Assembly: GCA_025998675.1 (NCBI GenBank)
Contig: AP024673.1
Location: 647,221 to 711,220, forward strand
Origin: Fimbriimonadales bacterium
GTDB taxonomy: Bacteria > Armatimonadota > Fimbriimonadia > Fimbriimonadales > GBS-DC
Length of the DNA: 64,000 nt
Direction of reading: 5' to 3'
In this document: positions 1 to 64,000 of the stretch, piece after piece
Layout: every line of letters starts with the position of its first letter
Position numbering within the stretch: the first letter of the stretch is position 1
Position numbers and translations under genes: made by a program
The notes under the pieces: model-generated
Database searches by the model: none
What the model was told of the DNA's origin: nothing
What the model saw: the letters and a program-made list of their open reading frames with translations, nothing else

Positions 1-278
1 TTGACAAGCGCGCTGGCGGCTTTGAGGTAGCGCATCGCCAGCGCGCGCTCCAGCGTCAGCGATTTCTCGCGCGTGGTGAACCCGTCCGCCCACAGGTAGA
101 TACGCCCCACGCCTTCCAGCGGCGGGGGATACGCGACTCCGAACGGGGCAGGGGGCAACTCGTTCACCGCACCGACGCTCGGCGGCGGTACAGGCAGCGC
201 ATCGCCTGCGCTATTCGTCCAGCGCAGTAGCCCCCAGTCGTCGACCGTGCCCTCCGTGCGTATTTCCAAAAGGCTCAC
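1..278 (-). CDS. Partial hypothetical protein (5' end of a gene running off the window)
   Basis: The minus strand is open without a stop from the window edge to position 278, about 92 codons, with codon usage like the neighbouring genes. The readable N-terminus (VSLLEIRTEGTVDDWGLL) and a proline-rich stretch match no family I recognise. The GTG at 278 is the chosen start. A TTG further upstream in the same frame is possible, because a -10-like TATAGT lies near 318-323 on this strand. The gene is divergent from the propeller gene at 439. Function is unknown. Confidence 0.45.
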   Translation of the reverse strand, partial: MSLLEIRTEGTVDDWGLLRWTNSAGDALPVPPPSVGAVNELPPAPFGVAYPPPLEGVGRIYLWADGFTTREKSLTLERALAMRYLKAASALV

Positions 279-386
279 ATCCCTATTTTCGGTTTTTCGC
301 AAGCGAAAGTGCAGGGTACTATACCTCGCGGGCGTACTCTTCGAGAGGCTTTCCGTAGAATTCACCGCTTGTGTTATCAAAAATCC

Positions 387-416
387 TTGACAAGGCTTGC
401 TTGCAGGGGGTATTAT
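387..416 (+). promoter_or_regulatory. Sigma-70-type promoter of the secreted propeller gene
   Basis: TTGACA (387-392) and TATTAT (411-416) are separated by 18 bases. A GAAGGAG ribosome site follows before the ATG at 439. This is one of the few promoters here with a good -35 box and a real leader. Confidence 0.7.
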
Positions 417-438
417 CCTGTCAGTGAAGGAGCCTGCG

Positions 439-2583
439 ATGAAGGGATGGCTGATGTCGGTTGGTATGACGCGCTTGAGTAGCGCGCTGCGTATCGTCGT
501 GTTGTTGCTGGCTGTGTGCTTGCCCGTGCTGACCTGGTCTCAGGGAAGACCCGATGTGCTCTGGACGAAAGAGGGTTCGGAATTCTTCTCCGTCGCCTAC
601 TCGCCTGATGGACAAATCCTCGCCGCCAAAAGTAGCCATGGCATCCACCTGTATCGAACTTCGGATAACGCTTTGTTGAGAACACTGACTTGCGGCTCAT
701 CGGAACCCTCTCTCGCGTTTTCACCTGACGGACAATACATCGCTAGCTTTATTACTTACTATCAAGGCGGTACACAATATGGAATGATTGCTGTCTGGCG
801 CGTCTCAACGGGACGGATGGTTCATTTCTTCGAGATTGGCGGTTGGAGCGGAACCCCCCATATTGACTTCTCAGCAGATGGGCACTCCCTTATGATGTTT
901 CTGTTGGGAACTGGCGGCAGTTACAACAGTCGTTTTATGGTCTGGCGACTGTCAGACGGATTACTCCTGCGAGATACCTACCTTGCGAATATTTACTACC
1001 CCGAGGCTGCAGCCTTCTCACCCGACAAGCAGTATCTGGCGATTGCCGACTATGAAAGCAGACGGAGAGTCAAGATTTTCCGTGTCTCTGACGGCAGCCT
1101 CATTCGGTCGTGGGATCGTGATACCTATTCGGATAGCGCGTCTGCATCCTGTGTCGCTTTCTCTCCAGATGGACAGTATGTCGCTATCGGTGGAGGAAAT
1201 CGCTACTCGTCGAGGCGCGGTTATGTTGAGGTGTACCGCGTTTCAGATGGACGGCGCATGGGGACATACACGCATTACGACAACTACGATGGCAGCGATG
1301 TATCTGCATCCGTTACTTCAGTCGCCTACTCGCCCAGTGGACGCCTTGCCTCGGTGGGGATTCGCAGACAATCGTCGAGTACCGAAGTCTCCATACGCTT
1401 CTGGGACAACTACAATTACAGTACCGTGATTGTATCGGATCACACATGGGCAGACAACCCGAAAATTTGTTTCTCCCCCGACGGGCAGCATCTGGCGATT
1501 AGCGCAGGGCGCGGTCATGTGCTGCGCCTGTCGGACAACACCTTTGTGCATTCGTTCGGGGCTGAGGTGAATATCAACAGAGCCGCGCTCTCTCCCGATG
1601 GCGCGTGGCTGGCGACTTCAGGTCAGTCTGAAGTTCGTCTGTGGGATGTCGCCAGCGGCAACCTGGTGTTTTCGCTTGCGGAGGGGGCTTCCGATATTGC
1701 GATCTCTCCGAACGGTCAGTACCTGGCGACGGCGGGTTCAAGGGGAATAAAACTTCGTCGGGCGTCGGACGGTTCGCTGATACGCACCCTCTACGCGCCC
1801 TGGGTGCAGCGAGTCGCTTTCTCGCCCAACGGTCTCTACCTCGCTGCGGCTACCTCGTCTGCCGTTCAGCTATGGCGCATTGATGGTCTGCTGATGCGCA
1901 CGCTGGACACCTATCCCTTGAACACTAATGCAATCGCCTTTTCACCTGATGGTCAACTGCTAATGGCGGTTGGGAACCAGATACAGATCTGGCGTTTGAT
2001 GGACGGCACGCGGCTGCGCACGATTACGCTGGATGGCTGGATTCGGTGCGGCGTATTTTCGCCTGATGGGCAGTATATCGCCGTTGGGGACAAAATCAGC
2101 GACAGTCAGTCGAGTAGGCAGTTCGGGCGTGTGCATGTGTGGCGCGTGGCGGACGGCTCGCTCTACCGCACCTTCAGCGCGCATGTGGACGGCGTGAATG
2201 GGGTCGCCTTCAGCAGCGATGGGCGGTTCCTGATTTCCGCCAGCGACGACGCCACCATCAGTATCTCGCAGTTGTCCGACGGCGCGCTGATGCAGATTTA
2301 CGATCAGGACACTGCGTCGGGCGTTACTTCGCTTGCGACGGCGCCGCGCGCCCATCCGCTCTTCGCCTACACGCGCGGGGATGGCACGCTGGTCGTGGCG
2401 CGCTACCGCATCTGGGGCGACATCGACGGCGACGGCTGCGTCAACGACAACGACCTGATGCAGATACTGTTCGCTTTCGGGCAGACGGTTGACGGCGACG
2501 CTCCCGAGGACATCAGCAGGGACGGGGTGGTCGACGATTTAGACCTGCTGCTTATGCTGCTGTATTTCGGCAGTGGGTGCTGA
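439..2583 (+). CDS. Secreted WD40-like beta-propeller protein with C-terminal dockerin-like repeats
   Basis: The protein has 714 residues. It starts with a signal peptide or anchor (hydrophobic stretch around residues 18-34, ending near WSQG), so it is probably exported. The body repeats a blade pattern of the form 'VAFSPDGQYLA ... VWRVSDGSLIRT' about a dozen times, which is typical of WD40/YVTN propellers. The last ~55 residues hold two dockerin-type calcium loops (DIDGDGCVNDNDL and ISRDGVVDDLDL), and the chain ends in YFGSGC. The ATG at 439 is preceded by a GAAGGAG ribosome site and a clear promoter. The same C-terminal module ends three more secreted proteins at 59587-63714. Propellers of this type usually bind ligands or partners. 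No catalytic residues are evident, so the substrate is unknown. Confidence 0.8.
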   Translation: MKGWLMSVGMTRLSSALRIVVLLLAVCLPVLTWSQGRPDVLWTKEGSEFFSVAYSPDGQILAAKSSHGIHLYRTSDNALLRTLTCGSSEPSLAFSPDGQYIASFITYYQGGTQYGMIAVWRVSTGRMVHFFEIGGWSGTPHIDFSADGHSLMMFLLGTGGSYNSRFMVWRLSDGLLLRDTYLANIYYPEAAAFSPDKQYLAIADYESRRRVKIFRVSDGSLIRSWDRDTYSDSASASCVAFSPDGQYVAIGGGNRYSSRRGYVEVYRVSDGRRMGTYTHYDNYDGSDVSASVTSVAYSPSGRLASVGIRRQSSSTEVSIRFWDNYNYSTVIVSDHTWADNPKICFSPDGQHLAISAGRGHVLRLSDNTFVHSFGAEVNINRAALSPDGAWLATSGQSEVRLWDVASGNLVFSLAEGASDIAISPNGQYLATAGSRGIKLRRASDGSLIRTLYAPWVQRVAFSPNGLYLAAATSSAVQLWRIDGLLMRTLDTYPLNTNAIAFSPDGQLLMAVGNQIQIWRLMDGTRLRTITLDGWIRCGVFSPDGQYIAVGDKISDSQSSRQFGRVHVWRVADGSLYRTFSAHVDGVNGVAFSSDGRFLISASDDATISISQLSDGALMQIYDQDTASGVTSLATAPRAHPLFAYTRGDGTLVVARYRIWGDIDGDGCVNDNDLMQILFAFGQTVDGDAPEDISRDGVVDDLDLLLMLLYFGSGC

Positions 2584-2605
2584 CATCCTGTCGAGAGTGC
2601 TGTGT

Positions 2606-2647
2606 GCGCGCCGTTGGGCGGAAACGCCCAGCGGCGCGCGCTTTCTC
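2606..2647 (+). terminator. Rho-independent terminator after the propeller gene
   Basis: A 15-bp GC-rich stem (2606-2620 with 2625-2639, one G-U pair) closes a GAAA tetraloop and is followed by CTTTCTC. The T-run is short, so it may be a moderate terminator. Confidence 0.6.
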
Positions 2648-2662
2648 AAACTGCACTGTCTG

Positions 2663-2880
2663 TAGCCCGACCCCCCCTGTTCCTCTCCCGCGCGGTGGGT
2701 GGAGAGGGGTTGCTTATACCGATCGGCGGGTCAGAGTTCGCAAATCGCCGACGCCTGTAGCCCTCACCCCCTTTGTCCCCCTCTCCCAACGGGTTGGGAG
2801 AGGGGGAGAGCGCGTCGCGCACTGCCCGCACGGCTCCCCTCTCCCGCGCGGCGGGAGAGGGGCTGGGGGTGAGGGCTACA
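2663..2880. repeat. Cluster of GC-rich palindromic repeats (host copies)
   Basis: Three or more copies of a 'CCCTCACCCC...CCCTCTCCC-GCGC-GGGAGAGGGG' palindrome lie in both orientations between the propeller gene and the oxidase operon. The same family is scattered through the prophage. No gene is seen in 2584-3056 apart from these repeats, the terminator and the downstream promoter. Confidence 0.8.
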
Positions 2881-2956
2881 GCGCGCTCGGGTTTCGCTGC
2901 CCAGCGGGATAATTACGAACTTTGACTGCGCAGTTGGTATCAGTACACTTTCCCCC

Positions 2957-3025
2957 TTGACAAAGCCGTCGGAAGCATGGTATACTCCCCTCAGGCTATT
3001 AGACCTAAACGGTTCAATAGCCTGA
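2957..3025 (+). promoter_or_regulatory. Promoter of the oxidase operon with an inverted repeat at the transcript start
   Basis: TTGACA (2957-2962) and TATACT (2981-2986) are 18 bases apart. A 10-bp inverted repeat, TCAGGCTATT (2991-3000) with AATAGCCTGA (3016-3025), sits at the expected +1. It could be an operator or a 5' leader hairpin. Confidence 0.6.
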
Positions 3026-3056
3026 TTACACCCTGATAACTGATGGAGGCAACGCG

Positions 3057-3176
3057 ATGCGAGAGACTCAGGAGAGCTTTACGCCTACCGGCGCAGTGGC
3101 GTTTTTTATAACGATGGTTTTTGTGTATGCGCTCGTGTGGTTCGCAACCTACGGTGTGTTGCTCAAATGGAGGTGA
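3057..3176 (+). CDS. cbaD: ba3-type cytochrome c oxidase subunit IIa (small membrane subunit)
   Basis: A 39-residue protein (starts MRETQESFTPTGAVAF) with a short polar N-terminus and one transmembrane helix (about residues 12-34). It lies directly upstream of subunits II and I, as the tiny subunit IIa gene does in Thermus-type ba3 oxidases. GATGGAGG precedes the ATG. The helix is thought to substitute for a transmembrane segment missing from subunit II. Identification rests on size, topology and operon position. Confidence 0.8.
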   Translation: MRETQESFTPTGAVAFFITMVFVYALVWFATYGVLLKWR

Positions 3177-3180
3177 TTGT

Positions 3181-3627
3181 ATGGATCGGTTCGAGAAACG
3201 CGCGATGGCGTTGGCGTTGTCGCTGGTGTTGATGTTCTTCGGGCTTGTGGTATACGCGGCGAAAGGGTTGCAAGCAGACCTGCCGACCTGCCTGCCGAAT
3301 GCGCGCCTGTTCGATCGCGGGCGTCTGGTGGAAATCGGTCCCAATCGCTATCAGGTGGACGCCGTCGCGTTCATGTGGGGCTTCGACATGGGCACACTGA
3401 ACCAGATTAAGCTCCCGCGCGGCGCGGTGGTGGATTTTTATGTCACCAGCCGAGATGTGGTGCACGGGTATCACATCGACAAGACGCTGGTCAACCTCAA
3501 AGCGGTGCCAGGCGCGGTGACCTATTCGCGCGTCAAGTTCGACAGGGCAGGGGAGTACCAGATTATCTGCCACGAGTATTGCGGGCTGGGGCACCAGAAC
3601 ATGGCAGGTAAGGTGATTGTGGAGTAA
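3181..3627 (+). CDS. cbaB: ba3-type cytochrome c oxidase subunit II (CuA domain)
   Basis: The protein has 148 residues: one N-terminal membrane helix (about 8-27) and a periplasmic cupredoxin domain. The binuclear CuA ligands are visible as His95, Cys130, Cys134, His138 and Met141 (motif CHEYCGLGHQNM). It takes electrons from a periplasmic cytochrome c and passes them to subunit I. The start at 3181 follows the IIa stop by 4 bases. The length fits the short subunit II of ba3 (B-family) oxidases. Confidence 0.92.
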   Translation: MDRFEKRAMALALSLVLMFFGLVVYAAKGLQADLPTCLPNARLFDRGRLVEIGPNRYQVDAVAFMWGFDMGTLNQIKLPRGAVVDFYVTSRDVVHGYHIDKTLVNLKAVPGAVTYSRVKFDRAGEYQIICHEYCGLGHQNMAGKVIVE

Positions 3628-3638
3628 GGAGGCAAGCG

Positions 3639-5354
3639 ATGCAAGTCAAGGGAGCCACTCGGTTTATTCTTCTGAGCCAGCTGATTATCCCGTTCATCCT
3701 GCTTATTCTGGGCGTGCTTTTGGGATTGTATCAGGTGCTGGCGCGGGCGGGGATCATTCGCTCCGCAGATATTTTTGGCATCAACTACTATCAGGGACTG
3801 ACCCTGCACGGCGTGATTAACGCGATTGTGTTCACCACTTTCTTCGCGGTGGCGTTCGGGAATGCGATAATGATGCATCAGCTGAAGCGCCCCTTGAAGG
3901 TCGGCGTGCAGTGGGTCTCGTGGCTGCTGATGGTGGGCGGCACGCTGATGGCGGCGTGGGCGATGCTCACGGGGCGCGCGACGGTGCTGTACACCTTCTA
4001 CCTGCCGATGGTCGCGCACTGGACCTTCTATGTGGGCGCGACGCTGCTGCTCATCGGCTCGCTCGTGCCGTACTTTTTTGACTGGATTCCCAACACGCTG
4101 GCGTGGCGGCGCGAGAATCCGAAGGCGAAGTTGCCCTTGGCGGTGCTGGGCAACCTGGTGAACTTCACGCTGTGGTTCCTGATTATCCTACCGCTGGCGG
4201 TCACAGTGCTGTTCCAGATGTTGCCGATGTCGCTGGGGCTTTCGAGCGAGGTGAACCCGCTGCTCTCGCGCACGCTGTTCTGGTTCTTCGGGCATGCGCT
4301 GGTCTATTTCTGGCTGCTGCCATCGTACATCATGCTCTACACCATGCTGCCGAAGCTGGCAGGCGGCAAGCTCTACTCAGACCCCGCCGCGCGGCTGGCG
4401 TTCCTGCTGTTCCTGCTGTTCTCGATTCCTGTTGGGCTGCACCACCAGTATACCGAGGGCGGCTTGAGCAGCGGCTGGAAACTCTGGCAGGCGTTCCTGA
4501 CCTTCATGGTCGCGCTGCCGAGCTTTATCACGGCGTTTACGGTTGCTGCGTCGCTGGAGCATGGAGCGCGGCAAAATGGCGGTCAGGGGCTGTTCGGCTG
4601 GTGGGGCAAGCTGCCGTACTGGAGCAAGGAAGGCGACAGGTGGCTCTTTGCCTACTTCATCTCGGGGCTAATCCTGTTCCTGTTCGGCGGCATCACAGGC
4701 ATTATTAACGCATCGTACAGCCTTAACCTGATTGTGCATAACACGGCATGGATTGTCGGGCACTTCCACACGACAGTCGGTGGGTTGGTTGCCCTGAGCT
4801 TTCTGGGCATGACGCTCTATCTGGTGGCGCAACTGCGCGGGGTAGAGATAAAGGCGAAACCGTTCGCGCTCGCGGCGCCGTACCTGTGGATGCTGGGCTT
4901 CGTGATTTTTGAGATTGCGCTCTCTATTACGGGGCTGCAGGGCGCGCCACGCCGCAGCAATATCGGCATCAGCTACCTGGATCCCACCAACGAACTGCTC
5001 TACCGTCCCGACTGGCTTTTCTGGTCGCATGTGGGCGCGCTGGGCGGCACACTGGCGGTTGTGGGGTTCCTGAGCTATCTGGTCTCGTTCGTGGGCACGC
5101 TGTTTGCCAAACCCGTGCGCGCGTCTCAAATAGACTTCCCAATCGCGGAAGCCGTACACGACGCGCCGACGCCGCTGGTGGTGAACCTCCGTCCGTGGGT
5201 GACCGCGACGCTCGCGCTGATTGCGGTCTCCTATACCTACCCTGTGTACGAATCGATGACGCGGGGCATCATCACCAAATCGCCCGGCTACCAGAGCATC
5301 GAGAACAACCTCGTGCCTCAGCAGACGCTGCGGGAGCAAACGAAACTGCCATGA
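3639..5354 (+). CDS. cbaA: ba3-type cytochrome c oxidase subunit I (haem-copper catalytic subunit)
   Basis: The protein has 571 residues and about 13 predicted membrane helices. Haem and CuB ligands are in place: His57 (LHGVINA), His219 with the cross-linking Tyr223 (GHALVYFWLLP), His268/His269 (GLHHQYTEGG), His367, and His375/His377 (VGHFHT). It reduces oxygen to water and pumps protons in the cytoplasmic membrane. The sequence follows the B-family (Thermus ba3) pattern. AAGGAGG precedes the ATG, and the gene overlaps the downstream SCO gene by 4 bases. A high-affinity B-type oxidase would suit a thermophile in low-oxygen hot water (inference). Confidence 0.93.
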   Translation: MQVKGATRFILLSQLIIPFILLILGVLLGLYQVLARAGIIRSADIFGINYYQGLTLHGVINAIVFTTFFAVAFGNAIMMHQLKRPLKVGVQWVSWLLMVGGTLMAAWAMLTGRATVLYTFYLPMVAHWTFYVGATLLLIGSLVPYFFDWIPNTLAWRRENPKAKLPLAVLGNLVNFTLWFLIILPLAVTVLFQMLPMSLGLSSEVNPLLSRTLFWFFGHALVYFWLLPSYIMLYTMLPKLAGGKLYSDPAARLAFLLFLLFSIPVGLHHQYTEGGLSSGWKLWQAFLTFMVALPSFITAFTVAASLEHGARQNGGQGLFGWWGKLPYWSKEGDRWLFAYFISGLILFLFGGITGIINASYSLNLIVHNTAWIVGHFHTTVGGLVALSFLGMTLYLVAQLRGVEIKAKPFALAAPYLWMLGFVIFEIALSITGLQGAPRRSNIGISYLDPTNELLYRPDWLFWSHVGALGGTLAVVGFLSYLVSFVGTLFAKPVRASQIDFPIAEAVHDAPTPLVVNLRPWVTATLALIAVSYTYPVYESMTRGIITKSPGYQSIENNLVPQQTLREQTKLP

Positions 5355-6031
5355 AAGCCTTGCGACTTGCTGGATACCTCCTGTCATTCGCGCTGGGATG
5401 CCCTGCCTTCGGGCAGGGCGTCCCGCCCAACCTGAGCCGCGTGCTGGGCACACAGCTGCCCGATGTGAAGTTCGTGGACACGCAGGGGCGAGCCTTTACA
5501 CTCAGCGAGCTGAAGGGCAGACCCGTTATCCTCAGCCCCATCTATGCAGGATGCCCCAGCGCCTGCATCGTCATCAGTCGCAGTGTCAACAAATCGCTCT
5601 CAAGATTAAACTTAAGTGCTGAAACTTATACAGTCTTGAGCTTTTCCTTTGACCCGAAGGAGACCGTCGCCGATATGAAAAGTTTTCAGCAAAAACATCA
5701 ACTTAACGCTCGGAACTGGAGAATCGCCTGCGTGCCCGACGATGAGGCGCTGTTTCAACTGCTGGACGCCATCGACTTCCGTTTCACCTATGTCTCGGAG
5801 CAGGTGAAAGACCACCCCAACCTGCTGGTCTTTCTGGACAGCGAGGGGGTGATAAGGCACTATGAGTTTGGCTTGGAGTTTACGCCTGAGCAGCTGGCGC
5901 GGGGCTTGCGTATCGCGCGCGGCGAATATACGCTCTGGGAGCGTGTCAGCGACTGGATTTTCCCTATCGGCGCGCTGGGCGTGCTGACCACAGGCGCCTG
6001 GATTATGCTCACGGGGCGGCGCAGGCAATGA
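5351..6031 (+). CDS. SCO1/SenC-type copper chaperone for CuA assembly
   Basis: The protein has 226 residues with a signal peptide (MKALRLAGYLLSFALGCPAFGQG), a thioredoxin-fold SCO domain and a C-terminal membrane helix (about 200-220). The copper/redox site is CPSAC (Cys68, Cys72), with the partner His155 in VKDHPNLLVF. SCO proteins deliver copper to the CuA centre of subunit II. Overlap with the subunit I stop (ATGA) shows translational coupling, so all four genes form one operon. A C-terminal anchor in addition to the signal peptide is a common variant in SCO proteins of Gram-positive-like and thermophilic lineages. Confidence 0.9.
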   Translation: MKALRLAGYLLSFALGCPAFGQGVPPNLSRVLGTQLPDVKFVDTQGRAFTLSELKGRPVILSPIYAGCPSACIVISRSVNKSLSRLNLSAETYTVLSFSFDPKETVADMKSFQQKHQLNARNWRIACVPDDEALFQLLDAIDFRFTYVSEQVKDHPNLLVFLDSEGVIRHYEFGLEFTPEQLARGLRIARGEYTLWERVSDWIFPIGALGVLTTGAWIMLTGRRRQ

Positions 6032-6049
6032 GTATATTCAGGTCAGTGG

Positions 6050-6055
6050 TATAAT
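6050..6055 (+). promoter_or_regulatory. -10 element of the Rrf2 regulator gene
   Basis: GGTATAAT lies 31 bases before the ATG at 6087, and GAGGAG precedes the start. Unlike many genes here, this transcript should have a leader. Confidence 0.55.
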
Positions 6056-6086
6056 TTAGTTGAATGGTTGCGAGGAGTGAATTGGT

Positions 6087-6563
6087 ATGACGAAGCTACT
6101 GGACTTGGGAGCGCGGACAGATTATGCGGTGAAAGCGCTGGCGTTGTTAGCGCACCGCGGCGAAGGCGCAATCGTCACGGTCAAGGAACTGGCGGAGGAG
6201 ACAGGTATTTCCCAGCACTTCCTCTACAATATTTTCGATGACCTGGCAAAAGCGGGGATTGTGCGCTCTTTTCGCGGGGTGAAGCGAGGGTTCGCGCTCT
6301 GCCGCCCGCCCGAGGAGATTAGCTTCTACGATATTGTGTCGGCGGTGGAGGGGCTGATTGAGAAGCCGCACTGTCTGCTGGATCGGGGTCGGGTCTGTTC
6401 GGCGACAAACCCCTGCGCGGCGCACTTTTTCTGGGTCGGCTTGCGAGACTACGCGGAGCAGTCGATGCGCGAGTTGACGCTGGCGCAAATCGCACGCAAG
6501 ACGCCGTTCACGCGGGACGGTAGCGACGGAACGCAATTACGCCCTGCGAGTAGACGCCCTTGA
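6087..6563 (+). CDS. Rrf2-family transcription regulator with Fe-S-type cysteines
   Basis: The protein has 158 residues with an N-terminal winged helix (GISQHFLYNIFDDL is the recognition region, about 40-53). Cys96, Cys104 and Cys110 are spaced like the Fe-S cysteines of NsrR/IscR but with a wider first gap. It probably senses nitric oxide, oxygen or Fe-S status. The position directly after the oxidase/SCO operon suggests respiratory genes as targets (inference). The C-terminal ~20 residues look non-conserved and overlap the 3' end of the convergent gene at 6508 by 56 bases. Confidence 0.85.
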   Translation: MTKLLDLGARTDYAVKALALLAHRGEGAIVTVKELAEETGISQHFLYNIFDDLAKAGIVRSFRGVKRGFALCRPPEEISFYDIVSAVEGLIEKPHCLLDRGRVCSATNPCAAHFFWVGLRDYAEQSMRELTLAQIARKTPFTRDGSDGTQLRPASRRP

Positions 6564-7515
6564 CCACGAACTCGACGCCTTCTTTCTGGGCAGTGCGCGG
6601 CGTCTGACGGTGCGCCCACTGGGCTCCAATCACCACCGCCAGGGTTTCGAACCCTGCGCGGCGCAGCACTTCCGCCCGTCGCCTCGCGCGTTGTACATCG
6701 TAGCGGTCGACTTTCACAGAAATCTCCGCCAGCACGACACGATTGTCCTTCCACCAGATGAGGTCTGCCTCCAGGGGGTCGTCCGCCTCGCTGATGTCCT
6801 CATCGAGCAGACCTGCCTGATCGAGCCAGAGCAACACCTGATTGCGGACGGCTGAGTCTTCTCTGGGCGAGCCGCCCTGTCCGTAGCCGAAGATGCGTCT
6901 CGCCCGCCGCACAACACTGCGCTCGTAATCTTCGCCCTTGCGTCGGGCAATCTCCCCCTGCTGCCAGTTGCGCTGCTCCTCGACCATTTCGCGGAGTTCT
7001 GCCACCATCCGATCTAGCCTATCTATTCGCTCGTCCACCTGATTGAACCGTTGTTCAGTAGTCTGTTCCAATCGGTCAACACGCGCCTCTACTCGGTCAA
7101 AACGCTCGTCTACCCGATTGAACCGTTGTTCAGTAGTCTGTTCCAATCGGTCAACACGCGCTTCCACTCGGTCAAAACGCTCGTCTACCCGATTGAACCG
7201 CTGTTCGGTAGTCTGTTCCAATCGGTCAACACGCGCCTCTACTCGGTCAAAACGCTCGTCTACCTGATTGAACCGCTGCTCAGTCGCCTGTGCGTTTTGC
7301 TGGATGAGAGACGCAAGCGCATCGATTTTTTCAGGAACCTGAAGCAGCGCGTCGGTCATTACCGCTTTGCGCAGGGTATCCTGCAGATTGGAATCGGACA
7401 ACAGCCGCCGCAGGGTACGGCTGGTCAGAAACGCGCGCGCGAACTCCAGCTGAAGGTCTTCATCTTCCTCCAGCAGGTTCACAAAATCCTGTATCAGCTC
7501 GCGGGCGCGGGACAC
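6508..7515 (-). CDS. Coiled-coil protein with C-terminal DUF3782/PD-(D/E)XK-like domain
   Basis: The protein has 335 residues. An N-terminal helical region (1-75) is followed by a long coiled coil built from repeats of 'TTEQRFNRVDERFDRVEARV' type. The C-terminal ~140 residues resemble archaeo-eukaryotic-type nuclease folds: GEDYERSVVRRARRIFG, then EADLIWWKDNRVVLAEISVKV, where D and E-x-S/K could be active-site residues. Proteins of this build (DUF3782) are common in thermophiles and cyanobacteria, and their function is unknown. The start is GTG at 7515, only 6 bases after a TATAAT, implying a leaderless message. Repeat number probably varies between strains. Confidence 0.7.
   Translation of the reverse strand: MSRARELIQDFVNLLEEDEDLQLEFARAFLTSRTLRRLLSDSNLQDTLRKAVMTDALLQVPEKIDALASLIQQNAQATEQRFNQVDERFDRVEARVDRLEQTTEQRFNRVDERFDRVEARVDRLEQTTEQRFNRVDERFDRVEARVDRLEQTTEQRFNQVDERIDRLDRMVAELREMVEEQRNWQQGEIARRKGEDYERSVVRRARRIFGYGQGGSPREDSAVRNQVLLWLDQAGLLDEDISEADDPLEADLIWWKDNRVVLAEISVKVDRYDVQRARRRAEVLRRAGFETLAVVIGAQWAHRQTPRTAQKEGVEFVVKGVYSQGVIAFRRYRPA
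7042..7266 (-). repeat. Three tandem 75-bp coding repeats (25-residue coiled-coil unit)
   Basis: Units begin at 7042, 7117 and 7192, a period of exactly 75 bases, and are almost identical. A partial fourth begins at 7267. They encode a 25-residue heptad-type unit in the gene at 6508-7515. Confidence 0.9.
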
Positions 7516-7521
7516 CGCCGT

Positions 7522-7527
7522 ATTATA
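7522..7527 (-). promoter_or_regulatory. -10 element giving a leaderless start at 7515
   Basis: GGTATAAT on the minus strand ends 6 bases before the GTG at 7515. Transcription should begin at or next to the start codon. There is no ribosome site. Confidence 0.6.
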
Positions 7528-7529
7528 CC

Positions 7530-8528
7530 TTATTCAGTGCTTTTCCCCTGGAACGCCATCCGCGCGCGTACCGCCTCGCCAACCTGTTCGATGGGGTGCT
7601 GCGCGCTGGCTTGCTCGAGCGCGTGAAACACGGGACGCCCTGCGAGGTTTTCCAGAATCCACTCGCGGGCGAATGCGCCCGTCTGGATTTCGTGCAGAAT
7701 CTGGCGCAGGGTCTCGCGTGTATGCGTGTCGACAATCCGCGCGCCGCGCGTCAGTGCGCCGTAGTGTGCCGTGTCGGAGATGGCGAACTCCATCCCGCGA
7801 ATGCCGCTTTCGTAAATCAGGTCCGTAATCAGCTTCAGCTCGTGCAGGCATTCGAAGTAGGCGACTTCGGGTGTGTAGCCCGCTTCGACCAGCGTCTCAA
7901 AAGCAGCGCGTATCAGCGCGGGCACACCGCCGCACAGCACCGCCTGCTCGCCGAACAGGTCGCACTCACACTCCTCGCGGAAGGTGGTCTCATAGACGCC
8001 CGCGCGCGTCCCACCCAGCGCCCGTGCGTAGGCAAGCGCAATCCCCTTCGCCTCGCCCGTGTAGTTCTGATGAACCGCGATCAGACACGGCGCGCCGTGC
8101 CCCTGCAGGAACAGACGGCGCAGCTGGGGACCGACCGCTTTCGGCGAGACCATAAACACATCGATGTCCTCAGGAGGCGTTATCTGCCCGAAGTGAATGT
8201 TGAACCCGTGCGCGAAGCCGAGCGCGTGCCCAGTGCGCAGATGGGGCGCAATCTGCTCGGCGTACAGGCGCGGCTGCTGCTCGTCGCTGACCAGCAACAT
8301 CAGCACATCGGCGCGAGCGACCGCCTCCGCAACAGGAGCGACGGGAAAGCCGTCCGCCTGCGCGCGCTCCCACGAGAGTCCCTGTCGTGCGCCGATGAGT
8401 ACCTGTAGCCCGCTGTCGCGCAGATTCTGCGCCTGTGCGCGTCCTTGGGAACCGTACCCGATGATGGCAATCGTTCGATCCTGCAACGGCGTCAGGGGCG
8501 CGTCTGCTTCCGTGTAGACCTGTGCCAT
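7530..8528 (-). CDS. ilvC: Ketol-acid reductoisomerase (class I)
   Basis: The protein has 332 residues, the normal class I length. The Rossmann motif GYGSQG (24-29) binds NADPH. Family blocks are present: [26 protein letters not shown], and the magnesium-binding [17 protein letters not shown] and [19 protein letters not shown]. It catalyses the isomerisation and reduction step in valine and isoleucine synthesis. The ATG overlaps the stop of the upstream YbbR-like gene by one base (TGATG), so the two are co-transcribed. No other ilv genes are nearby. Confidence 0.95.
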
Positions 8529-9526
8529 CAGGCGTCCTCCTTAGGCTGGGATTGCGTTTCCGACTCGGCGGGCGGCTTCGGGCGCGTCGGTTCGGGCTGC
8601 GCCTCGCGCTGGATACGCACACGCACGGTGACCTCCCGCGCCCCCAGAATCTCGACTCCGGGCGGCGGCTTGAGGGGCACACGCATTTCGGCGTCGCTGG
8701 TCTTATTGCGCAGCGAGATGGGCGCGGTTTCAATCACATTGATTTGCGCCAGCCGTGCAGGACTGCCGCGCAGTTGCACCGACACTGGCTCCACAGAAAA
8801 CCAGATGACCCGGTATGGGAAGGGGGGCAGGTCATCGAGGCGGGGACTCACAGGCACTGTTCTGGAGGTCGGCTGTGGAATCAGGCGCACCTTCAGTCGC
8901 ACCTCAGCGGGCGCAATCTGCACGCCCATCACAGGCTCGCCGCGCTCGTCGATGGGGGTTGGCGCCATCTCCAGCTCCAGGTCGCCCTGTAAGCCCGTCA
9001 TGTCGAAGTTGATTTGCACAGCGCGCACGCGCCGCACCTGAGACGCTGCGCCCGAAACGCGCACGCTGGCAGGCTCAGGCACAGCCTCCGCCAGCACTTC
9101 CTGCAGTTCTGGTATCCCCGTCAGGTTGACCCGCACGGGAAACTGGCGACTCAGGCGCGGCTCCAGCGTGACCCGCACGACGGGGCGTTCGGGTGTGACC
9201 GTCAGTTGTTCGCGCCACTCGATGGGGTAGTCCAGGCGTATGGCGAGTCGGTTCTCGCCCGGCTTGGCGCGGCTCAGGTCTACCGATGCGCGGATTTGCT
9301 CGGCGCGAGTCTGTTCCACCAGTTCCTTGACGCCCCGTAGGATGACCCGTGCGCGCGGGCTGCTCTCCAGCCGCACCTCGTAGTTCTGAGGCGTGTTGAT
9401 GAGTTCAATCGGTACCTCGTAGGTGCGCTCGATGACGGGGTGCAGCTGCGACTGCACATACAGCGCCAGCAACACCGCCGTCGTCAGGGCGCCGACTTTC
9501 TCCAGCAGGTTCTCGCGCCACCGCAT
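8528..9526 (-). CDS. YbbR-domain membrane-anchored protein (CdaR-like)
   Basis: The protein has 332 residues with one N-terminal membrane helix (about 10-26). It continues as a chain of YbbR-type beta domains (repeating 'P..V.V.G....V..I' patterns such as [29 protein letters not shown] and [15 protein letters not shown]). The C-terminus is low-complexity and P/E/K-rich. YbbR/CdaR proteins regulate the c-di-AMP synthase CdaA in Firmicutes. No cdaA is in this window, so that link is only by family. The ATG lies 7 bases after TACACT (leaderless). The 1-base stop/start overlap couples it to ilvC. Confidence 0.8.
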
Positions 9527-9544
9527 CGTTGGTAGTGTACCCTG

Positions 9545-10055
9545 TTAGCCGCGCCATGCGCCCCGCGCGACCGCGGGCACGAAAGTTTCCAGTTCGGGGC
9601 AGGGCAGGGAGACGGTCGCGCCGCGCTCTGCGCTCAGATACGCCGCCATCAGCAGCTCGGTAATCCGCGCGCCGTACTCCAGCGTGCAAAACGGCGTTTC
9701 GCCCGCGAGGAAGCACTCTGTAAAGTAGCGATTCTCGGCGATGTAGCCGTAGGCGTGCGCCTCGTCCGCGAGGTAGGGCATCAGCCCCTGTTCGGCGTTC
9801 TGTTTCTCGACGAGATCTTCGCCTGCCGCGCCCTGAACCGCGCGACTGAAAAAGATTTCGCCCTCGCCGCGCAGGGTGTTGATGGCAAGCATGTATTCGG
9901 GTCCCAGTACCTCGAAAGTCAGCCGCAGCCCCGCGCCCACGAAGCACCACGAGGTGCTGGCTTCCACCATCGCTTTGTTGCCTGAGGGCGTGCGGAACTC
10001 GATTCGGGCGGTCGCGTAGTCTTCGGCAGGCGCGCGCGTGTAGTCCACCTCCATC
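9545..10055 (-). pseudogene. 3' part of a Gfo/Idh/MocA-type oxidoreductase gene cut by the prophage
   Basis: This is the C-terminal segment (from MEVDYTRAPAEDYATARIEF) of a dehydrogenase whose N-terminal part lies at 41858-42593. Removing the element and one CCATC copy joins ...AYAHE to MEVDY in frame and gives a 413-residue protein. The segment holds the typical C-terminal beta-sheet domain (STSWCFVGAGLRLTFEVLG, then RYFTECFLAGETP). The reading frame stays open into the phage end up to an ATG at 10189, so an aberrant fusion could be made. Alone it lacks the NAD-binding domain and should be inactive. Confidence 0.9.
10051..10055. repeat. Target-site duplication, left copy (CCATC)
   Basis: CCATC here and at 41858-41862 directly flank the element. 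Five-base duplications are typical of Mu-type transposition. Confidence 0.9.
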
Positions 10056-10180
10056 GGGAATTTTGCAAAAATGTGCGGGGTGATGAGTACGTGTGAGGGG
10101 GGATTTTGCAAAATTGGGTTTGGGGTTTGCAAAAATCGGGGTGAAGAGTTGAGTTCAATGGGTGTGAATTTTGCAAAATT
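10056..10180 (+). repeat. Left phage end: terminal repeat and transposase-site-like motifs
   Basis: The terminal repeat is 10056-10070. TTTTGCAAAA-type motifs recur at 10103-10115, 10125-10136 and 10167-10180, and TTGAGTTCAA is at 10149-10158. The layout resembles the multiple MuA-binding sites of Mu ends. The stretch 10071-10244 contains no gene. Confidence 0.75.
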
Positions 10181-10244
10181 CGTGGACACAATATGTTGTG
10201 GTGGGGGTCATGTTTGTGGTGCGGTGGTTATATAGTGTAGTGTT

Positions 10245-11366
10245 TCATGGGTTTATAGAGCGGCTTGGTTCTACTAAGCTGCGTGCGGGTTTATCATATA
10301 GTTGTCTAAATTCACTGAATCGCACTTGGCTGCCCCACCTGTTGATAGCATACTGGATAGCTTCCAGTCGTTGCTGGTAGCCTTCATCATCGTAAGCAAG
10401 ATTGACAGCCAGTATTGCTATTTTGCCCCGTGCGACTACCCAATCAATACGTTTTTCGATGGACTGTATTTTAGTTTCTGGGAGCATACCTGTACGGGTT
10501 GCCCAGTGCCATCGCCAGTTTTCGAAGAAAAATCCATCCAGCATATTTACGAATTCTTCGGCAAGTTCGCTGAATTGGTTGTTTTGGGTTGGGTTAAAAT
10601 GTCCGCCTTCGTAGACATTTGCAATGAGTATTGCGCGAGGATGGATTTGACGGAGTGCTTGGCAGTATCGGTTGTATCCAAGCAATATTTGGTGATTGCT
10701 TAGGTTGGCTCGTTGGCAGTTGGTGATATATTCGGGCAGGTTATCGAGGAAGAATCCTTCTATGTAGTTTTCAAGGTATCCCAAGAAGGGTATGTGGCTT
10801 GTTTTTTGTCCGAAGTTGAATGTTGTGTATAGCAAGTCTGTATCATCGATAATGCCGTCTCGGTTGGTGTCGTAGGAATTGATTTGGTTGGGGAGTTGAT
10901 TGCCATATCTAAAAAGGATTCCGTGCAGTGTGATGTCGTCTATGGGTTTGATTTGATAGGTTTGTTCCATTTTTGTTTTTATGTGTTGGATGTATGGTTC
11001 AATATCGATTTGGGCGAGGTTTATCCAGTATCGTTGACCTGTGCTTGGGTAATCGATGATGGGGTTTTGGCTGAGGTATCTAAGTAGGGGCAGTTCTTGT
11101 GGGTTGAGTGGTGCGGCTTCGAAGAGATTGCCATAATCGAGCCAGGTGCGTGGTTGTGTGGGTTGGATTTGTCCTTGTGCGTTTTGCGTGTATTGATATA
11201 AGACGGCGGGATAAGTGTAGATGAGTCCTTTGGTTTGGGCGGTTGGTACTTGGGTCAGGATTCTTTTGTGTTGATTGTAGCTGCAGTGTGCGACTTGGAA
11301 TCGCGCAAAGTTGTGAATCTTTTCGTTGTTCATCCAATCGTTTTTGTTGACTGCGTGCCAAATCAT
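10245..11366 (-). CDS. Putative glycoside-hydrolase-like tail-associated protein with an internal dockerin-like Ca loop
   Basis: The protein has 373 residues. Segments FFLDNLPEYI (Asp208) and MLDGFFFENW (Glu282), followed by ILAVNLAYDDEGY, resemble the barrel strands of GHL/GH114-type putative glycoside hydrolases. The acids at the strand ends are candidate catalytic residues. A canonical EF-hand/dockerin loop (DTNRDGIIDDTD, about 166-177) followed by FNFGQ lies in the middle and matches the C-terminal modules of host secreted proteins. It is the last gene of the left minus-strand block and overlaps the upstream gene by 4 bases. A role in attachment to or digestion of the host surface is inferred. 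The coding strand is rich in A and C. Confidence 0.6.
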   Translation of the reverse strand: MIWHAVNKNDWMNNEKIHNFARFQVAHCSYNQHKRILTQVPTAQTKGLIYTYPAVLYQYTQNAQGQIQPTQPRTWLDYGNLFEAAPLNPQELPLLRYLSQNPIIDYPSTGQRYWINLAQIDIEPYIQHIKTKMEQTYQIKPIDDITLHGILFRYGNQLPNQINSYDTNRDGIIDDTDLLYTTFNFGQKTSHIPFLGYLENYIEGFFLDNLPEYITNCQRANLSNHQILLGYNRYCQALRQIHPRAILIANVYEGGHFNPTQNNQFSELAEEFVNMLDGFFFENWRWHWATRTGMLPETKIQSIEKRIDWVVARGKIAILAVNLAYDDEGYQQRLEAIQYAINRWGSQVRFSEFRQLYDKPARSLVEPSRSINP

Positions 11367-13519
11367 TGTTGCATCACCTTTTCTCTGATTTTGATGAGGT
11401 CGCTGACGCTGCCAAAATACAGGTAGTCGCTCAGGACTCGAACGATGAGATACATCTCTTCGAAGGTTTCGACGATGTTGTTGAAGTGGGGCAAACCTGG
11501 TTTCCATTCTAATACACCGTCGAATCGAGTATAAGGGGCGATCAAGTTGAATCCAATATTCGCGGCGGGGTGGACATAGCACGCACCGAGCATGGTGGTG
11601 TTTGCCCAGAGCCAGCTGCTGACGGTATAACACAGTGCGCGTCGGTAGGCGCGTCGTGCGGTGTTTGGGTAGTCGCTGGTGATGTCGCCTGCGTTGTCTA
11701 AGCCCCACGAGCCGACAGCGTGGTAGGTGGCAGGTACGCCTGGGTAGTACAGTCCATAGCCCCCATATTCGCTGTCGCTGGCTACATCGATATTGTAGTG
11801 AGGCAAGAAGTGGAACCCTTCCCAGATGTAGTTGGCGGGGATGGTGTTGAGTTCGTAGTGATTTCCAGCGTTGCATCCGTAGCTGCTTCGGAGCGCTTTG
11901 TATCCGTATTCGCGTGCGGCTTGCCAATAGGCGGGCCCTCCTGAACTGTTTTTCGCGCAGTTGGTGTAGCCGTGTTCGCCGCCGTGTCCGTCGGGGAACC
12001 CCATCGCAAGCATTTCGGCGATATTGCTTTCAATCACCATTCTTGCGGCTTGGAGTGAGCCTGCAGGCAGGTTGAATTGGATTGCCGTACCTGTCATGCT
12101 TCCTGATGGGTAGTTCCACTCCACATACTCGCCCGATTCGGACGGGATGAGCGTTGTGTCGCCTTCGCCAGGTTGGACGGGTGAATGCTCGCGTTTGACG
12201 CAACACTGTCCTTTACGGTATCGCACATCGTTCGGCGCTTGGAGCGGGAGGTTGACGCCTGATGGGTTATAGGGGCTATCGTATTGGTCAGCGCTATGGC
12301 GTTGGAATCCTGTATAGGTTAATGTTTTCCAAAAACCCCCGCCTTCTCCTGTGGGGAGTGTGTGGTCGTGGATGCCGCAGGGTGTAGCGCCTGAGCGGTG
12401 TCCCGCGAGCAGGACATCGTGGCAGCGTCTGGCGGCTTGTTCTATTTCGGGCGTGCCCCAACTGTATCGGGTGGCGTGGATATATTGCCAATGTCGGTTG
12501 TTTCCGAGTGTTGGGAATGGTCGCGCCATACCGCCCGTGACCACGGCGTGGTGGGTGACCATTCCTGTTCTGAAGTGGAAATCACGCATGTAGTCGCTCA
12601 TATAGGTACAAGCGTTAAAGATTTCTACGGTGGTTGTGCCGTCGGTTCTATTCGTCGCCCAATCCAATGGGTGGTCGGTTTCGAAGTAGATGGGGAGTTT
12701 CCATGCGGGTTTGACGCCTGACAGTTTGAGTCCGTAGAGTAGCCAGAAAGCGTCTGGGAACGGCGTGGTTTTGATATGTCCGTAGATTGCGTCGCTGCTG
12801 CGCAGGAGTGGTAGGAAAAGGTTGTTATAGTATCGGTAGGCGATAACGGTGTTTGAGGGGTAGTTTTCGTCGGGTTGTGGGGTAGGTGTTGCTAAGATTT
12901 CGCCTGCGCGGTTGTTGGGCGCAACGCGGTGGGTATAGGGTGTTTCGCTGAGCGTGGGATGGTTGTCCGTGTTGAGTCGCCAATAGGCGATTCTGCCGTC
13001 GGTGTGGTGGGTGCAGATTGAGGGGGTATAGATGGAGATGTTTTCGCGGTGGAGTCTGGGGTATGTGCCTGGTCGTCCTGAGAAGGTGCTGATGGCGATG
13101 ATATTGTTGTCGGCGATGGCGATGGTGTTGGGTATGTCGGCGTTGTTGGGGCGTATGAGTGGGAAATCGGCGGGAATGTATGGATTGACGCCTGTGGCGG
13201 CGACGCTGAAGTTCCAGCCGAAGTAGAGTTTGGGCGGGTCTTCAGGTGCAGTCCATTGGAGCCATGCGCCTGCAAGTCGTACGGTGTTTCCCGAATTGAA
13301 CGATTGTGAGTTTCTGACGATAAGCACGGCGTCGTATTGTCGGAGGTAGTTGCGACAATCTGTGGAGTCTGGTGTGAGGAGTCCGAGGCGTGTTTGGAGT
13401 CCCAAGCTGGGGTTATCGCCGATGGCGAAATCGTAATCGATGCCCATGTTGCGCAGAAGCACGGCGACATATTGCGCCGAGTGTGTAAGTTTATCTGAAA
13501 CGATGAGTACTTTAGGCAT
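11363..13519 (-). CDS. Large tail-fibre/spike-region protein, function unknown
   Basis: The protein has 718 residues. The N-terminus (MPKVLIVSDKLTHSAQYVAV) looks like an alpha/beta domain similar in feel to ThuA/DUF4350-type folds. The middle has aromatic and histidine-rich segments (YFETDHPLDWAT, FRTGMVTHHAVVTGG, GIHDHTLPTGEGGGFW) that could form a metal site of a polysaccharide deacetylase-like enzyme. The C-terminus is rich in W and Y. No firm family is recognised. Its position between a small structural gene and the glycosidase-like gene, next to the lysis genes, fits a receptor-binding or carbohydrate-active tail protein. The coding strand is strongly A/C-biased, suggesting a separate origin. 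Confidence 0.55.
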   Translation of the reverse strand: MPKVLIVSDKLTHSAQYVAVLLRNMGIDYDFAIGDNPSLGLQTRLGLLTPDSTDCRNYLRQYDAVLIVRNSQSFNSGNTVRLAGAWLQWTAPEDPPKLYFGWNFSVAATGVNPYIPADFPLIRPNNADIPNTIAIADNNIIAISTFSGRPGTYPRLHRENISIYTPSICTHHTDGRIAYWRLNTDNHPTLSETPYTHRVAPNNRAGEILATPTPQPDENYPSNTVIAYRYYNNLFLPLLRSSDAIYGHIKTTPFPDAFWLLYGLKLSGVKPAWKLPIYFETDHPLDWATNRTDGTTTVEIFNACTYMSDYMRDFHFRTGMVTHHAVVTGGMARPFPTLGNNRHWQYIHATRYSWGTPEIEQAARRCHDVLLAGHRSGATPCGIHDHTLPTGEGGGFWKTLTYTGFQRHSADQYDSPYNPSGVNLPLQAPNDVRYRKGQCCVKREHSPVQPGEGDTTLIPSESGEYVEWNYPSGSMTGTAIQFNLPAGSLQAARMVIESNIAEMLAMGFPDGHGGEHGYTNCAKNSSGGPAYWQAAREYGYKALRSSYGCNAGNHYELNTIPANYIWEGFHFLPHYNIDVASDSEYGGYGLYYPGVPATYHAVGSWGLDNAGDITSDYPNTARRAYRRALCYTVSSWLWANTTMLGACYVHPAANIGFNLIAPYTRFDGVLEWKPGLPHFNNIVETFEEMYLIVRVLSDYLYFGSVSDLIKIREKVMQQ

Positions 13520-13995
13520 TAGCGTCGCACCCCAATGATTTTAGAGGTGATTGTGTTTGTGCCTGAAGCGACTTGGACGCGGATGCGGTACTGGTCGAAG
13601 TAGAGTCCATCAGGCGCTGTGATGACGACGCGGAACCAGCTATTGGCTGCGCCTGTGATGGTTCCTGTTGCGACTTGGAACCATCCGCTTGCTAAGGGCC
13701 CGCCTGAGTTGATGTCGGTGCTTCGTGCTTCGATGATGTAGTTGACATCTGAGGCGGCGCTTTTGACGCCTGTCCAAATGAGTGTGTGGTATGGGGAGCA
13801 GTGTGAGAGTGTGGGCTGTTCTGCGGATGTATTGCCCAAGATGTCGCGGTTGGCGTTAGTGTCTGCGTTGACGACGGAAGTGAGGAGCGGGGTCGTGATC
13901 GTGTTAGAGGTAATAGGGAGGGGCGAGGAAGGGGATACAGTTATGAGTTGGTCGGCGGACAGGTATCCGATGAGGGTGGGTTCCAGTTTACGCAT
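13519..13995 (-). CDS. Small phage structural protein (tail-fibre region)
   Basis: The protein has 158 residues. It begins MRKLEPTLIGYLSADQLITV and continues with beta-rich, S/T-rich sequence ending in ITAPDGLYFDQYRIRVQVAS, which looks like an Ig-like or fibre-shaft domain. The start at 13995 overlaps the upstream small gene by 8 bases, and its stop is one base from the next start, so the block is one operon. No enzyme motif is visible. A tail appendage role is inferred from position. Confidence 0.55.
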   Translation of the reverse strand: MRKLEPTLIGYLSADQLITVSPSSPLPITSNTITTPLLTSVVNADTNANRDILGNTSAEQPTLSHCSPYHTLIWTGVKSAASDVNYIIEARSTDINSGGPLASGWFQVATGTITGAANSWFRVVITAPDGLYFDQYRIRVQVASGTNTITSKIIGVRR

Positions 13996-14170
13996 CTTTG
14001 TCCTCCTGTGGTTGCGGCTTATCCTGCGCCTTACTGGTTGGTTGTTGGAATGCATCGGCTTGCGCAGTAGCGTCTGACTCTTGCGCGGTAGGCGTTACAA
14101 TCCCAACCCCGTCGATTTCGTGCGGGTACTGGGGCGTTGTGGGAGTAGTATCTGATCGTTTGCGGCTCAT
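13988..14170 (-). CDS. Small hydrophilic phage protein
   Basis: The protein has 60 residues and is rich in T, P, Q and D, with no membrane segment and probably disordered. It overlaps the endolysin gene by 4 bases (ATGA type) and the following gene by 8. Kept because the operon spacing is tight on both sides. Function is unknown. Confidence 0.5.
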   Translation of the reverse strand: MSRKRSDTTPTTPQYPHEIDGVGIVTPTAQESDATAQADAFQQPTSKAQDKPQPQEDKDA

Positions 14171-14811
14171 AGTCTCACCAACCCGTAGAGGGATTTGATG
14201 CGTCGGATTCGTCGGGCGCATTTGTAGCCCTCGCGTCCGCCTTGGTCGTTGGTGTTGCCCTCGATGGTGGTTATCACTCCGAGGGGCAAAACGCGCTCCA
14301 CGAATCCTGTGTGGGCGACGCGGTTAAGGGCGGGGTAGTAGAGCAAAAATACATCGCCGGGTTGTGGTTTTGCGCCGAGTTGGATTTCCTGGCGCGTGAT
14401 GAGTTTGCCTGACTGTTTGCCGTAGCGGAGGATTTGGGGTGTGGATGCGGTCTTGGGCCAGTCGGTAGGGATACCCAACTCATCGGCGGCTTTGTGGATG
14501 ACGTAGCTTACAAAGGCGGCGCACCAGGGTTGTGGAGGCTGCAAACCCGTAAACTTGATAAACTCGTCGATGTACGGTCCTCGGTTGGAGCCTTTGGGGG
14601 ACTCCTCGATGCCAAGGTACCTACGGGCGACAGTGAGGATGTGGGTGTGGAAGGCGTCGCGCCCGTTGTGGGGTTGTGTGGGCGCGCCTTCGGGGTCGAG
14701 GCGCAGGCGTGTCCAGATAAGCTTGTCCAGTGTGCGCAGGTGGATGGCAGCGCGGATGGAGGCGTAGGCAATAGCTCCGATGGCGACAAGCGTGATGACG
14801 GTTTCGGTCAT
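14167..14811 (-). CDS. Endolysin, CHAP-type amidase/peptidase with N-terminal membrane anchor
   Basis: The protein has 214 residues. Residues 4-22 form a hydrophobic helix that could act as a signal-anchor-release or membrane segment. The CHAP domain follows: catalytic Cys97 (QPWCAAFVSYV), His167 (RVAHTGFV) and Asn186 (IEGNTND), with PGDVFLLY between. It should cleave peptidoglycan at the end of the lytic cycle. It overlaps the holin-like gene upstream by 4 bases, forming a lysis pair. Confidence 0.85.
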   Translation of the reverse strand: MTETVITLVAIGAIAYASIRAAIHLRTLDKLIWTRLRLDPEGAPTQPHNGRDAFHTHILTVARRYLGIEESPKGSNRGPYIDEFIKFTGLQPPQPWCAAFVSYVIHKAADELGIPTDWPKTASTPQILRYGKQSGKLITRQEIQLGAKPQPGDVFLLYYPALNRVAHTGFVERVLPLGVITTIEGNTNDQGGREGYKCARRIRRIKSLYGLVRL

Positions 14812-15101
14812 AACGGGTCTTCCTCCTGTTCAGTCCTCGCCCCCTGCCCTTCTCCCGCGCGCGGGAGAGGGGAGTCTGTCGCCCTCACCCCTTGCCCCTT
14901 CTCTGCAAACGGAGAGGGGGAGTTTTGGGTGCGCAGGATGAGGTGGACGGTTTGCTGGATGTCGTCGATTTGGTGTTTGACAGCGACTGCCCACTCGATG
15001 AGGCGTTGTGTGCGCACGCCGTGTGCGCTCACAAACCACATGAGCCACGCGCTGACGGCAATAGGGTAGCCGAGTTTTTCGATTGCTTGGAGGATTTCCA
15101 T
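14808..15101 (-). CDS. Holin-like small membrane protein with repeat-encoded C-terminus
   Basis: The protein has 97 residues. The N-terminal part (MEILQAIEKLGYPIAVSAWLMWF) has one membrane helix, followed by an amphipathic helix, as in BhlA/UviB-type holins. The last ~40 residues come entirely from two copies of the GC-rich palindromic repeat (NSPSPFAEKGQG and DSPLPRAGEGQG). The ancestral protein was therefore probably about 60 residues. It is coupled to the endolysin and is the first gene after the minus-strand promoter at 15182-15187. Confidence 0.65.
   Translation of the reverse strand: MEILQAIEKLGYPIAVSAWLMWFVSAHGVRTQRLIEWAVAVKHQIDDIQQTVHLILRTQNSPSPFAEKGQGVRATDSPLPRAGEGQGARTEQEEDPL
14834..14925. 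repeat. Two GC-rich palindromic repeat copies inside the holin-like gene
   Basis: Stems CTCTCCCGCGCGCGGGAGAG-type and CTTCTCTGCAAACGGAGAGG-type lie in frame in the gene's 3' part. Confidence 0.8.
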
Positions 15102-15113
15102 AGTGGGGGGCTT

Positions 15114-15300
15114 CGTCGGCGGGACGCCGACGCTACGGGGTGGGATTGTCGCTTGAGCGAGACGCTCAAGCGACTGGGGAGATTATACCTGATGGCGGGC
15201 GGATGCAAGGGATCGTTTTGTCGGCGGGACGCTGCGATAGTGTCGTCGGCGGGACGCCGACGCTACGAAGTGTTTCGTCGGCGAGGACGCCGACGCTACG
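15114..15300. repeat. CGTCGGCGGGACGCCGACG palindromic repeats between divergent phage operons
   Basis: Near-identical ~24-bp units lie at 15114-15137, 15244-15267 and 15276-15300, with a decayed one at 15229-15250. A perfect 12-bp stem hairpin (15148-15174) lies between them, in the predicted leader of the lysis transcript. A further partial copy of the unit is near 25308. Confidence 0.8.
15182..15187 (-). promoter_or_regulatory. -10 element of the minus-strand lysis/tail-fibre operon
   Basis: GGTATAAT on the minus strand lies about 80 bases before the holin start at 15101. The predicted leader contains the 15148-15174 hairpin. Confidence 0.5.
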
Positions 15301-15305
15301 GCAGG

Positions 15306-15311
15306 TAGAAT
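15306..15311 (+). promoter_or_regulatory. Late promoter of the plus-strand tail operon (leaderless)
   Basis: GGTAGAATCTTG precedes the ATG at 15318, with 6 bases between TAGAAT and the start. The same 12 bases precede the minus-strand packaging operon at 35543-35548. Confidence 0.55.
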
Positions 15312-15317
15312 CTTGGT

Positions 15318-16964
15318 ATGGCTCGCATCTACTTAGCCCCCCAAGATGATTTGCGCCAGACAGCATATCGCGTGTATTACGATGATGCGTCGCTGCAGAC
15401 GGCGACGCCGAAGTCGAACGAGAATACAGCAGCGATGACGGCAAACAGCGCGCCCAATCGTGTGCGGATTGAAGTTAAAAACGACGCGCTGGATGTGGGG
15501 TATACGCTCCACTTGCTGCTGGAGTACCGTGTAAATTCGGGGGGCTGGGAGCCGTGCACGACGAGCAGCGCGGTCAGGATACGCAATTCCGCGCACTACA
15601 ACACGGGGGATGCGACGCTAACCAACCGCCTGATGACCAACACCGCCAACTATGTGCAGGGGGTGGGTGTGGACACGCAGGCGAGTGCGGGGGCAATTAA
15701 TCTGGATGTGGGGGAGCATACGGAGTGCGAGTGGTGTGTGGAGTGCGTGGGGTTGCAAGCGGGGGATGTGGTACAATTCAGGGTAGTCAACCTAACAGCG
15801 GCGTGGAGCGGCGACCCCAACAACTACACCGCCGCGCCGCTGACCTACGACTACTACCCCACATTAACCCTCACAGGAGGCTCCCTTATGGCTATCGAGA
15901 CCGTGAGCAATTTGACGCGCTACGGCATTGCTGTGGCGAGCGATGAGACCAAGGCGTACAAGGCGGTTGCGCTGCTGGATGTGGTGAGTTGCGATGTGCA
16001 GCCGCGCACGGAGCGGATTATCACCTCAGCGGGCAGGGGCAGTTTGTCGCCGCGTCGCGCCTTGACCAGCAGGGTATGGTGCGAGGGCAACTTGACCTGC
16101 GAGCTCACACCCAACCATGCGCCGTATCTGCTAATGCTGGCGGGGTACGCGCCGACGACGGCGGGCACAGGCCCGACCTACACGCACACTTTTAATCTGG
16201 GCGACGGGTTGCCCGCTAAGTCGGGAACGCTGGTTGCGTATCACAACAACGGCTCCCCGCCGACGCATGAGGTGTATGCGGGTCTGGTGGCGCGGAGTAT
16301 GAGCCTTGAATACAACGCGGAGTCGGCGGATACGCTACAGCTCAGTATGGATTTGATTGGGCTAATCTATGGCGTATCGCAGACGACGACGCTCACTGAC
16401 CTGTTTACCAGCGCGACGCCGCCAGCGGACGCGGATCCGCCGTTTGCGCAGCCTGTGTGCAGCGTGCAGCTCCCTGACGGCACGGCGATTAACCGCATCG
16501 TGCGAGCGGCCGTGTCGGCGGAATTGCAGCGCGATGTGCGCTGGACGCTGCGGGGTCGAGTGTTTGGGCGCGGGCAACAACCGATTCGCGCTCTGAGAGT
16601 TACGGGGAGTTTGACCGCGGTGTTTGATAGCGACGCCGACCTCAAGCGCGCGCTCAATCAGACCGCCAGCCCGCCGTATATGCATCTGGATGCGCCGAGC
16701 GCGCCGACGACGAGTCTGCGCCTGCGTGCAAACAACGGGCTGAGCGGCAACTCGGCGCGGCAGATCGATGTGATCGTTCCCGCAATTGTGATTACCGGCG
16801 TATCCACTCCCAAGCGTCGCGACGAGGCGGTGTTGGTGGAGATGGAGTGGGAGGCGATCTACGGCGCGGCGCAGGCGGCGACGCTGATTATTGAGGTGCT
16901 TAACGCCGCGGCGGGGACGACTTACGCCGATGCGACGGCGACGATCAGCGGGATGAGCCTCTGA
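15318..16964 (+). CDS. Tail tube protein with an extra N-terminal beta domain and a nested start
   Basis: The protein has 548 residues. Residues 1-185 are a beta domain of a type common in phage surface proteins (LLLEYRVNSGGWEPCTTSS, VRIRNSAHYNTGDA, GEHTECEWCVECVG). Residues 191-548 begin MAIETVSNLTRYGIAVASDE and read like a siphovirus tail tube protein (TLQLSMDLIGLIYG, PFAQPVCSVQL). An exact AGGAGG (15875-15880) lies 7 bases before the in-frame ATG at 15888, so a 358-residue tube protein is probably made separately. The first ATG is leaderless. Two products from one frame could give plain and decorated tube subunits. Confidence 0.75.
   Translation: MARIYLAPQDDLRQTAYRVYYDDASLQTATPKSNENTAAMTANSAPNRVRIEVKNDALDVGYTLHLLLEYRVNSGGWEPCTTSSAVRIRNSAHYNTGDATLTNRLMTNTANYVQGVGVDTQASAGAINLDVGEHTECEWCVECVGLQAGDVVQFRVVNLTAAWSGDPNNYTAAPLTYDYYPTLTLTGGSLMAIETVSNLTRYGIAVASDETKAYKAVALLDVVSCDVQPRTERIITSAGRGSLSPRRALTSRVWCEGNLTCELTPNHAPYLLMLAGYAPTTAGTGPTYTHTFNLGDGLPAKSGTLVAYHNNGSPPTHEVYAGLVARSMSLEYNAESADTLQLSMDLIGLIYGVSQTTTLTDLFTSATPPADADPPFAQPVCSVQLPDGTAINRIVRAAVSAELQRDVRWTLRGRVFGRGQQPIRALRVTGSLTAVFDSDADLKRALNQTASPPYMHLDAPSAPTTSLRLRANNGLSGNSARQIDVIVPAIVITGVSTPKRRDEAVLVEMEWEAIYGAAQAATLIIEVLNAAAGTTYADATATISGMSL
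15875..15890 (+). promoter_or_regulatory. Internal ribosome binding site and nested start codon
   Basis: AGGAGG followed by a 7-base spacer and ATG lies in frame inside the long tube gene, exactly at the domain boundary. Confidence 0.7.
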
Positions 16965-18151
16965 TGCGCTTGCACAAGCGACTGGCGGATTACCGGGCGT
17001 GGTTTGCCGACAGCGAGGGTGAGCCTTATATTGACGGCATCGAGGGCCACCGCCGCACGGGTCGCTGGTATAAAAGCGCCGCCGCTTATTATCAGGCGCG
17101 GATGGAGGGTCTGCAGGCGCGCGCGCTGGTTGCGTCGGCGGGGCATAACGCCAAGTTGTATGTTCCTGGTGCGCCCTATCACCGCCTGCGACTGATTCTC
17201 GGCAACGGGAATTATGCGGCGCAGGGTCAGGCGGCAGTGGCGGGGAGTCGCCGTCTGGGGGATTATGGGCAAATTGCGCAGTATAACCTGCCCAGCAATG
17301 GTTATATCGTGCAGGATTTTGACGCTAAGGCGATAGGGAGCGGGGATTACTATCCGACGGTGTATCGGGTCTCGCTGCTTGCGGGCGGGTCTAATCCTGC
17401 GGAGCTTGGGGATTTGTGGCTGTACGCTTACGCGGATTTGACGCCTGCGCTGCAGGATCTGACGCCCGTGCGCACGAGTTATGAGGCGAGCGTGTTTGCG
17501 CCGCTGGGCGAGGGCGCGCTGGTCGGTCGGTATCTGCAGGGTCGGGCGTATCGGGTCTCGCTGCTTGTGGCGCGGTCGGACGAGTCGCTGCCGTGGTTGT
17601 TGTCGCTGCGCGAGGGCGACGAGGTGGAGTTGGAGTATGGCGGGGTGTATTTGCCGTGCTCGGTGCAGTCGGCGGAGTCGCGCCCTGCGGGCGGCGCGTT
17701 GTGGGAGATTGAGTATCAACTGGTCGCCACGTCGGCGTATGGGTATAGCCCGCAGCGGTATGTGGCGGTGTATAACCACTCAGGGCAGTCGGATTTGCAT
17801 GGGTACGAATTGCCGGGGAATGCGCCTGCGCCTGTGGAGGTGCGGTTACAGGCAACAGCGACGCATGCGAGCGATATCGATATCCATTTGCCTGCGTCGG
17901 GCGAGGTGGTGCGGATACGCCCGGATGCGACGGGCATCTGGAGCATCCACGACACAGGGCGTATCTACCATATCCCAACCGGGTCGCAGGCGCAGTGGAT
18001 TGACCGCACGGATGTGCTTAGGCAAGGCGCGTTGCCGATTGTGCTGCCCAGCGGGGACGGGGTGTTTGCGTTGGCGCATGCGTCGTCGTGGGGGCTGCCG
18101 CAGGTTGCGCTGGCGGCGTATCCGCGGTATATGCCGGAGGTGGCGCTCTGA
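16964..18151 (+). CDS. Distal tail-like protein
   Basis: The protein has 395 residues, with ATG overlapping the stop of the tube gene. It is beta-rich with repeated YRVSLLVARSDE/VYRVSLLAGGS patterns. The middle (LREGDEVELEYGGVYLPCSV...WEIEYQLVATSAYGYSP) resembles the Dit-type distal tail ring of siphoviruses, and the C-terminal part looks like a galectin-like accessory domain. Position between the tube and the hub-like gene supports a baseplate ring role. No enzymatic motif is seen. The next gene's ATG overlaps its stop. Confidence 0.6.
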   Translation: MRLHKRLADYRAWFADSEGEPYIDGIEGHRRTGRWYKSAAAYYQARMEGLQARALVASAGHNAKLYVPGAPYHRLRLILGNGNYAAQGQAAVAGSRRLGDYGQIAQYNLPSNGYIVQDFDAKAIGSGDYYPTVYRVSLLAGGSNPAELGDLWLYAYADLTPALQDLTPVRTSYEASVFAPLGEGALVGRYLQGRAYRVSLLVARSDESLPWLLSLREGDEVELEYGGVYLPCSVQSAESRPAGGALWEIEYQLVATSAYGYSPQRYVAVYNHSGQSDLHGYELPGNAPAPVEVRLQATATHASDIDIHLPASGEVVRIRPDATGIWSIHDTGRIYHIPTGSQAQWIDRTDVLRQGALPIVLPSGDGVFALAHASSWGLPQVALAAYPRYMPEVAL

Positions 18152-19899
18152 TGCGCGTGGTGGGCTATGTGCGGAGCAGTTACCGCAGCGGTTGGGGCGT
18201 GCTGGATACCGTGCGCGATTTGACGCTGACCGTGAGCCTGTCGCGCGCGGGGTGGACGGGGGATGTGCAGTGGGAGTATCCGAAGTCCTATCCGTTAGGC
18301 GCGGAGTTGCAGGCGGTGGACGCATCCAGCGGCGCGACGCTGTGGCTGGGCAAGATTGTGGAGCGGAGTTGGCGCAGTACGGAGCGTCTCTACCGGTACC
18401 GCTTGCGGGGGATTTGCGAGCATTTTTTGGATTTGCCGTTCCCGTTCGGGAGTTATGATTACCAGCGCACGCGCACAGGGTCGGCGCAGTCGGTCTGGGA
18501 GTACCATTTGGCGCGTCATCTGCGGTATCACACGCCGCGCTATCAGCCTGTGTATAACCTGAGTTTGGCGAGTCTTACGACGCGGGATTACCAGCTCAGG
18601 ACGGTGCGGGACGCTTACAAGTTGTATCAGTCGCTTACGGCGTGCAAGATTAGCCCCGAGCTTTTAGCGGGGGGTCGGGTGCGCATGCATTTGGATCCGC
18701 TACCACTCACGCGCTACGCTTTGCCGCGCGATGCGGTGTGGGAGGTGAGCGAGTCGATCTTGGAGAGCGCGACGCGCATCTCGCTCAGCGAGCCGGCGAA
18801 GCAGATGGTCAAGGACAGGCGCATTACCAACCCTGAGTATTGGGAGTTGGTTGTGCCTGCAGGGGCGACGGCGAGCGTGTCGGTGCAGGACGCCAATGAG
18901 CGGGGTTATCTGGGAGCGTATGCGACGCGGCTGGATGTGGAGATTACACAGATGGTGTGGGTGGGGCTGCGGTATCGGGAGACGCTGCGCAGCCCGAAAA
19001 ACAGTCAGGGGCAGTATTTGCCGCTGGCGATTGGCTGGCGGGCGCGCGGGGAGAACGCGAGTGTGCGCCTCAACTTTCGAGGCATGCCGACCAGCGCGCA
19101 GGGATACAACTCGCTGGATACTTATGTGGAGCAGGCGTACCTTGCGACCCCCACGACGGACGATTTTTGGTTTGCGATTGAGGCGCAACCGACGACACCG
19201 ACGCTGCCCGCGACGCTGATTATTGATGGGGTGTATTGCGCGCCTGCGGCGTCGGCGGGATTGGACGAGCGCGATTACCAGCCGCACTTGCCGATTAGCG
19301 ACCAGATTCCGAGCTATTTGACTGGGGGGATTGTGGCGACGATTAATGCGGTGTCCACAGTCTCCAGCGGGGTGTACGACTTGGTAGCGGCGTGGGGCGC
19401 GTTTCCGTCGGGGCTTAGCGCGGGGACTCCCCTGCAGGTTTTGCAAAATTCGGGTTATCTCAACGGGACGGTTGTGAGTCGCCAGAGCGCGACGACGCTG
19501 CGCGTGCAGGTATCGGGGGGCGCGCCGCAGGCGGGGGATGTGTTGTATGTGCGTTATGGGGCGGGCGCGGAGGGCGAGTATCAGTTCGACGCGCTGTATG
19601 CGCAGTTGGATGCGCCAGTCGCGCTGGATGGCGCGAGTTTGGCGGGGTGGGTAGACGCTTTGGCGTCGCCGCAGGCGCGGCTCACGGCGCAGATAAGGCT
19701 TGGCGCGTCACCGCTGCCCGTGGTGGGTCAGGCAGTGGCGCATCCTGAAAGCGGAGCGTTGCTGCCAATCTACGAGGTGGAGTTGCCGATTGTGGCGGGG
19801 CGGTTAGAGGGCGTGCGGTTGCAGGCGGGCAGCCCTGAGTTGACAATGCGGAGTTTGATGCGGGAGATTCGGGGGGTCGGCAGGAGGGTTGGGGTTTAG
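18151..19899 (+). CDS. Tail tip/baseplate hub-like protein
   Basis: The protein has 582 residues and starts at an ATG overlapping the previous stop (TGATG). The N-terminal ~250 residues (LTVSLSRAGWTGDVQWEYP, LWLGKIVERSWRS, FLDLPFPFGSYDYQ) look like the hub domains of Tal/gp27-like tail proteins. Later parts are beta-sandwich-like and rich in S, A and V. One TTTTGCAAAATT palindrome lies inside the gene (19439-19450, coding LQNSG). No peptidase motif is seen. It probably closes the tail and contacts the cell. Confidence 0.6.
   Translation: MRVVGYVRSSYRSGWGVLDTVRDLTLTVSLSRAGWTGDVQWEYPKSYPLGAELQAVDASSGATLWLGKIVERSWRSTERLYRYRLRGICEHFLDLPFPFGSYDYQRTRTGSAQSVWEYHLARHLRYHTPRYQPVYNLSLASLTTRDYQLRTVRDAYKLYQSLTACKISPELLAGGRVRMHLDPLPLTRYALPRDAVWEVSESILESATRISLSEPAKQMVKDRRITNPEYWELVVPAGATASVSVQDANERGYLGAYATRLDVEITQMVWVGLRYRETLRSPKNSQGQYLPLAIGWRARGENASVRLNFRGMPTSAQGYNSLDTYVEQAYLATPTTDDFWFAIEAQPTTPTLPATLIIDGVYCAPAASAGLDERDYQPHLPISDQIPSYLTGGIVATINAVSTVSSGVYDLVAAWGAFPSGLSAGTPLQVLQNSGYLNGTVVSRQSATTLRVQVSGGAPQAGDVLYVRYGAGAEGEYQFDALYAQLDAPVALDGASLAGWVDALASPQARLTAQIRLGASPLPVVGQAVAHPESGALLPIYEVELPIVAGRLEGVRLQAGSPELTMRSLMREIRGVGRRVGV
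19439..19450. repeat. Internal TTTTGCAAAATT palindrome
   Basis: The 12-base palindrome is identical to the core of the phage ends. It lies inside the tail hub-like gene. Confidence 0.7.
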
Positions 19900-19991
19900 C
19901 CCTCACCCCCAGCCCCTCTCCCGCACGCGGGGGGAGGGGAGTCTGTAGCCCTCACCCCATACCCCCTCTCCCGCACGCGGGAGAGGGGAGT
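19900..19991. repeat. Two tandem GC-rich palindromic repeats
   Basis: They fill the gap between the tail hub-like gene and the 3' end of the methyltransferase pseudogene. CTCTCCCGCACGCGGGAGAG-type stems. Confidence 0.8.
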
Positions 19992-21674
19992 TAGTCGATG
20001 GGGATGGTTTGTTGTCCTGCGTCGCGTTCTATGCGCTGTGCCTGGGCGACGCCCATCAGGAGCGCGCTGCTGGGGATTTGGAAGCCTTCGCCTGCGAGGA
20101 GTTGGGCGATGGTGCGGATTTGGAGGCGCGGGATGTGGAGGTTGCCGAGTGGTGAGGTGTAGAAGCCTAACTTGTCTGCTTCTTCTTGCATTTTGGATGT
20201 GGGCGGTTCCAGTGTGATAAATAGTCCGAGGGTTGCGTTTTCGCGGTCTATGACGCCCCGAAAGTCGCGGATGTGGTTTACGCTGACTTTGCCTGATTTT
20301 ACTTGGATGAGGGCGGTTTTGATGGTTTTTGGGTCGTCTTGGAAGCGGAGGATGCCATCAATGCCTGTATCTGCGCCTTTCTTTTCTTGGTAGGGGCGTG
20401 CGCGTGGGATAAGCCCGATTGCCCATTTTTGGAACTCGTCGCGGTCTTGCTGTGCCAGGACGCGCGCTTCGGCTTCGGTGGTGGGTTCGCCGATGACCTG
20501 ATAGTCCTTGCCCTCTTGGAGGTTGAACATATCGCTGAGGCGGTACTTGATGAGGGCAATCGCGAGGTGCGTGATGTCGATGCCAATCCAGCGGCGACCC
20601 AGTTTATGCGCGGCGACGATGGCGGTGCCGCAGCCGCAGAACGGGTCTAACACCACCTCGCCCTCTCGTTGCTGGAGGCTTGGATGATGCGTTCCAGCAG
20701 GGCCAGCGGCTTCTGGGTGGGATAGCCCAGACGCTCTTTCGCATGCGCCGAGAGCGGCTGGATGTCGGTGATCACATCCTGGATGGGGTTGCCGGGGCTT
20801 CTATCCAGATAGCGTTTGTCAGCGGGGCACTTTGCCTTGGGCGGGCCATCACGATATAGCCTGCCGCTTCTAAGGCGTCCAGCTGCTCTTGCACGGTCAT
20901 CTGCCGATGCGCGCTCCTTGCCGACAGTCTCTTCGACCAACTGTCTGGGGCACTGCCCAGTGGCGTCCGACCTTCGCTGGGGTCGACTCCCTTCCACGGC
21001 TGACCTGAATCGGCCACTGGTTGTACCTGCGCCTGTGAGGTCCAGACAAAGTATAGCGCCCTCGTTCATCCTCGAATCGGTAGAACGCTCTCCACATACT
21101 CAGGGTTGAGCTGATGTCATAGACGGGATTCCAGGTGTAGGCGTCGCTTTTGGTATAGAATAGCAAGATGTCGCGGCATGGGTCCCCAGCGTTTGGCTCC
21201 GCTGTGCGCGCTGGTGCGTTTCCACACAATCTCGTTGCGGAAGTTCTTCGCCCCGAAAATCACATCCAGCATCACTTTGAGGTAGTGGCTGGCGGTTGGG
21301 TCGCAGTGGAGGTAGAGGCTTCCTGTGGGTTTGAGGACTCGGTGGAGTTCTATGAGGCGTGGCGCCATCATCACGAGGTAGGCGGTGAGGTCGTTTCTGC
21401 CGAGGGTGTTTACGAAGCCTTCTATGAGGCGTGCGAGGGCGGGGTGCGGGCATTCCAGGAGGAACTCTTGGTAGGCGTGTTCGCTCCATTGCCAGGTATC
21501 GGTGAAGGCTTTGATTTGGGCTTGCGCGGGTTCGCCCGATTGTTCTTTGAAGAGGAGGTTGTAATCGCGGTTGCTGTTGAAGGGCGGGTCGAGGTAGATG
21601 AGGTCTACCGTCTCGTCCCCGATGTGTTTGCGCAGCACTTCCAGGTTATCGCCGTAGTAGAGCGTTCGCGTCAT
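19991..21674 (-). pseudogene. Site-specific DNA methyltransferase with restriction-type C-terminal domain, multiply frameshifted
   Basis: The 5' part (from MTRTLYYGDNLEVLRKHIGD) carries the catalytic motif DPPFNSNRDY and further beta-class motifs. The 3' part (19991-20656) carries DPFCGCGTAIVAA (AdoMet site) and an Mrr-like nuclease region (GADTGIDGILRF ... ALIQVKSGKV). Between about 21150 and 20650 the homologous sequence jumps among all three frames: SDAYTWNPVYD, DLTGAGTTSG, DSGQPWKGVDP, VGRHWAVPQTV, LDALEAAGYI and RYLDRSPGNPIQD. That means at least six indels. The start at 21674 follows TACAAT by 7 bases (leaderless). It lies in opposite orientation between two tail genes, as a cargo gene would. 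It is inactive unless the indels are assembly errors. Confidence 0.85.
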
Positions 21675-21695
21675 GGCGGGAATTGTACCGCGTGG

Positions 21696-21701
21696 TATAA
21701 T
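21696..21701 (+). promoter_or_regulatory. -10 element, leaderless start of the tail chaperone/head operon
   Basis: GGTATAAT ends 6 bases before the ATG at 21708. It faces a divergent TACAAT (21682-21687, minus strand) serving the methyltransferase. Confidence 0.6.
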
Positions 21702-21707
21702 TGGGGT

Positions 21708-22052
21708 ATGCCCAAGTCTAAAACCGCCCTGAGAGACCTCGCCAATCCCGTGCGCGAATTTGTCTGCCGCGGCGGGCGCAATATCCCCTACAAGCCGCTC
21801 ACGCTGCGCCAGCTTGCCGAGTTGGAGACGCGCCATGGGAGCATCGACGCGCTTATGGGGAGGATCGCGGCGGGCGAGGTGGGGGCGATGTTGGCGTTGA
21901 TTGAGTCGGCGGTGCGCGGGGCTGGGTTTGAGGGCGATGTGGGGGAGATGTTTGTGCTGGGCGATCTGCAGGAGGGGGGCGACGCTTACAACCTGCTGAT
22001 GGAGATTCTGGGGGCGTCGGGGTTTGTGGTGGACACAGGTCAAAAAAAATAA
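21708..22052 (+). CDS. Tail assembly chaperone, short form (G-like)
   Basis: The protein has 114 residues and starts MPKSKTALRDLANPVREF. The central LTLRQLAELETRHGSIDALMGRIAAGEVGAM pattern and the acidic C-terminal helix match phage tail-assembly chaperones (lambda G, GTA gp10-like). It ends ...VDTGQKK at TAA, immediately after a run of eight A residues that allows a -1 shift into the downstream extension (22049-22189). Such chaperones bind the tape measure and recruit tube subunits. Here the tape measure lies in a different module on the other strand. Confidence 0.75.
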   Translation: MPKSKTALRDLANPVREFVCRGGRNIPYKPLTLRQLAELETRHGSIDALMGRIAAGEVGAMLALIESAVRGAGFEGDVGEMFVLGDLQEGGDAYNLLMEILGASGFVVDTGQKK

Positions 22053-22189
22053 CCGAACCTGACTGGGCGGAGATTTACGCGCTCGGTTTTCGGTTTGGGG
22101 TGACGCCTGCAGATTTGTCGGAGATGACTCTCCCCCAGATTAGCGCGATTCTGGGCGCGCTGTCGCGGGTGTGGGATGGGAGTCTGTAG
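22042..22189 (+). CDS. -1 frameshift extension of the tail chaperone (G-T type fusion)
   Basis: The codons CAA AAA AAA before TAA form an A-AAA-AAA slippery heptamer (22043-22049). Slipping back one base reads on as ITEPDWAEIYALGFRFGVTPADL... for 46 codons, to TAG at 22187. The extension has the usual T-part signature (W..IYALGFRFGVTPADLSEMTLPQISAIL), as in lambda GT and GTA chaperones, and has no start codon of its own. The fusion would be about 160 residues. The final residues come from the start of a GC-rich repeat. Confidence 0.75.
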
Positions 22190-22230
22190 CCCTCACCCCC
22201 TTCCCCTCTCCCAGAGGGAGAGGGGAGTTT
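22188..22230. repeat. GC-rich palindromic repeat between chaperone and portal genes
   Basis: CTCTCCCAGAGGGAGAGG-type stem. It lies just upstream of the portal promoter. Confidence 0.8.
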
Positions 22231-22237
22231 GTGAGGG

Positions 22238-22243
22238 TATAAT
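22238..22243 (+). promoter_or_regulatory. -10 element, leaderless start of the portal gene
   Basis: GGTATAAT ends 6 bases before the ATG at 22250. There is no ribosome site. Confidence 0.6.
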
Positions 22244-22249
22244 CGTGGC

Positions 22250-24238
22250 ATGCCCCTTGCTTTGCTCTCCAGGGTCTCTCAGTATCTCCAGCGCGGCAAA
22301 TCCAAGCCCACCGGTCAGGCGCAGTCGCTGCCTGCGATAAGTCCTGCGCAGTCGCTATTGCAGCGTCTGGGCGAGTATAACCCCAAGGTGCAGGGTCGCG
22401 AGTGGTTTGCGGTAGTAGACAAGATGCGCAACAACTCGCGGATTATGGCGTTGGAGTATATCTTGACGCTGCCGATTGTGGCGACGCACTGGGAGGTGTA
22501 TGCGCCCAAGGGGGCGGGCGCGTCGGCTCGCGAGGCGGCGGATCTGCTCAATAAGGATTTGCTGGAGCGGAGTAAGACAACGCTGCATGAGCTTTTGCGA
22601 CTTGGCGTGCTTGCTCGGTTTTACGGGTTCAGGGCGATGGAGCCTGTATGGGGGATCGATTCGGGGCGGGTGCATCTGGTGGATATAGCGGATATCCATC
22701 CCCAGACGATTGCGCGTGTGGAGTTTGACGAGCGGGGCGCGCCGCAGCAGTTGGTGCAGCGCGTGGTGGGGGCGGGTTATAAACAGGCGGAGGTTGCGCT
22801 GGAGTGGGCGGATTTGCTGGTGTTCACCTGGCGCAGGGAGGGGGGCGACCCGTTGGGGTACGCTGATTTGCGCCCACTCTATCCTGATTGGTATCGGTTG
22901 GAGTTTTTGTATTCGGTTCTGGGCGTGGCGGCGGAGCGCGCGGGGATTGGGGCGTGGAGCGCGACGCTGCCGCGCAACCTGTATGACAATGAGCAGTTGC
23001 GCCGCGAGATGGTGAGCATCCTCAAATCGATCCGCTCGTATGAGGGAGGCGCTCTGATATTGCCCGAGGGCGTGAGCGTGGAGGTGCTGCGCGCAATTGA
23101 GCATCAAGGGATTGACGCGATCCTGAGGATTGCGCAGCACTACGAGACCAACCTCGCAACCGCTATCTTAGCCAACATCTTGCAGCTTGGGATGCGGGAT
23201 GTGGGCACACAGGCGTTGGCGACGGTGCTGTTTGATATGTTTTTGTTGCAGCTCAACCACACCGCGCGTTGGCTTGCGGACGCGATCGATACGCAGCTTG
23301 TGCGTCGGTGGATGGCGTACAACTATCCGCAGTTGCCGCCTGAGCAGCATCCCAACCTGCAATACACCGATCTGCGCTTACTGCTCAAGCGCGAGGCGGT
23401 GGTGGACGCGGTGGTTAAGGCGGTGCAGGCGGGGGTTATGCCGCCGGATGCGGGGCTTGAGGATTATCTGCGCGACCTGCTGAGTTTGCCGCCGCGTGCG
23501 GGTGGAGGCGGCAGGGTTTTGCAAAATTTAGCCCTCACCCCCGACCCCTCTGCTGCACGCGGGAGAGGGGAGTCTGTAGCCCTCACCCCCGACCCCTCTG
23601 CTGCACGCGGGAGAGGGGAGTCTGTAGCCCTCGATTCCAGTCCCGCGCCCTCCGGGGGCGGAGAGCAGGTGTTGCTTGCGCGGGGGCGGGAGGATGCTGA
23701 GGCGTCGGAGGCGGGATTTGAGCGGGCGATGCGGGAGTATCTGGGCGTGGTGGAGGCGAGTTTGGGGGCGCAGGTGGAGGCGCGGGCTGCGCTGGCGCGG
23801 GAGGCGGAGGACGAGGAGTCGCGCGGCGAGGCGATTCGGGGGCTTGCAATGGTAGGGCTGCCCCCAGAAGCAGAGGCGCGTTATACGGAGCTGGTGTATA
23901 GCTGGCTTCGGCGGTTTGCGGTGGAGGCGCGGGCTGCGCTGGCGCGGGATTATAACCGCGCGATAGAACCGGAGTCGCTGCCTGAGAGTTTGGATGCGTA
24001 TCTGCAGAGCAAGGCGCGGGCGTTGGCGCGCGATCATGTGGAGCGGCTCAGGGCGGGGGTGGTGTATGCGGCTTTGAGCGAGGCGCTGAAGGCGACGCCT
24101 GTGTTGACGGGCAGGGAGATTGTGCGCAATATTGCCAGTCAGCGGGTCAACACGGATTTGGGGCGATTGGGGGAGGAGGCGCAGTTGTTGTTAGAGCGGG
24201 CAAACGAGCAACTTGGGGGCGGGGCGGATGACTCCTGA
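22250..24238 (+). CDS. Portal protein (DUF935, Mu gp29-like) with C-terminal head-protein-like extension
   Basis: The protein has 662 residues. Residues 1-420 follow the Mu-type portal: WFAVVDKMRNNSRIMALEYI, YGFRAMEPVWGI, VFTWRREGGDPLGYADLRPLY and ILANILQLGMRDVGTQALA. Residues 425-475 consist of two tandem GC-rich repeats plus a related stretch (ALTPDPSAARGRGESV twice), dividing the portal core from an alpha-helical C-terminal part. That part resembles the N-terminal region of gpF-type minor head proteins. The portal ring forms the DNA gateway of the head. A TTTTGCAAAATT palindrome lies at 23517-23528. Confidence 0.8.
   Translation: MPLALLSRVSQYLQRGKSKPTGQAQSLPAISPAQSLLQRLGEYNPKVQGREWFAVVDKMRNNSRIMALEYILTLPIVATHWEVYAPKGAGASAREAADLLNKDLLERSKTTLHELLRLGVLARFYGFRAMEPVWGIDSGRVHLVDIADIHPQTIARVEFDERGAPQQLVQRVVGAGYKQAEVALEWADLLVFTWRREGGDPLGYADLRPLYPDWYRLEFLYSVLGVAAERAGIGAWSATLPRNLYDNEQLRREMVSILKSIRSYEGGALILPEGVSVEVLRAIEHQGIDAILRIAQHYETNLATAILANILQLGMRDVGTQALATVLFDMFLLQLNHTARWLADAIDTQLVRRWMAYNYPQLPPEQHPNLQYTDLRLLLKREAVVDAVVKAVQAGVMPPDAGLEDYLRDLLSLPPRAGGGGRVLQNLALTPDPSAARGRGESVALTPDPSAARGRGESVALDSSPAPSGGGEQVLLARGREDAEASEAGFERAMREYLGVVEASLGAQVEARAALAREAEDEESRGEAIRGLAMVGLPPEAEARYTELVYSWLRRFAVEARAALARDYNRAIEPESLPESLDAYLQSKARALARDHVERLRAGVVYAALSEALKATPVLTGREIVRNIASQRVNTDLGRLGEEAQLLLERANEQLGGGADDS
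23517..23528. repeat. Internal TTTTGCAAAATT palindrome
   Basis: Identical to the phage-end core. It lies in the portal gene just before the inserted GC-rich repeats. Confidence 0.7.
23531..23642. repeat. Two tandem GC-rich repeats in frame in the portal gene
   Basis: Two copies about 51 bases apart plus a degenerate third. All are read through as ALTPDPSAARGRGESV-type peptide. Confidence 0.85.
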
Positions 24239-24695
24239 TCTGGAGCAGGCGTTGCGTGGGGCGGCGTCGGTGGCGTATACGGAGGTTAGCAACCTTGCGG
24301 AGGATTTGAGTCTGCCTGAAGATGAGTATCCGCTCGCGCAGATTGTGGAGGTGCTGGATGATGAGCTCTGCGATTTGTGCGCGTGGCTCAACGGCAGGAT
24401 TATCCGTCGGGGGACGCCTGAGTGGGAGCGGTATCGGTTGCCGAGCCACATCAACTGCAGGCGCGCCTTTGCGTACGTCCCCGCCGACAGCGACGAGGAG
24501 CCTGACTTTGCAGAGCCGCCTCAGAGCCTGATAGACAAGCACGGGCATTTTTTGCGGGATCCTGAGCGTTATGAGGAGTTGCGCGCGCCTGCGTTTGCGG
24601 ATCGGCGGCAGTTTATTTACAGGCGGATTAAAGACCCCGTGACGGGGTTGCTTCGCAGCGTGTTGGAGTGGCTGGTGGGGCGCGAGGGGGATTAG
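24228..24695 (+). CDS. Minor head protein, gpF/SPP1-gp7-like C-terminal region
   Basis: The protein has 155 residues and overlaps the portal stop (ATG at 24228). The segment DELCDLCAWLNGRIIRRGTP ... SHINCRR is the cysteine/histidine signature of Mu gpF-like head morphogenesis proteins (C-x2-C ... H-x2-C). It is much shorter than full gpF. The N-terminal portion appears to have been captured by the C-terminal extension of the portal gene, so the gene looks re-split. It should act in head assembly. Confidence 0.7.
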   Translation: MTPDLEQALRGAASVAYTEVSNLAEDLSLPEDEYPLAQIVEVLDDELCDLCAWLNGRIIRRGTPEWERYRLPSHINCRRAFAYVPADSDEEPDFAEPPQSLIDKHGHFLRDPERYEELRAPAFADRRQFIYRRIKDPVTGLLRSVLEWLVGREGD

Positions 24696-24697
24696 CG

Positions 24698-25171
24698 ATG
24701 CCGGTACGGTTGGATTTTGAGATTACGTATCCGGGCGAGCGTCCGCTAAGGCGCGCGCTGGTGGTGTATGAGCGTGTGCAGGATTTAAGCCCCGCATTTG
24801 AGCGGATACTCCCCTTGCTACAGGATTACACGGAGCGTTATTTGGCGGCTGGGGGCGCGTTTGAGGGCAACCCTGCATTTGCGCCGCTGAGCGCGAGGTA
24901 CGCCCGTTACAAGGCGCGTCGGTATCCGGGCGCGCCGATACTGACGCGGAGTGGTCGGATGCGGGCGTCGCTGGCGGGGTTGACGGGCGATAGTATTGCG
25001 GATGTGTCGCCCGATAGGCTTGTGTACGGGACGCGCGCTCCGTATGCGCTGTATCATCAGATGGGCACGCGCAAAATGCCCAAGCGACCACCGTTGCGCT
25101 TATCTAAACCGCTCACGACGCGGATTTTGGCGGCGCTGCGTCGGTATTTGGTGGAGGTTGGGGAGGGTTAG
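24698..25171 (+). CDS. Virion morphogenesis protein, Mu gpG-like
   Basis: The protein has 157 residues. The pattern AFAPLSARYARYKARRYPGAPILTRSGRMRASL followed by YGTRAPYALYHQMGTRKMPKRPPL is the hallmark of the phage virion morphogenesis (gpG) family, which helps connect head and tail. The ATG at 24698 lies 2 bases after the previous stop. It is the third gene of the portal operon. Confidence 0.85.
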   Translation: MPVRLDFEITYPGERPLRRALVVYERVQDLSPAFERILPLLQDYTERYLAAGGAFEGNPAFAPLSARYARYKARRYPGAPILTRSGRMRASLAGLTGDSIADVSPDRLVYGTRAPYALYHQMGTRKMPKRPPLRLSKPLTTRILAALRRYLVEVGEG

Positions 25172-25177
25172 TTTTTT

Positions 25178-25330
25178 GCCCTCACTCCCTGCTCCTCTCC
25201 GTAAACGGAGAGGGGGTGCAAACGCTCACCCTTCACCTCTGATCTTTTCCCACACACAGGCAAGGGTTGAGATTCCTCGCTGCGCTCGGAATGACAGTGC
25301 AAGCATTCGTCGGCGGGACGCCTGTGGCGC
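25178..25330. repeat. GC-rich palindromic repeat plus other repeat-like DNA in an intergenic gap
   Basis: A CTCTCCGTAAACGGAGAGG stem lies at 25196-25214. It is followed by a 'CCTCGCTGCGCTCGGAATGA' palindromic element and a partial CGTCGGCGGGACGCC unit. No gene is seen in 25172-25459. Confidence 0.7.
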
Positions 25331-25459
25331 GGGTAAGGGTGTAGTTATTGGGATTGCGGAGTAGAGGGGCATCTCGAACGATGCCCAACAAATGTGAAAT
25401 GGGCAAATTTGGGGCGGGCGGCGGCAGGAATTTTTGGGGGGCTGTTGAACTGGGAGAGT

Positions 25460-25999
25460 ATGAAGCGAGCAGGGAGGCGAATACGGCTTACGGGACACCC
25501 GATTAGCGACCGTTTGCGGATGGAGATGCTCCATCTTGGAGTGACGATGAGCGAGGTTGCACGGATGCTGGGGGTAGACCGGTGGGATGTGTCGCATGCG
25601 CTCAGCCCCCGCGCCAAGCGCAAGCGGTATGTCAAGCTCCGCCAGCGGATACGGCAGTTATTGCGCAGGCTCAAGAGTCGTCGCCCGCGTTGGGGGTGGG
25701 AGGCGGCGGAGCGGATGGGGTATCGGAGTTATTGCGAGTATCAGGCGTTGATTGCCGAGACGCTGGACGCGGCGGTGCGTTTGGGGGAGGTGTTGCCGCC
25801 GATCAGCGTGTGGTGGTGTGCGATGTCCTGGATGGGCAACCCGTCCACCTACCTCAAGGCACTCAGGGGCGACCCGAAGATCAGCGAGGCGACCAGGCAG
25901 AGGGTGTGGGCGAATTTTGTGCAGTATCTACGGGAGACTTGGGAGCAGTGGGTTAAGGCTCCCCTGCCTCGCTGTTTAGTGCATCCAACACCTTATTAA
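25460..25999 (+). CDS. Predicted HTH DNA-binding protein of the phage
   Basis: The protein has 179 residues from ATG at 25460 (MKRAGRRIRLTGHPISDRLR). Residues 24-45 (TMSEVARMLGVDRWDVSHAL) form a helix-turn-helix, followed by a very basic helix (RAKRKRYVKLRQRIRQLLRR). The C-terminal half carries a second possible helical domain (ISVWWCAMSWMGNPSTYLKALRG). It sits alone between the head operon and the convergent minus-strand operon, overlapping the latter by 47 bases. It could be a late regulator or a small packaging protein. Not assigned to a family. Confidence 0.5.
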   Translation: MKRAGRRIRLTGHPISDRLRMEMLHLGVTMSEVARMLGVDRWDVSHALSPRAKRKRYVKLRQRIRQLLRRLKSRRPRWGWEAAERMGYRSYCEYQALIAETLDAAVRLGEVLPPISVWWCAMSWMGNPSTYLKALRGDPKISEATRQRVWANFVQYLRETWEQWVKAPLPRCLVHPTPY

Positions 26000-26360
26000 A
26001 TTGCTCCGGAGGCAGCTCGCGTTTGAGGGCGTCGAGGGTGGCTTGGAGCAGCTCGTCGCGCGTGCGGGCGAGTTTGAGTCGCTCCACCTGGGATTTGAGC
26101 AACTCGCGCTCGATTCGCGCGTGGTCGGGGTCGGCGGGCTGGCTTAGTTTGGCGAGGAGTTGCGCATGGTGTTTGCGGTGTTTGTAGAGGGTGTGGTCGC
26201 CGATAGCGTAGCCCATGCGCAGCAGGTCGCCCTCGATCTCGCGGATGGGTCGTCGTTGCTGGTATTGTTGGTAGAGCCACTCCTGCAGGCTCAGGGGGAG
26301 TTTGCAGGCTTTGCAAGGTTTGCGGATATAGTAGGCGAGCAGTCGCCAGTCAGCGGTCAT
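25953..26360 (-). CDS. Small phage protein with HTH-like N-terminus, possible small terminase
   Basis: The protein has 135 residues. CKACKLPLSLQEWLYQQYQQRRPIREIEGDLLRMGYAIGDHTLYKHRKH looks like a zinc-knuckle-like pair followed by an HTH recognition region. The remainder is a charged helical coil. This layout resembles DUF3486/Mu gp27-type small terminase proteins, but it lies far from the large terminase. It overlaps the upstream gene by 4 bases and the convergent gene by 47. Confidence 0.45.
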   Translation of the reverse strand: MTADWRLLAYYIRKPCKACKLPLSLQEWLYQQYQQRRPIREIEGDLLRMGYAIGDHTLYKHRKHHAQLLAKLSQPADPDHARIERELLKSQVERLKLARTRDELLQATLDALKRELPPEQFNKVLDALNSEAGEP

Positions 26361-26845
26361 GCGCTCTCACCTTGCCTGTGGCTGACGATGATCTGGAGCG
26401 AGATCGCCGCGACGCGGAGGTAGGGTTGCCCCGCGCCCTCGACAGCGGGGCTGAGGTCAACGAGGCGGGGGTACTGGATGAGGTAATCAGCGGATTGGGG
26501 AGCTCCCTCGAGGGTTTGCACAACGGCGTCGACGAGCCTGATGATTTGGCGCAGGAGCGTCTCCTCGTCGCGGTGGGCGTGGTAGATGTAGACGATGGCG
26601 GGGATGACCTTTTGCCTGCGGCTAACGCCTGCCCCGCCGAGGGTGCGTGTGGCAAGCTCTTCGCGGTCGAGGTCGATGGCGACGATGGGCATCTGGCTGG
26701 CGCGGCGGAGGTCGGGCGCGCCGAAGAGGTAGGCTTTGGGGACGGGAGTGTCGATGTATGGCGAGCCGTTGGCGTTGATGGTGTTATCCAGTTCAAATTC
26801 CAGATATGACAACACGGTCTGGATCGCGCGCTCGGTAAGACTCAC
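26357..26845 (-). CDS. Head-tail joining/tail terminator-like protein
   Basis: The protein has 162 residues. The alpha-beta pattern (ERAIQTVLSYLEFELDNT, MPIVAIDLDREELATRT, VIPAIVYIYHAHRDEETLLRQI, LRVAAISLQIIVSH) fits tail completion or tail terminator proteins, which lie next to the DUF1320 connector in Mu-like phages. It overlaps both neighbours by 4 bases. Function is inferred from fold pattern and context. Confidence 0.5.
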   Translation of the reverse strand: MSLTERAIQTVLSYLEFELDNTINANGSPYIDTPVPKAYLFGAPDLRRASQMPIVAIDLDREELATRTLGGAGVSRRQKVIPAIVYIYHAHRDEETLLRQIIRLVDAVVQTLEGAPQSADYLIQYPRLVDLSPAVEGAGQPYLRVAAISLQIIVSHRQGESA

Positions 26846-27258
26846 AACGACTCACCTGCCTTGTGTTTTGGCTCGGTTGGCTCGCCGAAGTCGGCGAAGG
26901 CGCCGCCGATGGGGGCGGACTGGGCGGGGAGTTGCGCCTCGCCGCGCATGATGTGTTTGAGGAGGTCTCTGGCGGCGCGGGCTTCGGGGGCGAATGGGTT
27001 GAATTGCGCCTGCGGGTAGGCGAGGGCGTAGATGCGTTCGGCGGCGAGGCTGAGCGCAAGCCCCCGCACAAAGAGGATCGATTCCGCGTCTGTGAGGGGG
27101 ATAACATAGCGATTTTGCAAGTAGGAGTGAATCTCGGCTTCCACCTGCTCCAGGATGGCTTCAGCCTGGGCTGCGGTGGGCACAGTGCTTGCGCCGAGCG
27201 CGATCTGGGCGTCGACGAGTTTGGGTTGGAGGTCGCTGATGGATGTGTATCGGGGCAT
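26842..27258 (-). CDS. Mu gp36-like connector protein (DUF1320)
   Basis: The protein has 138 residues and starts MPRYTSISDLQPKLVDAQIA. The DUF1320 pattern is visible: an N-terminal 'Y....DL....' followed by EAILEQVEAEIHSYLQNRYVIPL and LALSLAAERIYALAY. These proteins form the head completion ring below the portal. The ATG lies 6 bases after TATACT, so the message is leaderless and this is the first gene of a three-gene operon. Confidence 0.75.
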   Translation of the reverse strand: MPRYTSISDLQPKLVDAQIALGASTVPTAAQAEAILEQVEAEIHSYLQNRYVIPLTDAESILFVRGLALSLAAERIYALAYPQAQFNPFAPEARAARDLLKHIMRGEAQLPAQSAPIGGAFADFGEPTEPKHKAGESL

Positions 27259-27279
27259 GTGGGGAGTATACCTGATTTT

Positions 27280-27317
27280 GCCCTCACCCCTTGCCCCTCT
27301 CCCAGAGGGAGAGGGGT
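27280..27317. repeat. GC-rich palindromic repeat between tape measure and connector genes
   Basis: CTCTCCCAGAGGGAGAGG-type stem in the short gap 27259-27322. Confidence 0.75.
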
Positions 27318-27322
27318 TGTCG

Positions 27323-30300
27323 CTACAGGGCGTTGCTGACGAGGGCGCGGGAGATCTCACGGTTATCGAGGTAGAGGCGGATGGAGTTGTTGATTTGCCG
27401 TTGGGTCTGTGGGGTTAAGTTGGGGTCGAAGGCGGCGCGGTATCGCCCTCTGCCCATCCCGAATTGCGATTTGATGCGGTTGCGGAGTTCGTCGGTGTGG
27501 GAGTAGAGTCCTGTGCTGAGGGGGATGATTTTGGGTTTTGGAGGTTCACTGCGCCTGCCCCCGAGCAGCCCGCCAAGCAGCCCGCCGACGAAGGCGCCGA
27601 TGGGTCCGCCGATTGCCATGCCGATGCCTGCGCCGATGGCGGAGCCTGTGGGGTTGAGTCCGAGCATTTGCCCGCCGAGGTAGCCAAGCCCCGCTGCGCC
27701 GAGGATTTTGCCGAAGGGCGACGCGAAGAAGTTGCCGAGCGCGCCCGCTCCGCCTGCGCCGCCGATTGCGCTTGCGGCGTCGCCCCCAGCAAGTTGGTTG
27801 GCGACGCCGCCGAAGATGGCGCGTCCGAGTTGCGCCGCCCAGGACTGGAAGACCTGCAGGAGGGGGTTGAGCAGCTCGCGCAGGAGGATGCGCAGGAGGG
27901 AGCGACCGAGGTCGCGGAAGAAATCGGCGAATACATCTTTGGTTTTGCGCAGTCCGAGCAGGGCGTCGGCGAGGTTGTCGGTGAGTCGCTGGGAGAGGTC
28001 ATAGACGGCGCGCCGCCAGACCTCGAAGGGGTTATGCTCGTCGGCGACGACGGCGAGGTTGCGGAGCTGGCGTTCGATTTGCATCAGCCCTGCTTGTGTG
28101 CGGGCGATTTCGAGTTCCGTTTGCGCGCGTTGGAGGGCGAGCTGCTGAGCGAGGGCGAGGTTGCCTTCCAGCGCGGCGCGCATTTGGGCTATCTCGAGGC
28201 GTTCGGTTTCGGTTTTTAGCAGCTCGAGCGCAGCAAGGAGCGATTGTTTCTGTTGCTGCAGATACTTTGTTTGCGCCTGCGCGATTGCTTGCTCCTGCGC
28301 GGCGAGAATCTCGCGAGACGCGCCTTGTTGTTGGAGCATCTGCAGGGTATCGCGTGCGTTTTGGAGTTCAGCTTCGGCGAGCACGAGCGCGGATTCGGAG
28401 CGCAGTTTATTGAGTTCGCGTTCCACTTGAGCTGTCTGGAGGGCGAGTTGGTACTGCTCTTCGGCGCGCTTGCGCTGCTCGTCGGCGATTTGTTGCTCCA
28501 GTTGCTGACGGCGGCGCGCGATTTGCTCCTGAATGAGTTGGATCTGGGCGACGCTGACGGCGGCGCGTGCGCGGTCGCCTTGCAGTATGCCTTGCGCGAG
28601 ATCGGCGGCGTGGGGCGCGCTGAGCATGGCTTGGAGCGCGGGGAGTTGGCGCATCGCCTCTTGGGGCGAGAGCGCGCTGATGCGCTCCTCCATCAGGCGC
28701 GTCTGGAGCGCGTGGAGTTCGCGCTGTGCCTGGGCGAGTTGTTCGCGCTGGATGCGGATCTGTTGCTCGGCTTGCTCTTGTTGTCGCTTTTTGGCGTCGG
28801 CGATTTGCTGCTCGAGGTTAAGGATGTTTTGCAAAATTTCGCGGCGTGTTTGCTCGGCGATGGTAGCTCGTTCGCGGGAGGAGGGGGGCCTGCCGAGCGC
28901 GGCGCGGGCTTCGGACTCGCGCAGGCGCGTATAGGCGGGGAGCAGTTGTTGGAGCTGGGAGCGCACCTGGGCGAGCTGCTGGGCGGCGGCTGCGAGGTCG
29001 CCTTGAGCGATAGCGGCGCTGATGGAAGGGATACGGAGCTCGGCGGCTTGGCGGGCGAGGTCTAAGGCGGCGCGCCTTTGGGCGAGGGGGTCTTGGCGGG
29101 CGCGCGGGGGTGTAGTCGATGCTGCGCCGCCGACGCCGAGGCTGGCGGGGGTGAGGGTTTGAGGTGTCGCAGGCGCGTTGGGGGTTAATGTGGCAAAAAA
29201 CGCTTGTCTTGCGGCGCGCATGCGATCTTGAGGTGTATTGCCTTGCGCGGCGGCGATGATTTCGGGGTGGCGACGCAGATAGTCCTGGGCGCGCTGGCGG
29301 AGCGCGGTCAGGTTGCTGCGCAGGTCAGGCTGCCTGCGCACCATTTCGCGTTCGACGGCGGCGAGCGCGTCGGTGTATTCGGCGGTTTGAGCCGAGGCGG
29401 TGGCGGGCGTCAAGGCGAGCGAGGCGACGCCGCCCGCGCGCAGCAGTGCGGCGGCGTTGCCAAGACGGGAGAGCCACCGAGCTGCGCCAGCAGCGGCGGC
29501 GGGGATGGCGCGGAGCGCGTTGATAAGCGCAACTGCTCCTTTGAGCAGGTTAGCAAGTGCGGATGTGGCAAGCGCGGCGGGACCGGCGAGGGCGATTGCG
29601 CCGACGGCGATATTGCGCAGGGGTTCGGGCAGGGCGGCGAGCGCGCTAAGCAGGGACTGGGCGACTTTGAGTAGGGACATGCCCACGGCGGCGAGGTCTT
29701 GCAAGGATTTGGCAAGCGAGCGCGCCAACGGCTCCAGCTCGCCCGACTGCGCCATGCGCGTGAGCTGCTCATTAACGCCTTTGAGGATGTCCACCAGCGC
29801 GCGGGAGAGGGGTGTGCCTGCAGAGGTGAGGATGCGGTTGAGGTTGTCCTGCAGGTTGGAGAGTTGCCCGACGGGGGTGTTCATCAGCTCCTTGCGCAGC
29901 TCGCCGAAGTTGCGGGTGAGTCCGTTGACGAGCGCGGCGAGGGCTTGCGCCCCGCCGACCGTGCGTTTGCCCTCCATGAGTTCCGACATTTGGGTGGATG
30001 TCAGCCCCAGCTCTTGCTGGATAATGCGCAGGGCGGGTACGCCTGCGTCGGTGAGCTGGTTGATCTCCTCCATCGAGAGCCTGCCCTTGGCGGCGATTTG
30101 CGCAAACGCGCGGGCGATGCGTTCGGCGGTGTATTCGGATGCGTCGCCCGTGGCGGCGAGGGCGGCGTCGATGCCGCGCAAGATGGGGAGAATGGCTTCG
30201 GGTTTGATTTGGGCGGCGAGCAGTTGCTGTGCGCTGCGGAGCATTGTGGCGCGCTGCATGACGGATTGCGCCGCCTCGCGGTTGATATCCTCAAAAAGTT

Positions 30301-30607
30301 TGCGTCCTACTTGTGCGGAGCCTGTGAGGGTGCGCAAGGCGGCTTCGGTCGCCATCGCCTGGTTGCCCGCGCGGACGAGGGCGGCGGTGAGCGCGCCCAT
30401 CGCGCCCGTGAGGACTAAGCCAACATTGCGGGCGGTTCGGCTGATGTCGCCGAGTTTGGTTTCGATTCGGGCAAGACTAAGCGCGGATCGCTGGCTGGTT
30501 TGCTGGGCAGCGCGCTCAAGTTGTGCGAACGCCTTTTGGACATCCGCAAAGGCTTGCCTGACGCCCGCGAGGGTTTGGGCGTCGATGGTGATGGTGAGGT
30601 CTGCCAT
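27323..30607 (-). CDS. Tail tape measure protein
   Basis: The protein has 1094 residues. The N-terminal region (SALSLARIETKLGDISRTARNVG, LDAGVPALRIIQQELGLT, FGELRKELMNTPVGQL) matches tape measure proteins. Hydrophobic segments lie at about 320-420. A long Q/A/R/E-rich coiled coil covers about 500-870, and a glycine-rich hydrophobic tail lies near 960-1055. Its length sets tail length, consistent with a siphovirus tail of roughly 160 nm by the usual rule of thumb. The ATG lies 12 bases after GGTATAAT. A TTTTGCAAAATT palindrome lies at 28827-28838. It is not next to its chaperone gene, which is unusual. Confidence 0.88.
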   Translation of the reverse strand: MADLTITIDAQTLAGVRQAFADVQKAFAQLERAAQQTSQRSALSLARIETKLGDISRTARNVGLVLTGAMGALTAALVRAGNQAMATEAALRTLTGSAQVGRKLFEDINREAAQSVMQRATMLRSAQQLLAAQIKPEAILPILRGIDAALAATGDASEYTAERIARAFAQIAAKGRLSMEEINQLTDAGVPALRIIQQELGLTSTQMSELMEGKRTVGGAQALAALVNGLTRNFGELRKELMNTPVGQLSNLQDNLNRILTSAGTPLSRALVDILKGVNEQLTRMAQSGELEPLARSLAKSLQDLAAVGMSLLKVAQSLLSALAALPEPLRNIAVGAIALAGPAALATSALANLLKGAVALINALRAIPAAAAGAARWLSRLGNAAALLRAGGVASLALTPATASAQTAEYTDALAAVEREMVRRQPDLRSNLTALRQRAQDYLRRHPEIIAAAQGNTPQDRMRAARQAFFATLTPNAPATPQTLTPASLGVGGAASTTPPRARQDPLAQRRAALDLARQAAELRIPSISAAIAQGDLAAAAQQLAQVRSQLQQLLPAYTRLRESEARAALGRPPSSRERATIAEQTRREILQNILNLEQQIADAKKRQQEQAEQQIRIQREQLAQAQRELHALQTRLMEERISALSPQEAMRQLPALQAMLSAPHAADLAQGILQGDRARAAVSVAQIQLIQEQIARRRQQLEQQIADEQRKRAEEQYQLALQTAQVERELNKLRSESALVLAEAELQNARDTLQMLQQQGASREILAAQEQAIAQAQTKYLQQQKQSLLAALELLKTETERLEIAQMRAALEGNLALAQQLALQRAQTELEIARTQAGLMQIERQLRNLAVVADEHNPFEVWRRAVYDLSQRLTDNLADALLGLRKTKDVFADFFRDLGRSLLRILLRELLNPLLQVFQSWAAQLGRAIFGGVANQLAGGDAASAIGGAGGAGALGNFFASPFGKILGAAGLGYLGGQMLGLNPTGSAIGAGIGMAIGGPIGAFVGGLLGGLLGGRRSEPPKPKIIPLSTGLYSHTDELRNRIKSQFGMGRGRYRAAFDPNLTPQTQRQINNSIRLYLDNREISRALVSNAL
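28827..28838. repeat. Internal TTTTGCAAAATT palindrome
   Basis: Identical to the phage-end core. It lies inside the tape measure gene. Confidence 0.7.
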
Positions 30608-30649
30608 GGGGCGCGGGGATTATACCTGTTTCGCCCTCGCCCTTCCGCG

Positions 30650-30835
30650 TCAGAGCGACTCTATTTGCTCGATTGCCCAGCGCCGGAGCGCGGACTCGAT
30701 GTCGTCGATGGTTTGCTCGCTGAGTTTGAGCTGGCGAGCAAGATCGTGTTTGCGCGCGGCGGGGAGCCGCAGGGCGCGCTCGTCGAGCCAGCGGATGAGG
30801 GCGGGCTTAATCAGTCGGATTATCCAGCGATGCAT
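30650..30835 (-). CDS. Small basic phage protein
   Basis: The protein has 61 residues, starts MHRWIIRLIKPALIRWLDER and is helical and basic. It overlaps the end of the upstream 95-residue gene by 29 bases. It could be a small connector or DNA-binding factor. Support comes from operon position only, and function is unknown. Confidence 0.45.
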   Translation of the reverse strand: MHRWIIRLIKPALIRWLDERALRLPAARKHDLARQLKLSEQTIDDIESALRRWAIEQIESL

Positions 30836-31094
30836 CTGGGACCACCTTGCGTTTGCGGGGTTTAGCCCTCGCCTTTTGCTCCTCTCCCGCGAATTTCCCC
30901 TCACCCCCTTGCCCCCTCTCCGTAAACGGAGAGGGGGAATTTGCTTGCGCGAGGAGATTTTGCAATTGCTCGGCGAGGTTCGTGTTGTGGAGCCTGTCGT
31001 ACTCGGAGGCATAGAGCAGGGCGGAGCCGGGAGTTTTGACGCCCTGCTCTATGAGCGCAAGGAGACGATCGAGGAGGTCGTTAGTCTTACGCAT
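30807..31094 (-). CDS. Small phage head-region protein carrying an in-frame GC-rich repeat
   Basis: The protein has 95 residues. The ATG at 31094 overlaps the capsid stop by 8 bases, so translation is coupled. Residues 1-50 are helical (KTNDLLDRLLALIEQGVKTPG). NSPSPFTERGQGGEGKF comes from the palindromic repeat at 30900-30939, and the tail is basic (KARAKPRKRKVVP). Function is unknown. A role as capsid-associated factor is only suggested by position. Confidence 0.5.
   Translation of the reverse strand: MRKTNDLLDRLLALIEQGVKTPGSALLYASEYDRLHNTNLAEQLQNLLAQANSPSPFTERGQGGEGKFAGEEQKARAKPRKRKVVPDASLDNPTD
30865..30939. repeat. GC-rich palindromic repeats inside a small head-region gene
   Basis: A CTCTCCGTAAACGGAGAGG stem plus a half copy. 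They are read in frame. Confidence 0.75.
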
Positions 31095-31995
31095 TGGCAA
31101 CTCGGATGGCAGTCTGCCAGAAGGCAGGGGCGACGGCGTAGCGCCCGTCGACGCCGATCAGGAATCGCTTATTGTGGAACAGCTCGGTCTCGGCGACGAC
31201 GGAATTGAAGTCCTGCAACCGGGCGGCGCGTCGGATTTGGACGAGCGCAGGCTTGACAGGATGCTCGAGGCACATCGCGATCCAGTCCGTCTGGTCGGTC
31301 AAGTATGGGTTGACGATGATTTCGAGGTTTTGGTACCACCTGTTGTTTGTGTTGGCAATCGTCTGGGCGGACTGGATGGTACGGAATTTACCGATGAGCG
31401 CGGGCGGGCACATCACATGCGTCACGCGCAGGGGTCGCCCGCCAATCATGATGGGGTCGCCTCGGTCGTTTCTGAATGAGGCGAAGCGCGCGTCGGCGGC
31501 GTCGAGGTCGGCGATGATTTGGTCCAGGTTTGTCCCTGCGCCTGTGATGATGTTGCTCTGCACACCGCTTTGCCCCTCGCTGTGGTTTGCGCTAAAGAGC
31601 GGCTGCCCGTCGTAGCCCACAGGGTTGGCGTCAAACAGGCGCAGCGCGAGTTCGGAGGGGTGGTTGCGCGCTTGACGGGCGAGCATCTCGATTGCCGGGC
31701 GATAGAGTCCGATGCGGTCGTCCTCGATGGCGTTCCGGTCGATGGCGATAGTCTCTTGCCAGTCGCGGTTTTCGATCGCATACTCAAACGCGCTGAGCTT
31801 GTCGATGACGCGCGAGCCGACCCACTCTTTGAGCGAGGGGATCGCGCCGAGCCAGTTGTGGACTTCGGTTTGCCCGCCCGAGGGCACCTCCATCGCGTAC
31901 ACCTGATAATCAGGCAACTGCTCGTCGTAGATCTGCGAAAAGAGCGTCCGCACAGATTCGTAGATGCTGGTGAGCGTGCTGATGTCGATGGACAT
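31087..31995 (-). CDS. Major capsid protein, Mu gpT-like
   Basis: The protein has 302 residues, close to Mu gpT (~305). Family signs are YQVYAMEVPSGGQTEVHNWLGAIPSLKEWVGSR, IENRDWQETIAIDRNAIEDDRIGLY, and FDANPVGYDGQPLFSANH, followed by a C-terminal NLEIIVNPYLTDQTDWI. It forms the icosahedral head shell (HK97 fold). The ATG is 11 bases after the decoration-protein stop, with a good AGGAGG site. Confidence 0.92.
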   Translation of the reverse strand: MSIDISTLTSIYESVRTLFSQIYDEQLPDYQVYAMEVPSGGQTEVHNWLGAIPSLKEWVGSRVIDKLSAFEYAIENRDWQETIAIDRNAIEDDRIGLYRPAIEMLARQARNHPSELALRLFDANPVGYDGQPLFSANHSEGQSGVQSNIITGAGTNLDQIIADLDAADARFASFRNDRGDPIMIGGRPLRVTHVMCPPALIGKFRTIQSAQTIANTNNRWYQNLEIIVNPYLTDQTDWIAMCLEHPVKPALVQIRRAARLQDFNSVVAETELFHNKRFLIGVDGRYAVAPAFWQTAIRVANA

Positions 31996-32006
31996 GGTCT
32001 ACCTCC

Positions 32007-32522
32007 TTAGATGTCGTAGTTGTTGTGCTGGTCGCGCAGAGTTGAGAGGACGCCCGACTCGCTTGCGTCGTAGGTGGCGTCGATGGTGGAGCTGGGCGCT
32101 CCGAGCGGCACGCCGGGGTAGGGGATATAGACCCAGACCCCATCTGGGTCGACGGCGACGATTTTGCCGACTTTGACGCGGTTCGTGGTGAGCGTTACTG
32201 AGACGGTGTTGTCGTCAACGCAGTAGGCGACGCGCCCGATGTGGGTGCTATTGATTGTGCCGCTGGCGTTGAACTTGAAGGCGCGCCCATAGAGCACCTC
32301 CACCGCGCGCGCGCCGTTTGAAGCGGTGTTGTTGACGGCGCGTTTGGCGGCGACGCCGAGGATGACGCGGTTGGATGCGTCGCTGGCGGGCACGGCAAAA
32401 CCGCTGGTTGTATCGAGCGCGACCAGTGCGCCTGCGTAGATGGTGGTGTTGGCGGCGACGCCGACGACGCTGGACGTTGGGGCGCGTTCGGGCGTGAGCC
32501 TGTCGGTAGTGAGCATTGGCAT
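32007..32522 (-). CDS. Head decoration-like protein
   Basis: The protein has 171 residues of mostly beta strands (TTIYAGALVALDTTSGFAVPA, VILGVAAKRAVNNT, GRAFKFNASGTINSTHIGRVAYCVDD, VGKIVAVDPDGVWVYIPYPG). This fits the DUF2190-type or Mu-like capsid-stabilising proteins placed between protease and capsid genes. It follows the protease stop by 1 base. Precise family membership is not proven. Confidence 0.6.
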   Translation of the reverse strand: MPMLTTDRLTPERAPTSSVVGVAANTTIYAGALVALDTTSGFAVPASDASNRVILGVAAKRAVNNTASNGARAVEVLYGRAFKFNASGTINSTHIGRVAYCVDDNTVSVTLTTNRVKVGKIVAVDPDGVWVYIPYPGVPLGAPSSTIDATYDASESGVLSTLRDQHNNYDI

Positions 32523-32523
32523 C

Positions 32524-33399
32524 TCAGACTCCCTCCTTGCGGTTGTATTTGAGGTAGGTTTCCTCGCTCACGCCGAGCTGAGTAAGGTACTTGCGGGTAG
32601 CGGGGTCAATCTCGGTCTGTTGGGCAGGCTTGGGCTGTGCGGATTGGGAGAGCTTAACAAGGGCGACGGGGTTGTTGCGCAGACTATTCAGGGCGTCAGT
32701 GCGGTCCGGTTCGGGCATACGCGCGAGCATCGCGGCGAATTGGCGCGCGACGGCGGGCGGTATGGCGTGATCGCCGTCGTAGCGCCACGACTCGATTTCG
32801 CGCTGCAGCGACTCGATTGTGCGCTCGGTTTCGCGTTGTTGCGCCTCGCTGGTGAGTCTTACGATGTGTTGCTCCATCTGCTCCAACCGTTGCAGGATGG
32901 GCTGGAGCGCGGCGGTCAGATGGTCTTGGGTCATAGTGGATTCCTCCTGAATTGGGATTGGGGGCGCGTAGAGGGTGATTGCGTCCTCGCGCGAGAGCAT
33001 GATGGCGGCGGCGCCGTATTGGGCGGGGTCGTTGGTGAGGGCTACGTGCAGCAGCGACCAGCCCTCGATGGCCTCGCCTGACGGCAAGCGGAGGTTATAG
33101 GCGAGTCCTGGCGAGACGTAGCCGTAGGCGCGCTGCTGCACAACGAGCGTCTCGCCTTCGGGCGTGAGCTCAAATTCGGCGTATAGCCCCTCATCGTCCT
33201 CGCGCAGGTTGCGGAGCCAGCCGACGGCGCGCATGCCCCAGTGCCCTTCGCGCAGGTCGGGGGTTTGAGGGTTGCGCCCCGCTTGGTAGTTGTCAAGGAT
33301 GGACCGCCCGACCTCAGAGACGAGGATGGGCAGCCCGTCATAGTTGGGCAGGTACGACGGTTTGCCGTTATGGTTGTAGGCAAGGATTCTTGCGGTCAT
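32524..33399 (-). CDS. Head maturation protease/scaffold, Mu gpI-like
   Basis: The protein has 291 residues. The protease half (1-150) has PILVSEVGRSILDNYQAGRNP, LREGHWGMRAVGWLRNLREDDEGLYAEFELTPEG and YGYVSPGLAYN, which is the Mu I-protein pattern. The second half is a charged coiled coil typical of the scaffold portion (LQPILQRLEQMEQHIVRLTSE). It should cleave scaffold and capsid during maturation. A TATAAT lies about 37 bases before the ATG, and GAGGAGAGG-like sequence precedes it. The block protease-decoration-capsid is the standard Mu order. Confidence 0.85.
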   Translation of the reverse strand: MTARILAYNHNGKPSYLPNYDGLPILVSEVGRSILDNYQAGRNPQTPDLREGHWGMRAVGWLRNLREDDEGLYAEFELTPEGETLVVQQRAYGYVSPGLAYNLRLPSGEAIEGWSLLHVALTNDPAQYGAAAIMLSREDAITLYAPPIPIQEESTMTQDHLTAALQPILQRLEQMEQHIVRLTSEAQQRETERTIESLQREIESWRYDGDHAIPPAVARQFAAMLARMPEPDRTDALNSLRNNPVALVKLSQSAQPKPAQQTEIDPATRKYLTQLGVSEETYLKYNRKEGV

Positions 33400-33472
33400 G
33401 GGTTAGTGAGGAGAGGATAAGTGGAGTATGCGGTTATTATACCTGATGCGTGCAAGGATTGCAAGGGTTTTG

Positions 33473-33509
33473 CCCTCGCCCCTTACCCCTCTCCCAGAGG
33501 GAGAGAGGA
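33473..33509. repeat. GC-rich palindromic repeat between terminase and protease genes
   Basis: CTCTCCCAGAGGGAGAG stem in the gap 33400-33523. Nothing else is seen there apart from the protease promoter. Confidence 0.75.
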
Positions 33510-33523
33510 TGGGCGGCGCGCAA

Positions 33524-35296
33524 TTAAAGGATTCTGGGCTCTAAACGGAGGGGCAGGTAGAAGTTGTCTGGGGTAAGCGCAGTGGGCGGGATATAGCGAG
33601 CGTCGCTGCGGGCGATGAGCAGCGCGTAGTCGAGGGCGCGTCCGAGGTGGTCTTCGCGTCCGCGCGCGTAGCGACGGTTGCCCTGCGCGTCGCGCTCCAC
33701 GATATAGTTTTGCAGGTGTTTGAGCAGCCGCTCGGTCTCGCGCATGTGGCGTGGGGGCAAGTGGACTGCATGGCTCAGCAGCGCGCTGACGGTGGCGTCC
33801 ATTAGTTCGGTGCGCGGGTAGACAAGGCGGGGGACAGGGTCGCCGAATTCGGCGTCCTCTTGCCCCGCGCTGGGCTTGGCGTCGTCGGATGCGTCGTAGA
33901 TAATCGCGCCGCCGATGCGGGGAGCGAGGTCGCGTAGGAGTTTTTTCGCGGAGTCTTTGTACGGCATCGCGTTGACGCCTACAGATTGCACGCGGAGGTT
34001 TTGCAAAATTTGGCGCAGGTCATCCCATTTATTGGGGCCCTGTAACTCCTCAATCGCCGCCACATACCATGCGTTGCCATCGCCCATCTCAATAACAACG
34101 AGGCTGAGCGTGTCGCCGACGTCGACGCCAGCGTAGCGCGGGGCGTCAGGATTGATGGGGGCGAGTGGGTAGTTGTGGTAGGCGAGTTTGTCGGGGTGGA
34201 TGGGCTGGGTGTCGCCCCCTGCGTAGGGCAGCCCCAGCACGGAGTTGTAAAACCGCTCCATGCGGTTAGGGGATGTGAGTGAGAGTCGGTAGAGGCGGGC
34301 GACCTCGTCGGGGGTCATGGTGTGCGAGTAGAGCTGGGTGAGGTGGTAGCCGTGCGCGTCGCTGGAGCGGGAGGGGTATTTGGCGACCCACCGCCAGCGG
34401 GCAGCGAGAGGGTTAAAGGGTTTGTGGCAGCGGGGGCAGAGGTAGGTCGCCCTCGCCCCCGACCCCTCTCCCAGAGGGAGAGGGGAGTCGTCATCTTTGA
34501 GGTAGCCGAGGCAGTGGGGAAAAGACTCCTCAAGCATGAATTCGGCGCGGCAGGAATCGCAGGTAAAGAGTTGATGCCGCTGGTCGGTGAGCTGGAATCG
34601 CTCGTCGATGCCGTAGCCGACGGCGGTGGGCTGTGAAAACCAGCGCTCCCACTTGAGCGCGCTGTGGTAGAGGCGTTCCTGAAGCGCGTCGGCGAGTTCG
34701 GGTTTGAGAGTTTCCACCTCGTCCGCAAAGACAGCATCGAGCGGGAAGCTGCGCACATCCGCCTCGGATTGCAAGCCCATATACAACAGGGTGGCCCCGT
34801 AGAGGCGTTTGAGCGTGACGTTGTCGGCGAGGCGGTATTTGCGGGGGACTTTGCGGTCAGATTCCTCCTCGTCGTCGGCGGGCATCAGGGCGTCCAACAA
34901 TTCTTTGTTGGCGGCGATGACGGGCTCGACGCGGGATTGCACCAGGAGGCGCATGTAGGCGCGAGAGCGTAGGAAGTAGGCGGCGCTGTAGCCTCGCCTC
35001 GCGAGGTAGAACTGGAGGCGTATCATCATCTCTGTGACGCCTTTTTGCGCGGCTTTGCGAACGATGACGATTCGGGCGTCGTCTTCGGCGATGGCGGTTA
35101 GGTCGTTATGCTGGGCGAGGTTATAGGGTTTGCCGCCGGGCAGGGCGATGCGCTGGATGTAGTCTAAGGGGGATTGCTGGGGCGTGGATGCGGGCTTGGG
35201 GGTGTAGCGTTTGGTCAGGCGTCGCAGCGTATCGGGGTCTGCGACGCGCCTGCTGTTAAGCTTGGTTTGCAGAGTCTCCAAGAGTCGGTCAATCAC
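33524..35296 (-). CDS. Terminase large subunit
   Basis: The protein has 590 residues from the GTG at 35296, which overlaps the upstream stop (GTGA). The ATPase half contains RIVIVRKAAQKGVTEMMIRLQFYLA (Walker A-like) and FPLDAVFADEVETLKPELAD (Walker B). A zinc-binding insert has CDSCRAEF ... CPRCHKPF, and the nuclease half begins YAGVDVGDTLSLVVIE with a metal Asp. GpA-like features fit Mu-type packaging. An in-frame GC-rich repeat (DDDSPLPLGEGSGARATY) is inserted between the two cysteine pairs. A TTTTGCAAAATT palindrome lies at 33999-34010. Confidence 0.85.
   Translation of the reverse strand: MIDRLLETLQTKLNSRRVADPDTLRRLTKRYTPKPASTPQQSPLDYIQRIALPGGKPYNLAQHNDLTAIAEDDARIVIVRKAAQKGVTEMMIRLQFYLARRGYSAAYFLRSRAYMRLLVQSRVEPVIAANKELLDALMPADDEEESDRKVPRKYRLADNVTLKRLYGATLLYMGLQSEADVRSFPLDAVFADEVETLKPELADALQERLYHSALKWERWFSQPTAVGYGIDERFQLTDQRHQLFTCDSCRAEFMLEESFPHCLGYLKDDDSPLPLGEGSGARATYLCPRCHKPFNPLAARWRWVAKYPSRSSDAHGYHLTQLYSHTMTPDEVARLYRLSLTSPNRMERFYNSVLGLPYAGGDTQPIHPDKLAYHNYPLAPINPDAPRYAGVDVGDTLSLVVIEMGDGNAWYVAAIEELQGPNKWDDLRQILQNLRVQSVGVNAMPYKDSAKKLLRDLAPRIGGAIIYDASDDAKPSAGQEDAEFGDPVPRLVYPRTELMDATVSALLSHAVHLPPRHMRETERLLKHLQNYIVERDAQGNRRYARGREDHLGRALDYALLIARSDARYIPPTALTPDNFYLPLRLEPRIL
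33999..34010. repeat. Internal TTTTGCAAAATT palindrome
   Basis: Identical to the phage-end core. It lies inside the terminase gene. Confidence 0.7.
34449..34490. repeat. GC-rich palindromic repeat in frame in the terminase gene
   Basis: The CTCTCCCAGAGGGAGAGG stem is read as SPLPLGEGSGAR. Confidence 0.8.
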
Positions 35297-35535
35297 TGCT
35301 TTACCTCGCCGAGGTATTCGTAGAGAGTGACGAGGGCGATCTGGTCGGCTTCGGCGGCGCGGGGGATGAGACGGCGCAGGGTATCGCGCCACGTAGGGAT
35401 GTAAGGGTCGGGCAGGAGGTCGCCGATCGCCTCGCAGTTTTTGAGGTAGCCCGCGAGGTGGCAGAGGTGTGCGTAGGGTTTACGCTGTGTGTACGGGGCA
35501 AGGATTTTTCGCCAGGCTCGGATTTGGTGATTCAT
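35293..35535 (-). CDS. Small packaging-region protein upstream of the large terminase
   Basis: The protein has 80 residues and starts MNHQIRAWRKILAPYTQRKP. It is helical, contains Cys/His residues (HLCHLAGYLKNCEAI) and is coupled to the terminase by a GTGA overlap. The ATG lies 7 bases after TAGAAT in the late-promoter-like GGTAGAATCTTG, so it is the leaderless first gene of the packaging operon. It could be a small terminase subunit, but no HTH is clear. Confidence 0.55.
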   Translation of the reverse strand: MNHQIRAWRKILAPYTQRKPYAHLCHLAGYLKNCEAIGDLLPDPYIPTWRDTLRRLIPRAAEADQIALVTLYEYLGEVKQ

Positions 35536-35542
35536 AGACAAG

Positions 35543-35548
35543 ATTCTA
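35543..35548 (-). promoter_or_regulatory. Late promoter of the packaging operon (leaderless)
   Basis: GGTAGAATCTTG on the minus strand. It is identical over 12 bases to the plus-strand tail promoter at 15306-15311. Confidence 0.55.
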
Positions 35549-35558
35549 CCTTCTGCGC

Positions 35559-35588
35559 AAAAAAATCCCCGCGCCTTTCGGCGCGGGG
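35559..35588 (-). terminator. Rho-independent terminator of the early operon
   Basis: On the minus strand a perfect 9-bp stem (35580-35588 with 35567-35575, loop GAAA) is followed by ATTTTTTT. It lies right after the last early gene and before the late packaging promoter, separating early from late transcription. Confidence 0.9.
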
Positions 35589-35615
35589 CAGGAGGTCAGT
35601 CGGGTGAGTGGTTGG

Positions 35616-36197
35616 TCAGGAGTCGTATTGGCTGGAGACCTCATCCAGTGTGAGGGCGACGATAAGTTCGGCGAGGTCCGTGTTGGCGAGATCCCGGAAA
35701 GATTGCACGGGTTTGGAGAGGATCTCAGAGGCGTGTCTTAGGCGCGTGTCTCGGTCGTATCCGCGCTCGCGGTAGAGGATTTGTGCGGTGGCGAGCAGTA
35801 TTCGACGCGCGTCGGGCTGGCAGGCTCGGATGTAGGGGTAGAGGTACAGCCGGAACGCTTTAAGCAGGGCGCGGGATTGGAGTTGGGAGAGTTTGGTTTC
35901 AGTCCTCACACCCTGCCCCTCTCCCGCACGCGGGGGAGGGGAGTCTGTGTCGGTATCGGCGTCGTCATCGATGGTATGGGCGATAGCGTCGGCGGCGATA
36001 GTGCGGTCGCCGTGTTTGAGCGTGGCGAGGGCTTGCCAGAGGTCGCCGATGGGACCGACGCGGACGGCGTAGTCGATGCCCAGCTCGTTTGCGAGGTAGA
36101 GGTACAGGTCGAGCGTGGGCAGGAGTCTGCCCTCATCACCAACAGCCCAGAAGTCGGCAGGGGCGCGGTCGAGCAGGCGTGCAATGCGGTTAGTCAT
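35616..36197 (-). CDS. Early-region phage protein of unknown function
   Basis: The protein has 193 residues from MTNRIARLLDRAPADFWAVG. It is helical, with YRERGYDRDTRLRHASEIL and SFRDLANTDLAELIVALTL near the end. An in-frame GC-rich repeat supplies DSPPPRAGEGQGVRTE in the middle (35902-35947). The preceding ATG at 36200 is an alternative start. It overlaps the upstream gene by 8 bases and is the last gene before the terminator at 35559. No family is recognised. Mu-like phages often have a gp16-type regulator here. Confidence 0.5.
   Translation of the reverse strand: MTNRIARLLDRAPADFWAVGDEGRLLPTLDLYLYLANELGIDYAVRVGPIGDLWQALATLKHGDRTIAADAIAHTIDDDADTDTDSPPPRAGEGQGVRTETKLSQLQSRALLKAFRLYLYPYIRACQPDARRILLATAQILYRERGYDRDTRLRHASEILSKPVQSFRDLANTDLAELIVALTLDEVSSQYDS
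35902..35947. repeat. GC-rich palindromic repeat in frame in an early gene
   Basis: CTCTCCCGCACGCGGGGGAG-type stem. Confidence 0.8.
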
Positions 36198-36420
36198 CAT
36201 CTCCAACATCCAGACTATAGGACACGATGGTTGCCGAGGATCGCAAGTTAAACTGCGCCATGAGAGTGTTGTGGGCGGCGTCGTCAAGGTCAAATCGTAA
36301 CCCTTCGCCGTTATAGCGCACATAGACGGACTTGCCTCGCACCTCAACATACTGGATGTTGTTGACATTGAGGTAGTAGACACGGGCGTTCGCATGGACA
36401 CAGATATAAGGCGCCATCAT
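36190..36420 (-). CDS. Small early phage protein
   Basis: The protein has 76 residues and starts MMAPYICVHANARVYYLNVN. It is beta-rich (QYVEVRGKSVYVRYNGEGLRFDLDD), like a small SH3 or LytTR-type barrel. The start overlaps the stop of the upstream zinc-ribbon gene (ATGATG/TGA). Function is unknown. Confidence 0.5.
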   Translation of the reverse strand: MMAPYICVHANARVYYLNVNNIQYVEVRGKSVYVRYNGEGLRFDLDDAAHNTLMAQFNLRSSATIVSYSLDVGDDD

Positions 36421-36644
36421 CGCAGAGTCACCTCCAGCGCAATCAGCACCACAGAGATCATAGTTAGCGCAACGATGAGCCGCCTCAATAGGCGGTTTTG
36501 GCGGACGAGTTTGCTGGTCTGGATGACGGCGTAGGCGTCGAGGATGCGCCCACACCGCTTGCAGCGGATTGGATAGCGGCTCAGTTGCGCTTCCGGGTAT
36601 CGGCATCGGCAGTAGCCTTTTGGGGTTGCGGTCTTAGTTTGCAT
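36417..36644 (-). CDS. Small zinc-ribbon membrane protein
   Basis: The protein has 75 residues. Cysteines at C12-R-C14 and C28-x2-C31 (CRCRYPE ... RCKRCGRILDAY) can form a zinc ribbon, followed by a C-terminal membrane helix (LIVALTMISVVLIALEV). It overlaps its upstream neighbour by 11 bases. It may sit on the inner membrane during infection. Not assigned to a family. Confidence 0.5.
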   Translation of the reverse strand: MQTKTATPKGYCRCRYPEAQLSRYPIRCKRCGRILDAYAVIQTSKLVRQNRLLRRLIVALTMISVVLIALEVTLR

Positions 36645-36906
36645 GACTTACCTCCTCTATCTCGGTCGCTGAAAGCACGATCACAAGTTTTCGCCCCAAT
36701 TCGGGGTGGTAGACAACGGTTTCGGCATAGACATTTGTCTGGTCGCTGTCGCGCAGCAGGATCATCAGGGCGCTAGCTGCTGCAACGACGGTTTGTTCAA
36801 GGGAGTAGCCGCGTTTTCTGCCTGCGCTCAGCAGGTTTTTAATGTGCGGCAAGAGCGACTGGATGACGTTATGTCCTGTGAATCGGGTGACTTTAGGTTG
36901 TTTCAT
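36634..36906 (-). CDS. Small early phage protein
   Basis: The protein has 90 residues and starts MKQPKVTRFTGHNVIQSLLP, with AGRKRGYSLEQTVVAAASALMILLRD in the middle. It is mixed alpha/beta and no known domain is recognised. The ATG overlaps the upstream stop (ATGA), and GGAGGAA precedes it. It is part of the early operon. Confidence 0.5.
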   Translation of the reverse strand: MKQPKVTRFTGHNVIQSLLPHIKNLLSAGRKRGYSLEQTVVAAASALMILLRDSDQTNVYAETVVYHPELGRKLVIVLSATEIEEVSHAN

Positions 36907-37703
36907 GGTTGTTCCTCCTGTGCAAAGATTGAGGACTGGGACTTGAGATCGCGCAGGCGAGATGTAAACCAGTCCTTGATATGGGCGGCGATTGCGCCCT
37001 TGTTCCAGCCCTCGCGGTTGAGGTAGGCGAGGGGGGTGTAGATGTAGTAGGGTTTGCCCCGCAGCGATTGGACAAGCTCCATCTGGAGCCAGGTCGCTGC
37101 GCTGTCAAGCGTCCAGTTGCGCTTGACGGGCATCCTCGGTAGGATGGACTGGATAAGGCGGGGGACGTCGGGGATGTTGGTTTGTGCCTCAACCCTCGCC
37201 CCCTGCCCCTCTGCTGCGGGTTGCACCTCACCCCCCTGCCCCCTCTCCGTAAACGGAGAGGGGGTGTTGGGGGTTTGGGAGGTTGTGTCCGAGATGCGAC
37301 GGATGTAAGCTTGGCGGTACGGTTCAGGGATATGAGCGAGCGGCTCGGATTCGGGTGTGGTGGAGGTTTGCCCGGCGGTGTAAGATGACCATTCGAGGTA
37401 GGTGGTTTTGAGGGCGCGGAAGGGCTCCACCACTTCCTTAACCCGATGCCCCAGTCGCCCCAAATACTCGCGGAGTTCCTGCGGGCTTGCAGGAAGGTAA
37501 AAGCCGTCGTTGCTGTCGGCGCAGACGGGCACACCGACGGCTCTTAGGTCATGCACAAGGGCGCGGACGACGCGGGCGGGGTCGCGGTGCGTGGAGGGGA
37601 TGTACCCCGCCTTGATGAGTTGTTGAGCGAGGTCGCGCCCTGTGATGGCGTTGTCGCGCCCGACGGGGATGATTTGCAGGAGGGCGAGTTGGGGGTTAGT
37701 CAT
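36903..37703 (-). CDS. Early winged-helix-like protein, possible replication or regulatory factor
   Basis: The protein has 266 residues from the ATG at 37703. The N-terminal domain (AITGRDLAQQLIKAGYIPSTHRDPARVVRALVHDLRAVGVPVCADSNDGFYL) reads as a winged helix. The middle is a linker containing GC-rich repeats in frame (PNTPSPFTERGQGGEVQP, then AEGQGARVE). The C-terminal part (PYYIYTPLAYLNREGWNKGAIAAHIKDWF) is a second globular segment. It overlaps its upstream neighbour by 8 bases and the following gene by 4. Function is unknown. Confidence 0.55.
   Translation of the reverse strand: MTNPQLALLQIIPVGRDNAITGRDLAQQLIKAGYIPSTHRDPARVVRALVHDLRAVGVPVCADSNDGFYLPASPQELREYLGRLGHRVKEVVEPFRALKTTYLEWSSYTAGQTSTTPESEPLAHIPEPYRQAYIRRISDTTSQTPNTPSPFTERGQGGEVQPAAEGQGARVEAQTNIPDVPRLIQSILPRMPVKRNWTLDSAATWLQMELVQSLRGKPYYIYTPLAYLNREGWNKGAIAAHIKDWFTSRLRDLKSQSSIFAQEEQP
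37193..37266. repeat. GC-rich palindromic repeats in frame in an early gene
   Basis: A full copy with a CTCTCCGTAAACGGAGAGG stem plus a half copy. Confidence 0.75.
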
Positions 37704-37929
37704 TGTTTTCACCTTCCCCTTCACCCTGCCCTGATGGGAACATGTTTTCAATGAATAACCCGACGGCATCGACAGCCAACCTGCAGGCTTCTGTGATTTT
37801 CTCTTCTGCGTCAAGGTCGTCGTCCTCGTTTGTGGGGCGGGTCAATTGCCAGTACGCCTTGTCAAGTAGTTTCGATGCGTCGTGCAGTTTGTGCCGCGCC
37901 TCTATGAGCCAGTACCACTGGTCTCGCAT
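37696..37929 (-). CDS. Small early phage protein
   Basis: The protein has 77 residues and starts MRDQWYWLIEARHKLHDASK. It is helical with an acidic end (NEDDDLDAEEKI). AAGGAGG lies 9 bases before the ATG. It overlaps the 3' end of the MuB-like gene by 28 bases and the next start by 8. Function is unknown. Confidence 0.5.
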   Translation of the reverse strand: MRDQWYWLIEARHKLHDASKLLDKAYWQLTRPTNEDDDLDAEEKITEACRLAVDAVGLFIENMFPSGQGEGEGENND

Positions 37930-38651
37930 CTTTCATTCCTCCTTGCCGTTTTGCTTGGACGCCCCAAGATGTAGCGGTCGGCGAGGGTGTTAACCAGACC
38001 TGTTGTAATGGCGGTAGTGGGGACTCGTTGCAACCTGTCTATGAGTAGAGCAAGGTGTCTATAGTTTCCACCTGTGCGGCTATAGATTGTGGCTGCGACA
38101 TCGCGAGGTACTTCGTACAAGGCTTCGATGTCTTTAGTGTTGAGCGGGGGCACGCGCCACACACCACAGACACGATGGACAATCGTGTCGTAGTGTTGGA
38201 GTTTGCGCTCCAGTTCGGATGTGCCGATAAGCACAATCGTCACTGGGTATCTGTCGTGCAGGTCGCGCAGGGCGTCGAGGCAGGGTCGCCGTAGGCGCAC
38301 CGCCTCGTCGATAATCACGCGGGTAAGCGGTTGGGACTCCGCCCAGTCGCAGAGCAGGTAGTACGGGTCGTCGTTCGGGTTGTGGTCGGGCGCAAGGTGG
38401 ACGGCGAGGTAACGGAGCCAGCGCCTGACGGTCAGGTCTCGGTCGGGTGGAGGCGTGATGTAGGGGATACGGTTTCGCAGGGCGTAGTGCGTCGCGCCGA
38501 AGGTTTTTCCGACGCCGGGTTCGCCGAGCAGCACCCAGATGCCGGGTGAGCTGCACGCCTCGTCAAGCCACTCTTGGGTGGCTTGGTATGCGGATGTTTC
38601 GATGATTTTGCCTTCATCAAAGACCCATGTTACTTGCGGGATTCTGCGCAT
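37902..38651 (-). CDS. MuB-like AAA+ ATPase, target-capture protein
   Basis: The protein has 249 residues. Walker A is GEPGVGKT (43-50) and Walker B is RVIIDEA (111-117). Sensor-like IVLIGTSELERKL and a C-terminal helical domain (YNRHLALLIDRLQRV region) match transposition ATPases of the MuB/TniB type. It binds target DNA and stimulates the transposase. The ATG lies 3 bases after the transposase stop, with GGAGGT at the junction, so the pair is coupled as in Mu A-B. Confidence 0.88.
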   Translation of the reverse strand: MRRIPQVTWVFDEGKIIETSAYQATQEWLDEACSSPGIWVLLGEPGVGKTFGATHYALRNRIPYITPPPDRDLTVRRWLRYLAVHLAPDHNPNDDPYYLLCDWAESQPLTRVIIDEAVRLRRPCLDALRDLHDRYPVTIVLIGTSELERKLQHYDTIVHRVCGVWRVPPLNTKDIEALYEVPRDVAATIYSRTGGNYRHLALLIDRLQRVPTTAITTGLVNTLADRYILGRPSKTARRNERCETSGTGS

Positions 38652-38654
38652 GGT

Positions 38655-40736
38655 TTACCTCCATCGGTTCTCGTACCATTTCTGTGCGCGCTCTCTGAGG
38701 GAGCGCAGGTGTTGCCTCTCGATCTCCCATAAGAGTTCGTCGGTGATTTCGGACGCCGACAGGGTGTCGGCGTCAAGGGTGGAGACTGGCGAAGGACCCG
38801 TCGGCGCGTCGCCGCGAGTAAGTTGTGCGTCGCCGATTAGGGCGGGGCGCGCGTCCGTGCTTATTGCCCTCACCCCCAGCCCCTCTCCCGCACGCGGGAG
38901 AGGGGAGTCGGGGTCGCCGTCCGCGTGGCGTGCGCCAGCCTCGGCGACGGGCGAAATAGCCCTCACCCCCAGCCCCTCTCCCGCACGCGGGAGAGGGGAG
39001 TCGAGATTGAGACTGCTTCGCGCGGCGTCGAGGTTGGGGAGGTGTTTCTCGACGGCGTCCCAAATATGGGCAATCACGAAGTTGACTAAGAGTCGGTGGT
39101 CGGTGATAGGGTTGCGGCGCACTTCGTTGATGGCATAGCGCGCTTTTTGGTTGACGGCGCGCACGAGGTTCTCCCAAGCGATATGGTAGGGGTCGTCCTC
39201 GAAATGCTCGTCGCGGTTGTACCAAGTGGCTTGCGAGCGCTCCCAGGGGTGGGCGTTGGAGTTATGGACATCGCCCATCGGATAGAGCCACTCGGTGGGG
39301 ATTTCGTTCGGACTCTCGGGGTCAATGCGGTAGAGGTAGACGCGCGTTCGGTCTGTGATGCAGTATCGCGCGTAGACCTTCGCCCTTGTACCGTAGATGG
39401 CGCGCAGGGCTACAAGGGCGGGGCTGTAGTAGCGCCTGCCCGCAATTTGAATCGTGCCGTCTTCGTAGACGGTGCGCGTGCAACCCGGGAGTAAGTAGGT
39501 TTCGGGGAACTGGAGCGACAGGTGGGGGTTGTGGACTGTTGCGCTTTTCAGTCTTGCCACGCGGGGAATGTTGCGATACCGAATGTCGCTTGACTCTGGG
39601 AGTTCGTTCCACTTTTTAGCGTAGCGGATAAGCTCCTCGTTGAATTCGTCAATTGTTAGCAGGACGCGCCCTGCGGCGTCGGTGTAGACGAGACAACCTT
39701 TGACGAGGTGCTGCTTGGGTTTACCGTCCCAGCAGCTGGGCTGGTTTTGGGGTCGGTTGTCGGAGCCGCAGTAGCCGGGGAGTTTCGATTCCAGGTTTTT
39801 GTGTATAGGCGCGATAACCCCGCCTTCAATCTCGGCTTTGTCGTGCGGGGTGTAGGGTCGCGCCTTCAGCACAAGGACTCTGTGGTACTCCAGAAACTGG
39901 ATGATTCGGTCTGCGCCTTCGGTTTTGCCCCAGTCCATGAGGAGTTTTTGGGGGAGGTGGGGCGCTCCTGTGAGTTCACCGCGCGCGGCTTGGAGGATGG
40001 CAGAGCCGATAAGGTGGGCGTCGAAGTGGAACTTTTTGCGCGTGGTGGTCTGTTCGGAGCGGTAGGCTGCACCGATGGCGAGGATGGCGCGGGTGGCTTT
40101 GTCGATGATAACCACACATTCCGGCCGCGCTGCGTTGCCCGTCATGGGGTCAATCACGAAGACATCGGCGCGGAATCGGTCGATGAGCCAGCACTCACCG
40201 GGTAGGTCGGATGAAAAATGGACGCCGTGCAGGTAGCGCTCCCGCCGTTTGCGCGTGTAAGCTTCGGGGAGCGAGTTGAGGTAGCGGTATACGGTGTGGT
40301 AGCTGGGCGGATTGTTGACGCGCTGGCAAAGGATTTGGTACTTGCCGCGGTGCGATAGGTGCTGGGTGGCAGGGTTAGCATTTAAAGCGGCGAGGATGCG
40401 GATGCACTCCTCGCTAAGCGCAGGGGGTCTGCCGCCTTTCTTGGGGTCTTTTGGTTTGGGCGCAGCTTTGATGATTTGCTTCGCCCTCCGCTCGGAGATA
40501 CCGAGCAAAAAGGCGAGTTGCCGATGATCGATACGTCCTTCTATGGCTGCCTGTGTGATGAGCTGGGCGGCTGTGTCGGGGTCGGTTTGCTTGGAGAGGC
40601 GTATTATGTAGGCGTGGTTCACGCCTACAGTCTTAGCTATCTCTCGCAACCCGCGCCCTCCCTCCTTGAGCAGCGACACCAGCTCCGCTCTTAGGTCTGG
40701 CAATGAATTCCACAAGACACGAATATCGTCACGCAT
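38655..40736 (-). CDS. MuA-like DDE transposase
   Basis: The protein has 693 residues. Several N-terminal HTH segments (LREIAKTVGVNHAYIIRLSK, LAFLLGISERRAKQIIKAA) are the end-binding domains. The RNase H-like core has Asp186 (WLIDRF), Asp268 (LLMDWGKTEGA) and Glu304 (HDKAEIEGG), i.e. a DD(35)E arrangement. A beta-barrel domain and a C-terminal helix (LRSLRERAQKWYENRW) follow, the latter probably contacting MuB. Two in-frame GC-rich repeats near residues 580-625 read DSPLPRAGEGLGVRAIS twice. It performs replicative transposition. GAGG precedes the ATG. Confidence 0.93.
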   Translation of the reverse strand: MRDDIRVLWNSLPDLRAELVSLLKEGGRGLREIAKTVGVNHAYIIRLSKQTDPDTAAQLITQAAIEGRIDHRQLAFLLGISERRAKQIIKAAPKPKDPKKGGRPPALSEECIRILAALNANPATQHLSHRGKYQILCQRVNNPPSYHTVYRYLNSLPEAYTRKRRERYLHGVHFSSDLPGECWLIDRFRADVFVIDPMTGNAARPECVVIIDKATRAILAIGAAYRSEQTTTRKKFHFDAHLIGSAILQAARGELTGAPHLPQKLLMDWGKTEGADRIIQFLEYHRVLVLKARPYTPHDKAEIEGGVIAPIHKNLESKLPGYCGSDNRPQNQPSCWDGKPKQHLVKGCLVYTDAAGRVLLTIDEFNEELIRYAKKWNELPESSDIRYRNIPRVARLKSATVHNPHLSLQFPETYLLPGCTRTVYEDGTIQIAGRRYYSPALVALRAIYGTRAKVYARYCITDRTRVYLYRIDPESPNEIPTEWLYPMGDVHNSNAHPWERSQATWYNRDEHFEDDPYHIAWENLVRAVNQKARYAINEVRRNPITDHRLLVNFVIAHIWDAVEKHLPNLDAARSSLNLDSPLPRAGEGLGVRAISPVAEAGARHADGDPDSPLPRAGEGLGVRAISTDARPALIGDAQLTRGDAPTGPSPVSTLDADTLSASEITDELLWEIERQHLRSLRERAQKWYENRWR
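38866..38910. repeat. GC-rich palindromic repeat in frame in the transposase gene
   Basis: CTCTCCCGCACGCGGGAGAG stem, read as DSPLPRAGEGLGVRA. Confidence 0.85.
38958..39003. repeat. Second GC-rich palindromic repeat in frame in the transposase gene
   Basis: Nearly identical to the copy 92 bases away and read in the same frame. Confidence 0.85.
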
Positions 40737-40743
40737 CTTTACC

Positions 40744-40950
40744 TCAAATCTTGCTCTCTGCCTCTAATTCCAACATCCATTCGCGCACGGCATACGGAGT
40801 GACTCGTATGCCTGTCAGATCATAAACCATAAACGCCAACTCCGAGTAGGACACGCCTTGTTTGCGCGCCTCGACCAGATCCTCAACAAGGCGTGGATAC
40901 TTCCGTATCGCTTCTCGCAGTTTGTGCCTCCGCACGGTTAGAGTTCGCAT
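40744..40950 (-). CDS. Small early regulator (Ner-like position)
   Basis: The protein has 68 residues. The ATG at 40950 is chosen because GGAGG precedes it and the early -10 box (40978-40983) lies just upstream. Longer versions would begin upstream of the promoter. Sequence GVSYSELAFMVYDLTGIRVTPYAVREWM reads as a helix-turn-helix. It is the first gene of the early operon, where Mu has ner, a negative regulator of early and repressor transcription. That function is inferred from place and fold. Confidence 0.65.
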   Translation of the reverse strand: MRTLTVRRHKLREAIRKYPRLVEDLVEARKQGVSYSELAFMVYDLTGIRVTPYAVREWMLELEAESKI

Positions 40951-40977
40951 TCCTGCCTCCGCGTCAAGATGTATGAC

Positions 40978-41034
40978 ATTATACCACATTTCTTGACAGG
41001 AAGTCAATAGGTACTCACCGTTTCGGGTTATAAT
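40978..41034. promoter_or_regulatory. Divergent early/repressor promoters with a palindromic operator
   Basis: Early promoter (minus): TTGACT (41002-41007) and TATAAT (40978-40983), 18 bases apart. Repressor promoter (plus): TATAAT at 41029-41034, 9 bases before the ATG. The perfect inverted repeat TTGACAGGAAGTCAA (40993-41007) covers the early -35 box and is the likely repressor operator. Confidence 0.75.
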
Positions 41035-41043
41035 TCAGGTGCT

Positions 41044-41700
41044 ATGGAAACCAAATTGGGGCATAAGATTCGCGTCGCGCGTACTGAGGCTATGATGTCT
41101 CAGTCTGAGCTTGCCGCCAAGGTTGGCGTCTCACGCAGCACCATAGCTTCTTACGAGAACGAGATTAGCGAGCCTTCAATCGATGTTATTAAGGCTATAG
41201 CCCGCGCCACTGGTAAACCTGTTTCCTACTTTATTGGTGATAACGAGTCTGATTTAATATTCGCTCAAGCGCGACAACTTATCACCATGTTGCGCTCTGC
41301 CAGCATTTCTGGCGCTACTCTTATTCCGATATTGGGGCATGTGCCAGCAGGTGATTGGCAATCCGCCGAGATACCCGAAGCAGTCGACCACATCAGTCTT
41401 GATGAAACACTTGGTAAACGCGCTCATTTCGGTCTTTTTGTTGATGGTATGAGCATGTCACCAACAATCGTCGACGGCGACCTTGTGCTGGTGCAGCAGG
41501 GTCGGTTGCCCGCCAACCGCGATATTGTCGTGGTGCGGAATGAGCATGGAGAGGTTACTCTTAAGCGGTACATAAAGACTCGTGAAAAAGTGTTCCTCAA
41601 ACCTGACAATCCTGCTTACGGGGAGCCGAGTTCTGAGGTTGGGTTCATTATTGGAGTCGTGATCGGGGTGGTACGATATCTTGGGGGTCGTTTGAAATAG
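41044..41700 (+). CDS. CI/LexA-type phage repressor with self-cleavage domain
   Basis: The protein has 218 residues. The N-terminal HTH_XRE domain (MSQSELAAKVGVSRSTIASYE) binds operators. The C-terminal S24 peptidase domain has a cleavage site Ala102-Gly103 (HVPAGDW), catalytic Ser137 (DGMSMSP) and Lys174 (VTLKRY). Such repressors are cut after RecA activation, so lysogeny is probably SOS-inducible. This differs from Mu's own Repc. It is transcribed away from the early operon towards the right end. It is nearly leaderless. Confidence 0.92.
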   Translation: METKLGHKIRVARTEAMMSQSELAAKVGVSRSTIASYENEISEPSIDVIKAIARATGKPVSYFIGDNESDLIFAQARQLITMLRSASISGATLIPILGHVPAGDWQSAEIPEAVDHISLDETLGKRAHFGLFVDGMSMSPTIVDGDLVLVQQGRLPANRDIVVVRNEHGEVTLKRYIKTREKVFLKPDNPAYGEPSSEVGFIIGVVIGVVRYLGGRLK

Positions 41701-41857
41701 GTGGTGACTCGCAAATTTGGAATGTTTCTGGTGACTCAAATTGGCGAATTTTGGTCACCAGGTGGTGACTCACTTGAGTTCAAGTGGTGTTGGGGTTTTG
41801 CAAAATTGAGTCACCGGTTTGAGTTCAAAATTTGCGCTGAGGTTTTGCAAAATTCCC
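41701..41857. repeat. Right phage end: terminal repeat, transposase-site-like and GGTGACTC motifs
   Basis: The terminal repeat TTTTGCAAAATTCCC is at 41843-41857, with a further TTTTGCAAAATT at 41796-41807. TTGAGTTCAA is at 41774-41783 and 41819-41828. GGTGACTC is at 41703, 41730 and 41764, inverted (GAGTCACC) at 41808. There is no gene in this stretch. Confidence 0.75.
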
Positions 41858-41862
41858 CCATC
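41858..41862. repeat. Target-site duplication, right copy (CCATC)
   Basis: It matches 10051-10055 exactly. Confidence 0.9.
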
Positions 41863-42593
41863 TCGTGTGCGTAAGCTTCGCGCAATCGCTGGGCGTATTC
41901 CGGGCGCGCCCACTTGAGGCAGGCAATCGTCGCGGAGACGGAGCAGGGGAGCATGGCAGTGAGCGGCTGGTCGGGCGGGGTGAGCGCGTACCAGCCTGCC
42001 GCCACACTGTGGCACATCATATCGTTCAGCACGCCGCCGCCCTGCAAATCGCCGCGCCAGAACCACGCGCGATGGGGACCGCTGTGTTCCTCCGCGCAGC
42101 GCGCCAGATACGGTTCGCCTGCAACCGCCGCCCCACGCCGCCAGAGCAACTCCTTCCCGCGCACAAGGGCAGGGGCGAAGAGCTGATTCTCAAGGTAGCC
42201 GTGCGGAATGCCTGCCGCAGAAACCGCCTGCAGAATCTGACGCGCCTCGTGCAGATTGCGTGCGAGGGGCTTTTCCACTGCCAGTCCCTTGAGCGTTGCG
42301 CGCCCCGACTGCACCTCATCGGCGATTGCTTCAATCAGCGCCACGCGCACATAGTTCGGCGCAAGGAACCAGATGGCGTCCACCTCAGCGTCCCGCGTCA
42401 ACGCCCGCACATCGGTATAGACCCGCGGATCGCCCACACCCAGCGTTCGGCAGAAGGCGGCAAGCTCGGAACCTTTGGCTGGATTGGTCGTCATAATTGC
42501 TGTGATTTCGGCGTTGCGGACGCTGGCGAACGCCTGCGCGTGGAATCGCGCCACAAACCCGCTGCCAACAAAGCCAATTCGCAAACGACTCAT
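41858..42593 (-). pseudogene. 5' part of the Gfo/Idh/MocA-type oxidoreductase gene cut by the prophage
   Basis: It begins MSRLRIGFVGSGFVARFHAQAF, with the Rossmann motif GFVGSGFVA binding NAD(P). GLAVEKPLARNL carries the family's EKP lysine, and GGGVLNDMMCHSVAAGWYAL the usual catalytic histidine region. The frame now runs into the phage and stops at 41811 after ...GEFCKTSAQIL, giving a 260-residue truncated product. The original 413-residue enzyme was probably a sugar or inositol-type dehydrogenase. Substrate is unknown. Confidence 0.9.
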
Positions 42594-42688
42594 ACGGGAG
42601 AGATTTCCGTAATTTTCTCTGGATTCCTGCCTGCAGGTTTGCAGGAGAGGGCAGAGGAACGCCAAAATAGATACGCAGGAGGCTAACT

Positions 42689-44146
42689 GTGACGATGAGA
42701 CGCTGGACAACTGCTCTGATAGCTGGAATCGGACTGACAAGCGCATTCGCGCAACCTGCCATCACAGAACCGTTGCTGACGGACGCGCCCTGGCCCACCT
42801 GGGGACGGGATATGCGGCGCAGCCACTTCGTGGACGACCTATCGGGACCCAATCAGCCCGCGGTGCTATGGTTCTCGCGCGGCGGCGCGCTGGAAGAGCC
42901 GGCAATCCCGGGAACCAGCCTCTGGGCGCCACAACACCCGGCAACAGGCTCACGCTACACCCGCTACACTTTTTATAACCCCGTCAATGGGCGCGCAACA
43001 GGCTCGTTTGGCCCCTTCTGGGGACAGCCATCCACGCCGATTTTTCTCAACGCAGCGATTTTTATCGTGGACAACGATGGAGTGCCTGTGCTGCCTCCCG
43101 TGCCATGGGATGCGCTCATGCTTTCGGGCGGGCAGTATGAGTGTCTGCTCTTCAGCGCCACCCCTGTGGACGGCTATCCCGATGTGTTCTGGACGATACG
43201 CGGCGTGCCCGCCTATCGCACTGGCTTTGGCGCGACCACCGACGGCAATTACATTCTGCCCGTGTTCGCCGATAATTTCGGCAACATCATCTTTTTGTTC
43301 CTGGCATGGTTCGTAGAGGTCAACGATAGCTTCGAGATTCAGGATGTCGTTGCCGATTACGGAGGGCTGATTTTTGATCAGATTCCGTCCGCCGCGCTCA
43401 GCTCGGTCTCCTCGAATCAGGACGGCTCGCTGCTGCTGTTTGGTTTCCACAACGGATTGGTTGTTGCGATTGACTTCACGATTTTCGACTACGCCTGGTT
43501 CACCGATATTCCAACCCTGAGCGATAGCGGCAGCGGTCCCGAAGTAGCGTCTGACTCTGTGGATCGCCCGATTGCGGTGACTTCGGATAACGCGACGGCG
43601 ATTGTGTGTGGATCCAACAGCGGGCGCGTCTACGGCGTGGCTCTGGCGGATGGCTCTCGGCAGTGGGAGTATCGGGCAGGCGGCGCGATTATGGCAGGTC
43701 CCTCGATCGGTCCCGACCCCGGAAACGGCAACGAAGACACAGTTTACATCGTGGTGCGCCACTCGGCAACTCAGAGCGCGATTCATGCAATTCGCGCGTC
43801 GGATGGGGCAGGGAAATGGGTGCGCGTGCTGCCGAATGTGAGCCGTTGCACGCCCACGATTGACCAGGACGGCGTGCTTTACATCGGCGACGATCGGGGC
43901 TTCCTGTACGCGATCAACCCCAACAACACGGTTCGCTGGCAGACCTACCTGGGCGCGCCGATTCGGATTGCGCCTGTGATGGGCGAGTTTATCTATAACG
44001 GCAACCCGACGACCATCATGTATGTGGCGGCGTCCAACCGATTCCTGTACGCGATTGTCGACCAATCGGTGCTGTCTACCAGGACCCCCCCCGGCGTCGG
44101 CACAGGCAGGGTAGGTACTGTACCGCTTCCCGGAGGGATTCAATAA
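42689..44146 (+). CDS. Secreted PQQ-like beta-propeller protein
   Basis: The protein has 485 residues. AGGAGG lies 6 bases before the GTG at 42689; an in-frame ATG at 42695 is a less likely start. A signal peptide (WTTALIAGIGLTSAFAQ) is followed by WPTWGRDMRRSHFVDDLSGPN, typical of outer-membrane BamB/PQQ-like propellers. Blades such as GSNSGRVYGVALADGSRQWEYR and IGDDRGFLYAINPNNTVRWQTYLG repeat through the body. There are no dockerin-like loops, unlike the other propeller here. It probably binds protein or polymer partners in the envelope. A terminator follows. Confidence 0.8.
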   Translation: MTMRRWTTALIAGIGLTSAFAQPAITEPLLTDAPWPTWGRDMRRSHFVDDLSGPNQPAVLWFSRGGALEEPAIPGTSLWAPQHPATGSRYTRYTFYNPVNGRATGSFGPFWGQPSTPIFLNAAIFIVDNDGVPVLPPVPWDALMLSGGQYECLLFSATPVDGYPDVFWTIRGVPAYRTGFGATTDGNYILPVFADNFGNIIFLFLAWFVEVNDSFEIQDVVADYGGLIFDQIPSAALSSVSSNQDGSLLLFGFHNGLVVAIDFTIFDYAWFTDIPTLSDSGSGPEVASDSVDRPIAVTSDNATAIVCGSNSGRVYGVALADGSRQWEYRAGGAIMAGPSIGPDPGNGNEDTVYIVVRHSATQSAIHAIRASDGAGKWVRVLPNVSRCTPTIDQDGVLYIGDDRGFLYAINPNNTVRWQTYLGAPIRIAPVMGEFIYNGNPTTIMYVAASNRFLYAIVDQSVLSTRTPPGVGTGRVGTVPLPGGIQ

Positions 44147-44156
44147 CTTTTCGCGT

Positions 44157-44190
44157 GCAAGGGCGCGCTCTCGGCGCCCTTGCATACTTT
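44157..44190 (+). terminator. Rho-independent terminator after the PQQ-like gene
   Basis: A 10-bp stem GCAAGGGCGC (44157-44166) with GCGCCCTTGC (44174-44183), 7-base loop, followed by ATACTTTT. Confidence 0.85.
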
Positions 44191-44207
44191 TGCAAATGGG
44201 GTATAAT
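44180..44207 (+). promoter_or_regulatory. Promoter of rho
   Basis: TTGCAT (44180-44185) and TATAAT (44202-44207) with a 16-base spacer, overlapping the upstream terminator. An ~80-base leader precedes the rho ATG. Rho leaders are often self-regulated, but no specific signal was recognised. Confidence 0.55.
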
Positions 44208-44290
44208 TGGCGTACTGCGATGGATACTCCCCCTGAACGGCGCATAGCTAGCGCAGGGATGGGCAACTACATTGGACGGGATAGGCAACG

Positions 44291-45661
44291 ATGAGAAGAC
44301 GAACGCAAACCACCACCTCGACTGAGGAGTCTGTTGAGACTTTGACCAACGGCGCGGGCGATACCCTCGAAGTGGAGATGCGCCCCAAGCCGAAAGAGAC
44401 CGCCGACTTCAAACAACTCTGGCAGCAGCCGCTGAGCGATCTCAAGCGCCGCGCCAAGCGGGTTGGCATCAGCGACGATATCGACGACAAGGCGGAACTG
44501 ATTTACTACATCCTCCGCGCCACTGCCAGCGAGCCGGGCAGCGAATACGCATGGGGCGTGCTGGAAATCCTGCCCGATGGGTGGGGCTTCCTGCGCCGCC
44601 ATCCGAACCTGCAGAGCGTCAGCGAGGATGTCTATGTCTCGCAGTCGCAAATCAAGCGGTTCGGGCTGCGCACGGGCGACCTGGTGTTCGGGGTGGCGCG
44701 CCCGCCCAAAGAGGGCGAAAAGTATTACGGGCTGCTGCGGGTGGAAGCCATCAACGACGCGCCCGCCGACGAAGCGCGCCGCCGCAAGGATTTCGAACAG
44801 CTCACCCCGCTCTATCCAAACCAGCGCCTGGTGATGGAGACCACCCCCGAAAACACCTCGGGGCGTATCATCGACCTGATTGCGCCCATCGGCAAGGGAC
44901 AGCGCGCGCTCATCGTCGCGCCGCCGAAAGCGGGGAAGACCACACTGCTGAAAAACATCGCCAACAGCATCACCACCAACCACCCTGAAGTAATTCTGCT
45001 GGTGCTGCTGGTGGATGAGCGCCCCGAAGAGGTCACCGACATGCGGCGCTCGGTCAGGGGGCAGGTGATCAGCTCGACCTTTGACGAGCCGCCCGAAAAC
45101 CACATGCGAGTGGCGGACCTGGTGCTGGAGCGCGCCAAGCGACTGGTGGAGCAGGGGAAAGATGTGGTGATTCTGCTGGACAGCCTGACTCGTTTCGGGC
45201 GCGCGTCGAACCTGACCACCAGCCCCAGCGGACGCACCCTTTCGGGCGGTCTGGACCCCGCCGCGCTGTATCGCCCGAAGCGCTTCTTCGGCGCAGCGCG
45301 CAATATCGAAGAGGGCGGCAGCCTCACCGTGATTGCGACCTGTCTCATCGACACAGGCTCCCGTATGGACGAGGTGATTTTCGAGGAGTTCAAGGGTACG
45401 GGCAACATGGAGCTGGTGCTTTCGCGCGACCTTGCCGAGCGACGCATCTTCCCAGCCATCGATGTGAAGCGGTCGGGAACCCGCCACGAAGAACTGCTGT
45501 ATTCCAAAGAGGAACTGATGGCGATCTGGCAACTGCGACGACTGCTGGCGAATCAGGAGGACCTTGTCGAAGCGGCGGAGCAACTCATCCGACTGCTGCA
45601 GCGCACGAAATCGAATCGCGACTTCCTGATGGAAGTGGTCGCGCGCACCCGCTCAGGATAG
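44291..45661 (+). CDS. rho: Transcription termination factor Rho
   Basis: The protein has 456 residues. After an N-terminal extension rich in T and E (1-45) comes the Rho N-terminal helical region (LKRRAKRVGISDDIDDKAELIYYIL). The RNA-binding OB domain follows (AWGVLEILPDGWGFLRR), then the ATPase with Walker A APPKAGKTTLL, Walker B DVVILLDSLTRFGRA, Q/R-loop regions and LDPAALYRPKRFFGAARNIEEGGSL. It forms a hexameric RNA helicase that ends transcripts. It is the first gene of a run that continues with the DUF151 gene 13 bases later. Confidence 0.97.
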   Translation: MRRRTQTTTSTEESVETLTNGAGDTLEVEMRPKPKETADFKQLWQQPLSDLKRRAKRVGISDDIDDKAELIYYILRATASEPGSEYAWGVLEILPDGWGFLRRHPNLQSVSEDVYVSQSQIKRFGLRTGDLVFGVARPPKEGEKYYGLLRVEAINDAPADEARRRKDFEQLTPLYPNQRLVMETTPENTSGRIIDLIAPIGKGQRALIVAPPKAGKTTLLKNIANSITTNHPEVILLVLLVDERPEEVTDMRRSVRGQVISSTFDEPPENHMRVADLVLERAKRLVEQGKDVVILLDSLTRFGRASNLTTSPSGRTLSGGLDPAALYRPKRFFGAARNIEEGGSLTVIATCLIDTGSRMDEVIFEEFKGTGNMELVLSRDLAERRIFPAIDVKRSGTRHEELLYSKEELMAIWQLRRLLANQEDLVEAAEQLIRLLQRTKSNRDFLMEVVARTRSG

Positions 45662-45674
45662 GAGAGACAAAACC

Positions 45675-46328
45675 ATGCGCGACGACGAACGCAAGCGACC
45701 GTTCGACGAAGACCCTGACGACGAGTTCGAAGACCTCTTTGAGGAGGAGGACGATCCCTTCGCGGACGATGACGACGACCCCTTCGAGGGTCTGTTTCCA
45801 GAATCGTCGGAAGAGGCGGAACTCGAAGAGATAGAGGCGCAGTTGCAACGCCTGCTCGGCGGCGAGCCGACCAGCGAGCTGGAGGAGCGCGCCCCGCGCT
45901 TCGATCGCGGACGCGAGCTGGAGGTGCGCGTCACAGGCGTGTATGAACGCATCGAGCATGGGCAACCCCGCGCGCTGCTGGTGCAGGTGCGCGACAATTA
46001 CGGACGCACCGTGCCCATCGTGATTGGTCCCTTCGAGGCGCATGCGATTGTCTCCGCGCTCAACGACGACACGCCGCCGCGCCCCATGACGCACGACCTG
46101 ACGCGCAACATCCTCACACGACTGGGCGTGAGCATCGACCGCGTGGTGATCGACGACCTCTGGCAAGGCACTTTCTACGCCAAAATCTACCTGCTGCACG
46201 GCGACGAAGAGATTGAGATCGATTCGCGCCCCAGCGATGCGATTGCGCTTGCGCTGCGCTTCCGCGCCCCGATTTACATGGCGGAGTCGGTGCTGGAAGC
46301 GGAAGGTCAGCCTGAGGACTATAGTTAA
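45675..46328 (+). CDS. DUF151 / bifunctional nuclease-family protein
   Basis: The protein has 217 residues. The first ~75 are extremely acidic (DEDPDDEFEDLFEEEDDPF) and probably disordered. The DUF151 domain (80-210) has LLVQVRDNYGRTVPIVIGPFEAHAIVSAL, RPMTHDLTRNILTRLG, TFYAKIYLLHG and DSRPSDAIALALRFRAPIYMAE. Members cut DNA and RNA in plants and are linked to stress or photosynthesis genes in bacteria. The role here is unknown. The gene is co-oriented right behind rho. Confidence 0.88.
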   Translation: MRDDERKRPFDEDPDDEFEDLFEEEDDPFADDDDDPFEGLFPESSEEAELEEIEAQLQRLLGGEPTSELEERAPRFDRGRELEVRVTGVYERIEHGQPRALLVQVRDNYGRTVPIVIGPFEAHAIVSALNDDTPPRPMTHDLTRNILTRLGVSIDRVVIDDLWQGTFYAKIYLLHGDEEIEIDSRPSDAIALALRFRAPIYMAESVLEAEGQPEDYS

Positions 46329-46351
46329 CATAATACCACTTATCAGACTCT

Positions 46352-47017
46352 ATGCGCGCCCTCTGGAACCGTATCGTTTTCGACCTCGCGTATGTGTTTT
46401 TCAAGGCGCTGTTCGCGATTAGTTTTCGGTTCCCGTTTTTTGTGTGGCTGCGCATCGAGGGGCGTCGGCATGTGCCGCGGCGCGGCGGGCTGATTGTGGC
46501 GGCGAATCATCTCTCGCTGGCGGATCCGCCCGTGCTGTGGTACGCCGCGCCGCGCCACCTGTGTTTTATGGGACGCGCGGACATCCCCAGCATCCCCATC
46601 GTCGGCGCGATCGCCCGACTGGCGAAGATGGTTCCCATCAAACAGCGCGCCCCCGACCGCAACGGGCTGAAACTCGCCATCGAGACCGTTCAAAGCGGCG
46701 AGGCGCTCGCGATTTTTCCTGAAGGCGAGCTGTCCGAGTCGCGCGATTTGCAGCCCTTCCTGCCAGGCGTGCTGCTGATTTTGCGTCAGACGCGCGCGCC
46801 GGTGTTGCCTGTGGGAATCACGGGCACAGAGCGAATCCTGCCCTACGGAAAGCTGGTTCCCAGACCTGCGTTTGGTGTGGTGTGTGTGCGTTTCGGAGAG
46901 GTCATTCCCGCCGAGCAGATATTGAGCCTGCCCAGCGCGGAAGCGCAGCTGGCGTTTCTGGAGGAGCGGGTCGCCCAGCTTTCGGGACAACACAGGGCGC
47001 GCGCCCACACCGAGTAA
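46352..47017 (+). CDS. plsC: 1-acyl-sn-glycerol-3-phosphate acyltransferase (PlsC family)
   Basis: The protein has 221 residues. The HX4D motif is NHLSLAD, and the second acyl-acceptor motif is FPEGELSES. RGGLIVAANH and PVLPVGITGTERILPYGKL also fit PlsC-type enzymes. An N-terminal hydrophobic stretch (YVFFKALFAISFRFPFFVWL) anchors it to the membrane. It adds the second acyl chain in phospholipid synthesis. It may be transcribed from a CATAAT just upstream. Confidence 0.88.
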   Translation: MRALWNRIVFDLAYVFFKALFAISFRFPFFVWLRIEGRRHVPRRGGLIVAANHLSLADPPVLWYAAPRHLCFMGRADIPSIPIVGAIARLAKMVPIKQRAPDRNGLKLAIETVQSGEALAIFPEGELSESRDLQPFLPGVLLILRQTRAPVLPVGITGTERILPYGKLVPRPAFGVVCVRFGEVIPAEQILSLPSAEAQLAFLEERVAQLSGQHRARAHTE

Positions 47018-47035
47018 GCAGGGTACAATTCAGCT

Positions 47036-47854
47036 ATGGCGCCGCCCAGAAGCCCGTTCCCAGGTATGGATCCGTATCTGGAAGACCCTGCGCTGTGGGG
47101 GGATGTGCATCATACCCTCATCAGTGTGCTGCGGCGTCAGCTGAATCAGTCTCTGCCCGAAGGCTACATCGCGCTCATTCAGGAACGGGTCTATCTGGAG
47201 ACCAGCGAAAGCAAATCGCGCTATGTGCCCGATGTTTCGGTGGGCGTTTCACATCCCATCCAGCGAAGCCGTCCCGATGCAGGCGCGGCGGCGCTGGCGG
47301 ACGCGCCCGTACACATCACCGTGTATACCGAGCCAGTGCGCGAACCGTTCATAGAAGTTTACTCGTTGCACGCCGCTGAGCGTACACTGGTGAGCGTGAT
47401 CGAGATTCTCAGCCCGACCAACAAATCGCCTCATTCGGAAGGACGGCGGCTGTACCTGCAAAAACAGCGCGACTTGCTCAATAGCTCAGTTCACCTGCTG
47501 GAGATTGACCTGCTGCACACGGGCGCGCACACAGCGTTTCCGCCCGTGGAAGCGCTCCAGCGCGTGCGTCCCAGCTGGGATTACCTGATATGTTTGCATC
47601 GCGCAGGCTGGGCAGGGCATGAGGCGGATGTGTGGTTCGTCGACCTTGCGGAGCCGCTCCCCTCGGTGCTGACGCCCCTGCTTGCGCCCGACCCCGATGT
47701 TGTGGTACACTTGCAAGAGGCGTTCGAACAGGCGTATGCAGAGGGACAATATCACCGGGCGATTAACTATACGCTGCCGCCGCCTGTCCCTCTGTCCTCC
47801 GAGAAACTCACATGGCTGGACGCGCTCCTGCGCGAGGAGGGATTGAGGACATAA
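47036..47854 (+). CDS. DUF4058 family protein
   Basis: The protein has 272 residues. The start MAPPRSPFPGMDPYLEDPALW is the DUF4058 signature, followed by VYLETSESKSRYVPDVSV and VIEILSPTNKSP, a nuclease-like pattern also seen in Uma2-type proteins (D...E-x-x). Function is unknown; these genes are abundant in cyanobacteria and thermophiles. The ATG lies 6 bases after TACAAT in GGGTACAAT, so the message is leaderless. Confidence 0.85.
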   Translation: MAPPRSPFPGMDPYLEDPALWGDVHHTLISVLRRQLNQSLPEGYIALIQERVYLETSESKSRYVPDVSVGVSHPIQRSRPDAGAAALADAPVHITVYTEPVREPFIEVYSLHAAERTLVSVIEILSPTNKSPHSEGRRLYLQKQRDLLNSSVHLLEIDLLHTGAHTAFPPVEALQRVRPSWDYLICLHRAGWAGHEADVWFVDLAEPLPSVLTPLLAPDPDVVVHLQEAFEQAYAEGQYHRAINYTLPPPVPLSSEKLTWLDALLREEGLRT

Positions 47855-47856
47855 CC

Positions 47857-48894
47857 ATGGAGACGCACGCACAGTCTGGCGATTGGCGCATCACGACGCT
47901 GGGGACGGCGGTACTGCAGTCGCGGTTTCGCACGCTCACGCGCCCCGCGACGCCGTTCGAGTTGATGGACGACGCCGTGAGCTACTACCGCGAAAACTTT
48001 CGCCCACTCTTCACTATCTCGCTCTGGGTCTACCTCATTCCGATTGTGGTGTCGCTCCTGCTGCTTGTGCCGATGGTGTTCATGGAAACCGCGACTACGG
48101 ACGGCTTCTTGGGGGCAATCATCGTGGAGTACCTGGGGCTTTTCATGCTCTTTCCGTACCTTGTGGTCGCGCCGATGGTGCATGCGGCGTTCACGACGCT
48201 GGCGTTTCGGATGCTGGCAGTGGGCGAGCCAATCACCCTGCGCGGGCTGTGGGCGCGACTCAAGCCCCGATTCTGGCATCTGGTTGCCAACCAGCTGCTG
48301 GCGATGCTCGCTCTGGGCGGCATCTTCACGGTGCTGGGGCTGGGGTACTTTCTGGTGGTCCTGGCGGTTGTTTTGGGAGTCGGCGCGCTTGCGTCGGGCA
48401 GCCCTACCCTTGCGCTGGTGCTGGTGTCTGTGCTTCTGCTGGTTGTCTCGATTCCGACGCTGGTGCTGGCGGCGATGGCGAATGTCTGGTTCCTGATTCT
48501 ACCGCAAATCATCGTGATGGAGGAGCGCACGGACGCCATCACCGCCTTCGCGCGGGCGGTGGAACTGGTACGCCCGAACCTGCGCCATGCAACGCTCTGC
48601 TGCCTCGCCTTCTGGGGCGTGCAAGCCGTCTTCATGCTTGCCGTGATGATTGTGGTGTTCCTGCTGCTGGGGATTATCGCAGGCATCATCGGCATCTACT
48701 CGGATTTAGAGCAGGTGTTCTCCCGATGGTGGCTCTCCCTCAATCAGGTGTACGAATCGTTCTCTTATATTGCCTACATGCTGGTGATGCCCGCGATGTA
48801 TCTGACCAGCATTTTGCTCTATTTTGACCTGCGGTATCGGAATGAGGGGCTGGACATCTATGAGGCTTTACAGCGGGGCGAGTCGGGCGTGTAG
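47857..48894 (+). CDS. Polytopic membrane protein
   Basis: The protein has 345 residues from METHAQSGDWRITTLGTAVL, starting 2 bases after the previous stop. About six membrane helices are seen from residue 50 on, with a long cytoplasmic N-terminus containing PATPFELMDDAVSYYRENFRPLF. This segment resembles the glycerophosphoryl diester phosphodiesterase membrane-domain/DUF975 type. It overlaps the DUF4129 gene by 35 bases and may act with it in the envelope. Confidence 0.65.
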   Translation: METHAQSGDWRITTLGTAVLQSRFRTLTRPATPFELMDDAVSYYRENFRPLFTISLWVYLIPIVVSLLLLVPMVFMETATTDGFLGAIIVEYLGLFMLFPYLVVAPMVHAAFTTLAFRMLAVGEPITLRGLWARLKPRFWHLVANQLLAMLALGGIFTVLGLGYFLVVLAVVLGVGALASGSPTLALVLVSVLLLVVSIPTLVLAAMANVWFLILPQIIVMEERTDAITAFARAVELVRPNLRHATLCCLAFWGVQAVFMLAVMIVVFLLLGIIAGIIGIYSDLEQVFSRWWLSLNQVYESFSYIAYMLVMPAMYLTSILLYFDLRYRNEGLDIYEALQRGESGV

Positions 48895-49897
48895 TCTGTT
48901 CGTGGCGCTCCTGCTCTGCCTGCGTATGTGGGCGAGCGAGCCGATGATGGACGCACTGGCGCAGGCGGAGCGCGCCCTGCAGGAGGCGTCCCGTGCGCGC
49001 CCGGCAGACCGAAAAGTTTTCCTCGAGCGGGCGGAACGCGCTCTGAATCCCCTGCCCCAGGCGACGCGCGAGCCGCTGCAGGAGATGCTCAACGAGGCGA
49101 AGACCAGCGGCGAGGCGTCCGACCTTGCACGCGCACGGCAGAGTATCCGCGCCTACCGTGAGACGCTCACCCCCTCCCCTGCCCCGCGCCCGACCCCAGA
49201 GCAGGTCAAGCAGCAACTGGACGCCCTCTTCGCCGAGCCAGATATGCAGGTTCCCCCGAAGTCGCTTCTGGAGCGGGCGTCGGAGGCGTTCCTGTACGCC
49301 ATCGAGACGCTCGTGCGGTGGCTCAATCGGCTGCTGGGCGGTTTGGGCGGTGTGGGCGCAGGTGGGTTGACGCCCTTCCTGCAGTGGTTCGTGATTGTGT
49401 TGCTGGTGATGACGATTGCGCTGGCGGTCTCGTACATCGTGGGGCGTGTGCAGATACGGCGGCGGGCGCGGGCGACGGCGCTCGAACTGGACGCTTCGCT
49501 GCACGATGCGCGCGCGATGAGCGCGGCGGAGTGGCGCGAGCGGGCGCGACGGCTCGCCTACGAGGGCAACTGGCAACTCGCCGCACGCGCCTACTATCTG
49601 GGGATTCTGCGCCTGCTGCACGAGGCGAAACTGCTCGACTACGACCCTGCGCTCACGAACTGGGAGCATCTGCAGCGATTGCGTCAGCCGCCGCTCGCCG
49701 CCCTGCTCCCCTCCCCTGCTCCCCTGCCCGACCCCGCCCTGCGCGAAGAGGCGTACCAGCAGCTTCGCCCGATTACCCTGCTGTTCGACTCGCTCTGGTA
49801 CGGCGGGATGACGCCCGACGCTGCTGTCTGCCGCCAGTTCGAGGAGGTGTTCGAATTCCTGTACGAGAGGCTCCGAGCGTATGCGGTTCCTGCGTGA
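48860..49897 (+). CDS. DUF4129 domain membrane protein
   Basis: The protein has 345 residues. A signal peptide or anchor (ASRACSLFVALLLCLRMWA) is followed by an external helical region. A membrane helix lies near 175-195 (FVIVLLVMTIALAVSYIVG). A C-terminal cytosolic DUF4129 domain follows (YYLGILRLLHEAKLLDYDPALTNWEHLQRL ... LFDSLWYGGMTPDAAVC). DUF4129 proteins often belong to MoxR/DUF58-type complexes or transglutaminase clusters. It overlaps both neighbours (35 and 17 bases). Confidence 0.75.
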   Translation: MRLYSGASRACSLFVALLLCLRMWASEPMMDALAQAERALQEASRARPADRKVFLERAERALNPLPQATREPLQEMLNEAKTSGEASDLARARQSIRAYRETLTPSPAPRPTPEQVKQQLDALFAEPDMQVPPKSLLERASEAFLYAIETLVRWLNRLLGGLGGVGAGGLTPFLQWFVIVLLVMTIALAVSYIVGRVQIRRRARATALELDASLHDARAMSAAEWRERARRLAYEGNWQLAARAYYLGILRLLHEAKLLDYDPALTNWEHLQRLRQPPLAALLPSPAPLPDPALREEAYQQLRPITLLFDSLWYGGMTPDAAVCRQFEEVFEFLYERLRAYAVPA

Positions 49898-51062
49898 GCG
49901 GTTGGGACTGGTGTTGCTGATTGGCGTCGTGGCGGCGCTGTTGCTTTACTCGCTCCGCCTGGCGCAGGAGGCGCGCGACCCGCGCTTTGCTCCCCTGCCC
50001 CTGAGCTATAGCCAGCATCGCTACGGCGTCAAGGGCTTTGCCCGCCTGCTGGAGCGCAACGGATACACGGTGCGCTCGCTCAAGCGCGCCTATCGCGAGC
50101 TGCCCGAAGACGCCGACCTGCTGGTTATCTTTCCCCCGCCCTTCCGACTGGACGCCATCGGCGCGGACGGCGACTGGACCGAAGAGGACGCGGAGGCTCT
50201 GGACGCCTGGCTCAAGGAGGGCGGTCGTCTGCTGCTCTTCAGCGGCGATTCCCGCTTGCCTGAGTCGCTCGCGGAAGATTCTCGTATGCGCCTGCCCATC
50301 GCGCAGTTCCCCGTCAACCGATTTGTGGACGCGCAGCCGAGCCTGCCTGCGCCGTGGCTGGAGGGCATCCAGCGCGTGCGATTGGCAGATCAGCGCGTCA
50401 ACCTCTCACCGCGTAAAGAGCGCTGGGTTCCCCTGCTCCATACGGGCGGCGCGGTGGAGGCGGCGCTCTGGTATTACGAAGCGGGCGTGGTGTTCGAATG
50501 CACCGACTGGCAGTGGCTGAGCAACGAGCAGTTGCGCGAGGCGGACAATGGCGCGTTTATTCTGGCGGTTGTGCGCAAACTATTGCCCGACGGCGGCGTG
50601 ATTTATTTTGACGATGCGGGTCAGGGCGACCTTGAGCGCGCCCCGCGTGAAGCGCGCGGGTTCTGGGGCGTCGCGCCGATGGGCGTGCGAATCGCCTTCG
50701 CGCACCTGATGCTGATTACGCTCGTTGCGCTCTACTCGCTAGGTAAGCGGTTCGGACTACCCCGCCCCGCCCCGCCCCGCGCCCCTGCGCTGGGTGAATA
50801 TGTCGACGCGCTGGCGGACATCTACGCGCGTGCGCAAGCCGTTCACCCCGCTTTTGAGATCGTGCTGGACTCCATCCGCCGACGCCTCTGCCGCCGACTG
50901 GGACTGCCCGCGGGCGCGACGCTGCTACAGCTCATCCAGGCGCTGCCCCCCGAATCGCCCCTGCGCAGCGCGCTCAGCGACGCCCTGCAGGCGCTTCAGA
51001 ACCCCCAACTCACCGCCGATGAGGCGCGCCGCATCCTGCAGCGAATCGAAGCGGCAAATTAG
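49881..51062 (+). CDS. DUF4350 domain membrane protein
   Basis: The protein has 393 residues. An N-terminal helix (LGLVLLIGVVAALLLYSLRL) is followed by the DUF4350 region (YGVKGFARLLERNGYTVRSLKRAYRELPEDADLLVIFPP, EALDAWLKEGGRLLLFSGD). A second membrane helix lies near 270-288 (VRIAFAHLMLITLVALYSLG), with a helical C-terminus. DUF4350 genes normally stand beside DUF4129, a MoxR ATPase and DUF58. Here only DUF4129 is present. Confidence 0.8.
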   Translation: MRFLRERLGLVLLIGVVAALLLYSLRLAQEARDPRFAPLPLSYSQHRYGVKGFARLLERNGYTVRSLKRAYRELPEDADLLVIFPPPFRLDAIGADGDWTEEDAEALDAWLKEGGRLLLFSGDSRLPESLAEDSRMRLPIAQFPVNRFVDAQPSLPAPWLEGIQRVRLADQRVNLSPRKERWVPLLHTGGAVEAALWYYEAGVVFECTDWQWLSNEQLREADNGAFILAVVRKLLPDGGVIYFDDAGQGDLERAPREARGFWGVAPMGVRIAFAHLMLITLVALYSLGKRFGLPRPAPPRAPALGEYVDALADIYARAQAVHPAFEIVLDSIRRRLCRRLGLPAGATLLQLIQALPPESPLRSALSDALQALQNPQLTADEARRILQRIEAAN

Positions 51063-51074
51063 GACTTAAGTCCT
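51061..51074. repeat. Perfect 14-bp palindrome AGGACTTAAGTCCT
   Basis: It lies on the stop codon of the DUF4350 gene, about 25 bases before the next promoter. It could be a regulator site. Confidence 0.45.
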
Positions 51075-51112
51075 ATGCCCGCGCGTGCGCCCGTGCGTCA
51101 TAATTGACTGGA

Positions 51113-51916
51113 ATGGACGCTGTAGTGATTGCAGGTGGGCGTGCGCATGCGCCCCTCTCCGAGATTGCAGGGCACTCGGTCAAGGGGCTGTTCTCATTTC
51201 AGGGCGCAACGCTTATCATGCGCGTGATCCATGCCCTCCAGCAGAGCGGAACCGAGCGGATTGCTGTGGTAGGGTCGGAGCTGCTGCTGCATGCGCTCCC
51301 TGCGCTGGATACAGAAATCGTTTTCGCCGTTGAGGGGAGCGACCCGATTGACAACCTGCTGCGCGGGGTGGAGCGGCTGGGGCTGCCGTCAGACGCGCAG
51401 TTCCTGCACTGCGCGGTGGACCTGCCGATGCTCACGGGGCGTGCGCTCTGTGATTTGATGCGTGCTGCGCCGCCCGACGCCGATGTGGTGGTGGGTTGGA
51501 CCCCAGAGCCTGCGTTTGTGCAGATGTTTCCGGGCGCGCCCTACACGGCGCTCCAGTTCGCGGAGGGGCGATTCCTGAGCGCGTCGGCAAGCGTGCTGCG
51601 GGTAGGCTTTCTGGAGTCGCAGACCCCGCTGCTGCATCGGCTGGCGGCGGCGCGTAAATCCGCAAGCAGGGTCGCTCTCATCCTCCTACGCGCCTTTCAC
51701 TATCACCTGATGTCGACGGGCGCGCCCCTTGCCGCGCGGTTCCTCACGGGACGTCTCGCGCTCAGCAGTCTGCCCCCGATTGCGCAGCGGTTGCTGAACG
51801 CGCGCCTGCACCTCTACCTGAACGCTGCGCCCGAACTGGCATATGATGTGGACACCGAAGAGGATTACCGCTATGCGCAGGCGTGGCTGCGCGCCCACAG
51901 CAGGTATACTCTCTGA
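51113..51916 (+). CDS. Nucleotidyltransferase, MobA-like NTP transferase family
   Basis: The protein has 267 residues. The ATG at 51113 (MDAVVIAGG) lies 8 bases after CATAAT. The N-terminal VVIAGGRAHAPLSEIAG with KGLFSFQGATLIMRVI is the sugar-nucleotide/MobA-type motif, and FLHCAVDLPML carries the metal-binding Asp. The C-terminal part (YDVDTEEDYRYAQAWL) is also typical. It transfers a nucleotide to a sugar phosphate, alcohol or molybdopterin. The substrate is not predictable from context. Confidence 0.8.
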   Translation: MDAVVIAGGRAHAPLSEIAGHSVKGLFSFQGATLIMRVIHALQQSGTERIAVVGSELLLHALPALDTEIVFAVEGSDPIDNLLRGVERLGLPSDAQFLHCAVDLPMLTGRALCDLMRAAPPDADVVVGWTPEPAFVQMFPGAPYTALQFAEGRFLSASASVLRVGFLESQTPLLHRLAAARKSASRVALILLRAFHYHLMSTGAPLAARFLTGRLALSSLPPIAQRLLNARLHLYLNAAPELAYDVDTEEDYRYAQAWLRAHSRYTL

Positions 51917-51922
51917 CACAGC

Positions 51923-53842
51923 ATGCTGGGGAGGATCTGGCGGCTACTGATTGGACCGGTGCTTTCCACGCGGCGGGCGCGCCATGAGCGTCTGCCGGTG
52001 CTGCTGGCGCTGCCCGTCTTCGCCTCCGACGCGCTCTCCTCCTCCGCCTACGCCACCGAAGAGATGATGCTCGTTCTCTGGTCCGCGGGCGAGGACGCGC
52101 TACGGCTGGCGTTTCCCATCTCGCTGGCGGTGGTTGCCCTGCTGTTTATTGTGGTGTTCTCGTACCGCCAGACGGTGTACGCCTATCCGCAGGGGGGGGG
52201 CGCGTTTATCGTCTCGCGCGAGAATCTGGGCGAGTTCTGGGGCGTGCTGGCGGCGTCCGCGCTGCTGGTGGGCTATGTGCTAACAGTGGCGGTGAGTATC
52301 GCGGCGGGCGTGAACGCGATTATCTCGGCGTTCCCTGCGATGCTCCCTTACCGCGTGTCGCTCTGTATCGCCTTTATCGCGTTGATGACGCTGATTAACC
52401 TGCGGGGCGCGCGCGAGTCGGGGCTGGTGTTCGCGCCGCCGACCTATGGGTTCGTGTTGACCTTCGCCATTCTGATACTGGTCGGGCTGGCGCGCGGGTT
52501 TGCAGGCGATATTGAACCTGTTCCCTACCCTCCCTACGGCGAGGGCGCGCAGGCGCTCAGCCTACTGGTGATTCTGACCGCGTTTGCGCGCGGCTGCTCC
52601 GCGCTGACAGGCGTGGAGGCGATTTCGGACGGCGTGCCCGCGTTCAAATCGCCCGAATCGCGCAACGCTGCGCTGACCCTGTTGCTGATGGCAATCATTC
52701 TGGCGGGGCTGGTGCTGGGAATCACTTACACCGCCGCTTCGCTGCACATCCTCCCGCTCAAAAACGAAGACGGCGAGATTGTCGAGACGCTCACTTCACG
52801 GCTGGCGCGCACGGTGCTGGAGGACACGCCGTTTGTGTGGTTCTACTATGTGGTGCAGATTGCAACCACGCTCATTCTGATACTGGCGGCGAACACGGCG
52901 TATGTGGACTTTCCCCGCCTGTCGTCGGTGCTGGCGAACGCACGGTTTGCGCCGCGCCAGCTGGCGAATCTGGGCGACCGCCTCGTGTTCAACAACGGCA
53001 TCATCCTGCTGGGGCTGCTCTCTGCCCTGCTGATTATCTACTTCCGCGGCGACACGCACGCGCTCATCCCGCTCTATGCGGTGGGCGTGTTCATCGGCTT
53101 CACCCTGTCGCAGGCAGGGATGGCGCGCCGTTTCGCACGGGTGAAACCCCCGCGCTGGCGGGTCGGGATGGCAATCAGCAGCTTTGGCGCGTTCACCACG
53201 GGGCTGGTATTGATGACCCAGCTGGTCGCCAACTTCCGCTACGGCGCGTGGATTACGCTGGTCTCTATCGGCGTGCTGATGTTCCTGCTGTTCAAAGTGC
53301 ATGAGCATTACATGACCATCAAAGGGCAGCTCAAGCCGAAGCCCACCGAGCCGCGCGCCATGCGCCACAAGGTAATCGTGCTGGTGCCCAGCGTGCATCA
53401 GGGCGTGCTGCAGGCGCTGGACTACGCGCGCACTCTGAGCCATCCAGACGAAATCGAGGCGGTGCATATCAACCTCGACCCGCGCCCGCCCGCCGTCTAT
53501 CGCCGCGTGCTGAAACGCACCAAAGATGAGGAGACCGAACTGCGCCTCGTGACCCCCGCCGCCGAAAAGATGCAGCAGGAATGGCATCAGTTTGTGCCCG
53601 ACATCCCGCTCACGATACTGGACTCTGAACACCGCTCGCTCGTGGAACCGATTGAAGACTACATCGACGAGCTGATGGCGCGCGAGTCGCTGGATCAGGT
53701 GACGGTGATTATCCCCGAATTCTATCCCCGCAAGTGGTGGCACCACCTGCTGCACAATCAGTCGGCGTGGATTTTGCGCCTCGCGCTGATGAAGAAGCCA
53801 AATGTGGTGGTCTCCACCGTGCGCTATTTCCTGGAGCGATAG
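51923..53842 (+). CDS. kimA: KimA-like potassium importer (APC superfamily)
   Basis: The protein has 639 residues and about 12 membrane helices. LPVFASDALSSSAYATEEMMLVL and YPQGGGAFIVSRENLG are the conserved entry motifs of KimA/YdaO-type transporters. The ~150-residue C-terminal cytosolic domain (HKVIVLVPSVHQGVLQALDYARTL...) resembles the KUP/KimA regulatory part. In Bacillus, KimA imports potassium and is inhibited by c-di-AMP. No c-di-AMP riboswitch fits, since only 6 bases separate it from the gene upstream. The start follows TATACT by 12 bases. Confidence 0.78.
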   Translation: MLGRIWRLLIGPVLSTRRARHERLPVLLALPVFASDALSSSAYATEEMMLVLWSAGEDALRLAFPISLAVVALLFIVVFSYRQTVYAYPQGGGAFIVSRENLGEFWGVLAASALLVGYVLTVAVSIAAGVNAIISAFPAMLPYRVSLCIAFIALMTLINLRGARESGLVFAPPTYGFVLTFAILILVGLARGFAGDIEPVPYPPYGEGAQALSLLVILTAFARGCSALTGVEAISDGVPAFKSPESRNAALTLLLMAIILAGLVLGITYTAASLHILPLKNEDGEIVETLTSRLARTVLEDTPFVWFYYVVQIATTLILILAANTAYVDFPRLSSVLANARFAPRQLANLGDRLVFNNGIILLGLLSALLIIYFRGDTHALIPLYAVGVFIGFTLSQAGMARRFARVKPPRWRVGMAISSFGAFTTGLVLMTQLVANFRYGAWITLVSIGVLMFLLFKVHEHYMTIKGQLKPKPTEPRAMRHKVIVLVPSVHQGVLQALDYARTLSHPDEIEAVHINLDPRPPAVYRRVLKRTKDEETELRLVTPAAEKMQQEWHQFVPDIPLTILDSEHRSLVEPIEDYIDELMARESLDQVTVIIPEFYPRKWWHHLLHNQSAWILRLALMKKPNVVVSTVRYFLER

Positions 53843-53844
53843 CA

Positions 53845-54264
53845 ATGCGAACGATTCTGATGGCGTATCGCGGCAGCGAGCATGATAAGCGGATACTCCG
53901 ATGGCTGTGCCGCTTCGCGAAGCACACGCGGAGCAACCTGCGGCTGGTCTATGTGCTGACCGTCGGCTACACGCATGAGGTGGACGACCCCGAACCCCCT
54001 GGCGCAAAGGAGGCGGAGCAGATGCTGCTGGAGGCGGAACACCTCGCACAGGAGGAGGGCGTCGTTGTCGCCGCCGATCTGGTGCAGGCGCGCGAGGTCG
54101 GTCCAGGGCTGGTCAGCGAGGCGGAGGAGGTAGAGGCGAACCTGCTGGTGCTGACCGACCACCGCAAACTGCTGCCGATGGAGAACCCGCTGGGTGTGGG
54201 CGTGGTCGCCTATGTGATGAAGCACGCCCCCTGCCCCGTGTGGCTTTGCTACGAGCCGCTTTAG
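53845..54264 (+). CDS. Universal stress protein (UspA family)
   Basis: The protein has 139 residues, starting 2 bases after the transporter stop. The N-terminus MRTILMAYRGSEHDKRILRWLCRFA has the Usp fold start, though the usual D is A/Y-shifted. The C-terminus MENPLGVGVVAYVMKHAPCPVWL matches the nucleotide-binding region (G-x2-G-x9-G-S/T) only loosely. Pairing with a potassium transporter is common, and it may help regulate the transporter. Confidence 0.75.
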   Translation: MRTILMAYRGSEHDKRILRWLCRFAKHTRSNLRLVYVLTVGYTHEVDDPEPPGAKEAEQMLLEAEHLAQEEGVVVAADLVQAREVGPGLVSEAEEVEANLLVLTDHRKLLPMENPLGVGVVAYVMKHAPCPVWLCYEPL

Positions 54265-54350
54265 ACGCCCCCGCACGCAATTTCACGGTAAAGTTTTTGC
54301 CCCGCCCTGCCCAAAATACTCTCGGCTCGAAACCTGCCGAGGGGGTCGTT

Positions 54351-55532
54351 ATGGAACAAAACTTCGACTGGCGTAAACTGGTTGGGCTGGAGGCAGCGGA
54401 CGACGAGGAGCAACCGACCAACAACGCAACCGATGTCACCCTGCAAATCGCAGGCGATGAACAATCTGTAGAGGACATCAGCATCGACGACCTGCTGCGC
54501 CAGTGCGTGGAGCGCGGCGGTTCGGACCTGCATCTGACCGCGGGGCTGCCGCCGACCATTCGGCTCAGTGGACATCTCACCCCCCTGCCCTACAAGCCGC
54601 TCACGCCCCACGACACGCGGCGTCTGGTCTACGAAGCGCTGAACGACCAGCAGCTGGAGCAGTTCGAGCGCCACCACGAGCTGGACTTCGCCTACACGGT
54701 CAAAGACACGGCGCGATTCCGCTTCAATGTCTACATGCAGCGGGGTTCTGTCGCCGCCGCCATGCGCGTCATCCCCTCGCGCATCCCCTCCATCGAGTCG
54801 CTGCGCCTGCCATCGGTCATCTACGAGGTGGTCAAAAAGCACAGCGGGCTGGTGCTGGTGACGGGACCCACAGGGTCAGGCAAGTCCACCTCGCTGGCGT
54901 GCATGATTGACCTCATCAATCAGACGCGCCCGTGCCATATTATGACCATCGAAGACCCCATCGAGTATGTCCATACGCACAAGCGCGCGATGGTGAACCA
55001 GCGCGAGGTACACGCCGACACCGAGAGCTTCCACAACGCCCTGCGCGCCGTGCTACGTGAGGACCCCGATGTGATACTGGTCGGCGAGATGCGCGATCTG
55101 GAGACGATTCAAGCCGCGCTCACCCTCGCCGAGACGGGACACCTCGTGTTTGCCACGCTTCATACGCGCAACGCCCCGCAGACCATCGACCGTATCATCG
55201 ATGTCTTCCCGCCGCACCAGCAGGAGCAGATTCGCGTGCTGCTGGCAAGCACCATCGAAGCCATTTTCGCGCAGCAGCTCATCCCGATGATTGGCGGGGG
55301 GCGCGTCGCCGCCATCGAAGTGCTGATTGCCAACGCCGCTATCCGCAACCTCATCCGCGAGGGCAAAACGCACCAGATTTACTCCATCATGGAAACCCAG
55401 TCAGGACAGGGCATGATTACGATGGATCGCGCGTTAGCCGACCTGCACCGCAACGGCTACATCACCTATGAAGAGGCGGTCAACCGCGCGATGGACAGAG
55501 AGAACTTCACGCAACTGCTGAAGACCGCGTAA
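54351..55532 (+). CDS. pilT: Type IV pilus retraction ATPase PilT
   Basis: The protein has 393 residues. After an acidic N-terminal extension (1-45), the PilT core has Walker A GPTGSGKST (172-180) and an Asp box LTIEDPIEYV-like segment. Walker B is DVILVGEMRDLETI and the His box HLVFATLHTRNA. The AIRNLIREGKTHQ motif is specific to PilT. It depolymerises pili for twitching and DNA uptake. The start at 54351 follows an ~86-base gap with no clear promoter. pilC follows 12 bases downstream. Confidence 0.93.
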   Translation: MEQNFDWRKLVGLEAADDEEQPTNNATDVTLQIAGDEQSVEDISIDDLLRQCVERGGSDLHLTAGLPPTIRLSGHLTPLPYKPLTPHDTRRLVYEALNDQQLEQFERHHELDFAYTVKDTARFRFNVYMQRGSVAAAMRVIPSRIPSIESLRLPSVIYEVVKKHSGLVLVTGPTGSGKSTSLACMIDLINQTRPCHIMTIEDPIEYVHTHKRAMVNQREVHADTESFHNALRAVLREDPDVILVGEMRDLETIQAALTLAETGHLVFATLHTRNAPQTIDRIIDVFPPHQQEQIRVLLASTIEAIFAQQLIPMIGGGRVAAIEVLIANAAIRNLIREGKTHQIYSIMETQSGQGMITMDRALADLHRNGYITYEEAVNRAMDRENFTQLLKTA

Positions 55533-55544
55533 GGAGGATTGGGT

Positions 55545-56756
55545 ATGCCACTCTACGGATACGAAGCCGTCGACAACAAGGGACGCACGCTCAAAGGCGC
55601 GATTGAAGCGGACAACGAGCAACTGGTGCTTGCCAAGCTCCACGAACAGGGGCTCCATGTGGTGCGTGTGGCGCCCCAACGCGCCAAAACCCAACTGTTC
55701 AGCGGCGTCGGCAAGTCCAAAAAGCCCAAACTGCAGGCGCTGGTTCTCTTCACCCGCCAGTTCGCGACCATGATCGACGCGGGCATCCCCATCCTGCGCT
55801 GTCTGGACATCCTGCACACCCAGACCAAAGACCAGGCGCTCAAGACCGCCATCGACGCCATCCGCAAGGATGTCAAATCGGGGATGGCGCTCAACGAGGC
55901 GATGGAAAAGCACCCGTTCGTTTTCTCCGACCTGTTCGTGAACATGATACGCGCGGCGGAGGTGGCGGGTATTCTCGATCAGATTTTGGACCGACTGGCG
56001 ACCTTCCTCGAAAAAGACCTCGAGGTGCGTCAGAAAATCAAGTCGGCGATGATGTACCCCGTGATGGTGCTGGCGTTCTCGTTTCTGGTGCTGATTGCTA
56101 TCTTCACCTTCGTGCTGCCGAAGTTCAAGGAGATATTCGCCAGCATGAATGTGGAGATGCCCACGATGACGAAGTTCCTGTTCAGCGCAAGCGACTTCAT
56201 GGTGGGCTACTGGTGGGCGATTGCGGGGTTGCTGGCAGGCGTCGTGTTCGCCGTCAAGGCGTATATTCGCAAGCCGCGCGGGCGCTACCAGTACGACTAC
56301 CTCAAACTCAAGTTCCCAATCTTCGGCGATCTGGTGATGAAGCTGGCGGTAGCGCGGTTCGCCCGCACCTTCGGCGTGCTGGTCGCCAGCGGCGTGCCGC
56401 TGATGCGCACGCTGGAAATCGTGGGGCAGACTTCGGGCAATCAGGTGCTGGCGACCGCCATCGAAGGCACGCGCCAGAGCATCCGCGAGGGGCAGCCACT
56501 CAGCGCGCCCTTCGCCGCCACAGGACTGTTCCCCTCGATGGTCATTCACATGCTCGACATCGGCGAGGAGTCGGGACGCCTCTCCGAGATGATGGTCAAA
56601 ATCGCCGATTTCTACGAGCAGGAGGTGGACGCGACCATCAAGGGACTGACCTCGATGATCGAGCCGATGCTGATTGTGTTTCTGGGGGGCATCGTGGGCT
56701 TCATCGCGATCTCAATCATGATGCCAATGTTCAAACTGATTAATGCGATACAGTAG
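55545..56756 (+). CDS. pilC: Type IV pilus inner-membrane platform protein PilC (type II secretion GspF family)
   Basis: The protein has 403 residues with the expected duplicated GspF domains. The first has FTRQFATMIDAGIPILRCLDIL and the second FARTFGVLVASGVPLMRTLEIV. Three membrane segments lie at about 170-190, 220-240 and 370-395. It anchors the PilT/PilB motors. AAGGAGG precedes the ATG. The N-terminal YGYEAVDNKGRTLKGAIEA is the usual short domain before GspF repeats. Confidence 0.95.
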   Translation: MPLYGYEAVDNKGRTLKGAIEADNEQLVLAKLHEQGLHVVRVAPQRAKTQLFSGVGKSKKPKLQALVLFTRQFATMIDAGIPILRCLDILHTQTKDQALKTAIDAIRKDVKSGMALNEAMEKHPFVFSDLFVNMIRAAEVAGILDQILDRLATFLEKDLEVRQKIKSAMMYPVMVLAFSFLVLIAIFTFVLPKFKEIFASMNVEMPTMTKFLFSASDFMVGYWWAIAGLLAGVVFAVKAYIRKPRGRYQYDYLKLKFPIFGDLVMKLAVARFARTFGVLVASGVPLMRTLEIVGQTSGNQVLATAIEGTRQSIREGQPLSAPFAATGLFPSMVIHMLDIGEESGRLSEMMVKIADFYEQEVDATIKGLTSMIEPMLIVFLGGIVGFIAISIMMPMFKLINAIQ

Positions 56757-56763
56757 TCCATCG

Positions 56764-56783
56764 GGGCGAGCGTCCGCTCGCCC
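56764..56783. repeat. GGGCGAGCG-TC-CGCTCGCCC palindrome after pilC
   Basis: A 9-bp inverted repeat with a 2-base centre. There is no U-run. It may be a repetitive palindromic element rather than a terminator. Confidence 0.55.
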
Positions 56784-56834
56784 TACCCGTGCGGTCGGGA
56801 TGACTGCGCGACACAGGCTCAGGAGGAGCGCGCT

Positions 56835-58133
56835 ATGCTAAAACGGGATACGGAGGAACTGGTGCTGGAATATTGTCAGACGCGCGATCTGGAACTGCGC
56901 GACGCTATTACTATCCAACTGTCGGGGCTGGTGGAGAGTATCGCGCGCAAGTTCGTCGGCTCAGGCGAGCCCATCGAAGACCTCATTCAGGAGGGCTATC
57001 TGGGACTGCTGAACGCGCTGGATCTGTTCAAGCCTGAAAAAGGCGTCAAGTTCACCACCTACGCCACGCACCTGATTGTCGGGCAAATCAAGCACTACCT
57101 GCGCGACAAAGGCAAAATCATCAAGGAGCCCGCGTGGCTGCAGGAGCTGAACAGCAAAATCAATCGCGTGGTCAACGAGCTGAGCGCACGCTATGGGCGC
57201 CCTCCCAGCACCCAGGAGGTCGCCGAGTTCCTGGGCATGACCACAAAAGCCGTTGAGGATGTGCTGATGACGCGCGAGGTGTTCAAAGTCAGCTCACTGG
57301 ACGCTATCTACGAAGACGAGGAGGAGGAATGGAACGGCTACGACCTCGATAAGCTCAACTGCGAGCCGTGCCAGACCTTCAACCTGCCAATTGAGGAGCG
57401 CGTCGTTGTGGAGACCGCCATGCAACAGCTGAAACAGATTGAGCAACAGGTGCTGCACCTCTTTTTCGAGGAGGGCTACAATCAGACCGAGATTGCGCAC
57501 CAGCTCAAAATCTCGTGCAATTATGTGTCGCATATCCTGCGCAACGCGACTCAAAAGCTACGGCGCATCGTGAGCGAGGCGGAGTGGATTGACGAGCAGC
57601 GATTTCGGGCGCGTGCGCTGGCGCGGGGCGATTTCGAGGCGCGCATTCTGGACCCGCAGACGGGGCTGTTCTCAGCGGACTACCTTGGCGTGCGCCTGCG
57701 CGAGGAGGTGCAGCGCGCCGCCCGTTATAATCAGAGCGTCGGATTCGCCGTCTTCGAGTTCGTCGCCGAGAAGCGCGCGCTCGATGCGCTGGGCGAGTTC
57801 GCGATTGGCGAGTTGCTGCTGCAAGCGTCGGCGGTCGTGCGCGACGCGGTGCGCAAAGCAGACATCGTGGGGCGCTACGGACACACCACGCTGGGCTTGC
57901 TGCTGCCCTACGCGGGCGAACACGCGCCCAGCATCGCCGCGCGCGTGGCGGACGCGCTCACCGAGTGGCTTCAGACCGCCTTCAGCCCCTCGATGCGCGA
58001 ACGATTCCACATCCACTGCGGCTGGGCGTTCTACCCGCGCGATTGCGACGACCACGAGCAGCTGATGCGCCAGGCGGAGCAGCGACTGCTGGAACACCGC
58101 GCCCGCGCTCGCCTGCACACCGACGCGGCGTGA
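56835..58133 (+). CDS. Sigma-70 family factor fused to a degenerate GGDEF domain
   Basis: The protein has 432 residues. Residues 1-250 form a sigma-B/F/FliA-type sigma factor. Region 2 is GEPIEDLIQEGYLGLLNALDLF ... KFTTYATHLIVGQIKHYLRD, region 3 is ARYGRPPSTQEVAEFLGM, and region 4 has the HTH GYNQTEIAHQLKISCNYVSHIL. Residues 270-425 form a GGDEF fold starting DPQTGLFSADYLGVRLREEV. The signature position reads GHTTL (349-353), so cyclase activity is unlikely. The inhibitory-site motif RKAD (340-343) is kept exactly 5 residues upstream. The domain may therefore bind c-di-GMP and gate the sigma factor (inference). AGGAGG precedes the start, and pilT/pilC lie just upstream. Confidence 0.85.
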   Translation: MLKRDTEELVLEYCQTRDLELRDAITIQLSGLVESIARKFVGSGEPIEDLIQEGYLGLLNALDLFKPEKGVKFTTYATHLIVGQIKHYLRDKGKIIKEPAWLQELNSKINRVVNELSARYGRPPSTQEVAEFLGMTTKAVEDVLMTREVFKVSSLDAIYEDEEEEWNGYDLDKLNCEPCQTFNLPIEERVVVETAMQQLKQIEQQVLHLFFEEGYNQTEIAHQLKISCNYVSHILRNATQKLRRIVSEAEWIDEQRFRARALARGDFEARILDPQTGLFSADYLGVRLREEVQRAARYNQSVGFAVFEFVAEKRALDALGEFAIGELLLQASAVVRDAVRKADIVGRYGHTTLGLLLPYAGEHAPSIAARVADALTEWLQTAFSPSMRERFHIHCGWAFYPRDCDDHEQLMRQAEQRLLEHRARARLHTDAA

Positions 58134-58151
58134 AACTTTTCGCATACGGGG

Positions 58152-59462
58152 CTACTGCGCTGCCTGTTGCACGCGACGGATAGCGCACAGCGTCCGCTGG
58201 ATTGCGTGTTCCCGCGCAATCTGTTCCGCCTGCGCCAGCGCGCACGAGGCGCGCGCCTCATCGCCCAGCGTGCAACAGATTTCGTACAGCACCATCAGGT
58301 AGTTCGCTTGCGTCGCGGGGAGCGGATTCACGGGGGGGCTGAGGATTTCCAGCGCCTGACGGGGCTGCCCCACGCGGGACAGCACCCGCGCGCGCGACAC
58401 CAGCGCGTGCTGATATTCCGCAGGGTTGCCTGCTCGCTGAATTATCTGGAACCCCTGCTCTGCGGCGCGGATCGCCTCCTCGTATCGGCGCGCCTCCGAG
58501 TAGAACTCGGCGATTTCACGATAGAACCACGACTCATGCTCCAGGGACTGACTGACGGGGGGCAGCCACTCTTGAAGAATCTCCGCCGACTCCGTAAGGC
58601 GCGCGGCATCCCGTTTTGGCTCCGCGTTTCCGATGGCGATTGCCATAATGAGCCAGGCGGCGCTGCGTGGAAAACTCTTCGCGCCCTCCAGCAGTCGCAG
58701 CCCGCGATAGCCATAGCGCTCGGCGTCCTGCACGCGCCCGTGCAGGGTATACCACTGGCAACAGAGGGTGTAGACCTCGCGCAGCATGTCCGCGTGGCGT
58801 GGGCACTGACGCACATGCCACCACGCCTGCGCCTCCAGCGCAAGCAGGCGCAACTCCATCCCTTCCGTAACGCCCTGCCACACCATCTGCCGCATCTGCT
58901 CAATGCGTGTGTTCAGCAAGACGGCTTCCTCGCATACCGATTGAACCGGCGGCGGCTCCAGCCAGAGCGGGCGCGCGAGCAGGAAGGCGACCTCCTCCGC
59001 GCTCGCATGGAGCACATAGCAAAGTGTATGCAAGTGTTCATCGGACGGAATCGCTTGCGAGCGTTCCCAGCCGCGCACGCTCCGCTCCGACACCTTCAGC
59101 GCCGCCGCCAGTTGCGCGACGCTCCAGCCCTGACGCCGACGCAACGCGCCCAGCAGGTCGCCCAGCAGCGGCGGGTTCAGCTCGCCCGAAGGGTGCGGCT
59201 GCCGCCGCGTCCACTGCTGCAGGGTAATCAGCGCGCGCGGCGCATCCAGCAGGCGCAACGCCTCCAGCCGCTCTTCCGAAGAGACGCCTAACGCCTGAAG
59301 CGTCTGCTCCAGTTCGGGTATGGATGGTCGGGTCTGTTCCCGCTCCCAGCGGTTCAGGGTGCTGGCAGACACACGCGCGCGCTGCGCCAGCGCGTGCTGT
59401 GAAAGCCCCCGCCGCTCACGGGTCTGCCGAATCCACGCCCCGATGGACTGCGCCATAAACAT
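58152..59462 (-). CDS. Double-HTH (XRE) regulator with TPR-like C-terminal domain
   Basis: The protein has 436 residues. The first HTH (RERRGLSQHALAQRARVSASTLNRWEREQTRPS) is followed by a second (RRRQGWSVAQLAAALKVSERSVRGWERSQAIPS). The remaining ~280 residues are helical repeats of TPR type (YREIAEFYSEARRYEEAIRAAEQGFQII, LVSRARVLSRVGQPRQALEIL). Such proteins usually act as peptide- or signal-responsive regulators. TACAAT (59471-59476) lies 8 bases before the ATG at 59462, but AGAGGA favours the ATG at 59456. The gene is convergent to the sigma-GGDEF gene, 18 bases apart. Confidence 0.8.
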   Translation of the reverse strand: MFMAQSIGAWIRQTRERRGLSQHALAQRARVSASTLNRWEREQTRPSIPELEQTLQALGVSSEERLEALRLLDAPRALITLQQWTRRQPHPSGELNPPLLGDLLGALRRRQGWSVAQLAAALKVSERSVRGWERSQAIPSDEHLHTLCYVLHASAEEVAFLLARPLWLEPPPVQSVCEEAVLLNTRIEQMRQMVWQGVTEGMELRLLALEAQAWWHVRQCPRHADMLREVYTLCCQWYTLHGRVQDAERYGYRGLRLLEGAKSFPRSAAWLIMAIAIGNAEPKRDAARLTESAEILQEWLPPVSQSLEHESWFYREIAEFYSEARRYEEAIRAAEQGFQIIQRAGNPAEYQHALVSRARVLSRVGQPRQALEILSPPVNPLPATQANYLMVLYEICCTLGDEARASCALAQAEQIAREHAIQRTLCAIRRVQQAAQ

Positions 59463-59586
59463 CCTCTTCTATTGTACCGCTAAAGTTGTTCCCCAAGCCA
59501 TCGAATCGCGCCCTTTTGCAATTTCACTTCCGCACCCCCCAAAACCCCATCCGACGGGTTATACTGGAGATGAGGAGGTAAGCGTG

Positions 59587-61056
59587 ATGCGAGCGGTACG
59601 ATGGAAGCGGATGATAACTCTGGTCGCTTTGACTGAGACAGCGACCCTGGGCACACTTTCAGGGCAACAACCGCTGTGGGTGCGTCACAACACGCTGGGC
59701 AACACAGCCAGAGCGATGCTGGTAGACAGCGCTGGCTATATCTATGTGACAGGACAGGGCTGGCGTCAGGGAACAGGCAATGACTTCGTGACGGTTAAGT
59801 ATGACCCCGATGGCAACCTGGTCTGGCAGCACGCTTTTTCGGGTGAAACGATCGCCTTCGACGACCATGCCGCCGCAATTGCAGAAGACCAAGCGGGCAA
59901 TGTTATCGTGACCGGTCAAGTGGATGTGGTAAGGAATAATACTCCTGGCACTGGTTATGCAACCCTCAAATACCTTTTTAACTCGACAGGCACACCCACA
60001 TGGGGACGGAGATACATGGGATCGCAGCAAGAGTTTCCCTCGAATGCGGCCCGTGCGATTGCAACTGACTTTCTAAGTAATGTCTATGTAACTGGTATGA
60101 GCCGAGGGAATGATAGTGCAGAGGACATCGTGACAGTCAGCTATGGTCCAACTGGCAACGAACGATGGGTGCGTCGCTACGCTGGGGGAGGCTATTCTCA
60201 AGATTGGGGCAATGCAATCAAGGTCAACTGGTTTACAGGCGAGATCTATGTGACAGGAAAAACCGGGAACTTCCCCGTGCTCATCAAATACAGTTCGGGC
60301 AGCAGCGAGCTGTGGACGGCTATCGAAGGTAGTTTTCCGGGAGAAGCTCGAGCCATCGCCCTCGACACCAGTGGCAATATCTACATTGCCGGTCTCCATG
60401 CGTGGGATACCAGAAACTATTTCATCAGCAAGTACAACAGTGCGGGAACCCGTTTGTGGAATCGGGTCTACGATGGGGGCGGGCATGATGATGTCGCAGC
60501 GCTCGCCGTTGATGTGGACGGCAATGCCTATGTCACGGGAACCAGTCAGGGCACGGATACGGGCAATGACTACACCACCGTCAAGTACGACACGAACGGC
60601 AACCTGCAGTGGGTTCAGCGTTATCACTCTGGGGACGATCGGGCGTCAGGACTGGCGGTAAGCTTCTTCACAGGTGATGTCTATATCACAGGGCGCAGCG
60701 ACAATAAAATTGCCACCCTGAAGTATGACACGAATGGCAATCTGCAGTGGGTGCGTCGCTACGAGCATCGCAATGGTGCAGGCATCGGAGTCGGACTCTA
60801 CGAATACGAGCTGGGAATTCCGACCGTCTATGTGGTGGGCACAACACAAAGCGATTATACCATCATCAAGTACCCCCCGTGCTATGTGGTGGGTGATGTG
60901 GACGGCAACTGCTGCGTGGACGACGCCGATCTCCTGCTGGTGCTGTTCGACTTCGGACAGACAGGAATCGATTTGCAGGGCGATCTGAACAGCGACGGCA
61001 CTGTAGATGACGCGGACTTGCTGACGGTGTTGTTCAACTTTGGGAGTGGGTGCTGA
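59587..61056 (+). CDS. Secreted SBBP-type beta-propeller protein with dockerin-like C-terminus
   Basis: The protein has 489 residues. The start MRAVRWKRMITLVALTETAT gives a signal peptide. Repeats such as DFVTVKYDPDGNLVWQ, YTTVKYDTNGNLQWVQRYH and VDVDGNAYVTGTSQGTDTGNDY are of the SBBP (seven-bladed propeller-like) type. The last ~55 residues hold two dockerin-like calcium loops (DVDGNCCVDDADLL and DLNSDGTVDDADLL), and the chain ends FNFGSGC. AGGAGG lies 8 bases before the ATG, and TATACT (59560-59565) is the likely -10. It probably sits on or outside the cell surface. Confidence 0.85.
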   Translation: MRAVRWKRMITLVALTETATLGTLSGQQPLWVRHNTLGNTARAMLVDSAGYIYVTGQGWRQGTGNDFVTVKYDPDGNLVWQHAFSGETIAFDDHAAAIAEDQAGNVIVTGQVDVVRNNTPGTGYATLKYLFNSTGTPTWGRRYMGSQQEFPSNAARAIATDFLSNVYVTGMSRGNDSAEDIVTVSYGPTGNERWVRRYAGGGYSQDWGNAIKVNWFTGEIYVTGKTGNFPVLIKYSSGSSELWTAIEGSFPGEARAIALDTSGNIYIAGLHAWDTRNYFISKYNSAGTRLWNRVYDGGGHDDVAALAVDVDGNAYVTGTSQGTDTGNDYTTVKYDTNGNLQWVQRYHSGDDRASGLAVSFFTGDVYITGRSDNKIATLKYDTNGNLQWVRRYEHRNGAGIGVGLYEYELGIPTVYVVGTTQSDYTIIKYPPCYVVGDVDGNCCVDDADLLLVLFDFGQTGIDLQGDLNSDGTVDDADLLTVLFNFGSGC

Positions 61057-61092
61057 GCTATGAAGCGGCAACGCACACCTTACGGGAGGCAC

Positions 61093-62385
61093 ATGATGAA
61101 ACAGATGAGATTCAGTACGGCAAAATCGACGCCGCAGGAATGGCAGATGCGAAGAGGGCTATCCGTACTGGCGCTGAGTGTGATTCTGTCTGTTCCGATT
61201 GTGTTGAACGCTCAGAGTTTGATGTGGTTAGGTACCCTGGGTCAAAGTAGCACAGCGCATGGTGTATCAGATGATGGCAGAATGGTCGTTGGATATTCAG
61301 TACTTATGAATGGCATGAACCGTGCTTTTCGCTGGGCGCCAGAAACGGGAATGTTGTCTTTGGGGACGCTACCAGGCGGCAACCAAAGCGTGGCATACGG
61401 TGTTTCTGCAGATGGAAACAGCATTGTTGGGGAGTCGCCCTGGAATTGGCAGGGCGCTGGTGGAGGTGCTTTCCTCTGGCGTGCTGACAGAGGAATCGGT
61501 TCGTTGGGTACTCTTCCAGGAGGTCTATCCAGCGGGGCGCGCGCCGTGTCATACAATGGGTCAGTAGTTGTCGGCTGGTCTTCCACTGCAGGGTACTCAC
61601 CCATCTATGCTTTTCGCTGGAGATCGGGCAGTGGCATGCAATCGCTGGGCACGCTGGGCGGCTCCGAAAGTCGGGCGCTCGGCGTCTCGCGCGATGGCTC
61701 GGTCGTCGCCGGCTGGTCGTTCAACCATCTCAGCGAGCGATGGGCGTTCGTCTGGAAAGCGAACACTGGCATGCAGGCGCTGTATCCTCTCGCTGTCTGT
61801 TGTGGCGAAGCCTACGGCGTCTCGGACGATGGGCTGGTGATTGCAGGGCGCTCTCATTCCGCCACAACCGAACGCTGGCACGCCTGTCTGTGGGTCTGGA
61901 ATGCCTCCGACTATTCGCCCCGCGATTTAGGGACGCTGGGCGGCAACGAAAGCATCGCCTATGCCTGCACGAATAACCAGATTGCCGTCGGCTGGTCGCA
62001 CAACGCCAGCAATCAGCGACGCGCCTTTCGCTGGACGCCCACAGCCGGGATGATAGATCTCTCCGAAGCCTATACCAGCGTGCTGCCGCCCGGCGCGTAC
62101 CTGGAGGCGGCTTACGACATTACCCCCGACGGGCGCTACATCGTGGGGCGCGGCTACAACGCCGAGAGGGGACGCTTCGAGGCGTTCCTGCTGGATACCC
62201 TTTGCCTTGCGAACGATGGCGATGTGGACAATAACGGCTGCGTGGACGACGCTGACCTGCTCGCGGTGCTGTTCGCCTTTGGCAGTGCGGGGGAGATTCT
62301 CGGGCGCGTGGATACCAACTGCGACGGCACTGTAGACGACGCGGATCTGCTTACGGTGTTGTTCAACTTTGGGAGTGGGTGCTGA
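61093..62385 (+). CDS. Secreted HAF-repeat protein with dockerin-like C-terminus (copy 1)
   Basis: The protein has 430 residues from MMKQMRFSTAKSTPQEWQMR, with a signal peptide ending at LNAQS. HAF repeats recur through the body (MLSLGTLPGGNQSVAYGVSADGNSIVG, MQSLGTLGGSESRALGVSRDGSVVAGWS). The C-terminus has DVDNNGCVDDADLL and DTNCDGTVDDADLL and ends FNFGSGC. The start was chosen by comparison with copy 2, where the upstream frame is closed. GGGAGG precedes it. The second half is nearly identical to that of copy 2. Confidence 0.85.
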   Translation: MMKQMRFSTAKSTPQEWQMRRGLSVLALSVILSVPIVLNAQSLMWLGTLGQSSTAHGVSDDGRMVVGYSVLMNGMNRAFRWAPETGMLSLGTLPGGNQSVAYGVSADGNSIVGESPWNWQGAGGGAFLWRADRGIGSLGTLPGGLSSGARAVSYNGSVVVGWSSTAGYSPIYAFRWRSGSGMQSLGTLGGSESRALGVSRDGSVVAGWSFNHLSERWAFVWKANTGMQALYPLAVCCGEAYGVSDDGLVIAGRSHSATTERWHACLWVWNASDYSPRDLGTLGGNESIAYACTNNQIAVGWSHNASNQRRAFRWTPTAGMIDLSEAYTSVLPPGAYLEAAYDITPDGRYIVGRGYNAERGRFEAFLLDTLCLANDGDVDNNGCVDDADLLAVLFAFGSAGEILGRVDTNCDGTVDDADLLTVLFNFGSGC

Positions 62386-62421
62386 GCTATGAGGCGGCAA
62401 AGCACACTCTAAGGGAGACAC

Positions 62422-63714
62422 ATGATGAAACAGATGAGATTCAGCGCGGCAAAATCGCCGCCGCAGGGATTGCAGACGCGAAGAGGGCTGTTTGTACTCG
62501 TGCTGAGCGGGATGCTTGGCGCACCGACCTTGCTCCACGCCCAGAGCCTCACCTGGCTGGGGACGCTGGGGCATCCCAGTAGCGTCGCGCGCGGCGTCTC
62601 GGATAATGGCAGTGCGGTCACAGGCTGGTTTACACGCGCCGATGGGAAAAACTTCGCGTTTCGCTGGACGCAGAGTGGCGGGATGCAAAATCTGGGCACA
62701 CTCCCGCAACACACAACCAGCGAGGCATACGGGATTTCTGGCGACGGGAACAGAGTCGTGGGCGTCGCTTTTTACATCATCCCTTACGGGGGAAGCTGGA
62801 GAGGCTTTGAATGGACACCGCAAAACGGGATGCGCGATATTGGCAACCTGCCAGGCTCCCCCCTGAGCCGCGCCGATGCCATTTCAGCAAACGGCTCCGT
62901 GATTGTTGGTACAGGCGAGGACTATGGACCAGTGCTGCGTGCTTTCCGCAGAACTTCAGGCGGCATGCAATCACTGGGCACGCTGGGCGGCTCCGAAAGT
63001 CGGGCGCTCGGCGTCTCGCGCGATGGCTCGGTCGTCGCTGGCTGGTCGTTCAACCACCTCAGCGAGCGATGGGCGTTCGTCTGGAAAGCGAACACCGGCA
63101 TGCAGGGGCTGTATCCCCTCGCTGTCTGTTGTGGCGAAGCCTACGGCGTCTCGGACGATGGACAGGTGATTGCAGGGCGCTCCCATTCCGCCACAACCGA
63201 ACGCTGGCACGCCTGTCTGTGGGTCTGGAATGCCTCCGACTATTCGCCCCGCGACTTAGGGACGCTGGGCGGCAACGAAAGCATCGCCTATGCCTGCACG
63301 AATAACCAGATTGCCGTCGGCTGGTCGCACAACGCCAGCGGTCAGCGACGCGCCTTTCGCTGGACGCCCACAGCGGGGATGATAGATCTCTCCGAAGCCT
63401 ATGCCAGCGTGCTGCCGCCCGGCGCGTACCTGGAGGCGGCTTACGACATTACCCCCGACGGGCGCTACATCGTGGGGCGCGGCTACAACGCCGAGAGGGG
63501 ACGCTTCGAGGCGTTCCTGCTGGATACCCTCTGCCTCGCACACGACGGTGATGTGGACAATAACGGCTGCGTGGACGACGCCGACCTGCTCGCGGTGCTG
63601 TTTGCGTTTGGCAACGCAGGAGAGATTCTCGGGCGCGTCGATACCAACTGCGACGGCACGGTGGACGACGCCGACCTGCTGACGGTGTTGTTTAGCTTTG
63701 GGAGTGGGTGTTAG
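62422..63714 (+). CDS. Secreted HAF-repeat protein with dockerin-like C-terminus (copy 2)
   Basis: The protein has 430 residues, the same length as copy 1. The signal region (MMKQMRFSAAKSPPQGLQTR) and the C-terminal ~250 residues are nearly identical to copy 1. The central N-terminal repeats (residues 45-180) differ clearly. It ends FSFGSGC. The intergenic sequence before it also duplicates that before copy 1, so the pair arose by tandem duplication with later divergence or replacement of the middle. Confidence 0.85.
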   Translation: MMKQMRFSAAKSPPQGLQTRRGLFVLVLSGMLGAPTLLHAQSLTWLGTLGHPSSVARGVSDNGSAVTGWFTRADGKNFAFRWTQSGGMQNLGTLPQHTTSEAYGISGDGNRVVGVAFYIIPYGGSWRGFEWTPQNGMRDIGNLPGSPLSRADAISANGSVIVGTGEDYGPVLRAFRRTSGGMQSLGTLGGSESRALGVSRDGSVVAGWSFNHLSERWAFVWKANTGMQGLYPLAVCCGEAYGVSDDGQVIAGRSHSATTERWHACLWVWNASDYSPRDLGTLGGNESIAYACTNNQIAVGWSHNASGQRRAFRWTPTAGMIDLSEAYASVLPPGAYLEAAYDITPDGRYIVGRGYNAERGRFEAFLLDTLCLAHDGDVDNNGCVDDADLLAVLFAFGNAGEILGRVDTNCDGTVDDADLLTVLFSFGSGC

Positions 63715-63778
63715 GTGCTGTAGCACAATTTCAAACAGCGTCCTGTCCGCGCGTACGCGCAGACGCGTCCTTTTGGAG

Positions 63779-63821
63779 TGCGGAAGCGGAAGCTTCAACA
63801 AGAGGAAGCTCCACTTCCGCA
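63779..63821 (+). terminator. Long imperfect hairpin after the HAF genes
   Basis: The arms TGCGGAAGCGGAAGCTTC and GGAAGCTCCACTTCCGCA pair with a few mismatches around an AACAAGA loop. No clear T-run follows, so it may be a repeat element or a weak terminator. Nothing else is seen in 63715-63887. Confidence 0.45.
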
Positions 63822-63887
63822 TCCATACAGAGGCGATCGACACACTTGTTGCAAATACAGCGCATCTGACTTCGTAATTGTGCGTGC

Positions 63888-64000
63888 CTACAGCCCGAGT
63901 CGCTCGTTTTCGCCCCAGTTCAGACTGAACCGCTGCACACGCGCGGGGTGCTTGTGCAACAGATACCCCAGATCCGTCGCAGGCGTACAGGTGGTGGTGA
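63888..64000 (-). pseudogene. Truncated hen1-like fragment (3'-terminal RNA ribose 2'-O-methyltransferase N-terminus)
   Basis: The minus strand reads TTTCTPATDLGYLLHKHPAR, then VQRFSLNWGENERLGL and a stop. PATDLGYLLHKHP followed by RVQ.F is the start of bacterial Hen1, the methyltransferase that marks repaired RNA together with Pnkp. In normal Hen1 the domain continues into a VFYPEA-type segment, but here it stops about 40 residues in. The real start lies beyond the window. It is probably a remnant, though the rest of the cassette could lie outside. Confidence 0.55.

Follow-up and report, generated by a model that had tools for sequence, protein, structure and literature searches.

A sigma factor fused to a degenerate GGDEF domain as a candidate c-di-GMP-sensing regulator of type IV pilus genes in Armatimonadota

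Introduction

As a rule, sigma factors are switched through partners, whether anti-sigma factors, partner switching, or proteolysis. Several described systems share features with the protein reported here. In the RsiG-WhiG system of Actinobacteria, c-di-GMP controls a group-3 sigma factor, and in Rubrobacter this switch governs type IV pili (PMC8325347); RsiG, a separate anti-sigma protein, does most of the ligand binding, with a coiled-coil motif. ECF41 sigma factors carry a fused C-terminal regulatory domain, target their own neighborhood, and have no obvious anti-sigma factor (PMC3426412), and no second-messenger ligand is known for them. SgmT and PopA, a histidine kinase and a response regulator, are c-di-GMP receptors whose GGDEF domains have a degenerate A-site and an intact I-site (PMC3509222). 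The I-site of PleD comprises R359, D362, and R390 together with R313 from the partner domain (PMC7288161), and a different arginine takes the partner role in DgcR (PMC8041772).

We analyzed a window of 64,000 nucleotides from a Fimbriimonadales bacterium (Armatimonadota) that contains a gene for a sigma factor fused to a degenerate GGDEF domain (Table 1). Like SgmT and PopA, this protein combines a broken A-site with an intact RxxD motif and a secondary arginine, and its GGDEF domain is joined to a signaling protein, but here that protein is a sigma factor. As in RsiG-WhiG, c-di-GMP would control a group-3 sigma factor and, through it, type IV pili, with the difference that the ligand would be held by a fused GGDEF fold. 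The protein shares with ECF41 factors a C-terminal regulator of its own, a putative target in its own neighborhood, and the lack of an obvious anti-sigma factor; it differs in the identity of the C-terminal domain and in having region 3, which sets it apart from their two-domain layout (regions 2 and 4 only). We read it as a one-component c-di-GMP-sensing group-3 (SigB/SigF/SigG-like) sigma factor that would control its own type IV pilus operon, a reading drawn from sequence comparison and structural modeling to which we assign a probability of roughly 0.7. Each ingredient is already established in other systems, and what is new is their union, a receptor domain within a sigma factor. No description of a sigma-GGDEF fusion was found in a non-exhaustive search of open-access full-text literature; within these bounds, the impression given by the first-pass annotation of this DNA, that no well-described sigma factor has a built-in ligand domain, held.

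Results

Domain layout and predicted structure

The first-pass annotation described sigma-70 regions 2 to 4 running into a GGDEF fold. Pfam finds all four domains in the protein, each above its curated cut-off (the GGDEF match spans residues 272 to 424, 9.6e-17), and the same four are present in 20/20 members of a diverse orthologue alignment. With regions 2, 3, and 4 present and an RpoD-type N terminus absent, the sigma part has the composition of a group-3 sigma-70 factor. Its top NCBIfam match is the SigB/SigF/SigG family TIGR02980 (4.6e-50), which likewise has regions 2, 3, and 4; the score of 170.4 bits lies below the curated cut-off of 234.35, and the sigma part is therefore filed as SigB/F/G-like only. 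Besides this score, the recognition helix (SCNYVSHILR) and the fused domain distinguish it from that family. So does the genomic context: an HATPase_c_2 profile search recognized no small stand-alone SpoIIAB-like anti-sigma kinase in this genome, the matches falling in open frames 407 to 889 codons long.

The same annotation had placed GHTTL where the catalytic signature would be expected and RKAD at inhibitory-site spacing. Both are found as described, RKAD being an RxxD motif separated by five residues from the GGDEF position. Alignments superpose RKAD...GHTTL on the RxxD...GG[DE]EF of the solved GGDEF domains 6d9m and 3ign, the latter solved with c-di-GMP. In GHTTL, the two acidic residues and the second glycine of GGDEF are missing.

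We obtained an AlphaFold2 model of the fusion built on 20 orthologues (mean pLDDT, 81.7). Single domains are predicted with confidence, but their mutual orientation is not (pTM, 0.44). The C-terminal part is predicted to be GGDEF-like, as the annotation had it: VIA-align matches residues 267 to 426 to 6d9m with a Z score of 19.4 (rmsd 2.3) and to PleD with bound c-di-GMP (2wb4) with a Z score of 18.8 (rmsd 2.2 over 156 residues). Diguanylate cyclases usually have a signaling stalk at the start of the GGDEF domain. In the model, a single helix (residues 228 to 263) links the recognition helix of region 4 to the start of the GGDEF domain, and from this stalk-like position we infer that region 4 and the GGDEF domain may be coupled through it.

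Table 1. Features of the sigma-GGDEF locus, with positions counted from the first letter of the window
Feature	Position	Strand	Evidence
Promoter-like element TAAAGTTT-N12-GCCCAAAATA, 32 bases 5' of pilT start codon	54289..54318	+	Kept in most family f1 genomes
pilT-like ATPase gene	54351..55532	+	Pfam T2SSE, 4.4e-45
pilC-like gene, immediately 5' of sigma-GGDEF gene	55539..56756	+	Pfam T2SSF, 4.3e-66
Sigma factor-GGDEF fusion gene, 432 aa	56835..58133	+	Open frame, Pfam, orthologues
Sigma-70 region 2, residues 30-94	56922..57116	+	Pfam PF04542 Sigma70_r2, 6.6e-19
Sigma-70 region 3, residues 104-154	57144..57296	+	Pfam PF04539, 8.6e-11
Sigma-70 region 4, residues 195-243	57417..57563	+	Pfam PF04545, 2.3e-13
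Predicted long helix, residues 228-263, region-4 recognition helix to GGDEF domain	57516..57623	+	AlphaFold2 model, pLDDT about 70-80 over 240-270
Degenerate GGDEF domain, residues 267-426	57633..58112	+	Pfam PF00990; VIA-align Z 18-19 to 6d9m and PleD
Arg294, position of PleD R313 (secondary I-site arginine)	57714..57716	+	92/93 orthologues; alignments to 6d9m, 3ign
RKAD, residues 340-343, RxxD primary I-site motif	57852..57863	+	R and D in 93/93 orthologues; alignment
GHTTL, residues 349-353, in place of GGDEF active-site motif	57879..57893	+	Sequence; intact GG[DE]EF in 0/93 orthologues
Arg370, position of PleD R390 (third primary-site residue)	57942..57944	+	92/93 orthologues

Conservation of the I-site after loss of the active site

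Orthologues were gathered with peptides from the sigma part, so the collection is not biased toward RxxD. None of the 93 distinct orthologues has an intact GG[DE]EF motif and all retain RxxD; within RKAD itself, R and D are invariant and the middle letters KA vary, with RRAD, RKLD, RALD, and RRLD also found. Arg294 and Arg370 are each retained in 92 of the 93. We placed the PleD residues on this protein by alignments and by what we take to be the PleD numbering; Arg294 aligns with the first-helix arginine of 6d9m and 3ign. When the 160 columns of the domain were ranked by conservation across 67 orthologues under 80% identical, D343, R340, R370, and R294 took ranks 1, 2, 6, and 7, and the chance of four preset columns all falling in the top 7 is 1.3e-6. 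Most columns at the active-site motifs rank far down. R287, E290, and E291 are also invariant across orthologues; R287, two turns ahead of R294 on their shared helix, may contribute to the secondary site or to a docking face.

A comparison set of 45 GGDEF domains, mostly chosen for low scores and including one fusion member (L273), was drawn from Armatimonadota and this genome. RxxD is present in 21 of them and all four I-site residues in 10. The active-site motif is broken in only seven of the 45, and five of these seven, one being L273, keep RxxD, so the fusion family is not alone in retaining the motif once catalysis is lost. GGDEF domains in general often have RxxD and the arginines, and part of the conservation signal is therefore inherited.

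By sequence, the domain belongs with the GGDEF domains that have a degenerate active site and an intact I-site, since it has the GGDEF fold, the broken motif, the RxxD spacing, and the secondary arginines, and it very probably binds c-di-GMP. Besides the fusion, this genome encodes five GGDEF proteins, each of which retains an intact GG[DE]EF, as well as seven HD_5 (HD-GYP) matches and three MshEN proteins; genome-wide statements here and below rest on pattern and profile searches.

Two further degenerate GGDEF domains that keep RxxD were noticed, L274 in G214 (RALD...STSGF), which seems to come after a receiver domain, and L267 in G217 (RRTD...SYSQF). Judged by these motifs, both are possible c-di-GMP receptors in Armatimonadota.

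Distribution and origin of the fusion

Full-length orthologues with matches better than 1e-85 occur in 184 of 291 Armatimonadota genomes, and the fusion is therefore neither a product of chance nor a chimera or other artefact. In the order-level set, every one of the 41 genomes has some match, and most have a full-length one. The best 80 relatives in a GTDB-wide collection all come from Armatimonadota where the record names a lineage (Fimbriimonadales, Chthonomonadales, Zipacnadia, and others); as only these best 80 were considered, rarer occurrence outside the phylum is possible.

In a tree of the sigma parts, the fusions form a single clade (support, 0.947), separate from the stand-alone SigB/F/G factors of the phylum, which indicates that the fusion arose once. 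Sigma-only proteins of family f17 (L241 and L242) nest within this clade, so the GGDEF domain was lost in f17. In family f6 (L239 and L240) the domain has decayed and the I-site arginine is gone, with QAAD in L240. These natural losses offer useful controls for the role of the GGDEF domain. In genus g8 of the same order, the nearly complete genomes G026, G111, G118, G120, G122, G123, and G125 have no full-length match, while sister species retain one, a contrast that could reveal what co-occurs with the fusion.

Pilus gene neighborhood

A link to the adjacent pilT and pilC genes, suggested in the first-pass annotation, is backed by phylum-wide synteny and by a conserved promoter. Among the 69 orthologue loci whose upstream sequence is long enough for a test, pilC lies immediately 5' on the same strand in 51, is near but differently arranged (interrupted, divergent, or further off) in 3, and is not found near the gene in 15, including loci named as Chthonomonas and Chthonomonadaceae. 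Three genomes appeared to lack an adjacent pilC when a greedy ORF caller was used; tblastn found pilC on the same contigs for G022 and G037, and the result of this caller was left out of the counts. The pilC linkage extends across several deep lineages, including Zipacnadia. The gene order in deep branches is pilB-pilT-pilC-sigma, and we take this operon to be ancestral. The PilB protein of Zipacnadia (L310) has an MshEN domain (3.6e-25). As this domain is known to bind c-di-GMP, a single operon would there encode two readers of the same ligand. In L312 to L314, pilT and pilC adjoin the sigma-GGDEF gene on the opposite strand. We place the start of pilT in this genome at MEQNFDW, which is common to orthologues, and not at the GTG at 54240.

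Promoter elements

The element TAAAGTTT-N12-GCCCAAAATA is conserved in most f1 genomes, and the DNA flanking it is not. It has one match in the window versus none in 100 shuffles, and a looser version of the pattern has one match in the whole genome, also 5' of pilT. With TAAAGTTT exact, the element resembles the sigma-28 consensus, for which we used that of E. coli, TAAAGTTT-n11-GCCGATAA (PMC2859248). A sigma-70-like reading of the same promoter (TAAAGT-N17-CAAAAT) was rejected, as the FliA type fits much better. The -10 half of the element also resembles GGnnAnAAt, which we take to be of SigF type.

Outside family f1, no promoter of this type was found 5' of pilB, pilT, or pilC, bar one weak match, and Fimbriimonadaceae-type loci have no matching promoter 5' of pilC. 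Where the sigma gene stands alone, a related element (for example, TAAAG-N15-GGCAATAAT) lies 5' of it in 12 of 20 loci versus 0.16 expected from shuffles, using a pattern partly fitted on these loci; a pattern fixed beforehand gave 4 hits in 78 versus 0.3 expected. The presence of a similar element 5' of the gene or operon in two arrangements argues for autoregulation. Searches of this genome gave no additional copies of the GCCCAAAATA class, and the regulon may therefore consist of the pilT-pilC-sigma operon only. The genome also encodes a FliA/WhiG-type factor (L234), to which the pilT promoter may belong instead, and contains a second promoter class, TAAAGATT-N12-GCCGATAAT.

This second, FliA-type class was seen in six genomes, 5' of cysS (in two genera), of a prepilin-like gene (218322 and the G008 copy), and of a glycosyltransferase gene (L231, L232, and L233 in this genome; L204, L205, L213, L214, L223, and L224). 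Controls with the reversed pattern gave lower counts, and zero in this genome. By eye, a 119-aa gene 3' of a GCCGATAAT promoter resembled FlgM, but it has no Pfam match and was dropped.

Discussion

We propose that the GGDEF domain, having lost catalysis, acts as a c-di-GMP receptor. An intercalated c-di-GMP dimer would be held between two GGDEF domains, one contributing R340, D343, and R370 and the other R294 (perhaps also R287), thereby pairing two sigma molecules, and this pairing, transmitted by the helix out of region 4, would alter the access of region 4 to RNA polymerase or to the -35 element. Control of sigma activity by c-di-GMP seems probable to us. As to its sign, the analogy with product-inhibited diguanylate cyclases and with RsiG-WhiG tips us slightly toward inhibition rather than activation: the c-di-GMP-bound factor would be inactive, and the free factor would use the promoter at 54289 to transcribe the pilT-pilC-sigma operon to which its gene belongs. 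Pilus gene expression would then track c-di-GMP through one protein, without an anti-sigma factor.

Other roles for the GGDEF domain can be weighed against this proposal. The fold is that of GGDEF enzymes, and some degenerate motifs are active, as reported for AGDEF of VCA0965 (PMC3974145); nevertheless, with both acidic residues and the second glycine missing and the other active-site columns drifted, there is next to no chance that the domain still makes c-di-GMP and that the fusion is a transcription-coupled cyclase. The missing catalytic residues would also suit a domain that binds no nucleotide and serves as a scaffold for dimerization or protein docking, for example, of an anti-sigma factor or a pilus protein. 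The eroded f6 domain, with its lost I-site arginine, and the absence of the domain from f17 suggest that it is dispensable in some lineages, and the invariant R287, E290, and E291 could form a docking face, making a mixed role possible. However, near-invariance of precisely the four I-site residues in an otherwise mostly drifting domain is not expected of an inert scaffold, and we regard such a role as unlikely. The I-site might alternatively hold another cyclic dinucleotide or (p)ppGpp, as some GGDEF-family enzymes produce other dinucleotides (PMC7288161) and PleD crystal structures with c-di-GMP plus ppGpp or pppGpp exist (structure entries). We consider such a ligand very improbable: the c-di-GMP dimer of PleD is bound by the residues equivalent to R340, D343, R370, and R294 (PMC7288161), and both intact GGDEF proteins and HD-GYP domains are encoded in this genome.

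The factor might respond to c-di-GMP and yet have its main targets elsewhere, the pilC linkage being merely inherited. The 15 of 69 testable loci that have no pilC nearby would fit this view, as would the Fimbriimonadaceae-type loci, where pilC is not preceded by a matching promoter. Against it, the linkage is found in several deep lineages including Zipacnadia, it persists in L312 to L314 as an adjacent opposite-strand arrangement, and the sole whole-genome match to the promoter pattern is the one 5' of pilT. We hold non-pilus targets to be doubtful, though not far-fetched, and favor a c-di-GMP-sensing sigma factor that controls its own pilus operon. If this is true, c-di-GMP would reach promoter choice by the shortest possible path, through a sigma factor that carries its own receptor for the second messenger. 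RsiG-WhiG performs the same task, placing a sigma factor and type IV pili under c-di-GMP, and the fusion would be an independent solution to it, making convergence testable. The fusion provides a first handle on c-di-GMP signaling in Armatimonadota, and a small ligand-switched sigma factor is a possible tool.

Other genes in the window

Convergent to the sigma-GGDEF gene, with ends about 20 bases apart, lies a gene for a double-HTH XRE-type regulator with TPR-like repeats (58155-59462, minus strand). The stretch 59320-63714 encodes three successive secreted-looking proteins with a dockerin-like acidic repeat at their ends (such as GDVDNNGCVDDADLLAVLFAFG), for which the Pfam Dockerin_1 matches fall below threshold (E 0.003 and 0.006). 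The first of the three has SBBP propeller repeats. The genes at 61060-62385 and 62422-63714 are tandem copies, near-identical over much of their length.
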